Of a stretch of DNA of 64,000 nt, positions 1-64,000 are shown one piece after another (the stretch's first letter is position 1; every line of letters begins with the position of its first letter). The stretch is taken from NCBI RefSeq assembly GCF_039697315.1, contig NZ_CP155619.1, forward strand, positions 5,146,001 to 5,210,000, written 5' to 3'. Below the pieces are notes generated by a model. That model saw only the letters and a list, made by a program, of their open reading frames with translations, had not been told where the DNA came from and searched no databases. The DNA is from Pseudomonas abietaniphila (lineage in GTDB: Bacteria; Pseudomonadota; Gammaproteobacteria; Pseudomonadales; Pseudomonadaceae). The translations under genes and the position numbers were made by a program.

Positions 1-1
1 C

Positions 2-766
2 CAGGCGACGGGCCATGGCAACGAGGCGGGCAAGACCTCGGGCAAGCAGGATCCGAACGCCGATCCGGCGCAATTGCTGGCCGGGAATCTGGCAGCGGCA
101 GGGGATCAGCCGGTTGACAAGAGCACCACAGAGGGCGGCGACGACAAGGCGTTCAGCGGCTTGCTCGCTGACGGTTTGAAAGACGTGAAAGGCGCCACCA
201 GCGATACCCGCGTGGATAACTTCGCCGAGCGTCTGGCGGCACTCTCCCAGGCTGCTCAGACCAAAACCAGTGCCGCCACCCCGGCGCCGTTGATGAGCCA
301 GCCTTTGGCGATGAACCAGAACGGTTGGACTGAAGGCGTGGTCAACCGCGTGATGTACCTGTCGAGCCAGAGCTTGAAGCAGGCGGACATTCAACTGGAA
401 CCCGCCGAACTGGGACGCCTCGACATTCGCGTCAATATGGCGGCGGACCAGCAAACTCAAGTGACCTTCATGAGCGCCCACGTCGGCGTGCGTGAAGCGC
501 TGGAAAGCCAGATGTCGCGTCTGCGTGACTCCTTCGCTCAGCAGGGCATGGGGCAGGTCGACGTCAACGTTTCGGATCAGTCGCGCAACATGCAACAGCA
601 GGCGCAACAACAGTCCGGCGGTGACGCCCAGCGCGGCAACGGCACGGGTCGATCCGGTGGCGGCAGCGACCTGATCGCGGACGGCGCACCGGTCGATGCG
701 GCCGCCGCAGCAGCCAATGCGCCGTTGACGGTGGTGGGTTCGAGCGCGGTCGACTATTACGCCTGA
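2..766 (+). CDS. fliK: Flagellar hook-length control protein FliK, C-terminal part (5' end outside window)
   Basis: The frame is open from the first bases of the window, so the gene starts upstream; only about 254 C-terminal residues are present. The segment at about nt 340-590 (SLKQADIQLEPAELGRLDI, then VTFMSAHVGVREAL) is the globular FliK C-terminal domain that contacts FlhB to switch export from hook to filament substrates. The tail after it is Gln/Gly/Ala-rich and low complexity. It lies just ahead of fliL, as in other Pseudomonas. The internal TTG at nt 74 is not a credible start because the reading frame continues upstream of it. Confidence 0.93.
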   Translation, partial: QATGHGNEAGKTSGKQDPNADPAQLLAGNLAAAGDQPVDKSTTEGGDDKAFSGLLADGLKDVKGATSDTRVDNFAERLAALSQAAQTKTSAATPAPLMSQPLAMNQNGWTEGVVNRVMYLSSQSLKQADIQLEPAELGRLDIRVNMAADQQTQVTFMSAHVGVREALESQMSRLRDSFAQQGMGQVDVNVSDQSRNMQQQAQQQSGGDAQRGNGTGRSGGGSDLIADGAPVDAAAAAANAPLTVVGSSAVDYYA

Positions 767-782
767 TCCTGCGTGTAAATAA

Positions 783-877
783 CTGTGGGAGCGAGCTTGC
801 TCGCGAAGGCTTAAGGTCCGGCACTGGGAGAATTATCCGCCGGGCCTCCGTTTTCGCGAGCAAGCTCGCTCCCACAG
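783..877. repeat. REP-type inverted repeat (GAGCGAGCTTGCTCGC family)
   Basis: Two inverted arms, CTGTGGGAGCGAGCTTGCTC at about 783-808 and its complement at about 853-877, frame a 45-bp spacer. This is the common Pseudomonas REP/BIME architecture. It sits right after the fliK stop and may form a transcript-ending or stabilising hairpin. Confidence 0.9.
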
Positions 878-955
878 GTCGTTTCATGGCCGACAACCGG
901 CGCCGTCGGTCCATCGGTTTTGAATTGAAAGCTTCAAACTCCTCCTGCGCCAACT

Positions 956-972
956 CTGGCACAACCCTTGCT
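956..972 (+). promoter_or_regulatory. Sigma-54 (RpoN) promoter for the fliL-flhB operon
   Basis: TGGCACAACCCTTGCT at 957-972 has the -24 GG and -12 GC elements with the required 10-bp separation and an exact TGGCAC-N5-TTGCT consensus. It lies 52 bp before the fliL ATG. Early and middle flagellar operons of Pseudomonas are known to be RpoN/FleQ dependent. Confidence 0.85.
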
Positions 973-1023
973 CTTCCTCTGTCACGCAACACTGAACCCC
1001 TTGGATAGTGACGGATTATTGGC

Positions 1024-1527
1024 ATGGCGAAGAGCGACGACTCAGTTAAAGACCCCGCGAAAAAAGGCAAGCTGAAGGTCATCATCCTGGTAGTGGTGGG
1101 CTTGTTGCTGGCGATCGGTCTGTCGGTCGGCGCCACGTGGTTCATCATGCACAAGGCGGAAAGCAAACCGGACCCTGCGGTTGCCGCCGAGGCTGCGAAC
1201 GTCAAGAAGGAAGCGATCTTCGAACCGCTGACACCGCCTTTTGTCGTTAACTACAACGTCAACGGCCGTCAGCGTTACATGCAGGTCAGCATTACTTTGC
1301 TGGCTCGCGATCACGCAGATCTGGAAGCGTTGAAAGTTCACATGCCGGTCATTCGCAATAACCTGGTCATGATGTTCTCCGGTCAGCCGTTCGACACCAT
1401 CGCGACCCCGGTCGGTATGGAGATGCTGCGCCAGAAAGCCGCTGCCGTCGTGCAGGAAGTCGGCCAGAAGGAGCTGAACAAAAGCGTGATCGAACAGGTT
1501 CTTTTCACTAACTACGTATTGCAGTAG
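1024..1527 (+). CDS. fliL: Flagellar basal body-associated protein FliL
   Basis: A 167-residue protein with a short basic cytoplasmic N-terminus, one membrane helix at about residues 17-42 and a periplasmic FliL domain (FEPLTPPFVVNYN...RYMQVSITLLARD). FliL surrounds stator units near the basal body and supports torque and stator recruitment. It is the first gene of the fliLMNOPQR-flhB run, just downstream of the sigma-54 site, and fliM begins 9 bp after its stop. Its length is normal for the family. Confidence 0.95.
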   Translation: MAKSDDSVKDPAKKGKLKVIILVVVGLLLAIGLSVGATWFIMHKAESKPDPAVAAEAANVKKEAIFEPLTPPFVVNYNVNGRQRYMQVSITLLARDHADLEALKVHMPVIRNNLVMMFSGQPFDTIATPVGMEMLRQKAAAVVQEVGQKELNKSVIEQVLFTNYVLQ

Positions 1528-1536
1528 GACCACGAC

Positions 1537-2505
1537 ATGGCCGTGCAAGACCTGCTGTCCCAGGATGAAATCGACGCGCTGTTGCATGGCGTGGACGATG
1601 GTCTGGTGCAGACCGAAAGCGTTATCGAACCCGGCAGCGTCAAGAGTTACGACCTGACCAGTCAGGACCGCATCGTCCGTGGACGCATGCCGACCCTGGA
1701 AATGATCAACGAGCGTTTCGCCCGCTACACCCGCATCAGCATGTTCAACCTGCTGCGTCGCTCTGCCGACGTGGCGGTGGGCGGTGTGCAAGTGATGAAG
1801 TTCGGCGAATACGTGCACTCGCTCTATGTGCCGACCAGTCTGAACCTGGTGAAGATCAAACCGCTGCGCGGCACCGCGCTGTTCATTCTGGACGCCAAGC
1901 TGGTGTTCAAGCTGGTGGACAACTTCTTCGGTGGCGACGGCCGCCACGCCAAGATCGAAGGCCGTGAATTCACGCCGACCGAGCTGCGGGTGGTGCGCAT
2001 CGTCCTCGATCAGGCGTTCATCGATCTGAAAGAAGCCTGGCAGGCGATCATGGAAGTCAATTTCGAGTACATCAACTCGGAAGTGAACCCGGCCATGGCC
2101 AACATCGTCGGCCCGAGCGAAGCGATCGTGGTATCGACCTTCCACATCGAGCTCGATGGCGGTGGTGGCGATCTGCACGTGACCATGCCGTATTCGATGA
2201 TCGAGCCGGTACGCGAGATGCTCGACGCCGGTTTCCAGTCGGATCTGGACGATCAGGACGAGCGCTGGGTCAACGCCTTGAAACAGGACGTGCTCGACGT
2301 GGCGGTGCCGATGAGCGCCACCGTCGCCCGTCGTCAGCTGAAATTGCGCGACGTGCTGCACATGCAGCCCGGCGATGTGATTCCGGTGGAACTGCCGGAA
2401 CACCTGATCATGCGCGCCAACGGGGTGCCGACGTTCAAGGTCAAGCTGGGTTCGCACAAGGGCAATCTGGCCCTGCAAGTGGTCGAACCGGTAGAACGCC
2501 GCTGA
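1537..2505 (+). CDS. fliM: Flagellar motor switch protein FliM
   Basis: 322 residues, full length. The extreme N-terminus carries the CheY-P docking peptide (DLLSQDEIDALLHG, residues about 5-18). A CheC-like middle domain that binds FliG and a C-terminal SpoA domain (about 245-315, with RDVLHMQPGDVIPVELPE) that pairs with FliN follow. FliM is the C-ring component that changes rotation when CheY-P binds. The docking peptide closely resembles repeats found in the CheA linker of this same genome (see findings). Confidence 0.97.
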   Translation: MAVQDLLSQDEIDALLHGVDDGLVQTESVIEPGSVKSYDLTSQDRIVRGRMPTLEMINERFARYTRISMFNLLRRSADVAVGGVQVMKFGEYVHSLYVPTSLNLVKIKPLRGTALFILDAKLVFKLVDNFFGGDGRHAKIEGREFTPTELRVVRIVLDQAFIDLKEAWQAIMEVNFEYINSEVNPAMANIVGPSEAIVVSTFHIELDGGGGDLHVTMPYSMIEPVREMLDAGFQSDLDDQDERWVNALKQDVLDVAVPMSATVARRQLKLRDVLHMQPGDVIPVELPEHLIMRANGVPTFKVKLGSHKGNLALQVVEPVERR

Positions 2506-2581
2506 CGAACTGCCGTCAGCGTCAGAACGTAGTGTTTAAACGATTTGCTGTGTCAACGAATATTGCTCGCCGAGGACAACC

Positions 2582-3046
2582 ATGGCTGATGAAAACGAAA
2601 TGAATTCCACAGACGACCAGGCACTGGCCGACGAGTGGGCGGCTGCCCTGGGTGAAGCGGGAGAGGGTGGTCAGGCTGATATCGACGCACTGCTGGCCGC
2701 CGATGCCGGGAATTCCTCCACCAACCGTCTGGCGATGGAAGAGTTCGGCAGCATGCCGAAGAACAATGCCCCGGTGACGCTGGACGGTCCGAACCTGGAT
2801 GTGATCCTCGACATTCCGGTGTCGATTTCCATGGAAGTGGGCAGCACCGACATCAACATCCGCAACCTGCTGCAACTCAACCAGGGCTCGGTGATCGAGC
2901 TGGATCGTCTCGCGGGTGAGCCGCTGGATGTATTGGTCAACGGCACGTTGATCGCCCACGGTGAGGTGGTGGTGGTGAACGAGAAGTTCGGCATTCGCCT
3001 GACCGATGTGATCAGCCCGAGCGAACGCATCAAGAAGCTGCGTTAA
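2582..3046 (+). CDS. fliN: Flagellar motor switch protein FliN
   Basis: 154 residues: an acidic N-terminal extension of about 60 residues, then a SpoA domain (about 75-150: VILDIPVSISMEVG, LLQLNQGSVIELDRLAGEPLDV, VNEKFGIRLTDV). FliN forms the base of the C-ring with FliM and helps guide export substrates. The N-terminal stretch QADIDALLAA (about residues 31-40) resembles the CheY-binding peptide of FliM. A 76-bp gap separates it from fliM; fliO starts on the base after its stop. Confidence 0.96.
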   Translation: MADENEMNSTDDQALADEWAAALGEAGEGGQADIDALLAADAGNSSTNRLAMEEFGSMPKNNAPVTLDGPNLDVILDIPVSISMEVGSTDINIRNLLQLNQGSVIELDRLAGEPLDVLVNGTLIAHGEVVVVNEKFGIRLTDVISPSERIKKLR

Positions 3047-3628
3047 GTGGGCGGATTTCTTGTGAAGGGGCTCAGGGCGCTGTCAGGCCTGTCGTTGCTG
3101 GCGCTGTCATGGGCGGTCATGGCCGCTGATCCTGCGGCCCCCGCGGCGAGTGCGCCTGCTGCAACGGCAGCAGCGTCGGCCGCTGCGCCGGTGGCCGTGC
3201 CGCCTGTGTCGAGTGCGTTGAGCAGCGGGGTGGGCGCCCAGTTGCTGCAGCTGGTGCTTGGCCTGTTATTGGTGGTCGGTCTGATTTTCGTCCTGGCCTG
3301 GCTGATGCGTCGGGTGCAGCGCGCCGGCCCTGCAGGTAATCAGGTGATTGAGCTGGTGGGATCGCGTGCACTCGGTCCGCGTGATCGGCTGGTGCTGGTT
3401 CAGGTCGGCAACGAGCAGGTGTTGCTGGGCGTTTCGCCGGGGAGCATCACCGCGCTGCACGTGATGAATGAGCCGGTCGCAGTGCCCGATACGCAGAACG
3501 CTACGCCAGAGTTCGCCCGACGCCTGATGGAAGCATTGGGCAATAAAGGCATCGCCGCGCCGCGCGCCGACAAGACGCGTCCGGGCACAGACGGCTCCGG
3601 CAACCCGGGTCAGAAGGATAAGAACTGA
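3047..3628 (+). CDS. fliO: Flagellar export apparatus protein FliO
   Basis: About 193 residues from a GTG start directly abutting the fliN stop; an in-frame GTG at 3062 is an equally possible start because no strong ribosome-binding site separates the two. It has a hydrophobic leader ending near AVMAADP, an Ala/Pro-rich spacer, one membrane helix (about 63-89, [20 protein letters not shown]) and a FliO/SpoA-like cytoplasmic domain ([22 protein letters not shown]). FliO is a scaffold for assembly of the FliP ring. The fliP ATG overlaps its stop. Confidence 0.92.
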
Positions 3629-4371
3629 TGCGCATTGTTTTGACGCTGCTGTTGCTGCTGGCAGCGCCGCTGGCGTTCGCCGCCGACCCGTTGTCGATCC
3701 CGGCGATCACGCTGGGCACGGGCGCCAATGGTCAGCAGGAGTATTCGGTCAGCCTGCAGATCCTGCTGATCATGACCGCGCTGAGTTTCATTCCGGCGTT
3801 CGTGATGCTGATGACCAGCTTCACACGGATCATCATCGTGTTCTCGATTCTGCGTCAGGCCCTGGGCTTGCAGCAGACGCCGTCGAACCAGATTCTCACC
3901 GGTATGGCGCTGTTTCTGACGTTGTTCATCATGGCGCCGGTGTTCGACCGTGTGAACAACGACGCCTTGCAGCCCTACCTGGCTGAAAAGCTCAGCGCGC
4001 AGGATGCAGTGGCCAAGGCCGAAGTGCCGATCAAGGACTTCATGCTGGCGCAGACTCGCTCCAGCGACCTGGACCTGTTCATGCGCCTGTCAAAACGCAC
4101 CGACATCCCGACGCCTGATGCCGCGCCGCTGACGATCATTGTTCCGGCCTTCGTGACCTCGGAATTGAAGACCGCGTTTCAGATCGGTTTCATGATTTTC
4201 ATCCCGTTTCTGATCATCGACCTGGTGGTCGCCAGCGTGCTGATGGCCATGGGTATGATGATGCTGTCGCCGCTGATCATTTCGCTGCCGTTCAAGATCA
4301 TGCTGTTCGTGCTGGTGGATGGCTGGGCGCTGATCATCGGTACGCTGGCCGGCAGTTTTGGTGGTGTATGA
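3628..4371 (+). CDS. fliP: Flagellar export gate protein FliP
   Basis: 247 residues with a cleavable-type leader ([18 protein letters not shown]) and the conserved FliP hydrophobic blocks, including [17 protein letters not shown] and the C-terminal [20 protein letters not shown] segment. FliP makes the pentameric core of the flagellar export gate with FliQ and FliR. It overlaps the fliO stop by one base (TGATG) and is followed closely by fliQ, so translation is probably coupled. Confidence 0.97.
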
Positions 4372-4396
4372 GCCTGTTTGACGAGGAGTGCGCACT

Positions 4397-4666
4397 ATGA
4401 CCCCCGAAGTCGCCATCGACCTGTTTCGCGAAGCGTTGTGGTTGACCACCACAATGGTGGCGATCCTTGTGGTGCCGAGCCTGATCGTCGGCCTGATCGT
4501 GTCGATGTTTCAGGCGGCCACCCAGATCAACGAACAGACATTGAGCTTTCTGCCGCGTCTGCTGGTCATGCTCGTGACCCTGATCGTCGTGGGTCCATGG
4601 CTGGTGCGGACCTTCATGGAGTACATCATTTCGCTGTACACCAGCATTCCTCAAGTCATCGGCTGA
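4397..4666 (+). CDS. fliQ: Flagellar export gate protein FliQ
   Basis: 89 residues starting MTPEVAIDLFREALW, the family's usual length, with two membrane helices (about 15-38 and 53-76). The ATG at 4397 is preferred over an in-frame GTG at 4388 because it gives the canonical N-terminus and has the purine-rich ACGAGGA sequence upstream. FliQ encircles the FliP/FliR core of the export gate. Confidence 0.96.
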   Translation: MTPEVAIDLFREALWLTTTMVAILVVPSLIVGLIVSMFQAATQINEQTLSFLPRLLVMLVTLIVVGPWLVRTFMEYIISLYTSIPQVIG

Positions 4667-4673
4667 TTTTCGA

Positions 4674-5459
4674 ATGGAACCTGTGCTGGCGCTGACCGAC
4701 ACGCAGATCAGCACGTGGGTCGCAGCCTTCATGTTGCCGTTGTTTCGCATCGCGGCCGTGCTGATGACCATGCCGATCTTTGGTACGACACTGGTGCCCA
4801 ATCGGGTGCGTCTTTACCTTTCCCTCGCGATCACGGTGGTGGTCGCGCCCAGCCTGCCGCCAATGCCAGCCGTGCATGCACTGGACCTCAGTGCGCTGCT
4901 GCTGATCGCTGAGCAGATCATCATTGGCACTGCGCTGGGGTTGTCGCTGCAAATGTTCTTTCAGGCTTTTGTCATCGCCGGCCAGATCATTGCCGTGCAG
5001 ATGGGCATGGGCTTTGCGTCCATGGTCGACCCGGTCAACGGCGTCTCGGTGGCGGTGATCGGGCAGTTCTTCACCATGCTGGTGACGCTGTTGTTCCTGT
5101 CGATGAATGGCCATTTGGTGGTCTTCGAAGTGCTCATTGAAAGCTTCACCACGCTGCCCGTGGGCGATGGCCTGGTGGTCGCCAATTTCTGGGAACTGGT
5201 GCTGCGTCTTGGCTGGGTGCTGGGCGCGGGGCTGATTCTGGTCTTGCCGGCAATCACCGCGTTGCTGGTGGTCAACATCGCCATGGGCGTGATGACCCGC
5301 GCCGCCCCGCAATTAAACATCTTCTCCATCGGTTTCCCGCTGACGCTGGTGTTGGGCATGGGGATCCTGTGGATCACCCTTGGCGACATTCTCAACCAAT
5401 ATCAACCGCTGGCGGTCGACGCCTTGCAGTTGCTCAAGGAAATGATCAGGGCGCGCTGA
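4674..5459 (+). CDS. fliR: Flagellar export gate protein FliR
   Basis: 261 residues, strongly hydrophobic, with about six membrane segments and the family signature region VQMGMGFASMVDPVNG at about residues 109-124. It completes the FliP5-FliQ4-FliR1 gate. It begins 7 bp after fliQ and its stop lies one base before the flhB ATG, consistent with stoichiometric co-translation. Confidence 0.96.
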   Translation: MEPVLALTDTQISTWVAAFMLPLFRIAAVLMTMPIFGTTLVPNRVRLYLSLAITVVVAPSLPPMPAVHALDLSALLLIAEQIIIGTALGLSLQMFFQAFVIAGQIIAVQMGMGFASMVDPVNGVSVAVIGQFFTMLVTLLFLSMNGHLVVFEVLIESFTTLPVGDGLVVANFWELVLRLGWVLGAGLILVLPAITALLVVNIAMGVMTRAAPQLNIFSIGFPLTLVLGMGILWITLGDILNQYQPLAVDALQLLKEMIRAR

Positions 5460-5460
5460 C

Positions 5461-6600
5461 ATGGCTGAAAGCGAGAGCGGTCAGGACAAAACAGAAGACC
5501 CCACGGACAAACGAAAACGTGAGGCCAGGGAGAAGGGCGAAATCGCCCGCTCCAAAGAACTCAATACGGTCATCATCATGATCGTCGGAGCTGCCGGTTT
5601 GCTGGCGTTCGGCGGGTCGATGGCGGAAATGATGATGCAGTTGATGCGCGACAATTTCACCATCACCCGTGAAGCGCTGATGGACGAGCGCAGCATGGGC
5701 CTGATGCTCATGACGTCCGGCAAGGCGGCGCTGCTGTCGGTTCAACCGATCCTGGTGGCGTTGACCATCGCCGCGTTGGTCGGTCCTATCTCCCTCGGTG
5801 GCTGGCTCTTCGCGGCAGGCTCACTGGCGCCCAAGTTCAGCCGCATGAACCCGGCAGCGGGCCTCAAGCGCATGGTATCGCCCAAGGCATTAATCGAGCT
5901 GCTCAAGTCGTTGGCCAAGTTTTTTATCGTGCTCGTTGTGGCGCTGGTGGTGCTGTCCAAGGACAAGGCCGACCTGGTGTCCATCGCCCACGAACCCATG
6001 GAAATGGCGATCGTGCACAGCCTGCAATTGGTGGGCTGGAGTACGTTGTGGATGGCGTTGGGGCTTGTGATCATCGCCGCCGTGGACGTGCCGGTACAGT
6101 TATGGGAAGCGCACAAAAAGCTGCTGATGACCAAGCAGGAAGTGCGTGACGAGCATAAGGACAGTGAGGGGCGGCCGGAGGTCAAGCAGCGAATTCGTCA
6201 GTTGCAGCGCGAGATGTCGCAGCGGCGGATGATGTCGGCGATTCCCGAGGCCGATGTGGTCATCACCAACCCGACCCACTATGCGGTGGCGCTCAAGTAC
6301 GATCAGGACAAGGGCGGGGCGCCGGTGTTGTTGGCCAAGGGCAGTGATTTCATGGCGCTGAAGATTCGCGAGATCGCGGCGCAGCATCAGATTCTGTTGC
6401 TTGAGTCGCCTGCGCTGGCGCGGTCGATCTACTACAGCACCGAGCTTGAGCAGGAGATCCCGGCGGGGTTGTACCTGGCGGTGGCTCAGGTGTTGGCGTA
6501 TGTGTATCAGATCCGGCAGTTCCGGCAGGGGCGTGGCAAGCGGCCTGATCCTTTGCGGGATGATTTGCCGATTCCGCCGGATTTGAGGCGGGATTCTTAG
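5461..6600 (+). CDS. flhB: Flagellar export switch protein FlhB
   Basis: 379 residues: a basic N-terminus (ESGQDKTEDPTDKRKREAREKG), four membrane helices, and a cytoplasmic autoprotease domain with the NPTH cleavage motif at about residues 270-273 (VVITNPTHYAVALKY). FlhB switches the exporter from rod/hook to filament substrates after contact with FliK. It is the last gene of the fliL operon; a repeat-rich gap of about 1 kb separates it from flhA. A stand-alone paralogue of its C-terminal domain is encoded at 22,814-23,131. Confidence 0.97.
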   Translation: MAESESGQDKTEDPTDKRKREAREKGEIARSKELNTVIIMIVGAAGLLAFGGSMAEMMMQLMRDNFTITREALMDERSMGLMLMTSGKAALLSVQPILVALTIAALVGPISLGGWLFAAGSLAPKFSRMNPAAGLKRMVSPKALIELLKSLAKFFIVLVVALVVLSKDKADLVSIAHEPMEMAIVHSLQLVGWSTLWMALGLVIIAAVDVPVQLWEAHKKLLMTKQEVRDEHKDSEGRPEVKQRIRQLQREMSQRRMMSAIPEADVVITNPTHYAVALKYDQDKGGAPVLLAKGSDFMALKIREIAAQHQILLLESPALARSIYYSTELEQEIPAGLYLAVAQVLAYVYQIRQFRQGRGKRPDPLRDDLPIPPDLRRDS

Positions 6601-6972
6601 GTTTGGTTGGGATCAAGATCAAGATCAGGATCAACAGCGATTCGTCCTAACGGCCGAACTGTTTCGCCTTCGGCGAGTTACTTGAAAAGACACCAAGTAA
6701 CCAAGTGTCCTGGCTCCTGGCTTGGCCCGACTTCGTCGGGTACCCGCACTCCGACGACGCTCCATGGGCCCGCGCCGAACGGACATCCCTGTCCTGACGG
6801 CGCTCTCGCGGCATCCATGCCGCTCGGCCTACTGCGCGTCGTCTGCGTTTGGCCTGCACCCAAGTCGCGTTTTGTGTTGTCTGGTCTGTCGCGTACAAGA
6901 GCGACGCGGGCTGGAGCTAACGCTCCTCGCTTTCTTGGTTCGTGCGTCCATCTCCCTCGCTCCACTCTCAAC

Positions 6973-7108
6973 TGTAGGAGCGTGGCTTGTCCCGCGATCT
7001 ACCGCACAGCGGTAGCAAAATCAGGCGACTCGATGAGGCCTGACACCCCGCACGCACAGGTCTTGCTGCCGGTTCCCGGCAGATAGCGGGACAAGCGCGC
7101 TCCTACAA
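6973..7108. repeat. REP/BIME element, copy 1 (TGTAGGAGCGTGGCTTGTCC family)
   Basis: Arms TGTAGGAGCGTGGCTTGTCC at the left and GGGACAAGCGCGCTCCTACA at the right enclose a core with GGTAGCAAAATCAGGCGACT and a second small palindrome (GCTGCCGGTTCCCGGCAG). The core recurs almost unchanged at 7250-7330, giving two directly repeated modules. Confidence 0.88.
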
Positions 7109-7201
7109 TTTGGGGTGCGTTCGGACGTTTGATGATCGAATCAAGAAGCGAAGAGCGTTGGCTCCAGACCAGAAACAGAAACGTCAGGTTGACGCAGTCC
7201 C

Positions 7202-7353
7202 TGTAGGAGCGTGGCTTGTGTCTGGGCCGCATCCGGACGATCTACCGCGCAGCGGTAGCAAAATCAGGCGACTCGATTCTGCCTGACACTCCGCATGCAC
7301 CGGTCTTGCTGCCGGTTCCCGGCAGATCGCGGGACAAGCCACGCTCCTACAGT
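7202..7353. repeat. REP/BIME element, copy 2
   Basis: The same module as at 6973-7108, with about 18 extra bases inserted after the left-arm sequence GGCTTGTG. It shares GGTAGCAAAATCAGGCGACT, the GCCGGTTCCCGGCAG palindrome and a right arm GGGACAAGCCACGCTCCTAC. Its right arm is part of the larger inverted repeat. Confidence 0.87.
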
Positions 7354-7575
7354 TGAGAGTGGAGCAAGGGAGATGGATGCAAGGACCAAGAAAGCGAAGG
7401 GCGTTAGCTCCAGCCCGCGTCGCTCTTGTACGCGATAGCCCAGACACCGCAAAACGCGACTTGGGTGCAGGCTGAACGCTTCTGCCGTTAGGCAGAATCA
7501 GGCAGTCACCCAAATCTGCCAACCACCCCACAAATCCCATACTGGCACCTTGCTATTTTCAACCCGTTCCAAGAG

Positions 7576-7592
7576 TTGGACAGGTTTTTGCA
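7576..7592 (+). promoter_or_regulatory. Probable sigma-54 promoter for flhA-flhF-fleN-fliA
   Basis: TTGGACAGGTTTTTGCA at 7576-7592 has GG and GC at the correct 12-base start-to-start spacing of -24/-12 promoters, with a T-rich run before TTGCA. It deviates from consensus only at the CA of TGGCAC. It lies about 62 bp upstream of the flhA GTG. Known RpoN control of Pseudomonas flhA fits. Confidence 0.65.
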
Positions 7593-7653
7593 ATACCTGC
7601 GTTACAACGCCTCTGGCGTCAAAAGTTTGATTTAACGCGCAGGTACAGAATCG

Positions 7654-9783
7654 GTGGATCGCTCTCAGTTAATCTCTAACGCTCGCATTGGACTGGTCGG
7701 TCTGGGCCGTGGTCAGTTGGGCGTGCCGTTGCTGTTGCTGGTCATGCTGGCAATGATGATGTTGCCGATGCCGCCGTTCCTGCTGGACGTGTTCTTCACG
7801 TTCAACATCGCGCTGTCGATCGTCGTACTGCTCGTCTGCGTGTACGCCCTGCGTCCATTGGACTTCTCGGTGTTCCCCACCATCCTGCTGATCGCAACCC
7901 TGTTGCGGCTGGCGCTGAACGTCGCGTCCACCCGCGTCGTCATGCTCCACGGTCAGGACGGTCACGCCGCGGCCGGTAAGGTGATTCAGGCCTTCGGTGA
8001 AGTGGTGATCGGCGGTAACTACGTCGTCGGTATCGTGGTCTTCGCGATCCTGATGATCATCAACTTCGTCGTGGTGACCAAGGGTGCCGGTCGTATCTCC
8101 GAGGTGAGCGCGCGTTTCACCCTCGATGCGATGCCCGGTAAACAAATGGCGATCGACGCTGACCTCAACGCCGGTCTGATCGATCAACCCGAAGCCAAGC
8201 GCCGCCGTCTGGAAGTCGCCCAGGAAGCCGAGTTCTACGGCTCCATGGACGGTGCCAGCAAGTTCGTGCGCGGTGACGCCATCGCCGGCCTGCTGATTCT
8301 GTTCATCAACCTCATCGGCGGCATGCTGGTGGGCATCCTTCAGCACAACATGACCTTCGCCGACGCGGGCAAGGTGTATGCCTTGCTGACCATTGGTGAC
8401 GGTTTGGTGGCGCAATTGCCATCGCTGCTGCTCTCCACCGCCGCTGCGATCATGGTGACCCGTGCGTCCGGCTCGGAAGAAATGGGCAAGCTGGTCGGTC
8501 GTCAGATGTTCACCTCGCACAAGGCGCTGGCCGTTTCCGCCGGCATCATGATCGTGATGGGCCTGGTACCGGGCATGCCGCACTTTTCGTTCATCAGCCT
8601 GGGGCTGGTGGCGGCGGGTGGTGCGTACCTGCTGTGGAAAAAGCAGAACATGGTCAAGCTGGCGGCGATTCAAGAGGTCAAGCGTCAGCAGGAGCTGCTG
8701 CCCGCACCGAACCGCGTGCAGGAATCCAAAGAGCTGGGCTGGGATGACGTGACCCCGATCGACATGATCGGCCTGGAAGTGGGTTATCGCCTGATTCCGC
8801 TGGTGGACCGTAACCAGGGTGGTCAGTTGCTGGCGCGGATCAAGGGCGTGCGCAAGAAGCTCTCGCAAGAGCTGGGCTTCCTGATGCCGACCGTTCACAT
8901 TCGCGACAACCTCGATCTGGCGCCAAGTGCCTATCGCCTGACCCTGATGGGCGTGACGCTGGCCGAGGCCGAGATTTATCCGGACCGTGAGCTCGCGATC
9001 AACCCCGGCCAGGTGTTTGGCAGCCTTAACGGCATTAATGCCAAAGACCCGGCGTTCGGGCTGGAAGCGGTGTGGATCGAAATCAGCCAGCGCGCTCAGG
9101 CGCAGTCGCTGGGCTATACCGTGGTCGATGCCAGCACTGTAGTGGCAACCCACTTGAACCAGATACTCTATAAACACTCTCATGAGTTGATTGGTCATGA
9201 AGAAGTCCAGCAACTGATGACGTTGCTGGCCAAGAGCTCGCCAAAACTGGCCGAGGAGCTGGTCCCAGGCGTGCTGTCTTTGTCCGCGCTGCTCAAGGTG
9301 TTGCAGGCGCTTTTGGCCGAGCAGGTGCCGGTGCGCGATATTCGCAGTATTGCCGAAGCCATCGCCAACAATGCTGCGCGGAGTCAAGATACCGCCGCAT
9401 TGGTGGCGGCCGTCCGGGTCGGTTTGTCCCGCGCAATCGTCCAAAGCATTGTCGGCATTGAGCCGGAGCTGCCTGTTATCACCCTTGAGCCAAGGTTGGA
9501 ACAGATATTGCTCAATAGTCTGCAGAAGGCGGGACAGGGTCAGGAAGAAGGCGTTCTGCTCGAACCGAGCATGGCTGAGAAACTTCAGCGCTCGTTGATC
9601 GAAGCGGCGCAGCGTCAGGAGATGCAGGGTCAGCCGGTTATTTTGTTGGTCGCAGGTCCGGTTCGCGCCATGTTGTCCCGCTTTGGACGTCTGGCAGTAC
9701 CGAATATGCATGTTTTGGCTTACCAGGAAATTCCTGACAATAAGCAAGTCACCATCGTAGCGACTGTCGGGCCGAACGGCTGA
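7654..9783 (+). CDS. flhA: Flagellar export gate protein FlhA
   Basis: 709 residues from a GTG start (MDRSQLISNARIG). About eight membrane helices occupy residues 20-330. The conserved cytoplasmic loop with RISEVSARFTLDAMPGKQMA (about 149-168) and DADLNAGLID follows the fourth helix. The C-terminal cytoplasmic domain (about 360-709) is the docking platform for export chaperones and substrates. FlhA forms a nonameric ring that couples export to the proton-motive force. flhF starts 11 bp downstream. Confidence 0.97.
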   Translation: MDRSQLISNARIGLVGLGRGQLGVPLLLLVMLAMMMLPMPPFLLDVFFTFNIALSIVVLLVCVYALRPLDFSVFPTILLIATLLRLALNVASTRVVMLHGQDGHAAAGKVIQAFGEVVIGGNYVVGIVVFAILMIINFVVVTKGAGRISEVSARFTLDAMPGKQMAIDADLNAGLIDQPEAKRRRLEVAQEAEFYGSMDGASKFVRGDAIAGLLILFINLIGGMLVGILQHNMTFADAGKVYALLTIGDGLVAQLPSLLLSTAAAIMVTRASGSEEMGKLVGRQMFTSHKALAVSAGIMIVMGLVPGMPHFSFISLGLVAAGGAYLLWKKQNMVKLAAIQEVKRQQELLPAPNRVQESKELGWDDVTPIDMIGLEVGYRLIPLVDRNQGGQLLARIKGVRKKLSQELGFLMPTVHIRDNLDLAPSAYRLTLMGVTLAEAEIYPDRELAINPGQVFGSLNGINAKDPAFGLEAVWIEISQRAQAQSLGYTVVDASTVVATHLNQILYKHSHELIGHEEVQQLMTLLAKSSPKLAEELVPGVLSLSALLKVLQALLAEQVPVRDIRSIAEAIANNAARSQDTAALVAAVRVGLSRAIVQSIVGIEPELPVITLEPRLEQILLNSLQKAGQGQEEGVLLEPSMAEKLQRSLIEAAQRQEMQGQPVILLVAGPVRAMLSRFGRLAVPNMHVLAYQEIPDNKQVTIVATVGPNG

Positions 9784-9794
9784 GGTAGTGAGTC

Positions 9795-11153
9795 ATGCAA
9801 GTTAAGCGTTTTTTCGCCGCCGATATGCGACAAGCCATGAAACTGGTTCGTGATGAGCTGGGCGCTGAAGCCGCCATCATCGGCAACCGGCGCATCGCCG
9901 GTGGCGTGGAACTGACAGCCGCGCTGGACTACAAACTGTCCGCGCTGGCGCCGCGTGTGCCGAACATCGAGCTCGAAGACGAACTGCGCAAGACCCAGTC
10001 GCGCATCGTCACCGCTCAGGCTGAGCTGACCCATCGCAGCGAGCTGGACACTGTCGCCAACCGTCAGTTGTTCGCCGGTCTTGCGATGGACGACAACAAG
10101 CAGATCGAGCCGACGCTGGACGAACCGTTTCGCCCTTCGATCCATGCGGCCATCGCGGCTGATCGTGCCGAACGCGCTGAGCGTCAATCGGCCGCCGACC
10201 CTGCTGTGAGCCAGCGTGCGTACGACTCGATGCGTTCCGAATTGAATGGGCTGCGCGAACTGCTGGAAGTGCAGCTGGGTTCGCTGGCCTGGAATCAGTT
10301 GCAAGGCAGCCGTCCGCAACAGGCCAATCTCTGGCGTCGTCTGCAGCGCATCGGCCTGTCCGGTCCGCTGTCCCGCGACTTGCTGGCGATGGTGCCGGAA
10401 GGCGGCGATCAGGCGCACACCTGGCGCATGTTGCTGGCGCATCTGGCGCGCATGATCTCGACGCCGGACGTCGAGCCGCTGGAAGAGGGCGGTGTGATCG
10501 CCATGGTCGGACCTGCCGGTATGGGCAAGACCACCACGCTGGCAAAACTTGCCGCGCGATATGTGTTGAAATACGGCGCGCAAAACATCGCGCTGGTGAG
10601 CATGGACAGCTTCAGGATCGGTGCTCAGGAACAACTCAAGACGCTGGGACGTATTCTCAATGTGCCGGTGACTCACGTCGATCCGGGGCAGTCCCTGGCT
10701 CAGGCGCTGGAACCGCTGCTGCGCAAGCGCGTGGTGTTGATCGACACCGCCGGTTTGCAAGCGAGCGACCCGGCCCTGCGTCTGCAACTGGAAAGTCTGG
10801 CAGGTCGCGGCATCAAGGCGCGCAACTACCTGGTGCTGGCGACGACCAGCCAGAAGCAGGTGCTGACGGCGGCCTATCACAGTTACAAGCGTTGCGGCCT
10901 GGCCGGGTGCATCCTGACCAAGCTGGACGAAACCGCAAGCCTCGGCGAAGTGCTGAGCCTGGCGGTGACTCACGAGTTGCCGGTGGCCTACCTCACGGAT
11001 GGTCCACGGATACCCGATGATCTGCATCTTCCACGCCGGCACCAGCTCGTGAGCAGGGCTGTCAGCGTGCAGATGCAGGAGGAGCCTAGCGAGGAAGCGA
11101 TGGCGGATATGTTTGCGGATCTTTATCACAGCACCGGCAAGCGCGCGGGCTAG
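9795..11153 (+). CDS. flhF: Flagellar placement GTPase FlhF (SRP-type)
   Basis: 452 residues. A basic N-terminal B-domain region (MQVKRFFAADMRQAMKLVRDELG) is followed by an NG GTPase module: P-loop GPAGMGKTTTLAKL at about 237-250, DTAGL at about 316-320 and TKLDE at about 375-379. FlhF places the flagellum at the cell pole and is counteracted by FleN, encoded next. It follows flhA with a short gap, implying co-transcription. Length is typical of Pseudomonas FlhF. Confidence 0.96.
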   Translation: MQVKRFFAADMRQAMKLVRDELGAEAAIIGNRRIAGGVELTAALDYKLSALAPRVPNIELEDELRKTQSRIVTAQAELTHRSELDTVANRQLFAGLAMDDNKQIEPTLDEPFRPSIHAAIAADRAERAERQSAADPAVSQRAYDSMRSELNGLRELLEVQLGSLAWNQLQGSRPQQANLWRRLQRIGLSGPLSRDLLAMVPEGGDQAHTWRMLLAHLARMISTPDVEPLEEGGVIAMVGPAGMGKTTTLAKLAARYVLKYGAQNIALVSMDSFRIGAQEQLKTLGRILNVPVTHVDPGQSLAQALEPLLRKRVVLIDTAGLQASDPALRLQLESLAGRGIKARNYLVLATTSQKQVLTAAYHSYKRCGLAGCILTKLDETASLGEVLSLAVTHELPVAYLTDGPRIPDDLHLPRRHQLVSRAVSVQMQEEPSEEAMADMFADLYHSTGKRAG

Positions 11154-11271
11154 GTAGGGAAAATGACATTGGAAAATACCTGCATCGATGGTCTGCCAGG
11201 CATTGTTCACACAGTGAACGTGCAGCCCGAAATGTGGCTTAGGTCTAAGCAAGACAAGGTAAAAAATTAAC
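11154..11271 (+). promoter_or_regulatory. fleN leader with two palindromes
   Basis: The 118-bp gap before fleN contains GTTCACACAGTGAAC at 11205-11219 (6-bp arms, 3-bp centre) and GCTTAGGTCTAAGC at 11237-11250 (6-bp arms, 2-bp centre). Either could be an operator or a small RNA hairpin. No sigma-54 or strong sigma-70 element was recognised. Confidence 0.45.
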
Positions 11272-12105
11272 ATGGGCAGCATGCATCCCGTTCAGGTTAT
11301 CGCGGTGACCGGTGGCAAAGGTGGCGTAGGCAAGACCAACGTGTCAGTGAACCTCTCGCTGGCCCTGGCCGAGCTGGGACGTCGCGTCATGTTGCTGGAC
11401 GCCGATCTGGGTCTGGCCAATGTCGACGTATTGTTGGGACTGACCCCGAAACGCACCCTTGCCGATGTCATCGAGGGGCGGTGCGAGCTGCGCGATGTCC
11501 TGTTGCAGGGCCCCGGCGGCGTGCGCATCGTGCCTGCGGCATCGGGCACCCAGAGCATGGTTCACCTGACGCCTGCGCAACACGCCGGCCTGATTCAGGC
11601 GTTCAGCGATATCGGCGACAACCTGGATGTGCTGGTGATCGACACCGCTGCCGGGATCGGCGAATCGGTGGTCAGCTTCGTACGCGCGGCACAGGAAGTG
11701 CTGCTGGTGGTCTGCGACGAGCCGACCTCGATCACTGACGCCTACGCCCTGATCAAGCTGCTCAACCGCGACTACGGCATGAACCGCTTCCGCGTGCTGG
11801 CCAACATGGCTCAGAGCCCGCAGGAAGGGCGAAACCTGTTCGCCAAGCTGACCAAGGTCACCGACCGCTTCCTCGACGTGGCGCTGCAGTATGTGGGCGC
11901 GGTGCCTTACGACGAGTGCGTGCGCAAGGCTGTGCAGAAGCAGCGTGCGGTGTACGAAGCATTTCCACGTTCCAAATGCGCGCTGGCGTTCAAGGCCATC
12001 GCGCAGAAGGTCGATACCTGGCCATTGCCGGCGAACCCGCGTGGCCACCTTGAATTTTTCGTTGAACGTCTGGTTCACCAGACCAGCGCAGGGCCAGTGT
12101 CATGA
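11272..12105 (+). CDS. fleN: Flagellar number regulator FleN (FlhG), MinD/ParA-type ATPase
   Basis: 277 residues with the deviant Walker A motif TGGKGGVGKTN (about 12-22), the switch segment LDADLGLANVDVLLG (about 42-56) and Walker B-type VLVIDTAAGIG. FleN antagonises the master activator FleQ and FlhF to keep the cell at one polar flagellum. It is separated from flhF by a 118-bp leader with palindromes and overlaps the fliA start by ATGA. Confidence 0.96.
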   Translation: MGSMHPVQVIAVTGGKGGVGKTNVSVNLSLALAELGRRVMLLDADLGLANVDVLLGLTPKRTLADVIEGRCELRDVLLQGPGGVRIVPAASGTQSMVHLTPAQHAGLIQAFSDIGDNLDVLVIDTAAGIGESVVSFVRAAQEVLLVVCDEPTSITDAYALIKLLNRDYGMNRFRVLANMAQSPQEGRNLFAKLTKVTDRFLDVALQYVGAVPYDECVRKAVQKQRAVYEAFPRSKCALAFKAIAQKVDTWPLPANPRGHLEFFVERLVHQTSAGPVS

Positions 12106-12842
12106 CACCGAGCGGGTATCGCATGTACAGCAAATCTTCCAAAGATTCCCAGTATGAGCTGATCGAGCGTTATGCCCCTCTGGTCAAGCGCATCGCTTAC
12201 CACTTGCTGGCGCGTCTGCCAGCCAGTGTGCAGGTCGAAGACCTGATCCAGGCCGGCATGATCGGTCTGCTAGAGGTATCGACCAAGTACGACTCCACCA
12301 AGGGTGCGAGCTTCGAGACGTACGCGGGTATTCGAATCCGCGGCGCGATGCTCGACGAAGTGCGCAAGGGCGACTGGGCACCGCGCTCGGTTCACCGCAA
12401 TACGCGCATGGTCAGCGACGCGATTCGTGCAATTGAAGCAAAAACCGGCCGTGACGCTAAAGATCACGAGGTTGCTGCCGAACTTCAATTGAGTCTCGAC
12501 GATTACTACGGGATTTTGAACGACACCTTGGGCAGTCGCCTGTTCAGCTTCGACGACCTTTTGCAGGACGGCGAGCATGAAGGGCTGCACGAGGACGGCG
12601 CGAGCCAGTCGCTCGAACCGTCGCGCGATCTGGAAGACGAACGTTTCCAGAGCGCCTTGGCGGACGCCATTGCCAACCTGCCCGAGCGTGAACGCCTGGT
12701 GCTGGCGCTGTACTACGACGAAGAGCTGAACCTCAAGGAAATCGGTGAGGTCCTGGGTGTCAGCGAGTCGCGCGTCAGTCAGCTGCACAGTCAGTGCGCT
12801 GCGCGGTTGCGGGGTCGGTTGGGCGAGTGGCGCGCGCGTTGA
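12102..12842 (+). CDS. fliA: Flagellar sigma factor FliA (sigma-28)
   Basis: 246 residues with sigma-70 family regions: region 2 (YAPLVKRIAYHLLARLPASVQVEDLIQAG), region 3 (about 110-150) and region 4 with its helix-turn-helix (LNLKEIGEVLGVSESRVSQLHSQ). It directs late flagellar and chemotaxis genes and is held by FlgM until hook completion. The ATG at 12102 overlaps the fleN stop; an in-frame ATG at 12123 (MYSKSSKDSQ) is an alternative. Confidence 0.96.
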   Translation: MTPSGYRMYSKSSKDSQYELIERYAPLVKRIAYHLLARLPASVQVEDLIQAGMIGLLEVSTKYDSTKGASFETYAGIRIRGAMLDEVRKGDWAPRSVHRNTRMVSDAIRAIEAKTGRDAKDHEVAAELQLSLDDYYGILNDTLGSRLFSFDDLLQDGEHEGLHEDGASQSLEPSRDLEDERFQSALADAIANLPERERLVLALYYDEELNLKEIGEVLGVSESRVSQLHSQCAARLRGRLGEWRAR

Positions 12843-13050
12843 CTCATCGAACGCGGGCCGTGGTGTCTGCGTGATGCATGTAAGGCCGGCTGTGCAATAA
12901 CCGTTGTGTGGGTGAGAAGGGAGACAAGGCAGGAGCCGGTCGGATCAGGGCTTTCAGAGTCCGGTTCCGCTGTGCTCGTCCATTGTCGAGTCGTAAACCC
13001 CCTTAATTGTTTTCGCAAAACGGGCCATTGGTTTGTGCCGGTATTGATTG

Positions 13051-13077
13051 AACGCGCGTCCAGGTGCTGGACGCGTT
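13051..13077 (+). other. Hairpin in the cheY leader
   Basis: AACGCGCGTCCAG, a GTG loop and CTGGACGCGTT form an 11-bp stem with one bulged base, placed just before the cheY ribosome-binding site (TTGGAGG at 13086). No T-tract follows, so it is not a standard terminator; it could protect the mRNA end or modulate cheY translation. The rest of the 12,843-13,050 gap shows no clear promoter. Confidence 0.5.
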
Positions 13078-13110
13078 AAAGACTGCTTGGAGGTCGAATT
13101 GGACAAGAAC

Positions 13111-13485
13111 ATGAAAATCCTCATCGTTGATGACTTCTCAACGATGCGGCGGATCATAAAAAACCTGTTGCGTGACCTTGGGTTCACCAACACGGCCGAA
13201 GCAGATGACGGTACCACCGCATTGCCGATGCTGCAGAGCGGGGCCTTTGATTTCCTGGTGACTGACTGGAACATGCCTGGCATGTCCGGCATCGACTTGC
13301 TGCGTCAGGTGCGTGCCGATGAACGCCTGCGTCATCTGCCGGTGTTGATGGTGACTGCCGAGGCCAAGCGCGAGCAGATCATCGAGGCCGCTCAGGCCGG
13401 CGTGAACGGCTACGTGGTGAAGCCATTCACCGCACAGGTGCTCAAAGAAAAGATCGAGAAGATATTCGAGCGCGTCAATAGCTGA
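13111..13485 (+). CDS. cheY: Chemotaxis response regulator CheY
   Basis: 124 residues, single receiver domain: acidic pair in ILIVDDFS, phospho-acceptor Asp in [11 protein letters not shown], Thr in MVTAEA and Lys in VVKPF. CheY-P carries the signal from CheA to FliM. The start is the ATG giving MKILIVDD, the usual CheY N-terminus. However, the ribosome-binding site TTGGAGG at 13086-13092 is better spaced from an in-frame TTG at 13099, which would add four residues (LDKN). cheZ follows 19 bp later. Confidence 0.95.
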
Positions 13486-13504
13486 TGTCCGCTGCGAGGG
13501 CGCT

Positions 13505-14293
13505 ATGGATTCCAAAGATTCGACAATGGGTGACTTCGAGTCGACCCTGAAGAAACACGCACAGGAACTCGTCGCCAGCCTTGAAAAAGGCAAGTTCGGC
13601 GACGCCGTGCAACTTATCCATGAGCTTAATCAGACCCGGGATCGCGGCCTGTATCAGGAAGTTGGCAAGCTCACGCGTGAACTCCACAGTGCGATCGTCA
13701 ATTTCCAGATTGACCCGCATATGCCGCAAGCCGAAGAAGTGTCCCAGATCACCGATGCCACCGAGCGCCTGTCGTATGTGGTCAGGCTCACGGAAGGTGC
13801 GGCCAACCGCACCATGGATCTGGTGGAGCAAAGCACGCCTTTGATGAACGGCCTCAGTGCCGACGCCAAGGCGTTGAGTGCCGATTGGGGGCGCTTCATG
13901 CGTCGCGAGATCGGCGCCGAAGAGTTTCGTGATCTGGCCCGCCGCGTCGAAGGTTTTCTGACGCGCAGCGAGAAGGAGACCCATGAGGTCGCCAGCCACC
14001 TGAACGACATTCTGCTGGCTCAGGATTATCAGGACCTGACCGGTCAGGTGATCAAGCGCGTCACGCAGTTGGTGACGGAAGTGGAGAGCAATCTGCTCAA
14101 GCTCGTGCTGATGGCCAGCCAGGTCGATCGCTTTGCCGGGATCGAGCACGATCAGGAAGTGTTCCGTAAGCAAAAAGAAGAAGAAAAACTTCATTCCAAG
14201 GGTGAAGGTCCGCAGATTCATGCCGATAAACGTGAAGACGTCGTATCCGGTCAGGATGATGTAGACGATCTGCTATCCAGCCTTGGCTTCTAA
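13505..14293 (+). CDS. cheZ: CheY-P phosphatase CheZ
   Basis: 262 residues, predicted as a long helical hairpin. The catalytic-region motif AQDYQDLTGQVIKRV lies at about residues 172-186, and the C-terminal CheY-tethering peptide is present (DDVDDLLSSLGF at the very end). CheZ dephosphorylates CheY-P. A Lys/Glu-rich linker (about 220-238) separates core and tail. The tail shares the D-x-[FIV]-[DE]-x-LL pattern with FliM, FliN and the CheA linker repeats. Confidence 0.95.
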   Translation: MDSKDSTMGDFESTLKKHAQELVASLEKGKFGDAVQLIHELNQTRDRGLYQEVGKLTRELHSAIVNFQIDPHMPQAEEVSQITDATERLSYVVRLTEGAANRTMDLVEQSTPLMNGLSADAKALSADWGRFMRREIGAEEFRDLARRVEGFLTRSEKETHEVASHLNDILLAQDYQDLTGQVIKRVTQLVTEVESNLLKLVLMASQVDRFAGIEHDQEVFRKQKEEEKLHSKGEGPQIHADKREDVVSGQDDVDDLLSSLGF

Positions 14294-14423
14294 CTTCTAG
14301 ATCCCAGGTTCTATGTGAAAGTGGCTGTGGTGCTGCGCGCGAATGCTTCGACGAAGGTAATGCGCGCAGACCCTCGATGCAGCCTCTGGATCGGTTTGAC
14401 GGTTAATTTTAGGAGCACCCCCA

Positions 14424-16715
14424 ATGAGCTTCGGCGCCGATGAAGAAATCCTTCAGGATTTTCTGGTAGAGGCCGGCGAGATTCTGGAGCAGTTGTCCGA
14501 GCAGTTGGTCGAGCTGGAAAGCCGACCTGACGATGCGGACCTGCTCAATGCAATTTTTCGCGGTTTTCACACTGTAAAAGGGGGCGCCGGCTTCCTCCAG
14601 CTCAACGAGCTGGTTGAATGCTGTCACATCGCCGAAAACGTGTTCGACATCCTGCGCAAAGGTGAGCGCCGGGTCGACTCGGAGCTCATGGACGTCGTGC
14701 TCGAAGCGCTGGACACCGTCAACAGCATGTTCGGTCAGGTCCGCGAACGTTCGGACATCACACCGGCCACACCTGAGTTGCTCGCCGCGCTGTCGCGTCT
14801 GGCAGAGCCTGCGTCGGCTGACGAAGCAGCGGCTGCGCCTGCTCCGGTGGTCGAAGCGGTTGCCGAAGCGCCGTCCGAAGACATAACCGACCAGGAATTT
14901 GAACAACTCCTGGATTCGCTGAACGCCGTCAAGGCCCAAGCAGCCGGTGCTGCGGTGTCGGTGCCAGCACCTGACGCGCCTGTGTCGACGCCTGCTCCAG
15001 CGGCTGATGCGGCCAGCGACGAAATCACCGACGCTGAATTCGAATCGCTGCTCGATCAACTGCACGGCAAAGGCCAGTTTGCGGCCGATGCCGTGGTGCC
15101 TGCGGCCGCTGCCGCACCCGCGGCGCAACCTGCCAGCGATGAAATCACCGATGACGAATTCGAAGCGTTGCTGGATCAACTGCACGGCAAAGGTTCGTTT
15201 TCGCCCGACGCCAGCGCCGCTCCTGCTGCTCCAGTGGCGCCTGCTGCTGCGACCGACGCCAAGGCCGCTGCATCGGATGAAATCACGGACAACGAATTTG
15301 AAGACCTGCTGGATCAACTGCACGGCAAGGGCAAGTTCGAGCCTGCGGTAGCGGCTTCTGCAGCCACGGCCACTGCGCCGGCCAAGAAAGCCGAGCCTGC
15401 GAACGTTGAGCCACCGAAAGCCGAACCGGCCAAGCCGGCTGCTGCGTCTGCCGCTGCCGCACCTGCCAAGGCCGCTCCGGCACCTGCTGCTGCCCCCGCG
15501 GCGGCACGGGCACCGGCGCCGGTCGCCGAGAAGGCACCGACCGAGGCCGAAACCACCGTGCGCGTCGACACCGCGCGGCTGGACGAAATCATGAACATGG
15601 TCGGCGAACTGGTGCTGGTGCGTAACCGGCTGGTGCGCCTGGGCGCCAACAGTTCGGACGAAGCCATGTCCAAGGCCGTGTCCAACCTGGACGTGGTCAC
15701 CGCTGACCTGCAGACGGCGGTGATGAAAACCCGCATGCAGCCGATCAAGAAAGTGTTCGGTCGCTTCCCGCGACTGGTTCGCGATCTGGCACGTCAGCTG
15801 AAGAAAGAAATCAACCTTGAACTGGTGGGTGAAGAAACCGACCTGGACAAGAACCTGGTCGAGGCACTGGCCGATCCGTTGGTGCACTTGGTGCGCAACG
15901 CGGTGGACCATGGCATCGAATCGCCGGAAGAGCGCGAAGCTTCGGGCAAGGCCCGGGGCGGTCGCGTGGTGCTCTCGGCGGAACAGGAAGGCGACCACAT
16001 CCTGCTGTCGATTTCCGATGACGGCAAAGGCATGGACCCGGCGGTACTGCGCGCAATCGCGGTCAAGCGCGGGGTCATGGACAAGGATGCGGCGGACCGT
16101 CTGAGCGACACCGACTGCTACAACCTGATCTTCGCGCCGGGCTTCTCGACCAAGACCGAGATTTCGGATGTGTCGGGCCGTGGCGTGGGCATGGACGTGG
16201 TGAAAACCAAGATTGCCCAGCTCAACGGCTCGATCAATATCTACTCGACCAAGGGCCAGGGTTCGAAGATCGTCATCAAGGTGCCGTTGACCCTGGCGAT
16301 CATGCCGACCCTGATGGTGATGCTGGGCAACCAGGCGTTCGCCTTCCCGCTGGTCAACGTCAACGAGATCTTCCACCTCGACCTGTCGACCACCAACGTC
16401 GTCGATGGCCAGGAAGTGGTGATCGTGCGCGACAAGGCACTGCCGCTGTTCTACCTCAAGCGCTGGCTGGTCAGCTCGGCCGCGCACGAGGAACAACGCG
16501 AAGGCCACGTGGTGATCCTCTCGGTCGGCACTCAGCGCATCGGCTTCGTCGTCGATCAGCTCGTGGGTCAGGAAGAAGTGGTCATCAAACCGCTGGGCAA
16601 GATGTTGCAAGGTACGCCAGGCATGTCGGGCGCCACCATTACCGGTGACGGCCGCATCGCCCTGATTCTCGACGTACCGAGCATGCTCAAGCGTTACGCC
16701 GCGCGGCGTATTTGA
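14424..16715 (+). CDS. cheA: Chemotaxis histidine kinase CheA
   Basis: 763 residues. The N-terminal HPt domain has the phospho-accepting His49 (FRGFHTVKGGAGF). Residues about 130-370 are an Ala/Pro-rich linker with four copies of an EITDxEFExLLDQLHGKG-type motif, near residues 152, 197, 237 and 283. The dimerisation (about 375-440), HATPase (HLVRNAVDHGIE, DDGKGMD, GRGVGMDVV) and C-terminal CheW-like domains follow. I see no conventional globular P2 domain. A ribosome-binding site TAGGAG precedes the ATG. It phosphorylates CheY and CheB in the receptor array. Confidence 0.97.
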   Translation: MSFGADEEILQDFLVEAGEILEQLSEQLVELESRPDDADLLNAIFRGFHTVKGGAGFLQLNELVECCHIAENVFDILRKGERRVDSELMDVVLEALDTVNSMFGQVRERSDITPATPELLAALSRLAEPASADEAAAAPAPVVEAVAEAPSEDITDQEFEQLLDSLNAVKAQAAGAAVSVPAPDAPVSTPAPAADAASDEITDAEFESLLDQLHGKGQFAADAVVPAAAAAPAAQPASDEITDDEFEALLDQLHGKGSFSPDASAAPAAPVAPAAATDAKAAASDEITDNEFEDLLDQLHGKGKFEPAVAASAATATAPAKKAEPANVEPPKAEPAKPAAASAAAAPAKAAPAPAAAPAAARAPAPVAEKAPTEAETTVRVDTARLDEIMNMVGELVLVRNRLVRLGANSSDEAMSKAVSNLDVVTADLQTAVMKTRMQPIKKVFGRFPRLVRDLARQLKKEINLELVGEETDLDKNLVEALADPLVHLVRNAVDHGIESPEEREASGKARGGRVVLSAEQEGDHILLSISDDGKGMDPAVLRAIAVKRGVMDKDAADRLSDTDCYNLIFAPGFSTKTEISDVSGRGVGMDVVKTKIAQLNGSINIYSTKGQGSKIVIKVPLTLAIMPTLMVMLGNQAFAFPLVNVNEIFHLDLSTTNVVDGQEVVIVRDKALPLFYLKRWLVSSAAHEEQREGHVVILSVGTQRIGFVVDQLVGQEEVVIKPLGKMLQGTPGMSGATITGDGRIALILDVPSMLKRYAARRI

Positions 16716-16733
16716 TCCGGCAATGCAATGACC

Positions 16734-16826
16734 TGTGTGGGAGCGAATTCATTCGCGAAAGATGCATCAGGCGACGCTGCGGCGTCGGCTGAACGGGCCC
16801 ATCGCGAATGAGTTCGCTCCCACAGG
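16734..16826. repeat. REP-type inverted repeat between cheA and cheB
   Basis: TGTGTGGGAGCGAATTCATT at the left and its near complement ATGAGTTCGCTCCCACAGG at the right frame about 45 bp. It is a variant of the GAGCGAGCTTGCTCGC family with a changed loop (AATTCATTCGC). Confidence 0.88.
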
Positions 16827-16912
16827 TTTTTTATCCACCCTGGTCATTTCGGTGGGGCAGATGTTGACGAAGCGGGCGTTGCAATTGGCCGGTTTTGTCC
16901 AATGGAGTGTTT

Positions 16913-18085
16913 ATGGCAGTCAAGGTTCTGGTGGTAGACGACTCCGGCTTTTTTCGCCGGCGCGTCTCGGAAATTCTTTCCTCTGACACAACGATTCAAG
17001 TGGTCGGCACCGCCACCAATGGCAAGGAAGCGATCGAGCAGGCCCTGGCCCTCAAGCCCGATGTCATCACCATGGACTACGAAATGCCGATGATGGATGG
17101 CATTACTGCCGTTCGCCACATCATGCAGCGCTGTCCTACGCCGGTTCTGATGTTCTCCTCGCTGACGCACGAAGGCGCCCGGGTCACCCTGGATGCACTG
17201 GATGCGGGTGCGGTGGATTTCCTGCCGAAGAATTTCGAAGACATTTCGCGTAACCCTGACAAGGTCAAGCAGATGCTGTGCGAGAAAGTGCACAGCATTT
17301 CTCGCAGTAACCGCCGCTCCACTGGTTTTGCTGCCGCACCCGTTGTCGCGCCTGCTGCGTCGACCCCTGCGCCAGCCCCGGGTGCGTTGCGCAGCCCGGC
17401 CCCGGCGGCAGGGACGGCGCGTCCTGCACCGGCGCGTCCTCTGGCCGGGACGTCCACTCACCCTGCGCCTGCTCATCACGCGTCGGCACCTGCCACGCAC
17501 AATTCGCCCGCGCCCAAGCGCAAGGCCTACAAGCTGGTCGCCATCGGCACCTCCACGGGTGGTCCGGTTGCGCTGCAGCGCGTGCTGACCCAGCTGCCCG
17601 CCAATTTTCCGGCTCCGATCGTGCTGATTCAGCACATGCCGGCGGCGTTCACCAAGGCCTTCGCCGAGCGCCTCGACAAACTGTGCCGCATCAGCGTCAA
17701 GGAAGCCGAAGACGGCGACATTCTGCGTCCGGGGCTGGCGCTGCTGGCGCCTGGCGGCAAGCAGATGATGGTCGACGGCCGTGGAGCGGTGAAAATCCTG
17801 CCGGGTGACGAGCGCCTCAACTACAAGCCGTGCGTCGACATCACCTTTGGTTCAGCGGCCAAGTCCTACGGCGACAAAGTGCTCGCGGTGGTGCTGACCG
17901 GCATGGGCGCGGACGGTCGCGAAGGCGCGCGTCTGCTCAAGCAGGGCGGCAGTCACATCTGGGCGCAGGACGAAGCCAGCTGCGTGATCTACGGCATGCC
18001 GATGGCCATCGTCAAAGCCGATCTGGCGGACGCCGTTTACAGCCTGGACGATATCGGGCGTCACTTGGTCGAGGCGTGTCTGTAA
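16913..18085 (+). CDS. cheB: Chemoreceptor glutamate methylesterase CheB
   Basis: 390 residues: a receiver domain ([11 protein letters not shown], phospho-Asp in [17 protein letters not shown]), a long Pro/Ala linker (about 138-205), then the methylesterase domain with catalytic Ser in IGTSTGGP, His in LIQHMP and Asp in [10 protein letters not shown]. It removes methyl groups from, or deamidates, receptors during adaptation. The ATG at 16913 is chosen because TGGAG lies 5 bp upstream. No cheR is in the window. The stop overlaps the motC start (TAATG). Confidence 0.96.
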
Positions 18086-18825
18086 TGGATGTTTTGACAC
18101 TTATCGGGATCATTCTGGCGTTCGTCGCCATCATCGGCGGTAACTTTCTGGAAGGTGGCCACCTGGGCGCCTTGCTCAACGGGCCCGCTGCGCTGATCGT
18201 GCTGGGCGGCACCCTCGCGGCCTGCCTGTTGCAGACGCCGATGAGCGCCTTCAAACGCGCGATTCAGATCTTCGTCTGGATTCTGTTTCCGCCGCGCATC
18301 GACCTGGCCGGCGGCATCGACCGTGTGGTGTCGTGGAGCCTGACCGCGCGCAAGGAAGGCCTGCTGGGCCTTGAATCCGTGGCCGATGGCGAGCCCGATG
18401 CGTACTCGCGCAAAGGCCTGCAATTGCTGGTCGACGGTGCCGAGCCGGAAGCCATTCGCAGCATCCTGGAAGTGGACTTCATGACCCAGGAAAGCCGTGA
18501 CATTCAGGCGGCCAAAGTCTTTGAAAGCATGGGCGGCTGCGCGCCGACCGTGGGCATCATCGGTGCGGTCATGGGCCTGATCCACGTGATGGGCAACCTT
18601 GCTGACCCGAACCAGTTGGGCAGTGGCATTGCAGTCGCGTTCGTGGCAACCATCTATGGCGTGGCTTCGGCCAACCTGATCCTGCTGCCGGTGGCCAACA
18701 AGCTCAAAGCCGTTGCCATTCGTCAGTCGCGTTACCGTGAAATGCTTCTCGAAGGCCTGCTGTCCATTGCCGAAGGCGAGAACCCGCGTTCGATCGAATT
18801 GAAGCTGCAAGGCTTCATGGAGTGA
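18085..18825 (+). CDS. motC: Flagellar motor stator protein MotC (MotA family)
   Basis: 246 residues starting [20 protein letters not shown], with four membrane helices: two near the N-terminus (about 1-25, 30-55) and two late (GCAPTVGIIGAVMGLIHVM and GIAVAFVATIYGVASANLILLPV). The cytoplasmic loop between them contacts FliG. With MotD it forms a proton-conducting stator; Pseudomonas usually has a second set, MotAB, elsewhere. The start overlaps the cheB stop by one base. Confidence 0.95.
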   Translation: MDVLTLIGIILAFVAIIGGNFLEGGHLGALLNGPAALIVLGGTLAACLLQTPMSAFKRAIQIFVWILFPPRIDLAGGIDRVVSWSLTARKEGLLGLESVADGEPDAYSRKGLQLLVDGAEPEAIRSILEVDFMTQESRDIQAAKVFESMGGCAPTVGIIGAVMGLIHVMGNLADPNQLGSGIAVAFVATIYGVASANLILLPVANKLKAVAIRQSRYREMLLEGLLSIAEGENPRSIELKLQGFME

Positions 18826-18832
18826 TGGACTG

Positions 18833-19714
18833 ATGGCCCGTCGACGTCGCCACGAAGAGCACGAAAATCACGAGCGCTGGCTGGTGTCCTACGCCGACTT
18901 CATCACGCTGCTGTTCGCGTTTTTTGTGGTCATGTACTCCATCTCGTCGCTCAACGAAGGCAAGTACAAGGTGCTGTCCGAAGCGCTGGTCGGCGTGTTC
19001 AACGAAGCCGAGCGCAGCGTGAAGCCAATCCCGATCGGTGAGCAGAAGCCGCAGACCGTTCGGCCAGCCGATCCTCTGGTTCAAGACAGCGAGCAGACCG
19101 ATGCCGCCCTGGGGCAGGGCGCACAGGACCCGCTGAAATCCATCGCCGATGACGTGAATGCCGCGTTCGGCGACTTGATCGCCTCAAAACAGATGACCGT
19201 GCGCGGCAACGAGCTGTGGATCGAGATCGAGCTCAACTCCAGCCTGCTCTTCGGCAGCGGCGATGCCATGCCCAGCAACCAGGCGTTCGATTTGATCGAC
19301 AAAGTGGCGAAAATCATCAAGCCGTTCGACAACCCGATTCACGTCGAAGGTTTCACCGATGACCAGCCGATCAATACGGGGCAGTTCCCGAGCAACTGGG
19401 AGCTGTCGTCGGCGCGTTCTTCGAGCATCGTGCGCATGCTGGCCATGGACGGGATCAATCCGGCGCGTCTGGCGTCGGTCGGCTACGGCGAGTTCCAGCC
19501 GCTGACGTCCAACGCCACCGCCGATGGCCGTGCGCGCAACCGTCGTGTGGTGCTGGTGATTTCCCGCAACCTGGACGTGCGCCGCAGCCTGACGGGTTCC
19601 GGCACTACGGCCAATGCGAAACCGGATGCTGCACTGCGTCGTGCTGGCACGCAAACTGCACCTGTCCCAGCCAAGCCGTCGCAAGGCGTCAAATCTTCGT
19701 CATCTGCCCCTTAA
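18833..19714 (+). CDS. motD: Flagellar motor stator protein MotD (MotB family)
   Basis: 293 residues. A basic N-terminus is followed by one membrane helix with the proton-carrying Asp (WLVSYADFITLLFAFFVVMY, about 16-35). A plug/linker region leads to an OmpA-like peptidoglycan-binding domain (VEGFTDDQPINTGQFPSNWE, then ARLASVGYGEFQP). It anchors the MotC stator to the cell wall. The C-terminal 40 residues are Ala/Pro-rich and probably disordered. Confidence 0.95.
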   Translation: MARRRRHEEHENHERWLVSYADFITLLFAFFVVMYSISSLNEGKYKVLSEALVGVFNEAERSVKPIPIGEQKPQTVRPADPLVQDSEQTDAALGQGAQDPLKSIADDVNAAFGDLIASKQMTVRGNELWIEIELNSSLLFGSGDAMPSNQAFDLIDKVAKIIKPFDNPIHVEGFTDDQPINTGQFPSNWELSSARSSSIVRMLAMDGINPARLASVGYGEFQPLTSNATADGRARNRRVVLVISRNLDVRRSLTGSGTTANAKPDAALRRAGTQTAPVPAKPSQGVKSSSSAP

Positions 19715-19753
19715 TTCTCGGTCACCGTTTGGGTCCGGGGGGAAAACGAACAC

Positions 19754-20542
19754 ATGAGAGTCTGGGCAGTAGCCAATCAGAAAGGCGGGGTCGGCAAGAC
19801 CACCACCTCAATCGCTTTAGCCGGGTTGCTGGCCGAGGCGGGCAAGCGCGTGGTCGTGGTCGACCTGGACCCTCACGGCTCGATGACCAGTTATTTCGGC
19901 CACAACCCCGATGCGCTGGAACACAGTTGTTTCGACCTGTTCCTGAATAAAGGCGCCGTGCCGGATGGGTTGCCCGGCCAGTTGTTGTTGCCCACCAGTG
20001 ACAAACGTATTTCCCTGCTGCCTTCCAGCACCGCGCTCGCCACCCTTGAGCGCCAGTCGCCGGGCCAGAGCGGGCTGGGCCTGGTGATTGCCAAGAGCCT
20101 TGCGCAGCTGTGGCAGGATTTCGATTACGCGATCATCGACAGCCCGCCGTTGCTGGGCGTGTTGATGGTCAACGCGCTGGCGGCCAGTCAGCAACTGGCG
20201 ATTCCGGTGCAGACCGAGTTTCTGGCGGTCAAGGGCCTGGAGCGCATGGTCAACACGCTGGCGATGATCAACCGTTCGCGCAAGGTTCCGCTGCCGTACA
20301 CCATCGTGCCGACGCTGTTCGACCGCCGCACGCAGGCGTCGATGGGCACCTTGAAGTTGTTGCGCGACAGTTTTCCTGAACACGTGTGGAACGCCTTTAT
20401 TCCGGTGGACACGCGCTTGCGTGATGCCAGCCGTGCGGGCGTCACGCCGTCGCAGTTCGACAACAAGAGCCGGGGAGTGTTGGCGTATCGTGCGTTGCTC
20501 AAGCACATGCTCACCGAACAGCTTGTGGGACAGGTGGCCTGA
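19754..20542 (+). CDS. ParA/MinD-type ATPase of the chemotaxis cluster (ParC-like)
   Basis: 262 residues with the deviant Walker A motif NQKGGVGKTTTS (about 7-18), the switch VVVDLDPHGSMTSYFG and Walker B YAIIDSPPLLG. Such ATPases encoded inside che operons (ParC in Vibrio) position the chemosensory array at the cell pole. It lies between motD and a CheW-domain scaffold, which supports that role over plasmid partitioning; no ParB is nearby. Polar targeting is inferred from family and context. Confidence 0.88.
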   Translation: MRVWAVANQKGGVGKTTTSIALAGLLAEAGKRVVVVDLDPHGSMTSYFGHNPDALEHSCFDLFLNKGAVPDGLPGQLLLPTSDKRISLLPSSTALATLERQSPGQSGLGLVIAKSLAQLWQDFDYAIIDSPPLLGVLMVNALAASQQLAIPVQTEFLAVKGLERMVNTLAMINRSRKVPLPYTIVPTLFDRRTQASMGTLKLLRDSFPEHVWNAFIPVDTRLRDASRAGVTPSQFDNKSRGVLAYRALLKHMLTEQLVGQVA

Positions 20543-20543
20543 C

Positions 20544-20660
20544 ATGTCCGCTGATCGTTTAATCCCGGTCAATGCGCCTGCGCGCTCAAGTCGGCCAGCT
20601 GTTCAGCCGATATCGGGTATAGGCGGTAATCGCATCACTAATTTTCGGGCTCCCGTATGA
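20544..20660 (+). CDS. Possible 38-residue leader peptide coupled to the CheW-domain gene
   Basis: An ATG starting 2 bp after the ParA-like stop (MSADRLIPVNAPARS...) runs to a TGA that overlaps the next gene's ATG as ATGA. The downstream gene has no clear ribosome-binding site of its own (TCGGGCTCCCGT before its ATG), so a coupled upstream frame is plausible. The peptide has no recognisable domain. It may be translated only to deliver ribosomes, or may not be a gene. Confidence 0.33.
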   Translation: MSADRLIPVNAPARSSRPAVQPISGIGGNRITNFRAPV

Positions 20661-21610
20661 ACCGCCCTCTGGACATCGCATCACGACCGCAACTGGCGCT
20701 GCAGAACTACCTCGACGCGTTGCTTCAAGACGCCACCGAAGAACTGGAAGCCGTCGAAAGCATCGATGAGTTTCAAGCGGCCGTGCTCGAAGAGCAGGCT
20801 CACGATGCACGCATGCGTTCGGCCGTTGCCGAAGCCGTAGCGGCGGCCGTCCCGGTCAGCCGACCTGCGCCGGTGTCGCTGGCGTTCACGCCTGAGCCTG
20901 TCGCACGACTGGCGACCGTTCGCGAGACAGCACCGCTGGCCAGACCGCTTGCTGACCCCGTGACGACCCAATTCCTTGAAACGCCGGTTATTCTGCCGCC
21001 GGTGATCGCACCTCCCTTGATCGCTCCCGCCGTCGTCGAACCGGTCACTGCGGAACCGACGGTGGGACTGGTCGAGCCCGTGGCCGACGTGCACTTGCCG
21101 GCGCAACGCACGCCAACTCCGCCGCCTACGTCCGATGAGCGTCCGGCCTGGGCAGACGAGCCGTTCGAATGCCTGCTGTTCGATGTCGCCGGGCTGACCC
21201 TGGCGGTGCCACTGGTGTGTCTGGGTTCGATCTATCCATTGGCCGGGCATGACCTGACGCCGTTGTTCGGGCAACCGGACTGGTTCCTCGGGATTCTGCC
21301 CAGTCAGGCCGGCAACCTGAAAGTGCTGGATACCGCCCGCTGGATCATGCCGGACCGCTACCGCGACGATTTTCGTCAGGGCTTGCAGTACGTCATCTCG
21401 GTTCAGGGCTACGAGTGGGGATTGGCGGTGCATCAGGTCAGCCGCTCGCTGCGCCTGGACCCGAAAGAAATCAAATGGCGCACCCATCGCGGTCAACGTC
21501 CGTGGCTTGCCGGGACGGTGATCGAACACATGTGTGCGTTGCTGGACGTGTCCGAACTGGCCGAGCTGATCGCCAGCGGTGCGGTCAAGCAGATGCAGGC
21601 TCGTAAATAA
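20657..21610 (+). CDS. CheW-domain scaffold protein (ParP-like)
   Basis: 317 residues. The N-terminal half (about 1-165) is low complexity, rich in Pro, Ala and Val, with a short helical start (ALQNYLDALLQDATEELEAVES). The C-terminal half (about 168-312) is a CheW-type domain (FECLLFDVAGLTLAVPLVCLGSIY...FLGILPSQAGNLKVLDTARW). Family members next to a che-cluster ParA (ParP in Vibrio) link the polar ATPase to CheA arrays. The only possible start is the ATG at 20657 because a stop lies just upstream in frame. Confidence 0.87.
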   Translation: MNRPLDIASRPQLALQNYLDALLQDATEELEAVESIDEFQAAVLEEQAHDARMRSAVAEAVAAAVPVSRPAPVSLAFTPEPVARLATVRETAPLARPLADPVTTQFLETPVILPPVIAPPLIAPAVVEPVTAEPTVGLVEPVADVHLPAQRTPTPPPTSDERPAWADEPFECLLFDVAGLTLAVPLVCLGSIYPLAGHDLTPLFGQPDWFLGILPSQAGNLKVLDTARWIMPDRYRDDFRQGLQYVISVQGYEWGLAVHQVSRSLRLDPKEIKWRTHRGQRPWLAGTVIEHMCALLDVSELAELIASGAVKQMQARK

Positions 21611-21682
21611 ACACCATTAGATAAACACAGGCCGGTGCTGAAAGCGTCGGCCGCACAGCACAACACGCAAGGGGTTAGGGGT

Positions 21683-22162
21683 ATGAAGAAGTCGTCAGCA
21701 CAGGGTTCCGAAGATCCGATTCTGCAGTGGGTCACCTTCCGCCTGGACAACGAAACATATGGCATCAACGTGATGCAGGTTCAGGAAGTGCTGCGCTACA
21801 CCGAGATCGCGCCAGTGCCGGGTGCGCCGAGCTACGTGCTGGGCATCATCAACCTGCGTGGCAATGTGGTCACCGTGATCGACACCCGCCAGCGCTTTGG
21901 TCTGCCGCCGGTTGAAGTCAGCGACAACACGCGTATCGTGATCATCGAGGCCGATAAGCAAGTGGTCGGGATCCTGGTCGACAGCGTCGCTGAAGTGGTT
22001 TACCTGCGTCAGTCGGAAGTCGAAACCGCGCCGAACGTGGGCAACGACGAATCCGCGAAATTCATCCAGGGCGTCTGCAACAAGAACGGCGAGCTGCTGA
22101 TCCTCGTGGAGCTGGACAAGATGATGTCCGAGGAAGAGTGGTCCGAGCTGGAGAACATCTGA
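21683..22162 (+). CDS. cheW: Chemotaxis coupling protein CheW
   Basis: 159 residues, essentially one CheW SH3-like domain (LQWVTFRLDNETYGINVMQVQEVLRY, YVLGIINLRGNVVTVIDTRQRFG, GILVDSVAEVVYL). CheW bridges CheA and receptors. The ATG at 21683 is chosen over an in-frame start 48 bp upstream: it gives MKKSSAQGSEDP, matches the family's usual length, and is preceded by a G-rich Shine-Dalgarno region. The next gene starts immediately after its stop. Confidence 0.95.
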   Translation: MKKSSAQGSEDPILQWVTFRLDNETYGINVMQVQEVLRYTEIAPVPGAPSYVLGIINLRGNVVTVIDTRQRFGLPPVEVSDNTRIVIIEADKQVVGILVDSVAEVVYLRQSEVETAPNVGNDESAKFIQGVCNKNGELLILVELDKMMSEEEWSELENI

Positions 22163-22561
22163 TTGATTCTTGAGGTTGCGGTCATTTTTCTGGCGGTGTT
22201 GTGGGTCGCGACGGTTGCGATGTTCATGGCCCACACCAAACGCCTACGTACACTGGCCACGCAGCAGGTCGAAGCCGACTCGCTGCGTGATCAGCGCATC
22301 CGTGAGCTGGCTCGGCGCCTGGAGAACTACCAGGGCGGTACGGTGAAGATGGGCGAAGATCTGCACGAACTGCGCTCCATCGTCGCGCCGCTGCCGGACA
22401 AGATCACCGCGCTCGAACAGCGCGACCCCTCCACACTGTCCTTCGCCCAGGCCGCACGCCTGGTCAGCATGGGCGCCAGCGTCGACGAACTCACTCAGTC
22501 CTGCGGCCTGACGCAGGCCGAGGCGCAGTTGATGAGCAAGTTGCACGGGAATAATGGATAG
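22163..22561 (+). CDS. DUF2802 family membrane-anchored protein
   Basis: 132 residues from a TTG start abutting the cheW stop: one N-terminal membrane helix (about 2-21), a basic/coiled-coil-like helix (about 25-60) and a C-terminal segment (FAQAARLVSMGASVDELTQSCGLTQAEAQLMSKLH) that resembles a small helical DNA-binding-like or DUF2802 fold. It closes the chemotaxis gene run in Pseudomonas. Function is unknown; tight linkage suggests a role in array or motor function. Confidence 0.8.
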   Translation: MILEVAVIFLAVLWVATVAMFMAHTKRLRTLATQQVEADSLRDQRIRELARRLENYQGGTVKMGEDLHELRSIVAPLPDKITALEQRDPSTLSFAQAARLVSMGASVDELTQSCGLTQAEAQLMSKLHGNNG

Positions 22562-22734
22562 CAGGATTTTTGGTTCTGCCGTTGTTGGATACGGTGTGTA
22601 TATCCGTTCCTTGGTAACGGCTGCCACTGCGCATCGCCTGCGTTCGGCCTGTACACACGTCACGTTCTGCGGCGCCTGACATTGCTCGCAACAAGATCAA
22701 AAGCGAACGCCTGTCCAGGCTTCGCTCCGATCTC

Positions 22735-22798
22735 TTGTAGGAGCAGTCGGAGATTACGACGGCGGCGAAAGTGGTGGATCAGATACACCGCCTTCGTA
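22735..22798. repeat. Degenerate fragment of the GTCGGAGGTTACGACGGC repeat family
   Basis: AGTCGGAGATTACGACGGCG followed by GCGAAAGTGGTGGATCAGAT is a diverged partial copy of the unit tandemly repeated at 32,597-33,362. It lies in the convergent gap between the DUF2802 gene and the FlhB-like gene. Nothing else is recognisable in this 250-bp gap. Confidence 0.7.
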
Positions 22799-22813
22799 TA
22801 GGGATAGCACCTG

Positions 22814-23131
22814 TCAGCGCGGCGTAATATCCCGCTCAACCGGCTCCGGATCCGGGTCGAACCCCACCGGAAACTTGCCTTTGAGGTGCCAGGCGAAGGC
22901 GATGATTTCGGCGATGGTCAGGTACAGCTCCTTCGGGATGCTGTCGCCCAGTTCCAGGCGCGCAAGCATTTTCACCAGTTCGGCGTTTTCGTAGATCGGG
23001 ACCTTGTACTCGCGGGCGATGGCCAGGATCGCTTCGGCCAAGGCGTCGTCGCCCTTGGCCGTGAGGGTCGGGGCTTGCTGGCCGTCGTAGCTCAGGGCAA
23101 TCGCCTGACGCGGATTCTGTTCGGTGTTCAT
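22814..23131 (-). CDS. FlhB C-terminal-domain paralogue (FlhX/YlqH-like)
   Basis: 105 residues starting MNTEQNPRQAIALSYDGQQAPT. It aligns by eye with the cytoplasmic domain of FlhB (AKGDDALAEAILAIAREYKVPIYENAELVKMLARLELGDSIP) but has no membrane part and no NPTH cleavage motif. Stand-alone FlhB C-domains are known (FlhX of Helicobacter, YlqH of Bacillus). Its ATG overlaps the stop of the FliK-like gene upstream (ATGA), so the pair is translated together. The ATG at 23131 is preferred over a longer frame that would run into that gene. Confidence 0.87.
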   Translation of the reverse strand: MNTEQNPRQAIALSYDGQQAPTLTAKGDDALAEAILAIAREYKVPIYENAELVKMLARLELGDSIPKELYLTIAEIIAFAWHLKGKFPVGFDPDPEPVERDITPR

Positions 23132-24759
23132 CAGGCGTTCTCGTCGATCCAGCGTTGTTCCAGCACCGTGCGTGGCCCGTGGGTCGGTGTGCCACGGTTG
23201 CACTCCAGTTCCTTGACGTTCAGGCCGACCGCCACCAGACGTGCGCGCAGGTTGTCCAGCTCACTGGAAATCAACTCCGCGCTGCCCTCGCGTTCCGCCC
23301 ACAGCTGGCTGGACAGATTGCCTGCGACGAGTTGTGCCTGCACCTGCAACGGGCCCAGCGGCTCCAGATCGAAGGCCAGTTCGACGCGCCAGAGTTTTTC
23401 CTTTTCCTTGAGGTCCTGTGCCGCCGTCTCGGCGGCGTCCTCGCGCTCCGGAGTGTCTTCGCGCTGAACCCTGACCTGCAACGGCACGATGTCGTGGGCA
23501 TTGCGCATGGGGATTTCCAGCTGCCAGGTCGTGACCTGAGTGCCGTCGGCGTTGGTGCGGGTCTGTTCCAGTCCGCCCAACTGGTGGCTTTGCAGGCGCG
23601 AAATAGCCCCTGCAGCCAGTTTGAGCAGGGTTTCCAGATCATCCTTGCTGTCCGGGCTGCCGAGGGTCCGGGCCGGTAATGGGAAGTTGATCGGCACGTT
23701 CGGCGCAGCGACCAGTCCCAGCGTTCCCAAGGCGTTGCGAATCACACTGGGCATCGCGCGGGCGAGGGTGTTGGCGGCTGCGGCCGCGTCGTAACTGACG
23801 TTGCCCGGCAAACCCGGAAGTATCTGGGCGATCACGCGCAGCAGGTTCGCTTTCAAGTCCGGCACCAGTGTCGGGTTTTCTCCGGCCAACAAGCGCGACT
23901 CCATGAACAGGCCACTGGCATTCAGCGCCTGCGCCACACCTTTGGCGGTGGTCAGTTGTTGCACATCCGGCAGGTCCGCCAGCAACTGATCGATGCTGGC
24001 GCGTAAAGAGGGTGGCAGGTTGTCCGGGCTGTTCGTTGCGCGAGACGGCAGGTTCTGCAGCGCGGTCAGCAAGCTCTGCAGTGAGCCTTGGCGGCTTTGT
24101 TGGGTCGACAGTTGCTGGGCCAGCGCCAGTTCGTCCAGTCGATTGGGCATGGCGATGAAGTTCAGCGCCTGACTGTTCTGCACCTGGGCACTGAGCAAAC
24201 TGCCCACCCGCAAAGGCTGCGGGCTATCGATGGTGAGGCTGCTGCCCGCCAGCGCAGTATTGAGCAGCATGACGATGGAACGGTAGTTCGCGGTCGGTGT
24301 GGCCATGCTGCCTGTGGGTTGCCCCGCCAGTTGCGCGACGTTCTGGGCCATGACCTGCGTCGTCAGTACCTTGCCTTGCAGCAGCGTGCCCGCAGGCAGT
24401 TGGCGGGTGTCGATGCTGGTCAGGCTGTTGGCGATCGCTTTCTGAAGTTCCTGCACGCTGATCGTCAGGGTATCGGCCGACCCCTGGGCAACGTTGACGT
24501 TAGTGCCGGGCGTCAGTGGCAGGGAGCTGCTGACGGGCAGGGTGGTCTGCTGGCCGTTGTTCATGGTCAGCCTGAGCAGCAGCTGGAAATCCTGGCCAAG
24601 CTGCTTGAGGCTGACCACTTCAGCGTTGGCGACCTGACCCAAATTCAAAAGGCCCGCGCGCGGCTCCATGAGCTTGAGCACTTCGCCCGGCGGAACGCCT
24701 GCCCGTAACAAGGCCGTGGCCGCCGCGACTGGAGAAAGATTGGGTATATCGCCTGTCAT
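23131..24759 (-). CDS. Second FliK-like flagellar hook-length control protein
   Basis: 542 residues. The N-terminal two thirds are low complexity and helical, rich in Leu/Ala/Gln. The last 120 residues form a FliK C-terminal-type domain (RVELAFDLEPLGPLQVQAQLVAGNLSSQLWAER, with LRARLVAVGLNVKELEC near the end). It is divergent from the true fliK at the window start and is paired with an FlhB C-domain gene. The ATG gives MTGDIPNLSPVAA. Its export-switch role is inferred from domains only. Confidence 0.85.
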   Translation of the reverse strand: MTGDIPNLSPVAAATALLRAGVPPGEVLKLMEPRAGLLNLGQVANAEVVSLKQLGQDFQLLLRLTMNNGQQTTLPVSSSLPLTPGTNVNVAQGSADTLTISVQELQKAIANSLTSIDTRQLPAGTLLQGKVLTTQVMAQNVAQLAGQPTGSMATPTANYRSIVMLLNTALAGSSLTIDSPQPLRVGSLLSAQVQNSQALNFIAMPNRLDELALAQQLSTQQSRQGSLQSLLTALQNLPSRATNSPDNLPPSLRASIDQLLADLPDVQQLTTAKGVAQALNASGLFMESRLLAGENPTLVPDLKANLLRVIAQILPGLPGNVSYDAAAAANTLARAMPSVIRNALGTLGLVAAPNVPINFPLPARTLGSPDSKDDLETLLKLAAGAISRLQSHQLGGLEQTRTNADGTQVTTWQLEIPMRNAHDIVPLQVRVQREDTPEREDAAETAAQDLKEKEKLWRVELAFDLEPLGPLQVQAQLVAGNLSSQLWAEREGSAELISSELDNLRARLVAVGLNVKELECNRGTPTHGPRTVLEQRWIDENA

Positions 24760-24851
24760 CAGATCCCGACTCGGTAAAGGTGCGCTCTGGGTCGCCTGTT
24801 CTGGACACTATCCCCATATCAGCCTGCGCACGGCAACAGCGCCTATCTATG

Positions 24852-24857
24852 TATAAT
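24852..24857 (+). promoter_or_regulatory. Candidate -10 element upstream of ccmA
   Basis: A perfect TATAAT hexamer (context CTATGTATAATCCTG) lies 110 bp before the ccmA ATG in the gap between the divergent FliK-like and ccm genes. No good -35 hexamer is visible at 16-18 bp, so this is a tentative sigma-70 promoter. Confidence 0.4.
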
Positions 24858-24966
24858 CCTGCGCCGACGTCATCGGCGGGCTACCGTTAAGCTGCATCAG
24901 TATAACGGCCGTCATAACGCTGACTTGAACCGCCGTGCACACCTGCTATCCGAAAAGAAGGTCCCC

Positions 24967-25602
24967 ATGTCGATCCCTGTTCTTGAAGCCGTGTCGCTGG
25001 CCTGCGAGCGTGACTGGCGCCTGCTGTTCGAGAAGCTCGACCTGCGGCTGGCAGCGGGCGATATGGTGCAGATCAGCGGCCCGAACGGCAGTGGCAAGAC
25101 CACTTTGCTGCGTCTGTTGAGCGGCTTGATGCAGCCCACGGCAGGCGATGTATTGCTCGACGGTAAACCTCTGTCGCAACAGCGCAGCGAACTTGCCCGC
25201 AACCTGCTGTGGATCGGCCATGCCGCCGGGATCAAAGAGTTGTTGACCCCGGTTGAAAACCTCACCTGGCTCTGCGCCTTGCACCACAGCGTCGAATCCG
25301 ATGCCATTTGGCAAGCCCTCGATTCGGTTGGACTGCGCGGTTTCGAAGATGTGCCGTGTCATACCTTGTCGGCCGGGCAGAAACGCCGGGTCGCGCTGGC
25401 CCGTCTGTATTTGCCGGGCCCGGCGCTGTGGATGCTCGATGAGCCGTTCACCGCGCTGGACAAACAAGGCGTGGCGCAACTCGAGTCGCATCTGGCCGAT
25501 CACTGCGAAGACGGCGGCACCGTGGTGCTGACCACTCACCATACGCTGAGCCGCACACCGGCCGGTTACCGCGATCTGGACCTGGGGCAGTGGGCCGTAT
25601 GA
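24967..25602 (+). CDS. ccmA: Cytochrome c maturation ABC ATPase CcmA
   Basis: 211 residues: Walker [10 protein letters not shown] (about 38-46), ABC signature [14 protein letters not shown], Walker [10 protein letters not shown], and a switch His in TTHH. With CcmB, CcmC and CcmD it releases holo-CcmE so that heme can be passed to apocytochromes. The ATG at 24967 ([16 protein letters not shown]) is preferred over an upstream in-frame start because it matches family length. The stop overlaps the ccmB ATG. Confidence 0.96.
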
Positions 25603-26270
25603 GTCATGTGTTCACCCTGTTGATCGCCCGCGAAGCCCGTCTGCTGTTTCGCCGTCCTGCCGAACTGCTCAACCCGTTGGTGTTCTTCGCAATCGTCATC
25701 GCACTGTTTCCCCTGGCCGTAGGGCCTGAAGCGCAATTGTTGCAGACTTTGTCACCGGGGTTGGTCTGGGTGGCCGCCTTGTTGTCGGTGCTGTTATCCC
25801 TGGACGGCCTGTTCCGAAGTGACTTTGAAGATGGTTCACTTGAACAGTGGGTGCTTTCGTCGCACCCTCTGTCTTTGTTGGTGCTGGCCAAGGTCCTGGC
25901 GCACTGGATGTTCTCCGGTCTGGCGCTGGTGCTGCTGGCACCGTTGCTGGCACTGATGCTGGGACTGCCGACCGCGTGCCTGCCTGTGTTGCTCTTATCG
26001 CTGTTGCTGGGCACGCCGGTTCTGAGCCTGTTGGGTGCGGTGGGTGCCGCGTTGACGGTCGGGCTCAAGCGCGGTGGTTTGCTGCTGGCGTTGTTGATTC
26101 TCCCGTTGTACATCCCGGTGCTGATTCTGGGCAGCGGGGCGTTGCAGGCTGCACTTCAGGGTATGCCTGCGACCGGCTATCTGCTTTGGCTTGGCAGCCT
26201 GACCGCACTGGCGATAACCCTGACACCTTTTGCAATTGCTGCTGGCTTGAAAATCAGCGTTGGCGAATAA
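25599..26270 (+). CDS. ccmB: Heme exporter membrane protein CcmB
   Basis: 223 residues starting [27 protein letters not shown], with six predicted membrane helices, the usual size for CcmB. It is the permease partner of CcmA. The ATG overlaps the ccmA stop (ATGA), which decides the start over a slightly longer frame. A 114-bp gap with a small hairpin (CGCTTC/GAAGCG at about 26,319) follows before ccmC. Confidence 0.95.
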
Positions 26271-26384
26271 TCGGTTTCTGACCGAGCGGACAATTTTTTA
26301 TCTTCAGAACCAGGACGCTTCAATCAATAGAAGCGCCAGAACAGAACCAGACTATGAAAAGCACCGTGATGAAAAGGCAGCGTG

Positions 26385-27188
26385 ATGAACACAAGCGCCA
26401 AGGCTAAAGGCGGGATCAGTTGGGCCTGGTTCCATAAACTGGGCTCGCCGAAATGGTTCTATGGCATCAGCGGTCGTTTGCTGCCATGGCTGAGCGTCGC
26501 CGCCGTCTTGCTGATCGGCATCGGCGTGGTCTGGGGCCTGGCGTTTGCACCGCCGGATTACCAGCAAGGCAACAGCTTTCGCATCATCTATATCCACGTC
26601 CCGTCCGCGATGCTTGCGCAATCCTGCTACGTGATGCTGGCCGTGTGCGGCGTGGTCGGTCTGGTCTGGAAGATGAAAATGGCCGATGTCGCGCTGCAAT
26701 GCGCTGCGCCCATCGGTGCCTGGATGACGGCCGTGGCACTGGTCACCGGCGCCATCTGGGGCAAACCGACCTGGGGGTCGTGGTGGGTCTGGGATGCGCG
26801 ACTGACGTCCATGCTGATTCTGCTGTTCCTGTACTTCGGTCTGATTGCGCTGGGCAACGCCATCAGTAATCGTGACAGCGCCGCCAAGGCGTGCGCGGTG
26901 CTGGCGATTGTGGGCGTGATCAACATTCCGATCATCAAGTACTCGGTAGAGTGGTGGAACACGCTGCATCAGGGCGCGACCTTCAGCCTCACCGAAAAAC
27001 CGGCGATGCCGGCTGAAATGTGGCTGCCGCTGCTGTTCACCGCGCTGGGGTTTTATTGCTTCTTTGGCGCAGTGCTGCTGGCGCGGATGCGTCTGGAAGT
27101 GCTCAAGCGTGAGTCCCGCGCCACTTGGGTCAAGGAAGAAGTCTTGAAGAACCTCGGGCAGTCCCCTCGACAAGGAGCCGGGCAGTGA
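26385..27188 (+). CDS. ccmC: Heme handling protein CcmC
   Basis: 267 residues, six membrane helices. The tryptophan-rich WWD motif ([12 protein letters not shown], about 126-137) and flanking periplasmic histidines bind heme and load it onto CcmE. An in-frame GTG directly before the ATG at 26385 is an alternative start. The C-terminus overlaps the ccmD GTG start (GTGA). Confidence 0.95.
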
Positions 27189-27361
27189 GTTTTGAATCGT
27201 TCGGCGATTTTCTCGCCATGGGCAAGCACGGGCTGTTCGTCTGGACCGCCTATGGCATCTGCTTCACCGTACTGGCGATCAACGTCGCGTCACCGCTGTT
27301 GGCGCGTCGGCGTTACCTGCAACAAGAGGCGCGCCGTTTGCGCCGGGAGAGCAACACGTGA
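27185..27361 (+). CDS. ccmD: Heme exporter subunit CcmD
   Basis: 58 residues from a GTG overlapping the ccmC stop: [20 protein letters not shown], one membrane helix (about 17-38) and a basic cytoplasmic tail ([19 protein letters not shown]). Small size, single helix and position between ccmC and ccmE are diagnostic. CcmD is needed for release of heme-loaded CcmE. A longer in-frame reading would start inside ccmC and is unlikely. Confidence 0.92.
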
Positions 27362-27837
27362 ATCCGCTGCGAAAGAAGCGACTGTTGACCATCGTGGCGA
27401 TTCTCGCCGGGGTCGGCATCGCCGTGACGCTGGCGCTCAGCGCCCTGCAAGAGAACATCAACCTGTTCTATACCCCGACCCAGATTGCCAGCGGCGAAGC
27501 GCCCCACGACACTCGCATTCGCGCCGGTGGCATGGTCGAAAAGGGCTCGCTGCAACGCTCTGCCGATTCGCTGGACGTGACCTTCGTCGTGACCGATTTC
27601 AACAAGTCGGTGACCATTACTTACCGTGGCATCCTCCCGGACCTGTTCCGCGAAGGGCAGGGCATCGTTGCCTTGGGCAAGCTCAATGCCGACGGCGTGG
27701 TCGTGGCCGATGAGGTGCTGGCCAAGCACGATGAGAAATACATGCCGCCTGAGGTCACCAAAGCCTTGAAGGACAGCGGCCAGTCAGCACCCGGCGCGTC
27801 GGCGCAGCCAGGCGCTCTCCCGGAAAAACAGGGGTAA
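27358..27837 (+). CDS. ccmE: Periplasmic heme chaperone CcmE
   Basis: 159 residues with a GTG start overlapping the ccmD stop. There is an N-terminal membrane anchor (about 8-28) and a beta-barrel domain; the heme-binding His is in [14 protein letters not shown] (about 122-135). The tail is Gly/Ala/Pro/Gln-rich and flexible. CcmE carries heme from CcmC to the CcmF/H lyase. Confidence 0.95.
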
Positions 27838-27840
27838 ACC

Positions 27841-29814
27841 ATGATTCCCGAACTCGGCCATCTGGCCATGATCCTGGCGCTGTGCTTTGCCGTCGTGCAG
27901 GCCGTTGTCCCGCTGTTCGGCGCCTGGCGCGGTGATCGTCTGTGGATGGGCCTCGCCCAGCCGGCGGCATGGGGCCAGTTTGCTTTTCTGCTGTTCTCGT
28001 TCGGCTGCCTGACGTACTCGTTCATGGTCGATGACTTTTCGGTGACCTACATCGCTGAGAACTCCAACAGCGCCTTGCCGTGGTACTACAAGTTCAGCGC
28101 CGTATGGGGGGCGCACGAAGGCTCGTTGTTGCTCTGGGCCCTGATCCTCGGCGGCTGGACCTTCGCGGTGTCGGTGTTCTCACGGCAATTGCCGCAAGTC
28201 ATGCTGGCGCGGGTGCTGGCGGTCATGGGCATGATCAGCGTCGGCTTCCTGCTGTTCCTGATCCTCACCTCCAACCCGTTTAGCCGCCTTCTGCCGCAGA
28301 TCCCGCAGGACGGTCGCGACCTCAACCCGTTGCTGCAGGACATCGGCCTGATCGTTCACCCGCCGATGCTCTACATGGGGTATGTGGGTTTCTCGGTGGC
28401 TTTCGCTTTCGCCATCGCGGCCTTGCTCGGCGGACGTCTCGATGCGGCGTGGGCGCGCTGGTCGCGTCCTTGGACCATCGTTGCCTGGGCGTTCCTTGGC
28501 GTTGGCATCACGCTGGGCTCGTGGTGGGCGTATTACGAACTGGGCTGGGGCGGCTGGTGGTTCTGGGACCCGGTGGAAAACGCCTCGTTCATGCCGTGGC
28601 TGGTCGGCACGGCGCTCATTCACTCGCTGGCCGTGACTGAAAAACGCGGCGTGTTCAAAAGCTGGACGGTGCTGTTGGCCATCGCTGCCTTTTCGTTGAG
28701 CCTGCTGGGAACGTTCCTGGTGCGTTCCGGCGTGCTGACCTCGGTTCACGCCTTTGCTTCGGATCCTGCGCGCGGCGTGTTCATCCTTATCTTCCTGTTG
28801 ATGGTCGTCGGCGGCTCGCTGACGCTGTTCGCCATCCGTGCGCCGGTGGTGAAAAGCCACGTCGGTTTCGGCCTTTGGTCACGGGAAACCTTGCTGCTGG
28901 GTAACAACCTGGTGCTGGTGGTGGCGGCGTCGATGATCCTGCTTGGCACGCTCTATCCGCTGGTACTGGACGCGTTGAGCGGGGCGAAGATGTCCGTCGG
29001 CCCGCCGTACTTTAATGCGTTGTTCGTCCCGCTGATGGGGCTGCTCATGGCGGTGATGGCCGTGGGCGTGCTGGTGCGCTGGAAAGACACGCCGATCAAG
29101 TGGCTGCTGAGCATGCTCGCGCCGGTGTTGATTGGCAGTGCGGTATTGGCGGTGATCGCCGGTTTCGCGATGGCCGATTTCCACTGGGCGGTGCTCGCCA
29201 CCTGCCTGCTGGCCGCTTGGGTGCTGCTGGCCGGGGTGCGTGATCTGCTGGACAAAACCCGGCACAAAGGTCTGCTCAAGGGCATGCGCTCCTTGACCCG
29301 CAGTTATTGGGGCATGCAAATCGCGCACATCGGCATCGCGATAGTTGCGCTGGGCGTGGTGTTGTCGAGCCAGAACAGCGCCGAACGCGACCTGCGTCTG
29401 GCCCCCGGCGAGTCGGTCGAACTGGGTGGCTATATGTTCGTCTTCGACGGCGCCAAGCACGTTCAAGGCCCCAACTTCACCTCTGACAAAGGCACCCTTC
29501 GTGTGCTGGAAAACGGCAAGGAAGTCACGGTGCTTCACCCGGAAAAACGCCTGTACACCGTTCAGCGTTCGATGATGACCGAGGCCGGTATTGACGCTGG
29601 TTTCACTCGCGATCTGTACGTCGCGCTGGGTGAGCCGCTGGACAACGGCGCCTGGGCCGTGCGTGTACACGTCAAACCCTTCGTGCGCTGGATCTGGTTC
29701 GGCGGTTTGATCACCGCACTGGGCGGGTTGCTGGCGGCGCTGGACAAGCGGTATCGGGTCAAGGTCAGAGCGAAAGTGCGTGATGCACTCGGGTTGTCGG
29801 GAGCGGCGGTATGA
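27841..29814 (+). CDS. ccmF: Heme lyase subunit CcmF
   Basis: 657 residues with about 13-15 membrane helices. The WWD signature GWGGWWFWDPVENASFMPW lies at about residues 234-252, flanked by conserved histidines (VHPPMLYMGY, HSLAVTEKRG). CcmF attaches heme to apocytochromes together with CcmH and CcmI. It starts 3 bp after ccmE, and its stop overlaps the ccmG ATG. Confidence 0.97.
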   Translation: MIPELGHLAMILALCFAVVQAVVPLFGAWRGDRLWMGLAQPAAWGQFAFLLFSFGCLTYSFMVDDFSVTYIAENSNSALPWYYKFSAVWGAHEGSLLLWALILGGWTFAVSVFSRQLPQVMLARVLAVMGMISVGFLLFLILTSNPFSRLLPQIPQDGRDLNPLLQDIGLIVHPPMLYMGYVGFSVAFAFAIAALLGGRLDAAWARWSRPWTIVAWAFLGVGITLGSWWAYYELGWGGWWFWDPVENASFMPWLVGTALIHSLAVTEKRGVFKSWTVLLAIAAFSLSLLGTFLVRSGVLTSVHAFASDPARGVFILIFLLMVVGGSLTLFAIRAPVVKSHVGFGLWSRETLLLGNNLVLVVAASMILLGTLYPLVLDALSGAKMSVGPPYFNALFVPLMGLLMAVMAVGVLVRWKDTPIKWLLSMLAPVLIGSAVLAVIAGFAMADFHWAVLATCLLAAWVLLAGVRDLLDKTRHKGLLKGMRSLTRSYWGMQIAHIGIAIVALGVVLSSQNSAERDLRLAPGESVELGGYMFVFDGAKHVQGPNFTSDKGTLRVLENGKEVTVLHPEKRLYTVQRSMMTEAGIDAGFTRDLYVALGEPLDNGAWAVRVHVKPFVRWIWFGGLITALGGLLAALDKRYRVKVRAKVRDALGLSGAAV

Positions 29815-30347
29815 AGCGTTGGGTGTTAGTGATTCCGCTGGTGCTGTTTCTGGGCATGGCGGTGTTTCTCTACAAAGGCCTTTATCTGGACCCGTCGGAG
29901 CTGCCTTCGGCGCTGATCGACAAACCCTTCCCGGCGTTTTCTTTGCCGTCCGTGCAGGACGGCAAGCCGCTGACCCGGGAGAACCTGCTGGGTAAACCGG
30001 CGCTGGTCAACGTCTGGGGCACGTGGTGCATTGCGTGCCGGGTCGAGCACCCAGTGCTGACCAAGCTGGCCCAGCAAGGCGTGGTGATCTACGGCGTCAA
30101 CTACAAGGACGTCAACGCCGACGCCTTGAAGTGGCTCAAGGAGTTTCACGACCCGTACCAACTGAACATCAACGATGAAGCCGGCAGCCTGGGGCTTAAT
30201 CTGGGCGTGTACGGCGCACCGGAAACCTTCCTGATCGACCGTAAAGGCATCATTCGTTACAAACATGTCGGCGTGATCGATGAGACGGTCTGGCGCGAAA
30301 AACTCGCCGGTCTGTACCAAGGGCTGGTCGACGAGGACAAACAATGA
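29811..30347 (+). CDS. ccmG: Periplasmic thiol:disulfide oxidoreductase CcmG (DsbE)
   Basis: 178 residues: an N-terminal membrane anchor (about 3-23) and a thioredoxin fold with the unusual active site WCIAC (in NVWGTWCIACRVEHP, about 64-78) and cis-Pro region YGAPETFLIDRKG. It reduces the CXXCH motif of apocytochromes. CcmG usually has WCxxC with Pro or Glu-rich surroundings; WCIAC is within family variation. Both ends overlap neighbours (ATGA). Confidence 0.95.
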   Translation: MKRWVLVIPLVLFLGMAVFLYKGLYLDPSELPSALIDKPFPAFSLPSVQDGKPLTRENLLGKPALVNVWGTWCIACRVEHPVLTKLAQQGVVIYGVNYKDVNADALKWLKEFHDPYQLNINDEAGSLGLNLGVYGAPETFLIDRKGIIRYKHVGVIDETVWREKLAGLYQGLVDEDKQ

Positions 30348-30913
30348 GGCCTCTGGAAGATGCAGTGACAGGACGGGCCTCTTCGCGAGCAAGCTCGCTC
30401 CCACAGGTTGCGCGGTGGGCGCAGGGTTGGGCGGCACGGGTGGGGCGGCGCGTTTTTGCGGCGTTTTTACTGGTGCTGGCGAGTGCGAGCATCGCCCATG
30501 CCGCCATCGACGCCTACACCTTCAAAGACGAAGCCGAACGCGCTCGGTACACCGAGTTGACACGTGAACTGCGTTGCCCGAAATGCCAGAACCAGGACAT
30601 CGCCGATTCCAACGCGCCGATTGCCGCCGACCTGCGTAAAGAGATCTATCGCATGCTCGGCGAAGGCCAGAGCAACCAGCAGATCATCGACTTCATGGTC
30701 GACCGCTACGGTGAGTTCGTTCGCTACAAACCTGAGCTGAACGCGCACACCTGGCTGCTGTGGTTCGGTCCTGCCGGGCTGTTGCTGGGCGGTGTGCTGC
30801 TGATTGGCCTGATCGTTATGCGTCGTCGCGGCCAGCGCAGTGCAGACGCCGATGTGCTTTCCGACGAGGAGCGTCAGCGCCTCGCCCACCTGTTGGATAA
30901 AAACCACGAATGA
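30344..30913 (+). CDS. ccmH: Apocytochrome c reductase/heme lyase subunit CcmH, with REP DNA in its 5' end
   Basis: 189 residues if read from the ATG overlapping the ccmG stop. The mature part has the redox motif [15 protein letters not shown] and one C-terminal membrane helix (about 128-150, [22 protein letters not shown]). Codons about 13-21 are made of a half REP element (30,381-30,406), giving [10 protein letters not shown] and an unusually long leader. An in-frame GTG at 30440 would give [21 protein letters not shown], a textbook signal peptide, and may be the true start. Confidence 0.9.
30381..30406. repeat. Half REP element inside the ccmH reading frame
   Basis: CTTCGCGAGCAAGCTCGCTC followed by CCACAG is the right arm of the GAGCGAGCTTGCTCGC REP family, seen intact at 783-877 and 54,452-54,546. 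It is in frame within the first 21 codons of ccmH and contains no stop. No matching left arm is present nearby. Confidence 0.88.
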
Positions 30914-32115
30914 TCGATTTCTGGCTAGCGGCCGGCCTGCTGTTGCTGGTGGCCCTGAGTTTTCTGCTGATTCCTCTGGTGCGTGGTCGTCGCGCTCAAA
31001 GCGAAGAAGATCGCACAGCCCTTAACGTCGCCTTGTATCAGGAACGTCTGGCCGAACTGCAAGCGCAGCAGGCTGAAGGTGTTTTGTCGTCATCGCAACT
31101 GGACAGTGGTCGCGCCGAAGCTGCCCGTGAGTTGCTGGCTGACACCGAAGGCGCCGCGCCCGAGCAGGTCTCGCGCCTGGGCAAACCGCTGCCGTTGCTG
31201 ATCGCGGTGCTGGTGCCCGTGCTGGGGCTGGGGCTGTACCTGCATTTTGGTGCGAGCGACAAGGTCGAGTTGTCACGTGAATTCGCGCAGCCTCCGGGCT
31301 CCCTGGCGCAGATGACTGATCGTCTGGAGCGTGCGGTCAAGGCCCAGCCGGATTCGGCCGAGAGCATTTACTTCCTTGCCCGCACGTACATGGCGCAAGA
31401 TCGCCCGGCCGACGCGGCGAGCATGTTCGAGCGCGCGGTAGGGCTGGCTGGGCGTCAGCCAGAGTTGCTTGGGCAGTGGGCACAGTCCCTGTACTTCGCC
31501 AGCAACAAAACCTGGACTCCGCAGATCCAGGCGTTGTCCGACGAGGCGTTGAAACTTGATCCCAAGGAGGTCACCAGTCTGGGCCTGAAGGGCATCAATG
31601 CCTTCGAAGGCCAGCGGTATCAGGAGGCAGTGGATTACTGGAAGCGGCTACTGGCGGTGCTGCCGCCCAACGATCCGTCGCGTTCGGCGCTGGAAGGTGG
31701 CATTGCGCGCGCCAGTGACAAGCTGGTGCAGAACGGCGGCACCGTACAGGACACGCAACCGGTCGCCGCTCAAGGTGCGCGCCTCAAGGTTCACGTTACG
31801 TTATCCGATGCGCTCAGATCCAAGGTGCAGTCGGGCGACACGGTCTTCATCTTCGCCCGCGCCGTGTCGGGTCCGCCCGCGCCGTTGGCGGTCAAGCGCG
31901 TGACCATCGCCGACCTGCCGGTGGACGTTGAACTGACGGACGCCGACGCGATGATGCCGCAGCTGAAACTGTCGAACTTTCCGGAAGTCCAACTGGTTGC
32001 CCGGGTATCCCGAGCGGGCCAGCCCACCGCCGGTGAGTGGATCGGTCGCAGCCAACCGTTGCCCAGCAACGTGACTGCCCGGCAGGCCTTGACCATCGAC
32101 AGCCCCGATCAGTAA
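30910..32115 (+). CDS. ccmI: Cytochrome c maturation TPR protein CcmI (CycH)
   Basis: 401 residues. Two membrane helices (about 3-23 and 97-115) flank a cytoplasmic loop. The periplasmic part has TPR-like helices ([29 protein letters not shown]) and a C-terminal beta-rich domain ([27 protein letters not shown]). CcmI captures the C-terminus of apocytochromes for the lyase complex. It overlaps the ccmH stop by ATGA. Confidence 0.94.
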
Positions 32116-32141
32116 CCCTGATCCGTAGAGAGTCTCCGCTT

Positions 32142-32555
32142 ATGTATCGCGTCGCACGATTTGCCTTGTTGAGTGTGGTGGTGGCGCTGAGCGCCGCGTG
32201 TGCGGTCCAGCGCCCTGGCCCACAGAGTTCAGAGCCTATTCCGACCATTCCGGGGCCGTCACCGACGCCTCAGCCGGGAACGCCGCGCACGACGCCACAG
32301 ACGCCACCGTCAAAGCCAATTCCTTCGGGCCCGAAAACCTCCGCCCACTTCGCGCCACCCCCAGGCGGGAACAGCCACTGGGATGCCCGACTGGGCGTGC
32401 ATGTGCTGGATAACGTGCCCAACACCTTCTACCGTCAGCGGACGTATTACCGCTGGAACAACGGCTGGACGTGGTCCACCTCGCCGAGCGGCCCATGGCA
32501 GGAAACCGATGCCAGCGGTGTGCCGCCGGGGTTGAGCAAGCAGTTCGGGAATTAA
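32142..32555 (+). CDS. Small Pro-rich lipoprotein
   Basis: 137 residues. A signal peptide ends in the lipobox LSAAC (Cys20), followed by a Pro/Thr/Ser-rich stretch (about 27-70) and a C-terminal aromatic segment (NTFYRQRTYYRWNNGWTWSTSPSGPWQE). The start at 32142 gives the lipoprotein leader; a longer frame begins inside ccmI and lacks one. The aromatic end resembles small uncharacterised pseudomonad cell-envelope lipoproteins. It is 26 bp downstream of ccmI and may be co-transcribed. Confidence 0.8.
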   Translation: MYRVARFALLSVVVALSAACAVQRPGPQSSEPIPTIPGPSPTPQPGTPRTTPQTPPSKPIPSGPKTSAHFAPPPGGNSHWDARLGVHVLDNVPNTFYRQRTYYRWNNGWTWSTSPSGPWQETDASGVPPGLSKQFGN

Positions 32556-32596
32556 AAAAACGTCTGGCTCATGGCAGATGTGTCTTGATGGTTTAT

Positions 32597-33362
32597 CAGT
32601 GGGAGACGTCGGAGGTTACGACGGCAGCGAACGCGGTGGGTCAGTGAAATAGATGGGGCTGACACACCGCATTCGCGGCCGTCGTAACCTCCGACTGCTC
32701 CTACAGGTTAATTTGTCGTTTCTGGTTTCCGTGCAATTTGATCGTTCCCACGCTCCGCGTGGTAACGCATTGATCGACGCTCTGCGTCAAACAAAGCCGG
32801 ACGCGGAGCGTGGAGACAATCAATCTCCATGCGGTACAAGGCCTGGCGCGATGTGTGGACAGATGAGATTCCCAGTGGGAGACGTCGGAGGTTACGACGG
32901 CAGCGAACGCGGTGGGTCAGTGAAATAGATGGCGGCTGACCCACCGCATTCGCGGCCGTCGTAACCTCCGACTGCTCCCACAGGTTAATTTGTCGTTTCT
33001 GGTTTCCGTGCAATTTGATCGTTCCCACGCTCCGCGTGGTAACGCATTGATTGACGCTCTGCGTCAAAGAAAGACGGACGCAGAGCGCGGGAACAATTAT
33101 CTCCATGCGGTACAAGGCCTGGCGCGATGTGTGGACGGATGAGATTCCCAGTGGGAGACGTCGGAGGTTACGACGGCAGCGAACGCGTTGAATCAGTTAG
33201 ATAGATGGGGCTGACCTACCGCATTCGCGGCCGTCGTAACCTCCGACTGCTCCTACAGGTTAATTTGTCGTTTCTGGTTTCCGTGCAATTTGATCGTTCC
33301 CACGCTCCGCGTGGTAACGCATTGATTGACGCTCTGCGTCAAACAAAGACGGACGCAGAGCG
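32597..33362. repeat. Three tandem copies of a 276-bp intergenic unit
   Basis: Units start at 32,597, 32,873 and 33,149, an exact 276-bp period; the third diverges after about 33,362. Each unit holds a long imperfect hairpin with GGAGGTTACGACGGC / GCCGTCGTAACCTCC arms (32,611-32,625 and 32,678-32,692 in unit 1), then AATTTGATCGTTCCCACGCT and a second palindrome (GTTCCCACGCTCCGCGTGG), and ends with CTCCATGCGGTACAAGGCCT. The copies are nearly identical. No gene is seen in 32,556-33,466. Confidence 0.93.
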
Positions 33363-33417
33363 TCCAGATCGGTGTTACCACGCTGAGCGTGGGAACAATC
33401 AAGGCCCCTGATACCAA

Positions 33418-33453
33418 ACAAAAACGGCGACCTCTTCAGGTCGCCGTTTTTGT
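33418..33453 (-). terminator. Rho-independent terminator of the sulfate-binding protein gene
   Basis: ACAAAAACGGCGACCT, loop CTTC, then AGGTCGCCGTTTTTGT: a 16-bp perfect stem with A/T tails on both sides. It lies 14 bp beyond the gene stop and could work in both directions. Confidence 0.9.
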
Positions 33454-33466
33454 GTTCAAGCCAGGC

Positions 33467-34465
33467 TTACTTGGCCGGGTAGATCTCGTCGAAGACGCCA
33501 CCGTCATTGAAGTGGGTCTTCTGAACGGTGCGCCAGTCACCGAAGGTTTTCTCGACGTTGAGGAAGTCGACTTTCGGGAAACGGTCGGTGTACTTCGCCA
33601 AGATGGCCGAGTCGCGCGGGCGCAGGTAGTTATTGGCGGCGATTTCCTGGCCTTCCGGCGACCACAGGTATTTCAGGTAGTCCTCGGCCAGTGCGCGTGT
33701 GCCTTTCTTGTCGACGACCTTGTCGACCACGCTCACCGGTGGCTCGGCCTCGGCGGAAACGCTCGGGTACACCACCTCAAACTGATCGCGGCCGAACTCG
33801 CGGGCGATCATTTCTGCTTCGTTCTCGAAGGTCACCAGCACATCGCCGATGTGGTTGGTCATGAAGGTAGTGGTGGCGCCACGGCCGCCGGTGTCCAGTA
33901 CGGGCACGTGGCTGAACAGCTGGCCGACGAACTTCTTCGCGGCGGCTTCATCACCGCCGTTTTTCAGGGTGTAACCCCAGGCCGAGAGGTAGGTGTAGCG
34001 GCCGTTGCCCGAAGTCTTCGGGTTCGGTACGACCACTTCAACGCCATCCTTGATCAGGTCCGGCCAGTCTTTCAGGGCTTTCGGGTTGCCTTTACGGACG
34101 ATGAACACGGTGGCCGAGGTGAACGGCGCGCTGTTGTTCGGCAGGCGAGTGACCCAGTTGTCCGGCACCAGTTTGCCGTTATCTGCCAGGGCGTTGATGT
34201 CGGTGGCCATGTTCATGGTGATCACGTCAGCAGGCAGCCCGTCGATGACCGAACGCGCCTGCTTACTCGAACCGCCGAAGGACATTTTCAGTGTCACGTC
34301 TTCCTTGTGCTCGGCTTGCCAGTGCTTCTGGAAGGCGGCGTTGTAGTCCTTGTAGAAGTCGCGCATCACGTCATAAGAGACGTTGAGCAATTCGGGCGCG
34401 GCGTGGGCGGCACTGCCAAATGCCAGTCCGGCGGCCAGCAGGGAAGCGGAGAAGAGTTTGTTCAC
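33467..34465 (-). CDS. sbp: Periplasmic sulfate-binding protein
   Basis: 332 residues with a signal peptide (MNKLFSASLLAAGLAFGSAAHA) and the Sbp/CysP fold: LLNVSYDVMRDFYKDYN, the sulfate-loop FGGSSKQARSVIDGL, and LTFENEA-like VLVTFENEAEMI. It delivers sulfate or thiosulfate to an ABC importer. The start is GTG with AAGGAA upstream. No cysT/cysW/cysA genes follow, so it stands alone here. A very AT-rich stretch (TTATTCTTATATAAAAAGCG) upstream is a probable promoter region. Confidence 0.93.
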   Translation of the reverse strand: MNKLFSASLLAAGLAFGSAAHAAPELLNVSYDVMRDFYKDYNAAFQKHWQAEHKEDVTLKMSFGGSSKQARSVIDGLPADVITMNMATDINALADNGKLVPDNWVTRLPNNSAPFTSATVFIVRKGNPKALKDWPDLIKDGVEVVVPNPKTSGNGRYTYLSAWGYTLKNGGDEAAAKKFVGQLFSHVPVLDTGGRGATTTFMTNHIGDVLVTFENEAEMIAREFGRDQFEVVYPSVSAEAEPPVSVVDKVVDKKGTRALAEDYLKYLWSPEGQEIAANNYLRPRDSAILAKYTDRFPKVDFLNVEKTFGDWRTVQKTHFNDGGVFDEIYPAK

Positions 34466-34575
34466 TGCGAATTCCTTTGTCGTGTCAGAAAGTTATTCTT
34501 ATATAAAAAGCGATGGCTAATGGCCGCGACTATAACGAAAACCATCAGTCGAACCTAGATTAAAAACGTCTGTGC

Positions 34576-35433
34576 TTATGCCTTGTTCACAGGCTCGCTG
34601 GCTGAGATCGAATCCACTTTCGGGAACAGCGCGTTTCCGCAACGTGAGCAAAAAGCAGCAGCAGGTTCATGGCTGTGTTTGGCGCACACCGGGCAGTCGT
34701 GCTCGATTTGATCGCCGCGCATGGCATTGGCCAATTCAGCGGTGAAAATGCCGGTGGGCACAGCGATGATCGAGTAACCGGTGATCATCACCAGTGACGA
34801 CAGGATCTGCCCGACCGGCGTTTTGGGCACGATGTCGCCAAAGCCCACCGTGGTGAGCGTGACGATCGCCCAATAAATGCCTTTGGGAATGCTGGTGAAG
34901 CCATGCTCCGGGCCTTCGACGACGTACATCAAGGTGCCGAAGACGGTGACCAGCGTCGACACCGTGACCAGAAACACGATGATCTTCTGTTTGCTGCCGC
35001 GCAGCGCCGCCAGCAGGTAGTTGGCCTGCTTCAGATAGGGGCTGAGTTTGAGCACGCGGAAGATTCGCAGCATCCGCACGATACGCACGATCAGCAGGTA
35101 CTGCGCGTCGCTGTAATAGATCGCGAGGATGCCAGGCACGATGGCCAGCAGGTCGATCAGGCCGTAGAAGCTGAAGGCGTACTTGAGTGGCTTGGGTGAG
35201 CAATACAGTCGCAGCATGTATTCCACCAGAAACACGAAGGTGAAACCCCATTCGATGTACGCCAGCAGGTCGGCGTAATTGCGGTGCACGGCTTCGATGC
35301 TGTCGAGCACGACGATCAGCAGACTGCTGAGGATGATCAGCAGCAGGAGTTTGTCGAAGCGTCGACCCGCCTTGGTGTCCGTTTGAAAAACGATGATGCG
35401 TAGCTGTTCGCGCCAGCCGGTGTTGCTGTCCAT
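34576..35433 (-). CDS. Voltage-sensor-type potassium channel with C-terminal zinc ribbon
   Basis: 285 residues with six membrane segments. The S4-like helix carries regularly spaced Arg (RIVRMLRIFRVLKLSPYLK, about 117-135), and the K+ selectivity filter is TTVGFGD (about 194-200). The C-terminus has CPVC and CSRCG pairs (Cys247, 250, 262, 265), which look like a zinc ribbon. It resembles KvAP-type prokaryotic channels. The ATG at 35433 has GGA upstream and is preferred to a TTG nine codons earlier. Confidence 0.9.
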   Translation of the reverse strand: MDSNTGWREQLRIIVFQTDTKAGRRFDKLLLLIILSSLLIVVLDSIEAVHRNYADLLAYIEWGFTFVFLVEYMLRLYCSPKPLKYAFSFYGLIDLLAIVPGILAIYYSDAQYLLIVRIVRMLRIFRVLKLSPYLKQANYLLAALRGSKQKIIVFLVTVSTLVTVFGTLMYVVEGPEHGFTSIPKGIYWAIVTLTTVGFGDIVPKTPVGQILSSLVMITGYSIIAVPTGIFTAELANAMRGDQIEHDCPVCAKHSHEPAAAFCSRCGNALFPKVDSISASEPVNKA

Positions 35434-35478
35434 GGGGCATTTCCGAGTGCAAGGTCGCAAGAGCCTGTGACAAACCGC

Positions 35479-36363
35479 TCAGGAGCGCAACCGCAGATCG
35501 TTGGCCGATTGCTTCAACAGCCTGCTTGCGGCCTGAACCAGCCAGCACGCCAGAATGAACGGCGCGGTCAGCGTCGCAAGACCTAGGCCCGAGAAACCCG
35601 GTTGCAGCACAATCGCCAGAAGAATCGCAATGCCGGGCAGCCAGGGTTTATAGCGAACATGGCTGAACGCCAGCGCAGCCAACGCCGGGTTGTAACCGGA
35701 CAGTCCCAGCAGCGCGAGGTTGCTTTCCTGTTGCCACACCGCGAAGGCGACCCCACTGATGCAGCCCACCGCCGCCCACAACGCAGCGGTGCGGTTGGCG
35801 ATGAGCAAACCGATCCCGATCAGTACGCCAGCGAGTGGTTGATCCAGCAGAAACACTTGGCCCAGACCTGCGGGCAATGCCTGAATCAGCGGGGCGTCGG
35901 CGGACGGCGGGGTCGGCAGCGGCGCGGCGAACACCAACAGTAACCAACTGAACAGCACAAAGGGTGCGGTGTACGCCTTGAGGCACGAGGCACGAGGCGT
36001 ACGCCGCAGCCAGGCGTGCATGAGCATCGCGCTCAGCCCGCCACAGGCGATGATCAGCAAGGGCAACAGCGGAGACCATTCGAATCGGTAGCCGATCAGC
36101 AACCCCAGCAGTACGCCGTTGTAGCTGTAGATGCCGGACTGGCGTTCGGATTTGGCGTAGCCGCGACGTTGTGCCGTCAGCAGACCGGCCACCGCGCCGA
36201 GCAATGCGCCGCCGAGGGAGGAGGGCGCGCTGATCAGGATCGCGAGCAGGCAAAACAGACCGCACACGGGATTGCGTTGCAGCAACACCTGACTGAAGCC
36301 GTTTAGTAGGGCTTCGGCCCAGTCGGGGCAATGGGAGGAGGGGGCAGCGTTCAGGGTTTCCAT
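35479..36363 (-). CDS. Urea transporter (UT family)
   Basis: 294 residues, about ten membrane segments in two homologous halves. The paired UT motifs are IYSYNGVLLGLLIGY (about 85-99) and LGLSGYNPALAALAF (about 215-229). UT proteins are urea channels. Urea is an end product of the purine route encoded at 46-64 kb, and a GntR-type palindrome (36,388-36,397) lies just upstream. The ATG at 36363 is chosen over an in-frame TTG four codons upstream. Confidence 0.9.
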   Translation of the reverse strand: METLNAAPSSHCPDWAEALLNGFSQVLLQRNPVCGLFCLLAILISAPSSLGGALLGAVAGLLTAQRRGYAKSERQSGIYSYNGVLLGLLIGYRFEWSPLLPLLIIACGGLSAMLMHAWLRRTPRASCLKAYTAPFVLFSWLLLVFAAPLPTPPSADAPLIQALPAGLGQVFLLDQPLAGVLIGIGLLIANRTAALWAAVGCISGVAFAVWQQESNLALLGLSGYNPALAALAFSHVRYKPWLPGIAILLAIVLQPGFSGLGLATLTAPFILACWLVQAASRLLKQSANDLRLRS

Positions 36364-36705
36364 ATATGTATTCAATATTTGTTTTTATTGTATACATAGT
36401 GGCTGAGCGCGTTGCCTTGAGCAAGTCCTTGCGCGGATGACAGTTTGCTCGCGATGGGAGTGAGCCAGTTTCATCACGGGTGAATGACACACCGTATTCG
36501 TCAGCAAGCTAACTCCCACAGATTTTGTGTTCAGCCGGCCATCAGCGTCACCCCAAATAGTGGAAATGCACACCCTACAAGCTTCCTTACTGGCTAACGG
36601 GGTGTGCCAGTCGAATCATTCATGACTGACACCCCACGTTCGCCAGCAGGCCCGCTCCCACGGTTGATACGGTGTTTCCAGTGATGCCCCTGTCGCATTC
36701 ACCTG
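36364..36705. other. Gap with degenerate REP arms between urea transporter and chemoreceptor
   Basis: No gene is seen. It holds the operator-like palindrome listed next and degenerate half REP arms: TTGCTCGCGATGGGAGTGAG near 36,443 with CAGCAAGCTAACTCCCACAG near 36,502, and CAGCAGGCCCGCTCCCACGG near 36,644. Confidence 0.6.
36388..36397. promoter_or_regulatory. TTGTATACAT operator-like palindrome upstream of the urea transporter
   Basis: ATTGTATACAT lies 24 bp before the urea transporter ATG. It matches near-identical sites at 52,864, 53,048 and 56,081, upstream of purine-catabolic genes. Perfect TGTATACA core. Confidence 0.6.
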
Positions 36706-38337
36706 TTAAACCCTGAACTGCCTCAACAACCCGTTCAACTGTTCACTCAAGCCTTTGAGTTGCGCACTGGCCGCGCTCGATTGCTCGGCCGCGACCGCCG
36801 TGCTTTGCGACAGCTGTGCCGCTTGCGTGACGTTCTGATTGATGTCCTCCACGACGTGGGATTGCTGCAAGGTCGCGCTGGCGATCGAGGCATTCAGGCC
36901 GTTGAGATTGCGCAATGCCTGGCTGATCGACGTCAGGCTCTGGCCGGCCAGATTGGCCTGTTCGATAGTCAACTGCGACGCACGGCTGCTGTCGCCAATC
37001 ACCTTCACGGCAGCGTCGGAGTGGCTTTGCAGGCGTTCGATCATTGCCTGGATCTCGGCGGTGGACTTCTGCGTGCGTTGCGCCAGCAAGCGGACTTCGT
37101 CGGCCACCACCGCAAATCCTCGGCCCTGATCACCCGCCCGCGCCGCTTCGATTGCAGCGTTCAAGGCCAGCAAGTTGGTCTGCTCGGCGATGGAGCTGAT
37201 GACCTCCAGTACGCCGCCGATCTGCGTGCTTTCGCTGGACAGCGTACGGATCACTTCCACGGCCTTGTCGATGGTGCCGGACAGGTGATCGATCTGCTTC
37301 AGGCTGCTGTCGATATTGGCCTGACCCTGCTGCGCCTGGGACTCGGCATTGCGCATCTCGCTGGCGGCGTGCTCGGCATTTTTCGCCACGTCCTGAACGC
37401 CATAGGTGACTTCGTTGACCGCCGTGGCGACCTGTTCCATCTGCAGCGACTGCTGCTGGCTTCTTTCCTGCGCCTGCACGGCGTTGTTACCCAGTTCGCT
37501 GGATGCCTGACCCAGCCCGACGGCCGACAGTTGCAGCTCGCCGACGACACGGCGCAGTTTTGCGGTGAAGGCGTTGAAGTGGGTGGCCAGTTGCGTGATC
37601 TCGTCGTTGCCCTGGGTTTCCAGGCTACGGGTCAGGTCACTTTCGCCGCTGGCAATATTGGCCATCGCGTCGACGGTGGTTTTGAGCGGGCCCGCAATGC
37701 TACGGCCAATGAGCGTCAGCAGCACGGCCATGACCAGAATGATGCCGATACTGATCGACAGCGCCTTGATCACCTGTTGCTGGAACTCGGCCTGCACGTC
37801 ATCCACATACACGCCGGAGCCGATGATCCAGCCCCAGGGTGTGAACAACGAGATGTAGGAGGTTTTTTGAACGGCATCACTGGCACCCGGTTTTGGCCAG
37901 CGGTAATTGACCATGCCGGCACCCTTGGTCTTGGCCAGCGTGACCATCTCGTTGAAGACTTGAAAACCATCGGGGTCTTTGACGCCCGACAGATCCTGGC
38001 CTACCAGCTTGGGATTGGCCGGGTGCATGATCATCACCGGGCGCAGATCGTTGATCCAGAAATAGTCGGTCTGGTTGTAGCGCAAACCGCGAATGGCATC
38101 CATCGCCTGCTGCTGGGCCTGTTCTCGGGTCAGCGTGCCAGCGGTTTCCAGGCCGTGGTAATAGTCGAGCAGGCCACTGGCGGTCTGCACCACGTGCATG
38201 GTTTTCTGTGTCTTGGCGTCATAGAGGTCGTCGTGGATTTGTTTGAGCATGGCCACGGCCAGCGTGAACAACATCAGCACAGCGACGATAAGGATCAGCC
38301 ACAGACGCCGGCTGATCGAGAGATTGCGCATATTCAT
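36706..38337 (-). CDS. Methyl-accepting chemotaxis protein with single Cache sensor domain
   Basis: 543 residues: first membrane helix about 13-33, a periplasmic sCache_2-type domain ([34 protein letters not shown]), second helix about 187-209, a HAMP domain (about 210-262) and a signalling domain with the hairpin tip [20 protein letters not shown]. The ATG at 38337 has GGAG 7 bp upstream; an earlier in-frame ATG (MNGVTV) would place that GGAG inside the gene. No CheB/CheR-docking pentapeptide is seen at the C-terminus ([10 protein letters not shown]). The ligand is unknown; related Cache domains often sense organic acids. Confidence 0.93.
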
Positions 38338-38615
38338 AACCGTCACTCCGTTCATTGTTCTTGTTATTGCGCGAAGCCGTTTCTAAGCCCGGCTTGCGTG
38401 ACGGCGAATCTTCCACGCTCGCGGCTGGCAAAAGCGTGCCCGTCATAAGCGTCTCGGCTCCGATGAGACAAACCTGAGAGCGTTGTAGGGCATTTCTCAA
38501 CTAGTCGTCGAATAAGTCTGAATCGTCGCGAGGGATGACCAAAAAGTGACGTCAGAATTTTTACAGGTATGGCGAAAGGCTTACACGAAGTGGAGATTTT
38601 CGCTCTAGGTTGGAT

Positions 38616-38755
38616 CCCATTTCAGCAGTACATTGGATCCATCAACTGCAGCAACGGACCGCTGCAGGATCAAGGACGATCGACCGTTGCCAGGCATTGG
38701 CGGCCGACAGGAGGTTGGACGGTCTTGCACAAACCCGCTTCGGCGGGTTTTTTTA
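38616..38755 (+). ncRNA. Candidate small RNA with GGA motifs in hairpin loops
   Basis: The region ends in a strong Rho-independent terminator (AAACCCGC-TTCG-GCGGGTTT then T-run). Upstream are seven GGA triplets, several in predicted loops: CTGCAGC-AACGGACC-GCTGCAG (38,647-38,668) and GATC-AAGGAC-GATC (about 38,669-38,682), plus an outer GACCGT/ACGGTC stem further on. GGA in hairpin loops is the RsmA/CsrA binding signature. CTTACA at 38,580 followed 19 bp later by TAGGTT may be the promoter. The 5' end is an estimate; identity is not established. Confidence 0.45.
38731..38755 (+). terminator. Rho-independent terminator of the candidate small RNA
   Basis: AAACCCGC, tetraloop TTCG, GCGGGTTT, then TTTT: an 8-bp stem ending in a T-run. 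No protein gene ends just before it on the + strand, which argues for a non-coding transcript. Confidence 0.9.
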
Positions 38756-38917
38756 TGGCCGCGAAAAGGCCGGTTCCCTCTCTGCGCGTGCCCTCTGTTA
38801 CAACCGTTTCGACCAAATGTCATCACTTAATGGAATTTCCAGCGCTTGCGCCGTTCACAGTACGGACAACAACCCGAGTCCAGGACAGGGCCGGCCGGGC
38901 AGGCAATGGGAAGAATT

Positions 38918-39328
38918 ATGGTGGACGCAGCGCAAATGGCAGCAGACGGGCAGCAAAAAGGACTCATTCTGGTGGTGGAGGATGAGTCGATCATTCGCGA
39001 TTTTGTGTGTGAGATTCTGGGGGACGAGGGCTTTTCGACCCATGCCCTGGAGAGCGCAGACGAGGCCGCGAAATTTCTCGACGATCACGCCGACCGCGTG
39101 TCGCTGTTGTTGACCGACATACTGATGCCGGGCACGTTGAACGGTGCCGACCTGGCAAACCTGTCGGGCAACAAATGGCCGCAGATCCCGATTCTCATCA
39201 TGTCGGGTCACGAGACGCCGGAAAGCTCCGGCGTCCAGCACCCGGTCACCTTTATCCGCAAGCCCTGGAGCTTTGGCCAGCTGCTCGACGGTGTCGACAA
39301 GGCGCTGCAGGGCGGCAAGACGGTCTAG
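38918..39328 (+). CDS. Single-domain response regulator (receiver only)
   Basis: 136 residues: receiver domain with acidic pair in LVVEDESIIRDF, phospho-Asp in LLLTDILMPGTLNG, Ser in IMSGHE and Lys in FIRKPW. There is no output domain. The ATG at 38918 (MVDAAQMAADG) has GGAAG at the right distance; longer frames enter the small-RNA region. Receiver-only proteins act in phosphorelays or bind partners; no histidine kinase is adjacent. A neighbouring chemoreceptor is divergent. Confidence 0.88.
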   Translation: MVDAAQMAADGQQKGLILVVEDESIIRDFVCEILGDEGFSTHALESADEAAKFLDDHADRVSLLLTDILMPGTLNGADLANLSGNKWPQIPILIMSGHETPESSGVQHPVTFIRKPWSFGQLLDGVDKALQGGKTV

Positions 39329-39330
39329 GA

Positions 39331-39939
39331 TCAGCGGTCGGGCTCACATCCTTTCAGCACAAGACGAATGATGGTCTGGGCGGCGGCTTCATAGTCGGCG
39401 TCGTCCAGCTTCGGCTTGCCGGTGACCGTGGAAATCTGCCAGTCGAAATCCGCATATGTCTGGGTCGCGGCCCAGATGCTGAACATGAGATGGTTGGGGT
39501 CGATCGGCGCGATCAAGCCGTCGTCGATCCAGCCCTGGATACAATCGATGTTGTGCCTCGCCTGGCCGTTGAGCTGCTCTACCTGCTCGGGCGTCAGGTG
39601 CGGCGCGCCGTGCATGATCTCGCTTGCAAACACCTTCGAGGCGAACGGCAACTCCTGTGAAATCCTGACCTTGGAACGAATGTAGCCGCTCAACACATCA
39701 GCGGGCACGCCCTCGCGATTGAAGGGGGTCGACGCCTGCATGATGGGCTCGATGATACTTTCGAGCACCTCGCGGTAGAGGTTTTCCTTCGATTTGAAGT
39801 AGTAGTAAACGTTGGGTTTGGGCACACCGGCCTTGGCGGCGATGTCGCTGGTTTTGCTGGCGGCGAAACCCTTGTCGGCGAATTCTTCACTGGCTGCGCG
39901 CAGGATCAGTTCTTTGTTGCGCTCGCGGATGCTGCTCAT
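39331..39939 (-). CDS. TetR-family repressor, RutR-like
   Basis: 202 residues. The N-terminal TetR helix-turn-helix ([39 protein letters not shown]) is followed by a ligand domain. The C-terminal sequence [20 protein letters not shown] and VTGKPKL follows closely what I recall of E. coli RutR, the uracil-sensing regulator of pyrimidine/purine use. The ATG at 39939 (MSSIRERN) is chosen over an upstream start lacking conservation. The 3' end meets the convergent receiver gene with a 2-bp gap. Likely ligand is a nucleobase, by homology only. Confidence 0.85.
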
Positions 39940-40099
39940 AAAGCTGAATGTCCTTGCCTGCTCGGCGGTGGCGAATGGTAGCACCGGCTTCGCGGCAGGC
40001 TCAAGATTGGTGCAGGGACGGGCCAGCGCCGGTCCGACAGGTTATGCTCCGCAGTCAAAACGCACTCCATCGAAACACCTCGGGAACAGGACAACGCAC

Positions 40100-41029
40100 A
40101 TGGCAGGAAGCAGTTTGCTGGTATTGATCGACGACATCGCGACCGTCCTCGACGACGTTGCGCTGATGACCAAGATGGCGGCCAAGAAAACCGCCGGCGT
40201 GCTGGGTGACGATCTCGCCCTTAATGCGCAGCAAGTGTCGGGCGTGCGTGCCGAGCGCGAGTTGCCGGTGGTCTGGGCCGTCGCCAAGGGCTCGTTCGTC
40301 AACAAGCTCATTCTGGTGCCCGCGGCGTTGGCCATCAGCGCATTCATTCCCTGGGCGGTCACGCCCCTGTTGATGCTCGGCGGCGCGTACCTGTGTTTCG
40401 AAGGTTTCGAAAAGCTGGCGCACAAATTCCTGCACAGCCCGCAAGACGATCAGGCGCAACATGCGAAATTGACCGAGGCGGTGGCGAACCCAGAGACCGA
40501 TCTGGTGGCGTTCGAGAAAGACAAGATCAAGGGCGCGGTGCGCACCGATTTCATTCTCTCGGCGGAGATCATCGCGATCACGCTGGGCACGGTGGCCGAG
40601 GCTTCGCTGACGCAGCAGGTCATCGTGCTGTCCGGTATCGCGATCATCATGACCATCGGTGTTTACGGTCTGGTGGGCGCCATCGTCAAACTGGATGACG
40701 GCGGCCTGTACCTCAGCGAACTGAAAGGCGAGGGCGGCCTGCGACGCATGCAGCGGGCATTGGGTCGCGGCGTGCTGAGCGCGGCGCCTTACATGATGAA
40801 AAGCCTGTCGGTCATTGGTACGGCGGCGATGTTTCTGGTGGGTGGCGGCATCCTGACTCATGGCCTGCCTGTGCTGCACCATGGCATTGAAACCCTGGCG
40901 TCTGCCGCCGGTGGTCTGTCGTTCGTCGTGCCGACGCTGCTCAACGCTGTGGCGGGAATAATTGCCGGTGGTATGGTGTTGGCGGTGGTCATGGGAGCGG
41001 GAAAAATCTGGCGCCTTTTCAAGGCTTGA
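40100..41029 (+). CDS. DUF808 family inner membrane protein (YedI-like)
   Basis: 309 residues. The conserved N-terminus [43 protein letters not shown] is typical of DUF808. Several membrane helices follow (about 70-105, 150-170, 180-200, 235-255, 270-300). The loop [34 protein letters not shown] is conserved. Function is unknown. The gene is divergent from the TetR-type repressor. The ATG follows GGAACAGGAC. Confidence 0.88.
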
Positions 41030-41059
41030 ACGGGTACGCGGTGGCGAGGTGTCGGCAGA

Positions 41060-41284
41060 ATGAACAGCCCTTTGTTTTCCAGTGTGGTCGCTTACGCCCA
41101 GCACTGTGAGCGGCAGTTGGTGGAGATCCTTTATCGTCGACCGTCGCTCGATCGGCAACAGGTCATGACGTGGGTGGATGAGCAAAGTCATGCGATGAAG
41201 GACCGTGATCCTCTGGATCTGTTGCGCTCGCTCAACGCCAAGGTGCGCGCTGGCAAACCGTTGCCGTGGGAGAGCTATCCGTGA
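41060..41284 (+). CDS. Small hypothetical protein
   Basis: 74 residues (MNSPLFSSVVAYAQHCERQLVEILYRRPSLD...), predicted helical and soluble, no domain recognised. It starts 30 bp after the DUF808 gene on the same strand and ends about 50 bp before the convergent DUF347 gene. Codon use looks like its neighbours, which supports a real gene. No Cys pairs or DNA-binding signature are visible. Confidence 0.55.
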   Translation: MNSPLFSSVVAYAQHCERQLVEILYRRPSLDRQQVMTWVDEQSHAMKDRDPLDLLRSLNAKVRAGKPLPWESYP

Positions 41285-41332
41285 GGCTCTTTGCAGGCGT
41301 AAGCGCACTTACACCTGCAACGCCGGGCTGAC

Positions 41333-42091
41333 TCAGTTATCAGTGATCTGCCCGTAGGCCTTGGCCGGCTGACGGTTGTAAATCATTGCAGCGCCCACCA
41401 GCAGCACCAGAATGCTCAGCAGCACCAGTGACGAGCCTACGGTGCCGAAGTCCAGCCCCCCTTTTTCGTGGGGCTTGGTCAGTACGTCGCCCAAGGTCGC
41501 CCCGAACGGCCGAGTCAGCACGAAGGCGATCCAGAACAGCGCGACCGACGATATTCGGGTGGTGTAGTGCAGCACCACGACCACCGCAATCGCCGAGCCG
41601 ATCAGCAGTGCGCCGCCCATGAATCCGAGGCCCGAATCATCGGCCAGGAAATCACCCAGCGCGGTGCCCAAGGTGTTGGAAAACAGAATCGCGAACCAAT
41701 AGAACAGCTCGGCCTTGAGCGTGGTCACGCGCGTCACGGACAGCGATTTTTCACTCAGGTACCAGACCGAGAAAATCGCCAGCAGAATGGCCACCAGAAT
41801 TGCCGAGCCTGCTGCGTAGCCAAGCCCGAGGGTGCGGTCCATGAAGTCGGACATCGTCGTACCCGCAGTGCTGGTCGAGAGGATCACGATCCAGTACAGC
41901 GCCGGGTTATATTTTTTGGACGCGAGCTGGGTCAGCAACGTGACCACGAACACACTGATCAGAATCAGCGAACTTATCAGGTAGCCCACGTCCAGGGTCA
42001 TCGACAGTAGGTCGCCGGCGGTTTCGCCCAATGTCGTGGCACAGATTTTCATGACCCAGAATGCAAGGGTGATCTGTGGAAGTTTATTCAT
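41333..42091 (-). CDS. DUF347-repeat membrane protein (COG4705-like)
   Basis: 252 residues with about eight membrane helices in four repeats, each carrying a TxxD-type motif: TTLGETAGD, GTTMSDFMD, GTALGDFLAD and GATLGDVLTKP. The regular repetition of Thr-Asp sites inside helices suggests a transport path, but no substrate is established from sequence. The ATG at 42091 (MNKLPQITLAFW) is used because it starts directly before the first helix. Confidence 0.85.
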   Translation of the reverse strand: MNKLPQITLAFWVMKICATTLGETAGDLLSMTLDVGYLISSLILISVFVVTLLTQLASKKYNPALYWIVILSTSTAGTTMSDFMDRTLGLGYAAGSAILVAILLAIFSVWYLSEKSLSVTRVTTLKAELFYWFAILFSNTLGTALGDFLADDSGLGFMGGALLIGSAIAVVVVLHYTTRISSVALFWIAFVLTRPFGATLGDVLTKPHEKGGLDFGTVGSSLVLLSILVLLVGAAMIYNRQPAKAYGQITDN

Positions 42092-42357
42092 CGTTAATAC
42101 CCGGGGAAGTTCGACAGGATTATTCAAATAGCCGCCTGCAGGAAGCCGACGATGGCGGGCATGATCCGGGTACAGGTGTTAAAAATAGGTCGTCTGAACA
42201 TGAAAACGCTATGAAAGAACCTGTTACCGGTTCATTAGCAAACAGTACGCGACCCATCGCGCAGCTAGCGGTTTCAGAGCGGCGTAGAATGCCGGTCGGC
42301 GTGTCGATAAGCGAAGCCGCTAATTGATTGTGCAGGATTGAATTAAGGAGAGATCCC

Positions 42358-42654
42358 ATGCACGGAAATGGAATGGCCGGAGACCTGTTGCACCTGTGTG
42401 TTTATCTGTTGACCATCGTTGCCTGGCTGTACTTGTGGCTGACCTGTGTGTTTAGTGCAAAGGTGCCCTTCAAGCGAAGACTGGGGACGCATGCCTTGCT
42501 CATCTTCGCGCTGGGCGTGCCCAGCCTGGCGACCGTCATGGTGGGCGGTGCTTTTCTGTTGTTTGGACTGGAATACATCCTCTGGAGCCTGATGGTGGTC
42601 GGGGTCGGTTTCCCCATCGCCAGCGCCCAGGTGGTACGCGCTCACCAGGTCTGA
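42358..42654 (+). CDS. Small integral membrane protein
   Basis: 98 residues with three predicted membrane helices (about 7-27, 37-58, 62-82) and no recognised family. TTAAGGAG lies 7 bp before the ATG, a strong ribosome-binding site. It lies on the + strand 85 bp before the RHS/TccC gene. Whether it is linked to the toxin is unclear; it is not an obvious immunity protein because it precedes the toxin and has its own signals. Confidence 0.65.
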   Translation: MHGNGMAGDLLHLCVYLLTIVAWLYLWLTCVFSAKVPFKRRLGTHALLIFALGVPSLATVMVGGAFLLFGLEYILWSLMVVGVGFPIASAQVVRAHQV

Positions 42655-42739
42655 CGACCACGCGTCGCCCTATAGCGCTCAATACGGCGTTCGTGTCTAG
42701 CCTTACTCAATAGAAGGCACAGACACGGATGTCGGCATC

Positions 42740-45460
42740 ATGAACCTACACTCCAATACCCCTACGCTGCTGGTCGCAGACGCCCGAGGCCGGGCAATAC
42801 TCCAGGTCCGTTTCTGTCGCACCGTTGATCAGTCGAATGCCGAACCTCGGCTTGTCAGGCAGGTTTTCGATCTTGCCGGCCGGCTGGTGTCCAGTTTTGA
42901 TCCCCGACTTGATCGTCCTCATACCTCCACGATTCATGCCCTTTCCGACGCAGGTTTGCTCACTGACAGCGTTGATGCCGGCTGGCGATTGAGCCTGTGG
43001 GGCGAATCGGGACAGGTGCTGGAGACATGGGACAGCCGTGGCAGCCGATCCTCCATCAGCCACGACTCGCTGTTAAGGCCTTTAGCGGTCGTTGAGCAAA
43101 TGGAAGGGCAGGCTGCCAAAACGGTTGAGCGCTTCACGTATGGTGATGCTTCGAACGAATCCGCCGCGCATAACCAATGCGGGCAACTGCTGCGAAGGGA
43201 TGATCCTGCGGGAAGTACCGCTTTTCTGGCGTTCGGTCTGACGCGTGCGTGTTTACTACAACAGCGCCGTTTTTTGTTGGAACTCGATCCGCCCGACTGG
43301 CCTGATGCGCTGTCGGAGCGTGATGCATGGCTTGAGGTTGACGGTCATGTCTCGTCGAGTGTTGTCGGCCCATTGGGCGAAGTGATTGAAAGCAGCGACG
43401 CTAAAGGGCATCGGCAACTGAGGGGCTACGGATGCGACGGGCAGCTCAAACACGTCAGTGTGAAACGGGCCAATGCTGAATCGACGCAGACGCTGGTCAG
43501 TGATATTCACTACAACGCATTGGGGGCTGTGGAGCAGGAAACCGCGGGCAACGGCGTCACCAGCACTGCACTCTACGACGAGGGAAACGGGCGTTTGCTC
43601 AGGCTTCTGGCGCAGTCTGCAGGGCGAACATTCCAGGACTTGAATTACACCTACGACCCGGTGGGCAACGTGGTGAGCATCGAGGACGCCGCGCAGTCGA
43701 CCGAGCATTTCAGTCAACAGCGCACCGACCCGGTCAATCGCTATCGCTACGACAGCCTGTATCAACTGATCGAAGCCACGGGGCGAGAGGTGGCTGCGTT
43801 CAGTCACGGACCACACCTTCCTTCGTTTCAGACGCTGCCCCTGGATTCCGGTTGTCTGGTCAATTACACCCAGCGCTTTGACTACGACCCGGGCGGCAAC
43901 CTGATCGCCCGTCATCATAGCGGGACCGACACCTGGCGCATGGCGACGTCGACGACCAGCAATCGCAGCGTGCCTCAGCGTGCCGACGGTTCGCTTCCCG
44001 GTGATGAGCAGATCGCAGCCGGATTTGATGGCAACGGCAATCTCATTGAGCTGCAACCGGGTCAAATCATGCGCTGGGACGCGCGGAACCAGCTCAGCGA
44101 TATCACCTCGGTCGCTCGCGACGACGGCCCTGACGATGGTGAGCTTTATCGTTACGACGGTGACGGCCAGCGTGTGCGCAAGGTGCGTTATACACAGACT
44201 CGCAGTCGGACCCTGACAGGCGACGTTCGTTATTTGCCAGGCCTGGAAATCCATCGCAACGACGCCACCGCAGAAGTTAGGCACGTGCTGACGATCGAGG
44301 CAGGACGTTGCACCGTGCGCGTGTTGCATTGGGACTCGGGCAAGCCGAATGACGTAACGAACGACCCATTGCGCTACAGCCTCAGCGATCATCTTGGTTC
44401 GAGCACGCTGGAGCTCGATGAAGCCGCGAACGTCATCAGCCATGAAGGCTATTACCCGTACGGCGGCACCGCATGGTGGGTGGGGCGCAGTGCCGTAGAG
44501 GCCAAGTACAAGGTCGTGCGGTATTCAGGGAAAGAGCGGGATGCAACCGGACTTTATTATTACGGGCTGCGGTATTACGCACCGTGGTTGCAGCGATGGA
44601 TCAATCCGGATCCGGCGGGGAATGTGGATGGTCTGAATGCATTCTGCTTTGTCAAAAACAACGCTGTTTCACTGAAAGATGCGGAAGGATTGGTGGCGGT
44701 GAACCCCGTTGAAGAAAAAAAAGGGAAGGGGCGGTGGCGGCTTCGTGATCTCACTTTGGAGACGACGGAGCGAAGAGAGACTGACGCACGTGAGCCCAGC
44801 ATCGGGCACAACGTTAAGGTCAGCATTTCACTTTCTTATAAGCCGAAGGTCTACGACAGGCTATTAAACAAGTTTGAAGAAGCGCCCGCGTTACAGTGGT
44901 ACGAAAAGATCGGCATGAATGATTATGCGTCAGGGGAAAGGTGGAAGTTCGAGGCCGATATGTATCAACACAACCCCACGAGCAGAACCTTGGAGGTATG
45001 GCCACGAAAATATATTGATGCCTATGATTCAGCGTTTTCTCAGTCGAGTTTATTGCGGGGGGGCGTGTTGTTGAACGATAAGCATGGAAAGCGTGTCGGG
45101 GAGAAGCAATTGAAACCCAATCTGCAAGATAATCGAGAGAAAGCAGAGGCGGTTCGGTCGTTCCTGCAGCGAAACGGGGGAACGCTCGTTATCACTGTCC
45201 ACGACGTGCCTGCGCTCCATTTGCGAGATGACCTCAGGCGGGAGCGAAGTCTGGACATTAGCGTAGGTATAAAGGGATTCACGCAGCGGGTAGGGATGAG
45301 TCAATACCTACAGGTGGACACGACAAGCAAACCTTGGGAAATGCTTGCTGTTCACAACGGGCCACGGATGAAGCCTGCAGAAACCCTGGCGCTTGTCGAT
45401 CCTCCCATATTAGTGAGCAGGCCCAGAGAACGGATATTCGCTGCTGGAGAATACCCGTAG
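42740..45460 (+). CDS. TccC-type RHS-repeat toxin with variable C-terminal tip
   Basis: 906 residues. The N-terminus (NTPTLLVADARGRAILQVRF) and YD/RHS repeats (about 230-560: YTYDPVGNVVSIED, FDYDPGGNLIARHH) match the C component of insecticidal Tc toxins. The core closes with YPYGGTAWW, YSGKERDATGLYYYGLRYY and DPAGNVDGLNAF (about 570-640). The last 265 residues are a distinct, more AT-rich tip with no family I recognise; by analogy it is the toxic enzyme, released by autoproteolysis at the core end. No TcA/TcB gene and no downstream immunity gene are nearby. Confidence 0.88.
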   Translation: MNLHSNTPTLLVADARGRAILQVRFCRTVDQSNAEPRLVRQVFDLAGRLVSSFDPRLDRPHTSTIHALSDAGLLTDSVDAGWRLSLWGESGQVLETWDSRGSRSSISHDSLLRPLAVVEQMEGQAAKTVERFTYGDASNESAAHNQCGQLLRRDDPAGSTAFLAFGLTRACLLQQRRFLLELDPPDWPDALSERDAWLEVDGHVSSSVVGPLGEVIESSDAKGHRQLRGYGCDGQLKHVSVKRANAESTQTLVSDIHYNALGAVEQETAGNGVTSTALYDEGNGRLLRLLAQSAGRTFQDLNYTYDPVGNVVSIEDAAQSTEHFSQQRTDPVNRYRYDSLYQLIEATGREVAAFSHGPHLPSFQTLPLDSGCLVNYTQRFDYDPGGNLIARHHSGTDTWRMATSTTSNRSVPQRADGSLPGDEQIAAGFDGNGNLIELQPGQIMRWDARNQLSDITSVARDDGPDDGELYRYDGDGQRVRKVRYTQTRSRTLTGDVRYLPGLEIHRNDATAEVRHVLTIEAGRCTVRVLHWDSGKPNDVTNDPLRYSLSDHLGSSTLELDEAANVISHEGYYPYGGTAWWVGRSAVEAKYKVVRYSGKERDATGLYYYGLRYYAPWLQRWINPDPAGNVDGLNAFCFVKNNAVSLKDAEGLVAVNPVEEKKGKGRWRLRDLTLETTERRETDAREPSIGHNVKVSISLSYKPKVYDRLLNKFEEAPALQWYEKIGMNDYASGERWKFEADMYQHNPTSRTLEVWPRKYIDAYDSAFSQSSLLRGGVLLNDKHGKRVGEKQLKPNLQDNREKAEAVRSFLQRNGGTLVITVHDVPALHLRDDLRRERSLDISVGIKGFTQRVGMSQYLQVDTTSKPWEMLAVHNGPRMKPAETLALVDPPILVSRPRERIFAAGEYP

Positions 45461-45505
45461 CGGAACGCCTGCAATGTCTTGTTTGCAGGCGATGTGGCGA
45501 ATCGC

Positions 45506-46294
45506 TTAGAAAAACACTTTCACCAGCAAACTCGCGGTGTTCTGGTCGGTATCGAAGTAACGGGTGTCGTTGATGCCGTACTTGTTGGTCCAGTAGTCAT
45601 ACTCGATACCCACGTACAACTGTTTCTCCGGCAGGTTCATCGCCTTGCCCAGGTCGTATTTGATCTGCGGGTTGAAGTGCAGGTTGGAGTGGTAATCGCC
45701 TTTGGTGTTGGACTGTTTGTTGTCCACGACCCAGTCCATGAAACCGTCGATCAGGATGTCGGATTTGCCCACCGGAATGGTGTACGACCAGACCGGGGTG
45801 ATCTGCCAGGCGCCATAGCCGGCACGATGTCCGTCGTTGTAGCGCTTGTAGAAGTTCAGCTGGAAATAGTCGAAGCCGGGGATGTTCAGGTCAAAGCCCG
45901 GGCCGATCAGGTAGGACTCGACATCACCTTCACCGAACTCATACGTGCCGGCCAGCAGCACGTCCTTGATCGGACCCAGTTCGAATTTCTGATCGAAGAT
46001 TTTGCCCATCGACAGGCGAGGGGAGAATTCGCCGTACAGGGTGTTATTGCCCACGCCCGCGTCTTTTTTGCCGTTGTAAAAGATGTTGTCGACGAACAGG
46101 AAGTTATCGCCGTATTTCCAGCCATCAGCATGTTCAAAGGTAAAGGTTTGCTGAATTTCCGGGTTCACGGCGAAGTCTTTGCCGTAAAGGTACGTCAGGC
46201 TGTTGCTCTGCCACTGCAACAGATCGCCGGACATGGCCGGAGTGGCGGCAAGCAGGCTACCTGCGGCCATCAGGCTGGAAAGCGTACGGTTCAT
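45506..46294 (-). CDS. Tsx-like nucleoside-specific outer membrane channel
   Basis: 262 residues with signal peptide (MNRTLSSLMAAGSLLAATPAMSG), an amphipathic beta-strand pattern and a C-terminal Phe (LLVKVFF) as in outer membrane barrels. SNSLTYLYGKDF and FEHADGWKYGDNFLFVDN are typical of Tsx/OmpK proteins, which pass nucleosides. It is adjacent to a urate/xanthine permease, so uptake of purines or nucleosides across the outer membrane is likely. Confidence 0.88.
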   Translation of the reverse strand: MNRTLSSLMAAGSLLAATPAMSGDLLQWQSNSLTYLYGKDFAVNPEIQQTFTFEHADGWKYGDNFLFVDNIFYNGKKDAGVGNNTLYGEFSPRLSMGKIFDQKFELGPIKDVLLAGTYEFGEGDVESYLIGPGFDLNIPGFDYFQLNFYKRYNDGHRAGYGAWQITPVWSYTIPVGKSDILIDGFMDWVVDNKQSNTKGDYHSNLHFNPQIKYDLGKAMNLPEKQLYVGIEYDYWTNKYGINDTRYFDTDQNTASLLVKVFF

Positions 46295-46654
46295 GCGGTT
46301 ACTCCCTAAGGTTGAAAGTCGTTGTTGCCCATGGTTGACGCTCTGTTTCGGCGCCTTGTTTTTTGCTGATTAAGTTGTCTAGTTGGTCAGCTTTGTGTTG
46401 ATAGCAAGAGCTGAGCCAACACCTTGAAAAAAGGCAAAAAAGTCTCGTCGGCTGTTTTAAAAACAGTCGATTCGTGGGTTTCTTCGTGCCTTTTCGAGTG
46501 TGCTTAGACTGATCGGTAATCTGTCTGACCAGTCAGGATAAAGTCAGCGGTCGTTCCGGGGCTGATTTCGAGCGGCGGCGGAGGATACTGACTCGTGCAG
46601 CCGTCCTCAAGTGCTCTGCGACAGAGCACCCGAGTCGAAAACAGGGCAGTGGGA
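46295..46654. other. Gap upstream of the Tsx-like gene with palindromes
   Basis: No gene is seen. Visible structures: CTGTTTTAAAAACAG at 46,452-46,466, CTGACCAGTCAG at 46,525-46,536 (5-bp arms, possible GntR-type operator) and a GTGCTCTG-CGA-CAGAGCAC hairpin at 46,611-46,629. The last is just beyond the permease stop and lacks a T-tract. Confidence 0.6.
46611..46629 (-). other. Strong hairpin downstream of the urate/xanthine permease
   Basis: GTGCTCTG, loop CGA, CAGAGCAC: an 8-bp perfect stem, extended by partly matching bases on both sides. It follows the permease stop by about 26 bp. Without a U-tract it may block 3' exonucleases rather than terminate. Confidence 0.55.
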
Positions 46655-48010
46655 CTAGTGAGAGTGTGCCGGTCCCGCCATGGCCGCGCGTTCGGCACCG
46701 CCCAACACGTTGAACAGCAGGTTCAACAGCACCGCGCTCAAGGTCGCCATTGCGATGCCGCTGTGGGTGATCGGGCCCATCCAGTGCGGAAGGTGGCTGA
46801 AGAATTCCGGCCGTACGACCGGGATCAGGCCCATGCCGATGCTCACCGCGACCAGCAACTGATTGCGTCGATCGGAGATGTCGGCTTCCTGAAGGATCTT
46901 GATGCCGGTCGCCGCCACCATGCCGAACATCGCGATGGCCGCGCCGCCCAGGACCGCAGGCGGAATCGACGCCACCAGATACGCGGCTTTGGGCAGCAGG
47001 CTGAGGAGGATCAGAAACCCGCCGGCGACGATGGTCACCGAACGGCAACGCACGCCGGTCATCTGCACCAGGCCGATGTTCTGGGCGAAGGAGGAGTGGG
47101 TGAAGGTGTTGAGGAAGCCGGCGAGGAACGAAGCCGCCGCATCGCACAGCAAGCCGCGACGCAGCATGCCGGGGGTGACTTCACGATCGGTGATTTTGCC
47201 CAGCGCCAGAAACATTCCGGTGGACTCGACGAAAATGATCACCACCACCAGGCACATCGAGAGGATGGGTGCGAGGCTGAACTGCGGCATGCCAAAGTGC
47301 AGCGGTGTGACCACTTTGACCCAGTCGGCCTGGGCCAGACCGCTGAGGTCGACCATGCCGATGAAGCCAGAAAGGATGTAGCCCAGGCCCATGCCGATCA
47401 ACACCGAAATGTTGACCCAGAAACCGCGCATGAAGCGGTTGATCAGCAGGATGGTCAGCAGCACCAGCGCCGCGACCGCGAGGTACAGCGGGTCGCCGAA
47501 AGTGACCGCCTTGTTGCCGCCGCCCGCCCAGTTCACCGCCACGGGAAACAACGACAGGCCGATCGAGGTGATGACGGTGCCGGTGACCAGCGGAGGAAAG
47601 AAACGGACGATTTTGGACATGAACGGCGCGATCAGCATGCCGAAGAACCCGGCCGCGATGGTTGCGCCGAAGATGCCCGGCAAGCCCACACCCGGCATCC
47701 CCGCCATGGCGACCATGCTGCCGACGGCGGCAAAGCTGGCGCCCATCATGATCGGCATGCGAATGCCCAAGGGGCCGATGCCCAGCGACTGCACCACGGT
47801 GGCGATGCCGGCGACGAGCAAGTCAGCGTTGATCAAAAAAGCGATTTCTTCACGGGAGAGGCCAGCGGCCTGACCGATGATCAGCGGCACCGCAACGGCA
47901 CCCCCGTACATCAACAGGACGTGTTGCAGGCCCACCAGAATCAGTTGCATCAGTGGCAGGGGCTGTCGTGGTGGCGCAGCAGGGATGCGCGCGTGAGTTG
48001 ACTCGGACAT
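46655..48010 (-). CDS. Urate/xanthine permease (NCS2/NAT family)
   Basis: 451 residues, about 14 membrane segments. NAT family signatures are visible: LVGLQHVLLMYGGAVAVPLI, the substrate-site region FVESTGMFLALGKI (about 264-277), THSSFAQNIGLVQMTGV and a Met/Gly-rich helix. Closest to UacT/XanQ-type carriers of urate and xanthine. The ATG at 48010 has GAGGTG upstream. It sits between the Tsx-like channel and PuuD, which supports a purine base substrate. Confidence 0.92.
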   Translation of the reverse strand: MSESTHARIPAAPPRQPLPLMQLILVGLQHVLLMYGGAVAVPLIIGQAAGLSREEIAFLINADLLVAGIATVVQSLGIGPLGIRMPIMMGASFAAVGSMVAMAGMPGVGLPGIFGATIAAGFFGMLIAPFMSKIVRFFPPLVTGTVITSIGLSLFPVAVNWAGGGNKAVTFGDPLYLAVAALVLLTILLINRFMRGFWVNISVLIGMGLGYILSGFIGMVDLSGLAQADWVKVVTPLHFGMPQFSLAPILSMCLVVVIIFVESTGMFLALGKITDREVTPGMLRRGLLCDAAASFLAGFLNTFTHSSFAQNIGLVQMTGVRCRSVTIVAGGFLILLSLLPKAAYLVASIPPAVLGGAAIAMFGMVAATGIKILQEADISDRRNQLLVAVSIGMGLIPVVRPEFFSHLPHWMGPITHSGIAMATLSAVLLNLLFNVLGGAERAAMAGPAHSH

Positions 48011-48086
48011 GCAACACCTCAATTGTTCTTATTTTTTGAGTACGCCCGTTGCGGCTGGGCGGTGGAGCTTTGGTAGAGCACATTCT

Positions 48087-48220
48087 CTGTAGGAGCGAGG
48101 CTTGTCCCGCGATCGGCGACGAAGTCTCGTAAGTCAGCGATGCGGTTTTTCCAGATACTCCGCGTTCACCGAATTCACGACTGCTTCGCAGCCGATCGCG
48201 GGACAAGCCACGCTCCTACA
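48087..48220. repeat. REP element between permease and puuD
   Basis: Arms CTGTAGGAGCGAGGCTTGTC with CCGCGATCGGCGAC and the complement GCCGATCGCGGGACAAGCCA with CGCTCCTACA frame about 75 bp. TGTAGGAGCG-GGCTTGTCCCGC family. Confidence 0.9.
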
Positions 48221-48242
48221 TTGGGCGCGTGGCCAGGCTGCC

Positions 48243-49550
48243 TTAATTCGTCTGCGCCCCCTTATCAATCCACTGCCCCAGCAGGTCACGTTCCTGTTGA
48301 GTCATCTGGGTGATGTTGCCCAGCGGCATGATCTGCGCGGTCACGGCCTGGGCCTGGATGCGCGGTGCCAGTTGCTGGATCTGTTGCGGGGTATCGAACA
48401 TGATCCCGGCCGGTGCGCTGCTGAACAGCGGGCTGGTCGGTTTGGCCGAATGGCAGACCGCGCAGCGCTCCTGAATCACGCTGTGCACCTTGCCGAAATC
48501 CACACCGCCGTCGTTGCTGGCCTGTGCAGGCGCTGCGGCCGGAGCGGCAGGGGCAGGGGCCACTTCGGGTTTCGGCTCATCGGCACGGTGACCGCCAATC
48601 GCCGTGGCAGGCAGCGGCTGGTATTCGATTTTGGCGACTTCCGGACCACGGGGCATTTGCGCAGGACCGGTCACGTAGGCCAGGCAGATCATGCCCAGTG
48701 CGCCGACCGGCAAGGCCCAGGCAAACTTGTGGCTGTTGTGACGGGTGTTGAAGTAGTGACGCACCAGCACCGCACACACCGCGATCGCCGCCAGGATCAG
48801 CCAGTTGTACTGACTGCCGTAGGTGCTCGGGAAGTGGTTGCTGATCATGATGAACAGCACCGGCAAGGTGAAGTAGTTGTTATGACGCGAACGCAGCAGG
48901 CCTTTGGCAGGCAGCGTCGGGTCCGGCGTGCGGTTCTCGGCAATCGCCGCGACCAGTGCGCGCTGTGCCGGCATGATGATGCGGAACACGTTGCCGACCA
49001 TGATGGTGCCGATGATCGCGCCGGTGTGCAGGTACGCACCCCGACCGCTGAACACCTGGCTGAAGCCGTAGCAGGCGCCGATGACCAGCACGAACAGCAC
49101 CAGACCCAGCAGGCCGGGGCGCTTGCCCAGTGGCGAGTCGCAGAGCAGGTCGTAGATGAACCAGCTGGCGATCAACGCACCGACACCGATGGCGATGCCT
49201 TCGCCGCCGCTCAGCGTGCTGCCGGGTGCCAGCAGGTAAAGGGTAGGGTTGGAGTAGAACACGATGCACAGCAGCACGATGCCCGACATCCAGGTCCAGT
49301 AGGCTTCCCATTTGAACCAGTGCAGGTTGTCCGGCATGGTCGGTGGGGCCAGCTTGTATTTTTCCAGGTGGTAGATGCCGCCACCGTGGATCGCCCACAG
49401 ATCACCCGATAGCCCGTCGCGCGGGTTGGCGCGGTTGAGGTTGTTCTCCAGCCAGACGAAGTAGAAGGACGCGCCGATCCAGGCGATCCCGACGATCATG
49501 TGAATCCAGCGCACGCCCAGATTCAGCCATTCCATCAGATGTGCAGCCAC
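48243..49550 (-). CDS. puuD: Membrane urate oxidase PuuD with C-terminal cytochrome c domain
   Basis: 435 residues: nine or so membrane helices (about 10-300, with HMIVGIAWIGASFYFVWLEN and HNNYFTLPVLFIMISNHFP), then an Ala/Pro linker and a c-type heme domain with CAVCH (about residue 362) and a distal Met region (QIMPLGNITQMT). PuuD oxidises urate to 5-hydroxyisourate and passes electrons to the respiratory chain. Heme attachment should need the Ccm proteins encoded at 25-32 kb. GTG start with GGTAA upstream; ATG five codons later is an alternative. Confidence 0.93.
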   Translation of the reverse strand: MAAHLMEWLNLGVRWIHMIVGIAWIGASFYFVWLENNLNRANPRDGLSGDLWAIHGGGIYHLEKYKLAPPTMPDNLHWFKWEAYWTWMSGIVLLCIVFYSNPTLYLLAPGSTLSGGEGIAIGVGALIASWFIYDLLCDSPLGKRPGLLGLVLFVLVIGACYGFSQVFSGRGAYLHTGAIIGTIMVGNVFRIIMPAQRALVAAIAENRTPDPTLPAKGLLRSRHNNYFTLPVLFIMISNHFPSTYGSQYNWLILAAIAVCAVLVRHYFNTRHNSHKFAWALPVGALGMICLAYVTGPAQMPRGPEVAKIEYQPLPATAIGGHRADEPKPEVAPAPAAPAAAPAQASNDGGVDFGKVHSVIQERCAVCHSAKPTSPLFSSAPAGIMFDTPQQIQQLAPRIQAQAVTAQIMPLGNITQMTQQERDLLGQWIDKGAQTN

Positions 49551-49598
49551 AGTCTTTACCGTTAGTCTTCTGCCACTTAGCGAGCAGTCAGACCCTCA

Positions 49599-50102
49599 TT
49601 ATTTTTGGGGATCGAGAATCATCTTCTGATTCTCTTCGAAGAAATGCTCATCGCAGTTATTGCCACTGCCACTGCGATCAACCACCAGGAAGTCATCCCG
49701 CTTTTCGATCGTCAGCACCGGGTGGTGCCAGACGCCGCGATGGTAATTAACACCCTGCCTGCCATTGGTGATGAAGGCGCGGGTCAACTCTGGTTCAGGT
49801 ACATCGCCAAATGGCGCGACCACGACCAGAAAAGGGTTGCCGAGCAGCGGAATGAAAGCCTGGCTGCCCAGCGGATGGCGCTCCAGCATGCTGACGGTCA
49901 GCGGCATGTCCAGCGCGTCGGCGCGGAAAATGCTGATGATCGCCTGGTCGTCCGGCGTGGCCGTTTCCACGGTAGCCAGACGATGAAAGCGCATGGTCGA
50001 GCCGTTGTTGATCATGAAATGATCGCTGCCATCGGTTTCGATGACATCACCGAAAGGGGCGAAGGCTTCTTTGGTCAACGGCTCGATAGTCAGTGTGCGC
50101 AT
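49599..50102 (-). CDS. allA: Ureidoglycolate lyase AllA
   Basis: 167 residues: MRTLTIEPLTKEAFAPFGDVIE, NGRQGVNYHRGVWHHPVLTI and DFLVVDRSG are AllA signatures, with His residues in the cupin fold. It splits ureidoglycolate to glyoxylate and urea, the last step of the pathway. The ATG at 50102 gives the family N-terminus; a longer frame runs into REP DNA. It lies upstream of puuD and downstream of the allantoicase gene. Confidence 0.93.
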   Translation of the reverse strand: MRTLTIEPLTKEAFAPFGDVIETDGSDHFMINNGSTMRFHRLATVETATPDDQAIISIFRADALDMPLTVSMLERHPLGSQAFIPLLGNPFLVVVAPFGDVPEPELTRAFITNGRQGVNYHRGVWHHPVLTIEKRDDFLVVDRSGSGNNCDEHFFEENQKMILDPQK

Positions 50103-50166
50103 GCGGGTTCTTCTTTCTCGAAATTCGTAAATGAAAACACAGCAATTTTTGTCTTTACGCGATCTT

Positions 50167-50303
50167 CTGTAGGAGCGCGGCTTGTCCCGCGATCGGCGAC
50201 GCAGTCGTCGTAAATCCGAGAAATGCGGTCGGTCTGATACACCGAATTTGCCGGTATCACTGCCGCTTCGCGACAGATCGCGGGACAAGCCACGCTCCTA
50301 CAG
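50167..50303. repeat. REP element between alc and allA
   Basis: CTGTAGGAGCGCGGCTTGTC with CCGCGATCGGCGAC and the complement CGACAGATCGCGGGACAAGC with CACGCTCCTACAG frame a spacer of about 70 bp. Same family as the copies at 48,087 and 53,627. It splits the purine gene run. Confidence 0.9.
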
Positions 50304-50311
50304 ACTCAGCA

Positions 50312-51307
50312 TTACTTCGCGACCTTGCCCAACACACGCAACCGGCTCACACCGCCGTCCGGGAAGACGTTCAGGCGGATGTGGGTGATCGGGCCCAGGC
50401 TTTTGATCTGCTCGACGAAGGTGTGCTCGGCGTGCATTTCCAGTTTCTGACTTGGCAGCAGTTCGCGCCAGAACAGGCTCTGGGTTTCGATCTGGCTGTC
50501 GGTGCCACCTTTGACGTACGCACCCTGAATCGAGCAGCTGTCCGGGTAGTTGCCTTTGAAGTGCAGGGTGTCGACGACGATCTGCTCGACTTCACCGGCA
50601 TGACCCAGGGCCACGATGACCCAGTCATTGCCCGGCGTGCGACGACGTGCGGTTTCCCAGCCGTCGCCCATGTTCACGCCACGGCCCGGGTTGAGGATGT
50701 TGCTCATGCGACCGAAGTGCTCGTCGGAGCAGGCCAGTGCGCGACCGCCATTGAGCGCCGCGGCCAGGTCGACCTGTTCGTTGTCGCCCACCGACGACCA
50801 GTCGCGGTGCGGCACGCCGTACACGCGCAGACGCGCCACGCCGCCGTCCGGGTAGATGTTGAAACGCAGGTGGCTGTAGGCCTTGGTGTCGCTGATTTCG
50901 TGGTAGTGGTGGCTGTCGCCTTTCAGCTCCACGGCGGGCAGCACTTCTGTCCATTCGGTGCTTTCGTCTGGCTCGCCCGAGGCCAGGAAGCAGGCTTCCA
51001 GGGAGGCCGATGGCGGGTAGTTGCCGGTGAAGTACGAGGTGTCGATGTCCACGCCCTTGATCGAGCCGGCCACGCCCAGGCGGATCACAGCGCTGTCATA
51101 ACCTTCGAAACGCTTGCGGCGCGATTCCCAGCCGTCCATCCACTTGCCGTTGTCGTCGAACACACCTTCTTTCCACACCGCCGGGGTTGGCTGGAAGAGG
51201 CGGTTGGCATCGGCGAACCAGTCGTCGGTCACGGAAATGATTTTGGTGCCCAGACGGGCGTCGGCCAGGTTGACGAATTTTTCGAAGGGTACGGCGTAAG
51301 CTTTCAT
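50312..51307 (-). CDS. alc: Allantoicase
   Basis: 331 residues made of two homologous jelly-roll halves; each ends in the same type of segment ([13 protein letters not shown] and [13 protein letters not shown]). It hydrolyses allantoate to ureidoglycolate and urea. The ATG at 51307 ([20 protein letters not shown]) is the family start; an upstream extension overlaps the uraD end. Gene order uraD-alc-allA on one strand follows the reaction order. Confidence 0.95.
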
Positions 51308-51348
51308 TATTGTCTGCCTCTGGTAATGGGCGTGGGGATGGTCAGGGC

Positions 51349-51864
51349 TCAAAGGGTCTGCAAACGGAACATCGCGATCTTGTTGATCTCTGCCAGCGCG
51401 CAGGCGAACTCGACGTCGGCCGAATTGTGAATGCGCGTTTCAAACGCCGCGAGGATCTGATGCCGGTTGCTGCCTTTTACCGCCATGATGAAGGGGAACG
51501 CGAACTTGGCCTTGTAGGCGTCGTTCAGCTCGGTGAAGCGTGCGAACTCTTCAGCCGTGCATTGGTGGATACCGGCGCCCGCCTGTTCGTTCGTGCTGGC
51601 TTCGGTCAGTTGGCCTTGCACGGCGGCTTTGCCGGCAAGATCCGGGTGAGCATTGATCAGCGCCAGTTGCGTGGCGTGATCGGCGCTCAACAGGATGTCG
51701 CTCATACGCGCATGCAGAACCTCGATGTCATCGATGTCGCTGTCGTGCCCCAGGTCATAGGCTTTCTCGGCGACCCAAGGGGAATGCTCGTAGATATCGG
51801 CGAAGGCTTTGACGAAGTCTTCGCGGCTCAGGGAAGAAGGTGTCAGGGTCTGGAAACGGCTCAT
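51349..51864 (-). CDS. uraD: OHCU decarboxylase UraD
   Basis: 171 residues, all helical. The catalytic His lies in the [12 protein letters not shown] motif, and the C-terminal segment [23 protein letters not shown] is typical. It decarboxylates 2-oxo-4-hydroxy-4-carboxy-5-ureidoimidazoline to S-allantoin. The ATG at 51864 overlaps the puuE stop (ATGA), implying coupling with allantoinase. Confidence 0.94.
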
Positions 51865-52787
51865 TTTGCGTCTCCCTTGAAGGGATGGACGTCGTGCCAG
51901 TGGCGAGCGATTTCGACGCGACGGGCGAACCATACCTGCTCGTGGCCTTTGACGTACTCAAGGAAACGCTGCAGCGAAGCGAGGCGGGCAGGGCGGCCGA
52001 TCAGGCGGCAGTGCAGGCCGATCGAGAGCATCTTCGGCGCTTCGGCACCTTCGGCGTAGAGCACGTCGAACGCGTCCTTCAGGTAATCGAAGAAGTCATC
52101 GCCCTTGTTGAACCCCTGCACCTGGGTGAAACGCATGTCGTTGGTGTCCAGCGTGTAGGGAATCACCAGGTGAGGCTTGCCAGTCGGGTTGTTGGGTTCC
52201 CAGTAGGGCAGGTCATCGTCGTAGGTGTCGCAGTCGTACAGAAAACCGCCTTCTTCCATCACCAGCCGACGGGTGTTAGGGCCGGTGCGACCGGTGTACC
52301 AGCCCAGCGGGCGTTCGCCGGTGAGCTCGGTGAGGATGCGGATCGCTTCGAGCATGTGCTCGCGTTCCTGCGCCTCGTCCATGTTTTGATAATCGATCCA
52401 GCGGTAACCGTGGCTGCAGATCTCGTGTCCGGCTTCGACCATCGCCCGGATGACGTCCGGGTGGCGCTGCGCGGCCATGGCCACGGCGAAGATCGTCAGC
52501 GGGATGTCGAATTGCTTGAACAGCTTGAGGATGCGCCACACACCGGCGCGGCTGCCGTATTCGTAGAGCGATTCCATGCTCATGTTGCGCTGGCCTTGCA
52601 GCGGTTGCGCCGCGACCATTTCGGACAGGAACGCTTCGGATTCCTTGTCGCCGTGCAGAATGTTGCGCTCGCCGCCTTCCTCGTAGTTGAGTACGAACGA
52701 CAGCGCGATCCGGGCATTGCCTGGCCAGTGTGGGTGGGGCGGGTTACTGCCGTAACCGATCAGGTCGCGTGGATAGTCGGCGCTCAC
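51861..52787 (-). CDS. puuE: Allantoinase PuuE (polysaccharide-deacetylase-like)
   Basis: 308 residues with the NodB-type deacetylase fold (SFVLNYEEGGERNIL, GHEICSHGYRWIDYQ, GPNTRRLV, IGLHCRLIGRPAR). PuuE allantoinases are metal-independent and unrelated to the amidohydrolase AllB. It opens S-allantoin to allantoate. GTG start with AAGGAA 7 bp upstream. A TTGTATACAA palindrome lies 77 bp upstream. It heads the puuE-uraD-alc-allA run. Confidence 0.94.
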   Translation of the reverse strand: MSADYPRDLIGYGSNPPHPHWPGNARIALSFVLNYEEGGERNILHGDKESEAFLSEMVAAQPLQGQRNMSMESLYEYGSRAGVWRILKLFKQFDIPLTIFAVAMAAQRHPDVIRAMVEAGHEICSHGYRWIDYQNMDEAQEREHMLEAIRILTELTGERPLGWYTGRTGPNTRRLVMEEGGFLYDCDTYDDDLPYWEPNNPTGKPHLVIPYTLDTNDMRFTQVQGFNKGDDFFDYLKDAFDVLYAEGAEAPKMLSIGLHCRLIGRPARLASLQRFLEYVKGHEQVWFARRVEIARHWHDVHPFKGDAK

Positions 52788-52863
52788 TGCAATCTTCCTT
52801 ATCTACGTGTTGTCTGTGGCAGGGCCTTGTGCGAATCACCAGGCCGCCGCTGCGATGGGTAGA

Positions 52864-52873
52864 TTGTATACAA
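52864..52873. promoter_or_regulatory. TTGTATACAA operator-like palindrome upstream of puuE
   Basis: Perfect 10-bp palindrome in the context GATTGTATACAACTT. Matches sites near the urea transporter and the GntR gene. Confidence 0.62.
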
Positions 52874-53046
52874 CTTTATTTCGGATTTGTAAGCCTGTTT
52901 TTTTGCTTTTTCTGTGCCGTACGTCACTGCAAGAAACTTGCCTGAGTGGTCAGGATCTCTAGAAAAACCCTAATACTTTCCGCGATGCTCGTGAATTCAA
53001 GGTTGCCGATTGCTTGACGGTGACGACGACGGAAAAACTGATTTTT

Positions 53047-53058
53047 ATTGTGTACAAT
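53047..53058. promoter_or_regulatory. ATTGTGTACAAT operator-like palindrome upstream of uraH
   Basis: ATTGT-GT-ACAAT, a 5-2-5 palindrome in an AT-rich context about 112 bp before the uraH ATG. Confidence 0.6.
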
Positions 53059-53169
53059 TTTTTTGAAAAGTGTCTTAATCGGTCATCGCTCGTATCCCAC
53101 GGTTGCCATGACGGCGCCAAAAGGGTGCGATTCATCGACCTCCAACCATCAATGAGGCACTGACAAGCC

Positions 53170-53523
53170 ATGGGACGACTGACTACACACGTGCTGGACG
53201 CCGCACACGGCTGCCCCGGCAGCGGAATCCGGATTGCCCTCTATCGGGTCGAAGGTGAGCGCCTCGAGAAAATCGCCGAAGCGCTGACCAACAGCGACGG
53301 CCGTTGTGACGCCCCTTTGTTACAGGGCGATGATTACCGTTCCGGTGTGTACCAGCTGCAATTCAGCGCCGGCGATTACTACCGCGCCAAAGGCGTGAAG
53401 CTGGGCGATCAGGCGTTTCTCGATGAAGTGGTGCTGCGCTTCGGCATTGACGCCCATCAGGACCACTACCACGTCCCATTGCTCATATCGCCTTACAGCT
53501 ACTCGACCTATCGCGGCAGCTAG
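53170..53523 (+). CDS. uraH: 5-hydroxyisourate hydrolase UraH (transthyretin-like)
   Basis: 117 residues. Signature elements are THVLDAAHGCPGSG at the N-terminus, the central Arg in IALYRVEG, and the C-terminal YHVPLLISPYSYSTYRGS ending in the YRGS tetrapeptide that marks HIU hydrolases. It converts 5-hydroxyisourate from PuuD to OHCU for UraD. It is a cytoplasmic single-domain form without signal peptide. Divergent from puuE, and followed by a terminator. Confidence 0.96.
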   Translation: MGRLTTHVLDAAHGCPGSGIRIALYRVEGERLEKIAEALTNSDGRCDAPLLQGDDYRSGVYQLQFSAGDYYRAKGVKLGDQAFLDEVVLRFGIDAHQDHYHVPLLISPYSYSTYRGS

Positions 53524-53567
53524 CAACCCCGTTTAACCCGCTTCACTGCTTTGCCCCTGTTCCTCTT

Positions 53568-53594
53568 GCCCGCCCCACACTGCGGGCTTTTTTT
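53568..53594 (+). terminator. Rho-independent terminator of uraH
   Basis: GCCCGC, 8-base loop CCCACACT, GCGGGC then seven T. It begins 45 bp after the uraH stop. Confidence 0.85.
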
Positions 53595-53626
53595 CGTCCG
53601 GTAAAAACGCTGCCGACGCTTCATGA

Positions 53627-53762
53627 CTGTAGGAGCGTGGCTTGTCCCGCGATCGGCGGGGAACCCGTCGCAAAACCGGTAAACACAGTCTCGCGGATAC
53701 TCCGCATCTGACGAGTCACGCCTGCTGCGCAGCCGATCGCGGGACAAGCCACGCTCCTACAA
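53627..53762. repeat. REP element between uraH and the LysE-family gene
   Basis: CTGTAGGAGCGTGGCTTGTC with CCGCGATCGGC and the complement GCCGATCGCGGGACAAGCCA with CGCTCCTAC frame about 75 bp, in a convergent gap. Confidence 0.9.
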
Positions 53763-53781
53763 GAAGGAGGCGTGTGGGGCA

Positions 53782-54408
53782 TCAATGACTGAGCAACGCC
53801 GCCGTTCCCGCCGTGCCGAACAACCCCGCGCTGATGCGGTTGAACCAGCTCTGGCCCTTGCCGGTGCGCAAGTAACGCGCTGCGCTCTGGGCGCTCAGGC
53901 CATAGAACAGCTTGCAGCCGAGGTCGAGCAGGGTCCAGGTGATGATCATCGTGATCAGTTGGCCGAGGAAGGGTTGGTCGGCCTTGAGGAATTGCGGCAG
54001 GAAGGCGGCGAAAAACAGAATGTCTTTCGGGTTGCTGCCGCCGAGCACAAAGGCGCGCCAGAACAGCGAGCCGAAACCCGGATGGCTGAGCGCACCAGGC
54101 ACGTCGGCCCCTGTTGCGGGCTGGCGTGATTGTTTCCAGCTCTGCCAGGCCAGATAGAACAGATACAGTCCGCCGACGATCTTCAGCGCGCTGAACACCT
54201 GTTCGGACGCCATCAGCAACGCGCCAAGCCCCAGGGCCGAGGCGCTGAGCAGGCAGATCGAGGCGCACACGCCACCGAGAAACGCCGGGTACGAACGCAG
54301 CAGGCCATAGTTGAGGCTGTTGCCGATCATCAGCAGGGACAGCGGTCCCGGGATCAGAATCACCACCAGCGCAGCGCCGCTGAACAGCAGCCAGGTTTCC
54401 AGGGTCAT
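53782..54408 (-). CDS. LysE/RhtB-family amino acid exporter
   Basis: 208 residues, six membrane helices. The family hallmark GPLSLLMIGNSLNYGLL and the NPK motif (GGSNPKDILFFAAFLPQF) are visible. These proteins export amino acids or related compounds; the substrate cannot be assigned. It lies between REP elements and an AzgA-type permease, with no obvious tie to purine breakdown. ATG preceded by AAGGAGAAA, a strong ribosome-binding site. Confidence 0.9.
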   Translation of the reverse strand: MTLETWLLFSGAALVVILIPGPLSLLMIGNSLNYGLLRSYPAFLGGVCASICLLSASALGLGALLMASEQVFSALKIVGGLYLFYLAWQSWKQSRQPATGADVPGALSHPGFGSLFWRAFVLGGSNPKDILFFAAFLPQFLKADQPFLGQLITMIITWTLLDLGCKLFYGLSAQSAARYLRTGKGQSWFNRISAGLFGTAGTAALLSH

Positions 54409-54451
54409 GCGGGTTTCTCCTTCAATGTTCTAAAGCAAAAAACATATCCCA

Positions 54452-54546
54452 CTGTGGGAGCGAGCTTGCTCGCGAAGAGGCCAGTACAGCCGCAATATTT
54501 TCAGCGGCAGAACTTCAGTCTTCGCGAGCAAGCTCGCTCCCACGGG
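54452..54546. repeat. REP-type inverted repeat (GAGCGAGCTTGCTCGC family)
   Basis: CTGTGGGAGCGAGCTTGCTC with GCGAAG and the complement CTTCGCGAGCAAGCTCGCTC with CCACGG frame about 43 bp. Almost identical to the element at 783-877. Confidence 0.9.
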
Positions 54547-54578
54547 GGATATGTGTGTGAGCGCGGATGCGGTGACGT

Positions 54579-55955
54579 TTACAAAAACACAAACTTGGCA
54601 ATGAAGATCGCGCACAGCGCCCAAAGGCTCACCGAAATCTCTTTGTGCCGACCGGTGCAGGCTTTCAGCACCACATAGGTGATGAACCCGAGCGCAATGC
54701 CGTCAGCGACCGAGAATGTCAGCGGCATCATGATCGCAGTCACGATGGCCGGAATTGCGTCGGTCGCTTCGTCCCATTCGATGTGCGCCATGCCGCCCAT
54801 CATCAGCATGGCCACGTAAATCAAGGCCCCTGCGGTCGCATAAGCGGGAATCATGCCAGCCAGCGGGGCGAAGAACATGGCTGCGACGAAAAGGACGCCG
54901 ACCGTAACGGCGGTCAGACCAGTCCGACCCCCGGCCGCCACGCCTGACGCGCTTTCCACGTAGCTGGTGACGGGCGGAACACCGACCATCGCGCCGAACA
55001 CGCTGGAGGCGCTGTCGGCCTTCAAGGCGCGGGACAGGTTCTCGATCCGGCCGTCTTCACGCACCAAACCGGCGCGCTGGGCCACGCCCATCAATGTGCC
55101 TGCGGTGTCGAACATGTGGACGAAGAGAAACGCCAGTACCACGCTGATCATGCTGACGTTGAACACGCCTGCGACGTCCATCGCCATCCAGGTGGGTGCG
55201 AGGCTCGGCGGGGTCGAGAAGATGCCGTTGTAATGCACCAGGCCCAGACCCCAACCCGCCAGCGTCACGGTGATGATGCTGATCAGGATCGCGCCGAACA
55301 CGCGGTGATAGCTGAGCACGGCAATCATCAAGAAGCAGATGGCCGCCAGCAACGGGCCAGGCTCACGCAGCGAACCCAGCTTGATCAGCGTCGCAGGGCT
55401 GTCGACCACGATGCCCGCGGTCTTCAAGCCAATCAGCCCGAGGAACAGTCCGACACCGGCGCCCATGGCAAAGCGCAGGCTCACCGGGATGCTGTTGAGC
55501 AGCCATTCACGAATGCGCGACAGGGTCAGGACCATGAAGATCAGCCCCGAGATGAACACCGCGCCCAGCGCCGTTTGCCAGCTGTAGCCCATGGTCCCGA
55601 CCACGGTGTAGGTAAAGAACGCGTTCAGGCCCATGCCTGGCGCCAGGCCAACGGGCCAGTTGGCGTAGAGGCCCATCAGCAGACAACCCAGCGCTGCGGC
55701 AATACAGGTTGCCACGAAGGCAGCACCATGATCGATACCGGCGTCGGCCATGATGTTCGGGTTGACGAAGATGATGTAAGCCATGGTGATAAAGGTCGTC
55801 AGCCCCGCCAGCAGCTCGGTTTTGACCGTCGTGCCATGCAGGCTCAACTTGAAGATGCGTTCAAGCAGACCGGTGCGAGGCGGCGTGCTGTTGAGACACG
55901 TGTCTTCAAGTTGAGTGGCATCCAGCGGCGCGGCTTCGGTTTTGCGACTTTCCAC
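54579..55955 (-). CDS. Purine base permease (AzgA/PbuG-type NCS2 branch)
   Basis: 458 residues with about 12-14 membrane segments. Signatures: ELLAGLTTFITMAYIIFVNPNI, GLAPGMGLNAFFTYTVV, FVHMFDTAGTLMGVA and VGVPPVTSYVESASGVAAGGRTGLTA. This branch carries adenine, guanine and hypoxanthine. GTG start with GAGGAA 7 bp upstream. It is divergent from the GntR gene, and two kinds of palindrome lie between them, so control by that regulator is likely. Confidence 0.93.
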   Translation of the reverse strand: MESRKTEAAPLDATQLEDTCLNSTPPRTGLLERIFKLSLHGTTVKTELLAGLTTFITMAYIIFVNPNIMADAGIDHGAAFVATCIAAALGCLLMGLYANWPVGLAPGMGLNAFFTYTVVGTMGYSWQTALGAVFISGLIFMVLTLSRIREWLLNSIPVSLRFAMGAGVGLFLGLIGLKTAGIVVDSPATLIKLGSLREPGPLLAAICFLMIAVLSYHRVFGAILISIITVTLAGWGLGLVHYNGIFSTPPSLAPTWMAMDVAGVFNVSMISVVLAFLFVHMFDTAGTLMGVAQRAGLVREDGRIENLSRALKADSASSVFGAMVGVPPVTSYVESASGVAAGGRTGLTAVTVGVLFVAAMFFAPLAGMIPAYATAGALIYVAMLMMGGMAHIEWDEATDAIPAIVTAIMMPLTFSVADGIALGFITYVVLKACTGRHKEISVSLWALCAIFIAKFVFL

Positions 55956-56299
55956 AGTGAATTCCTCGGAACGTTTTTGTTGTTTTTTTCAGAGCCGGTA
56001 ACTGCTCCGTGAGGCGAATTGACCTGTCAGTGTGATTTGTTGACTGAAAGGTCAGAAACGTGCACGAGCGAATTATGCTTTTGTATACAAAAATTGCAAA
56101 TAATGTTTTTGATTTTGTCGTGAGTATTTTCGGGATTGTGTGCATAACGGCAGGGCGAGCAGGGACGTGTTCAGACTTTGCACTCTGTGTACAATGCGCC
56201 ATTACTTTTACTGTGACTTTTGAGCGATATCTGCTATTGATTTGCTCATTACCGATCACGGTCACGGCCCTGCGCCGGATTCAGTTCTTACGAGTGCCC
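55956..56299. promoter_or_regulatory. Divergent regulatory region between purine permease and GntR genes
   Basis: 344 bp without a gene. Contains TTGACCTGTCAG at 56,019, CTGAAAGGTCAG at 56,044, the perfect palindrome TTGTATACAA at 56,081-56,090 (within TTTTGTATACAAAA) and a near-copy CTGTGTACAAT at 56,185. The combination suggests GntR autoregulation. Confidence 0.65.
56081..56090. promoter_or_regulatory. TTGTATACAA operator-like palindrome between permease and GntR genes
   Basis: Perfect palindrome, extendable to TTTTGTATACAAAA, the best copy of the motif in the window. It is 126 bp from the permease start and 210 bp from the GntR start. Confidence 0.65.
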
Positions 56300-57064
56300 A
56301 TGAACGATCAGCTGCAACCCCTCAAGAAACAACCGCGCGCCGCCAAGGCTGGCCGCAGCGGCACCCAGGACGACATCGTCTACGCGCACATTTTCGAGGC
56401 CATCCTCGAACAGCGGCTGGCGCCCGGCACCAAGCTGAGCGAAGAGGCCCTGGGCGAGATCTTCGGGGTCAGCCGCACCATCATTCGTCGCGCCTTGTCC
56501 CGTCTGGCCCATGAAGGCGTGGTGTTGCTGCGTCCGAACCGTGGCGCGGTGGTTGCCAGCCCAAGCGTTGAAGAAGCGCGTCAGGTGTTCTTCGCTCGCC
56601 GCATGGTCGAGAAGGCGATCACTGAGCTCGCCGTCGAACATGCGACGGCCGAGCAGCTCACTGAACTGCGCAAGATGGTCAGCGACGAGCGCGACAGTTT
56701 TTCCAGAGGGGACCGCGGGGCGGGGATTCGTCTGTCCGGCGAGTTCCACCTGAAACTGGCAGAGGCGGCGAAGAATGCGCCACTGATCAGCTTTCAGCGC
56801 AGCCTGGTGTCACAGACCTCGCTGATCATCGCCCAGTACGAAAGCGGTAACCGCTCGCACTGTTCCTACGATGAGCACACCCAGTTGATCGACGCCATCG
56901 AAGCCCGCGACGCGGCGCTGGCGGTGAACCTGATGATGCACCACATGGATCACATCGACAGCAAGCTCAACCTCGACGAAGAAAGCGCCTCGGACGACCT
57001 GCACGCGGTGTTCTCGCACCTGATGCTGCCGAAGAAGAAAGCGGGGCGCAGTACAGCGGTTTGA
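56300..57064 (+). CDS. GntR-family regulator (FadR/FCD subfamily)
   Basis: 254 residues. The N-terminal winged helix is visible (IFEAILEQRLAPGTKLSEEALGEIFGVSRTIIRRALSRLAHEGVVLLRPNRGAVVA, about 30-86), followed by an all-helical FCD ligand domain (about 93-225). FCD regulators typically bind short palindromes such as those found around this gene. The ATG at 56300 is chosen because upstream frames enter the operator region. Ligand is unknown; position among purine genes suggests a purine intermediate. Confidence 0.92.
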   Translation: MNDQLQPLKKQPRAAKAGRSGTQDDIVYAHIFEAILEQRLAPGTKLSEEALGEIFGVSRTIIRRALSRLAHEGVVLLRPNRGAVVASPSVEEARQVFFARRMVEKAITELAVEHATAEQLTELRKMVSDERDSFSRGDRGAGIRLSGEFHLKLAEAAKNAPLISFQRSLVSQTSLIIAQYESGNRSHCSYDEHTQLIDAIEARDAALAVNLMMHHMDHIDSKLNLDEESASDDLHAVFSHLMLPKKKAGRSTAV

Positions 57065-57092
57065 TGGAGTTTCGCTCGGTCGACGGTCTTGA

Positions 57093-57255
57093 TTCTGGCC
57101 GGAGGCCGTAGGAGCGCGGCTTGTCCCGCGATCTGCCGGGCACCGGCAGTAGAGTCGGCTTACGCGGTGCCTCAGGAATATTACATTGGCAGGTTTTGCT
57201 GGCGCTTCGCACCAGATCGCGGGACAAGCCGCGCTCCTACGGCCTCCGGCCAGAA
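57093..57255. repeat. REP element with perfect 42-bp arms between GntR and guaD genes
   Basis: The left arm 57,093-57,134 (from TTCTGGCCGGAGGCCGTAGG to CCGCGATCT) is the exact reverse complement of the right arm 57,214-57,255. The outer 17 bases (TTCTGGCCGGAGGCCGT) are not part of the usual REP arm, so the symmetry extends into flanking DNA. It lies between convergent genes and can form a very stable hairpin or bidirectional terminator-like structure. Confidence 0.93.
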
Positions 57256-57309
57256 GCAGTCAAGTGCCGTCCAGCGTGCGGCGGATCTCCAGGACGCCCC
57301 ACGGATGCC

Positions 57310-58614
57310 TCAGCGCTGATGCACTCGAACCCCCGCCGAATACGTCTCGCTGACCGTCCTGTCATCGCCCAGCGTCATCAGCACGAACAGCTTCTCCTCG
57401 ATACTGGTCGCCTGTTTCATCCGATAGGACAGCAGCGGCGTGGCGTTGAAGTCCAGCACCACGAAGTCGGCTTCGGTGCCTTCATGCAGGTTGCCGATCT
57501 TGTCTTCCAGACGCAGCGCCCGTGCGCCACCCAGCGTCGCCAGGTACAGCGACTTGAACGGGCTCAGCTTGGCGCCTTGCAGCTGCATCACCTTGTACGC
57601 CTCGTTCAGCGTCTGCAGGATAGAGAAGCTGGTGCCGCCGCCGACGTCGGTGCCCAGGCCGACATTGACCTTGTGCCGTTCGGCCATCGGCAGGTTGAAC
57701 AGCCCGCTGCCGAGGAAGAAGTTGGACGTGGGGCAGAAGGCGATGGCCGAGCCGGTTTCCGCCAGGCGCTCGCATTCCTGATCACACAGATGCACCCCGT
57801 GCGCGAACACCGAGCGCTCGCCCAGTAGCTTGAAGTGGTCGTAGACGTCCAGGTAATTCTTGCGCTCCGGGAACAGCGCGTTGACCCACTCGACTTCCTT
57901 CAGGTTTTCACTGATGTGGGTCTGCATGTACAGGTCCGGGTACTCGGTCAGCAGTTGACCCGCGAGGGTGAGTTGCTCGGGTGTACTGGTTGGCGCAAAG
58001 CGCGGCGTGACGGCGTAGTGCAAGCGACCCTTGCCGTGCCAGCGCTCGATCAGCGCCTTGCTGTCGACGTAGCTGGACTCCGCGGTGTCCACCAGATAAT
58101 CCGGGGCATTGCGGTCCATCATCACCTTGCCGGCGATCATGCGCAGGTTGAGCTTCTCGGCCGCCGTGAAGAAGGCGTCCACCGACTCCTTGTGACGGCT
58201 GCCGAACACCAGTGCGGTGGTGGTGCCGTTGCGCAGCAGTTCCTTGATGAAAATGTCAGACACTTCAGCAGCGTGGGCAGGATCGGCAAACTGCCGCTCC
58301 ACCGGGAAGACGTAAGTGTTGAGCCAGTCCAGCAACTGTTCGCCGTACGAGCCGACCATGCCGGTCTGCGGCAAATGGATGTGCGTGTCGATGAAACCGG
58401 CGGTGATCAGCGCGTCCGTGTAGGTCACGACTTCGACGTCGCTGGCGAGGCTGCCGAGCAGGTCTCGGGTGTGGCCGACGGCCGTGATCTTGCCGTTCTC
58501 GACCACCATCAGGCCGTCTTCGAAATACTCGTAGGAGGCTTCGACCACCACCTCGGCAGGGTCGGCGATGCTGTGGACGATGGCGGCGCGGTAGGCTTTC
58601 TTTTCAATAGTCAT
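57310..58614 (-). CDS. guaD: Guanine deaminase
   Basis: 434 residues, amidohydrolase fold. The metal-binding motif is FIDTHIHLPQT (about 74-84), with HISEN, FAHGVHL and the catalytic Asp in GLGTDVGGGTS. The PGALAE-type sequence differs, but GTDVGGG and NFFLGSGLFNL are characteristic of guanine deaminases. It converts guanine to xanthine, feeding XdhAB. It follows xdhC in the xdhABC-guaD run on the - strand with a 24-bp gap. Confidence 0.95.
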   Translation of the reverse strand: MTIEKKAYRAAIVHSIADPAEVVVEASYEYFEDGLMVVENGKITAVGHTRDLLGSLASDVEVVTYTDALITAGFIDTHIHLPQTGMVGSYGEQLLDWLNTYVFPVERQFADPAHAAEVSDIFIKELLRNGTTTALVFGSRHKESVDAFFTAAEKLNLRMIAGKVMMDRNAPDYLVDTAESSYVDSKALIERWHGKGRLHYAVTPRFAPTSTPEQLTLAGQLLTEYPDLYMQTHISENLKEVEWVNALFPERKNYLDVYDHFKLLGERSVFAHGVHLCDQECERLAETGSAIAFCPTSNFFLGSGLFNLPMAERHKVNVGLGTDVGGGTSFSILQTLNEAYKVMQLQGAKLSPFKSLYLATLGGARALRLEDKIGNLHEGTEADFVVLDFNATPLLSYRMKQATSIEEKLFVLMTLGDDRTVSETYSAGVRVHQR

Positions 58615-58638
58615 GTTCGGGATTCGTTCTTCTTTGAT

Positions 58639-59490
58639 TCATTGAGCCTGACTGCGGCGCGAGACCGGCAGCAGCTTGGCAACAGGTTCGGCGCTCGAGC
58701 GTTGCTCACCGCTCTCCATACCGAAGCAGGCGTTATAGGTCGCGATCACTTCGGCAGCGACCGAGACGGCAATCTCGATGGGCAGCTTGCCTTTCACCTC
58801 GGCCAGGCCCATGGGGCAGCGCATGCGCTGGACCAGGGCCGGGTCGAAGCCGCGATCACGCAGGCGGTGTTCGAATTTGGCGCGCTTGGTCTTCGAGCCG
58901 ATCAGGCCGAACCAGGTGAAGTCGCCGCGCTTGAGAATCGCTGCGGTGAGCTCCAGGTCCAATTGATGGTTGTGGGTCATGACGATGCAGTAACTGCCAG
59001 CGGGCAGGTTATCCACTTCATCGACGACCTCCTCGTTGACGATTTTGGTCACACCTTCAGGCAGGTGCGCGGGGAACTCGGCATCGCGCGAGTCGATCCA
59101 GCGCACGCGGCACGGCAGGCTGGCGAGCAGCGGTACCAGCGCGCGGCCGACATGGCCTGCGCCGAAGACGGCGATCTGTGCCTGCGGCTGGCCCATCGGT
59201 TCAAACAGCAAGACGTTCACGCCTCCGCAGCACTGCCCCAGGCTGGCGCCCAGGCTGAAGCGCTCCAGCCGCGTTTGCTGGCTGCCGCTGTCGAGCATTT
59301 CGCGTGCAATCGCCATCGCCTTGTATTCCAGATGGCCGCCGCCAATGGTGTCGAAGATCCGCTCGGCGCTGACCACCATCTTCGAGCCCGCATTGCGCGG
59401 CGTCGAGCCACGCTCCTCGATGATGGTCACCAGCACGCAGGCTTCACCCCGGGTTTGCAACTCGGCAAGGGCGCTGATCCAGTTGTTCAT
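58639..59490 (-). CDS. xdhC: Xanthine dehydrogenase accessory protein XdhC
   Basis: 283 residues with an N-terminal CoxI-type segment (VTIIEERGSTPRNAGSKMVV) and a C-terminal Rossmann domain (IAVFGAGHVGRALVPLLASLP). XdhC binds molybdenum cofactor, supports its sulfuration and inserts it into XdhB. Between xdhB and this gene are REP arms (59,543-59,646). GSTPR and GAGHVG are the diagnostic motifs. Confidence 0.94.
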   Translation of the reverse strand: MNNWISALAELQTRGEACVLVTIIEERGSTPRNAGSKMVVSAERIFDTIGGGHLEYKAMAIAREMLDSGSQQTRLERFSLGASLGQCCGGVNVLLFEPMGQPQAQIAVFGAGHVGRALVPLLASLPCRVRWIDSRDAEFPAHLPEGVTKIVNEEVVDEVDNLPAGSYCIVMTHNHQLDLELTAAILKRGDFTWFGLIGSKTKRAKFEHRLRDRGFDPALVQRMRCPMGLAEVKGKLPIEIAVSVAAEVIATYNACFGMESGEQRSSAEPVAKLLPVSRRSQAQ

Positions 59491-59542
59491 GTGCTTCTCC
59501 TGATCGCATCAGACGATCAATCTTCTTTGTCCTTCCCGGCCC

Positions 59543-59646
59543 ATTCGTGAGCAAGCTCACTCCCACAGGGACCGCATTTCATCCGAGGAAAAAGCGGTGG
59601 GTCGTCATACAACGTTTTCCTGTGGGAGCGAGCTTGCTCGCGAAGG
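59543..59646. repeat. REP pair in inverted order between xdhC and xdhB
   Basis: ATTCGTGAGCAAGCTCACTC with CCACAG at 59,543-59,568 and TGTGGGAGCGAGCTTGCTCG with CGAAGG at 59,620-59,646. The arms are arranged opposite to the other copies, so the conserved ends face inwards. Confidence 0.85.
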
Positions 59647-59667
59647 CGTCAGCTCAAACGCCACTGA

Positions 59668-62076
59668 TCAAACCGGTGAAACCGTTAGCTCATGGGCCAC
59701 GCCTTCCGCTTCCGGCGCTGCGGCCTTCAACTTTCGCATCTGCTCACACCCCCACAACACCCGCTCTGGCGTCGCCGGGGCGTCGATCTTCGGCTGATGC
59801 CTGTAATCGCCCAGGCTTGCCACCGCATCCTTGATCGCACACCACGCCGCGATCCCCAGCATGAACGGCGGTTCGCCCACGGCCTTGGAGTGGAACACCG
59901 TGTCTTCGGGGTTCTTGCGGTTTTCCACCAGTTTCACGCGCAAGTCTGCCGGCATGTCGGCCACCGCCGGGATCTTGTAGCCGGCCGGGCCGTTGGTCAT
60001 CAGCTTGCCTTTGGCGTTCCACACCAGTTCTTCGGTGGTCAGCCAGCCCATGCCTTGAATGTAGCCGCCTTCGACCTGACCGATGTCGATCGCGGGGTTC
60101 AGCGAGGCGCCAACGTCGTGCAGGATGTCGGTGCGCAACATTTTGTATTCGCCGGTCAGCGTGTCGACGATCACCTCGGTGCACGCCGCACCAAAGGCGA
60201 AGTAGTAGAAGGGCCGGCCGCGTGCCTGGCTGCGGTCGTAGTAGATCTTCGGCGTTTTGTAATAGCCGGTGCTCGACAGCGACACCTGACCCATCCATGC
60301 CTGCTGCGCCAGGGTGTCGAAGCTGATCACCTGCTCGCCGACGCGCACGTGGCCGTTGCGGAACTCAACCTGCGACGTTTCGCACTGATAGTGCTTTGCC
60401 GCGAACTCGATCAGCCGTTGTTTGATGGTTTCAGCCGCATTCTGTGCTGCCTTGCCGTTCAGGTCCGCGCCGCTGGACGCTGCGGTGGGCGAGGTGTTCG
60501 GCACCTTGTCGGTGTTGGTCGCGGTGATCTGCACGCGGTCGATGCTGACCTGAAACACCTCTGCCACGACTTGCGCGACCTTGGTGTTCAGGCCCTGGCC
60601 CATCTCGGTGCCGCCATGGTTCAGATGGATGCTGCCGTCGGTGTAGATGTGGATCAGCGCACCCGCCTGATTGAGGAAGCTGGCGGTAAATGAAATGCCG
60701 AATTTCACCGGGGTCAGCGCCAGGCCTTTCTTCAGGATCGGGCTGTTGGCGTTGTAGGCCGTGATCGCCTTGCGACGCTCGGCGTACTGACTGCTTTCTT
60801 CCAGTTCGGCGGTCATCTCTTCGAGCATGTTGTGCTCGACGGTCTGATAGTAGTGCGTGACGTTGCGCTCGGTCTTGCCGTAGTAGTTGGCCTTGCGCAC
60901 GGCCAGCGGATCCTTGCCCAGATGCCGCGCAATCGCGTCCATCACTTCTTCGATGGCGACCATGCCCTGCGGGCCGCCGAAGCCGCGGTAAGCCGTGTTG
61001 GACGCGGTATTGGTCTTGCAGCGATGACCATTGATGGTGGCGTCGCCCAGGTAGTACGAGTTGTCGGCGTGGAACATCGCCCGGTCGACAATCGAGGCCG
61101 AGAGGTCAGGGGAGCAGCCACAGTTGCCCGCCAGTTCCAGCTGAATGCCGTGCAGACGGCCGTCGTTGTCGAAGCCCACGTCGTATTCGACGTAGAAGGG
61201 GTGGCGCTTGCCGGTCATCATCATGTCTTCGACGCGCGGCAGACGCATCTTGGTGGGCTGACCGGTGAGGCGTGCCACCACGGCGCACAGGCACGCAGGG
61301 CTCGCCGCTTGGGTCTCTTTGCCACCGAAACCGCCGCCCATGCGACGCATGTCCACCACCACCTTGTTCATCGACACGTCGAGCACTTCGGCGACGAGCT
61401 TCTGCACTTCGGTCGGGTTTTGCGTGGAGCAGTAAACGATCATGCCGCCGTCCTCGGTCGGCATCACCGAGGAGATTTGCGTCTCCAGATAGAAGTGTTC
61501 CTGACCGCCAATGTGCAGCGTGCCTTGAATGCGGTTCGGCGCAGTGTCCAGCGCCACGGCCGAATCGCCGCGCTGATGGGTGTGGCTGTCGAGCACAAAA
61601 TGCTTCTTGCGGTAGGCCTCGACCACGTCAAGCACCGGCTCCAGATCCTCGTATTCGATGATCGCGGCCATCGCCGCTTTGCGCGCGGTTTCGTGGTCGC
61701 GAGCCGCCACGGCAATCACCGGTTGCCCGACGAACTCGACGGTGTCGATGGCCAGCAGCGGGTCACCTGGCAGCAACGGGCCGATGTCTTTCAGGCCGGG
61801 AATGTCTTCGTGCGTAATCGCAATGCGCACGCCGTCAAAGTCGTAGCACGGCGAGACGTCGACGCTGACGATTCGCGCGTGCGCCCGGTCGGACATTCGT
61901 GCATAGACGTGCAGCTGATTGGGAAACTCCAGCCGGTCATCGATGTAGATCGCTTCGCCCGACACGTGCTTGTCGGCGCTGTCGTGCTTGACGCTGCGGC
62001 CAACGCCGGTGGTGAGGTCCTGCTGGAACAGGGCGACCAGTTCTTCCTGGATTTTAGCGGGATGATGATTAGACAT
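59668..62076 (-). CDS. xdhB: Xanthine dehydrogenase molybdopterin subunit XdhB
   Basis: 802 residues of the xanthine oxidase large-subunit family. Visible: the N-terminal hammerhead (GVGRSVKHDSADKHVSGEAIYIDD), QEHFYLETQ, GGGFGGKETQ, YRGFGGPQG, the cofactor region and the catalytic Glu in KAVGEPPFMLG near the C-terminus. It hydroxylates hypoxanthine/xanthine to urate. Its ATG overlaps the 3' end of xdhA by 8 bp. Length is typical for split bacterial Xdh. Confidence 0.96.
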   Translation of the reverse strand: MSNHHPAKIQEELVALFQQDLTTGVGRSVKHDSADKHVSGEAIYIDDRLEFPNQLHVYARMSDRAHARIVSVDVSPCYDFDGVRIAITHEDIPGLKDIGPLLPGDPLLAIDTVEFVGQPVIAVAARDHETARKAAMAAIIEYEDLEPVLDVVEAYRKKHFVLDSHTHQRGDSAVALDTAPNRIQGTLHIGGQEHFYLETQISSVMPTEDGGMIVYCSTQNPTEVQKLVAEVLDVSMNKVVVDMRRMGGGFGGKETQAASPACLCAVVARLTGQPTKMRLPRVEDMMMTGKRHPFYVEYDVGFDNDGRLHGIQLELAGNCGCSPDLSASIVDRAMFHADNSYYLGDATINGHRCKTNTASNTAYRGFGGPQGMVAIEEVMDAIARHLGKDPLAVRKANYYGKTERNVTHYYQTVEHNMLEEMTAELEESSQYAERRKAITAYNANSPILKKGLALTPVKFGISFTASFLNQAGALIHIYTDGSIHLNHGGTEMGQGLNTKVAQVVAEVFQVSIDRVQITATNTDKVPNTSPTAASSGADLNGKAAQNAAETIKQRLIEFAAKHYQCETSQVEFRNGHVRVGEQVISFDTLAQQAWMGQVSLSSTGYYKTPKIYYDRSQARGRPFYYFAFGAACTEVIVDTLTGEYKMLRTDILHDVGASLNPAIDIGQVEGGYIQGMGWLTTEELVWNAKGKLMTNGPAGYKIPAVADMPADLRVKLVENRKNPEDTVFHSKAVGEPPFMLGIAAWCAIKDAVASLGDYRHQPKIDAPATPERVLWGCEQMRKLKAAAPEAEGVAHELTVSPV

Positions 62077-63538
62077 AAGCGGTCACCCGAGTCTCGATGT
62101 GTGGCGTTTGCAGCTCGATGAAGTATTTGCGCAGCAGGTTCTGCGCGCTCAGCAGGCGGTATTCCTTGGTGGCGCGGAAATCCGACAGTGGCGTGAAGTC
62201 CTTTTCCAGTGCAGCACAGGCGCGCTCGACGGTGGCCGACGTCCAGGGTTGACCGATCAACGCCTGTTCGCAGTGTGCGGCGCGTTTGGGAATCGCCGCC
62301 ATCCCGCCAAATGCCGCGCGGGCGTCGACGATGGCGCCGTTCTCGACCTGCAAGCGGAACGCTGCGCACACCGCAGAAATATCATCGTCCAGTCGCTTGG
62401 ATACCTTATAGGCGCGGAACGCCTGCTTGGCATTGGCTTTGGGCACGATGATCTTCTCGATGAACTCGCTTTCCTGGCGTGCGGTCACGCGGTAATCAAT
62501 GAAATAATCTTCCAGCGCCAGGGTGCGCGACTTGTCGCCTTTGCGCAGGACGATCTTCGCGCCGAGTGCGATCAGCAGGGGAGGCGAGTCACCAATCGGC
62601 GAGGCGTTGCCGATATTGCCGCCCAACGTGCCCTGATTGCGGATCTGCAGCGATGCAAAACGGTGCAGCAGTTCGCCGAAATCCGGGTATTGGCTGCTCA
62701 GCGCCTCGTAGCAGTCGGTCAGCGCGGTGGCGGCGCCGATCTCGATAAGGTCGTCGAAGTGCTCGATCTTCTTCATGTCGGCGACGTTGCCGACGTAGAT
62801 CATCACGGGCAATGGACGGTGGAACTGCGTGACTTCCAGCGCCAGGTCGGTGCCGCCGGCCAGCAAGCGTGCCTGAGGATACGAATCGTAGAGGTCGGCC
62901 AGGTCGGCGACGGTCAACGGCACCAGGCAGCGTTTGTCGCCGCTGTTCAGCTCGGCGGTTTCCTTCGGTTTGATGGCTTTCAGGCGGGCGATGGTCTGTG
63001 CCTGGCGACTGTCGAACTGGTCGGGCTGACGCTGGCTGCAGCTCTGTTCGGCGGCGGCCAGAATTGGGCGATAGCCGGTGCAGCGACAGAGGTTGCCGGC
63101 CAGGGCTTCATGGGCCTGAGCGTGCTTTACCTGAGCCGAGTCCGCCTCGTTGCTGTTCTTCTGCAAGGCAAACAGCGACATCACGAAGCCCGGCGTACAG
63201 AAACCGCATTGCGAACCGTGGCACTCGACCATGGCCTTTTGCACGCTGTGCAGTTCGCCCTGGTGCTTGAGGTCTTCGACGCTGATCAGCTGCTTGCCGT
63301 GCAGCGATGCCACGAAGGTCAGGCAGGAATTGAGGCTGCGGTAGCTCAGGTGATCCTGACCGTCGTTATCGGTGGTCAGCTCGCCCACCACCACGGTGCA
63401 GGCCCCGCAGTCGCCGCTTGCGCAGCCTTCCTTGGTGCCGGATTTGTGCAAATGCTCACGCAGATAGTTGAGCACCGTCATGTTGGGGTCCAGAGCATGC
63501 TCGGTTTTCAGCTCTTGGTTCAGCAAAAACTGGATCAC
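62069..63538 (-). CDS. xdhA: Xanthine dehydrogenase FAD/2Fe-2S subunit XdhA
   Basis: 489 residues. The plant-type 2Fe-2S motif (CASGDCGACTVVVGE) and a second cluster (CGFCTPGFVMS, CRCTGYRPI) occupy the first 150 residues, followed by an FAD domain (LLAGGTDLALEVT, TLGGNIGNASPIGDSPP) and a CO-dehydrogenase flavoprotein C-domain. It transfers electrons from XdhB to NAD+. GTG start with GAGG upstream. First gene of the xdhA-xdhB-xdhC-guaD run. Confidence 0.96.
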   Translation of the reverse strand: MIQFLLNQELKTEHALDPNMTVLNYLREHLHKSGTKEGCASGDCGACTVVVGELTTDNDGQDHLSYRSLNSCLTFVASLHGKQLISVEDLKHQGELHSVQKAMVECHGSQCGFCTPGFVMSLFALQKNSNEADSAQVKHAQAHEALAGNLCRCTGYRPILAAAEQSCSQRQPDQFDSRQAQTIARLKAIKPKETAELNSGDKRCLVPLTVADLADLYDSYPQARLLAGGTDLALEVTQFHRPLPVMIYVGNVADMKKIEHFDDLIEIGAATALTDCYEALSSQYPDFGELLHRFASLQIRNQGTLGGNIGNASPIGDSPPLLIALGAKIVLRKGDKSRTLALEDYFIDYRVTARQESEFIEKIIVPKANAKQAFRAYKVSKRLDDDISAVCAAFRLQVENGAIVDARAAFGGMAAIPKRAAHCEQALIGQPWTSATVERACAALEKDFTPLSDFRATKEYRLLSAQNLLRKYFIELQTPHIETRVTAYV

Positions 63539-63848
63539 GGGTCGCGCCTCGTCTTCTTGTAATGGATAGCGATCTTGTAAAGGTGTAACGGAATCTGTGA
63601 TTGAACCTGTCGATGAATCTATCAGTTCTGACTATTGGGTCAATTAAATTCTGACCTTTAAGTCAAGAAAACGGCTTTTCCGGCGACTGGCCGATTAACG
63701 GCAACATGACCTTGCAATAAAACGGTGTGGCGACGCTCAAAGTTTTGCTTATTTCGTGCCAGTTTCCGTGCATATGGCCCTGCGCCACAGGTATCCAGTG
63801 CGATACACTGCGCCGCTTGTGTGCAGCTATTGGATTTAAAGGAAAGAC
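63539..63848. promoter_or_regulatory. Divergent region between xdhA and a second GntR gene
   Basis: 310 bp without a credible gene. It contains CTGACTATTGGGTCAA near 63,628 and CTGACCTTTAAGTCAA near 63,651, imperfect inverted repeats with CTGAC/GTCAA arms. No TGTATACA-type site is present here, unlike the other purine promoters. Confidence 0.5.
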
Positions 63849-64000
63849 ATGACGTTCAAGGCACCGGACAGCCTCGCTGAGCAGATCGCTCATCACCTCG
63901 CCGAGCGGATCATTCGCGGCGAGCTCAAGCCAGGGGAGCGGATTCAGGAGCAGAAGGTCACTGCTGCACTCAACGTCAGCCGCGGCTCGGTGCGTGAAGC
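63849..64000 (+). CDS. GntR-family regulator, N-terminal part (runs off the window)
   Basis: The first 50 residues (MTFKAPDSLAEQIAHHLAERIIRGELKPGERIQEQKVTAALNVSRGSVREA) form the beginning of a GntR winged helix; the recognition segment VTAALNVSRGSVREA is typical. AAAGGAAAG lies just before the ATG. It is divergent from xdhA, so it is a candidate regulator of xdh. The C-terminal ligand domain is outside the window, so the subfamily cannot be told. Confidence 0.85.
   Translation, partial: MTFKAPDSLAEQIAHHLAERIIRGELKPGERIQEQKVTAALNVSRGSVRE

Follow-up and report, generated by a model that had tools for sequence, protein, structure and literature searches.

The window, a stretch of 64,000 nucleotides of Pseudomonas abietaniphila DNA, contains a cheA gene (14424..16715, + strand) whose product, a protein of 763 aa, was recognised by its Pfam domains: P1/Hpt at residues 8-99, the P3 dimerisation domain at 377-436, the P4 ATPase at 484-623 and the P5 CheW domain at 630-757. 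We refer to this CheA as F6-type, a label of our own, assigned by match strength together with gene order. The + strand also carries cheY (13111..13485), whose best PDB match is 3to5, titled V. cholerae CheY3, and homologues of parC (ParA-like, 19754..20542) and parP (with a CheW-like C-terminal domain, 20657..21610), both detected with Pfam and by profile search. The CheA linker, residues 131-375, is 245 residues long and comprises 82 Ala and 29 Pro, in agreement with the Ala/Pro-rich linker described in the initial annotation.

Four copies of a short peptide are found in this linker, with the consensus I-[TS]-[DE]-x-E-F-[DE]-x-L-L-D-x-L-H-G-K-G, the I being preceded by [DE]. All were located by pattern match on the + strand: repeat 1, DITDQEFEQLLDSLNAVK (14880..14933, residues 153-170), in which the (L)HGKG tail is missing; repeat 2, EITDAEFESLLDQLHGKG (15021..15074, residues 200-217); repeat 3, EITDDEFEALLDQLHGKG (15141..15194, residues 240-257); and repeat 4, EITDNEFEDLLDQLHGKG (15279..15332, residues 286-303). 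Their start-to-start distances are 47, 40 and 46 residues; the initial annotation gave about 40-45. The core of the motif, [DE][FIV][DE]xLL, was observed 4 times in the linker, against a mean of 0.0012 and a maximum of 1 in 20,000 shuffles of it. The four repeated peptides announced in the initial annotation are therefore confirmed as a real observation.

The motif was then followed in other CheAs. Among the best 80 of at least 577 loci returned by a genome scan (79 of the 80 are titled Pseudomonas), every one has exactly four copies, with a median spacing of 41 residues and repeat scores higher than any among 13,360 shuffled frames; an earlier, stricter pattern had overlooked weaker copies and ten of these loci. 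Copy number, whose variation the initial annotation proposed to check, is thus constant among near relatives, but it does range from 1 to 4 across the class. There, 184 Gammaproteobacteria genomes yielded 70 regions counted as F6-type, from which L128, L142 and L152, where the CheA frames are short or masked, were then dropped (two of these three have motif copies in another frame). All 68 F6-type CheAs of the class sample and window carry one to four copies, among them L163, which is cut at its N-terminal end; the CheA of G131 (L182, 384.6 bits) was first taken as an outgroup and joined the F6 set only once its motif and a ParC had been noticed, and the next CheA below it, at 364.5 bits, is without motif. 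One, two, three and four copies were found in 6, 23, 31 and 8 CheAs by pattern, and in 7, 21, 32 and 8 by profile score. Of the species identified by name, P. aeruginosa carries four copies and Aeromonas caviae carries three, whereas in Photobacterium toruni there is a single copy, besides a degenerate one seen by eye.

A phylum sample of 80 genomes returned 26 new loci, in which the motif was present in 6/6 CheAs with an F6-like P3 signature and in 0/19 others; it was also present in the CheA of G010, a genome already in the class sample, where this signature is absent. No motif was found in nine class outgroup CheAs (a tenth, L192, was omitted since its linker was not found), nor in the two named outgroups, Deferribacter and Proteus. 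Overall, 0 of 29 distinct non-F6 CheAs have it, G091, common to two outgroup sets, being counted once. The last copy lies at a median of 84 residues from P3. When 37 linkers were aligned alone, every near-invariant column fell inside the motif, and in an alignment of 66 linkers with flanks a single conserved proline column was outside it. We conclude that, among the CheAs examined, the repeats are a class feature of the F6 type.

The repeats occupy the position, between P1 and P3, of the P2 domain of E. coli-type CheA, of which they would also share the function proposed below; in contrast to that CheA, the F6 linker has short repeated peptides and no detected globular domain. With E values up to 1 allowed, Pfam matched neither P2 nor a CheY-binding domain in the window CheA. 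Across 66 linkers 85 Pfam families were matched, and neither domain is one of the 25 found most often, the 25th of which matches 2 members. However, Pfam found P2 in only 1 of 8 non-F6 control CheAs, so that the point is carried by a PDB profile search and by composition. A profile of 37 linkers, run against the PDB with E values up to 1, had no match; as a positive control, one non-F6 CheA matched the P2 chains 1a0o and 1fwp in a plain PDB search. Outside the motifs, F, W, Y, I, L, M and C make up 3.5% of 9,630 linker residues, too few for a folded domain. The earlier statement that no globular P2 is present is thus borne out by Pfam, by composition and by the profile search, the approach from which a contrary result had been expected if P2 existed. 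Published descriptions differ in part. In the portions of PMC11978298 consulted, the P. putida CheA is treated as carrying the Pfam CheY-binding domain, of which Pfam gives none in the window CheA, and PMC7534058, in the parts available, describes Vibrio CheA with a P2; the CheA examined here for comparison is that of Photobacterium, and the names listed by a protein search for a Vibrio CheA were of Colwelliaceae type. A 2023 survey (PMC10782961) reports P2 missing from over half of CheAs, and names no CheY-recruiting substitute in the passages at hand.

A weak Pfam match to SHOCT (PF09851) was observed at 15132-15182 of the window, covering repeat 3. Its score on this repeat is 25.0 bits for a cut-off of 27 (28.4 for an N-terminal piece), and, with E allowed up to 1, 58 of the 66 linkers gave a SHOCT match, as would suit repeats that are SHOCT-like helices with an oligomerising role. 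We hold this to be very improbable: the match spans just 17 of the 28 model positions, where it resembles the I-T-D-x-E-F-E helix start, and it is internal, at residues 237-253 of 763, instead of C-terminal. The SHOCT accession carried by many Pseudomonas CheAs probably reflects the repeats, and no SHOCT domain.

The initial annotation had likened the repeats to peptides of FliM (LSQDEIDALLHG), FliN (GQADIDALLAA) and the C-terminus of CheZ (QDDVDDLLSSLGF), all of which are present in the window as it described them, on the + strand. The FliM N-terminus, MAVQDLLSQDEIDALLHG, lies at 1537..1590 and the FliN segment at 2669..2701, both read from the sequence; the CheZ peptide, at 14252..14290, aligns to the CheZ tail of 1kmi_Z. 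The FliN copy begins at about residue 47 of its open frame (whose start may not be the true one), near the N-terminus and not at it. Over the 346 open frames of at least 80 aa in the window, the core pattern occurs eight times: four times in CheA, once each in FliM, FliN and CheZ, and once in a minus-strand frame at 31021, so that it is nearly restricted to partners of CheY. In shuffled sequences the mean was 0.68 and the maximum 4; the enrichment is inflated by the fact that the pattern was selected after the sequences were seen. In the 70 class-wide neighbourhoods, the core was found in 66/70 CheAs, 56/61 CheZs, 3/36 ParPs and 24/7537 other frames, some of the latter being pieces of FliM or CheA, and in none of 65 CheYs, 56 CheBs and 49 ParCs.

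The known peptides of this kind, the FliM N-terminal (1f4v, 1u8t) and CheZ C-terminal (1kmi) ones, share the core with the CheA repeats and belong to the same flagellar-chemotaxis cluster. The CheA copies likewise have the acidic-hydrophobic-acidic-x-L-L arrangement, their predicted helix being seen in L148 only (see below). They differ in being internal and repeated in the kinase, in having F and not V/I in the core, and in adding conserved residues on both sides, I-[TS]-[DE] before the core and D-x-L-H-G-x-G after it; nothing like the LHGKG tail is present in the FliM peptides examined. A 13-position profile built from 177 CheA copies gave FliM 1.3 bits, below the 99.9% null of 4.4; two unrelated frames scored higher than FliM, and CheZ scored lower, outside the best 14. 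Homology of the repeats to FliM or CheZ was accordingly rejected, as the trained profile does not find them above chance: what is claimed is likeness, which would be convergent, and not descent. The likeness put forward in the initial annotation therefore stands for the six-residue core, but does not extend to the full CheA motif. One repeat, searched as a 20-residue peptide, had no match in the PDB. The E. coli CheZ C-terminus is termed a CheY-binding peptide in the parts of PMC12270135 seen.

The reading that we favour, as rather more probable than all others together, is that CheY is docked by the repeated peptides, which stand in for P2. In F6-type CheA, P2 would have gone and its place would have been taken by one to four short helical peptides in a disordered linker, four in Pseudomonas. 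Each copy would dock CheY on the surface used by the FliM and CheZ peptides, the alpha4-beta5-alpha5 face, and the copies would keep several CheY molecules near the P1 phospho-histidine, allowing fast phosphotransfer; after CheY phosphorylation, the motor and CheZ would compete for that same face. That CheY is the ligand, which of its faces is bound, and that multivalency explains the presence of several copies are our inferences. In an alignment of 49 rows, CheY residues I96, A99, Y107, K110, P111 and K120 are invariant; the face that holds them is the one on which FliM and CheZ dock. On the broader proposal our opinion is evenly balanced: the F6 kinases of Gammaproteobacteria may have swapped the globular P2 for an array of peptides mimicking the downstream targets of CheY, such that kinase, motor and phosphatase compete for a single CheY face, and ParP possibly for some of the copies. 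If true, a large class of CheA without P2 would have a concrete answer to how CheY is recruited, a repeated peptide, and copy number would be a natural gain knob for phosphotransfer. A literature search, for which subscription papers were mostly out of reach, returned no title or abstract opening describing CheY-docking repeats in a CheA linker.

Region L148 offered a single-chain model, as a single stop codon separates its cheY and cheA frames. The read-through chain CheY-P1-linker was folded with AF2 from 49 rows, seven of which cover CheA. CheY and P1 were modelled with confidence, and most of the linker had a pLDDT below 50. The motif was modelled as a helix at 380-391, with a block mean pLDDT of 88 at 381-390 when CheY is in the chain; the CheA part folded without CheY, from seven rows, gave the same helix with means of 69 and 70 in overlapping blocks. 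The rise with CheY is modest, and the comparison is by pLDDT alone, between blocks that coincide inexactly and alignments that differ slightly. Mixed alignments A5 and A6, in which P1 or linker rows fell on CheY columns, were left out. A structural comparison of the read-through model gave, among the matches listed (50 rows each), the CheY part only. L148 is also one of three regions (L147 and L148, from G020 and G152, and L154, from G086) with cheY before cheA and no CheZ match within the region fetched.

The main published rival, which the initial annotation did not consider, concerns ParP. According to the parts of PMC5706961 and PMC7534058 available, the CheA linker of Vibrio contains a LID, a region that interacts with the AIF domain of ParP and is confined to systems with ParC/ParP; the available text of PMC7534058 places it between P2 and P3. 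The repeats would then be LID copies binding ParP-AIF and anchoring the array at the pole, CheY binding being absent or secondary. They do resemble the Vibrio LID in lying ahead of P3 in the linker and in belonging to systems in which ParC/ParP are frequent: in the 70 F6 regions, some of which end at contig ends, ParC was identified in 49, and ParP in 36 to 43 depending on the method. Moreover, nearly all conserved linker columns lie in the motif, so that a conserved LID should contain it. The LID was compared by its description only, and ParP itself had no match in the PDB.

The restriction to ParC/ParP systems does not hold for the motif, however. Whole-genome searches for both proteins were done in 30 genomes, most of them picked because one or both genes had not been seen near cheA. 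ParC matches fell in two groups, at least 280 bits (true ParC) and below 200 bits. Eight genomes (G001, G008, G020, G023, G024, G137, G152 and G172), from seven families and 91-100% complete, retain the motif; ParC is absent from them and their best ParP match stays below 34 bits. Seven of their regions contain CheW-like frames, all scoring as CheW, and the short L136 has none. G154 is also without ParC, its masked linker keeping it out of the count. In other genomes, no ParP match above 34 bits accompanied ParC matches of 280-306 bits (G010, G052, G131, G147, G173) or 365-399 bits (G095, G139, G142). This means that the ParP profile may miss divergent ParPs, and the absence of ParC is therefore the firmer half of the evidence. 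The HG tail is about as common in the CheAs of the eight genomes (11 of 18 copies) as in all the rest (102 of 159), ParC/ParP having been checked in 30 genomes. As the motif persists where ParC is absent and ParP undetected, it is unlikely that ParP alone accounts for it. This rival is weakened, and we consider it unlikely, although ParP may share some of the copies. CheY docking would give the linker stretch reported as the ParP-binding LID a different or an additional function. In L127 (G161), a ParP-like frame of 199 aa (101 bits) was observed, ParC being absent.

Other partners fit the distribution as well, since repeats found in every F6-type CheA examined could serve any universal one. 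Binding to CheB, CheV or CheW, or folding onto CheA itself, with a role in array packing or kinase control, can thus be envisaged, and according to the part of PMC11978298 consulted, P2 in other CheAs docks CheB besides CheY. Against this, a plasmid-borne operon of Photobacterium retains a single copy although cheB is absent from the plasmid stretch seen, and the core pattern in the window is common to FliM, FliN and CheZ. We regard these partners as doubtful, somewhat more so than ParP, and retain CheY docking as the preferred reading. The plasmid stretch itself, from Photobacterium toruni (L225, 5833-10405), holds an F6-type set of cheY, cheZ, cheA, cheW and a chemotaxis protein gene, with no cheB, parC or parP annotated.

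Finally, ParP has a short peptide of its own. The N-terminal half of ParP is said to bind ParC, according to the available parts of PMC5706961. An N-terminal motif Y-[LFI]-[DENQ]-x-L-[LF] is present in 34 of 41 ParP frames, as YLDALL at 20708-20725 in the window, and resembles the same kind of short peptide as the CheA repeats.
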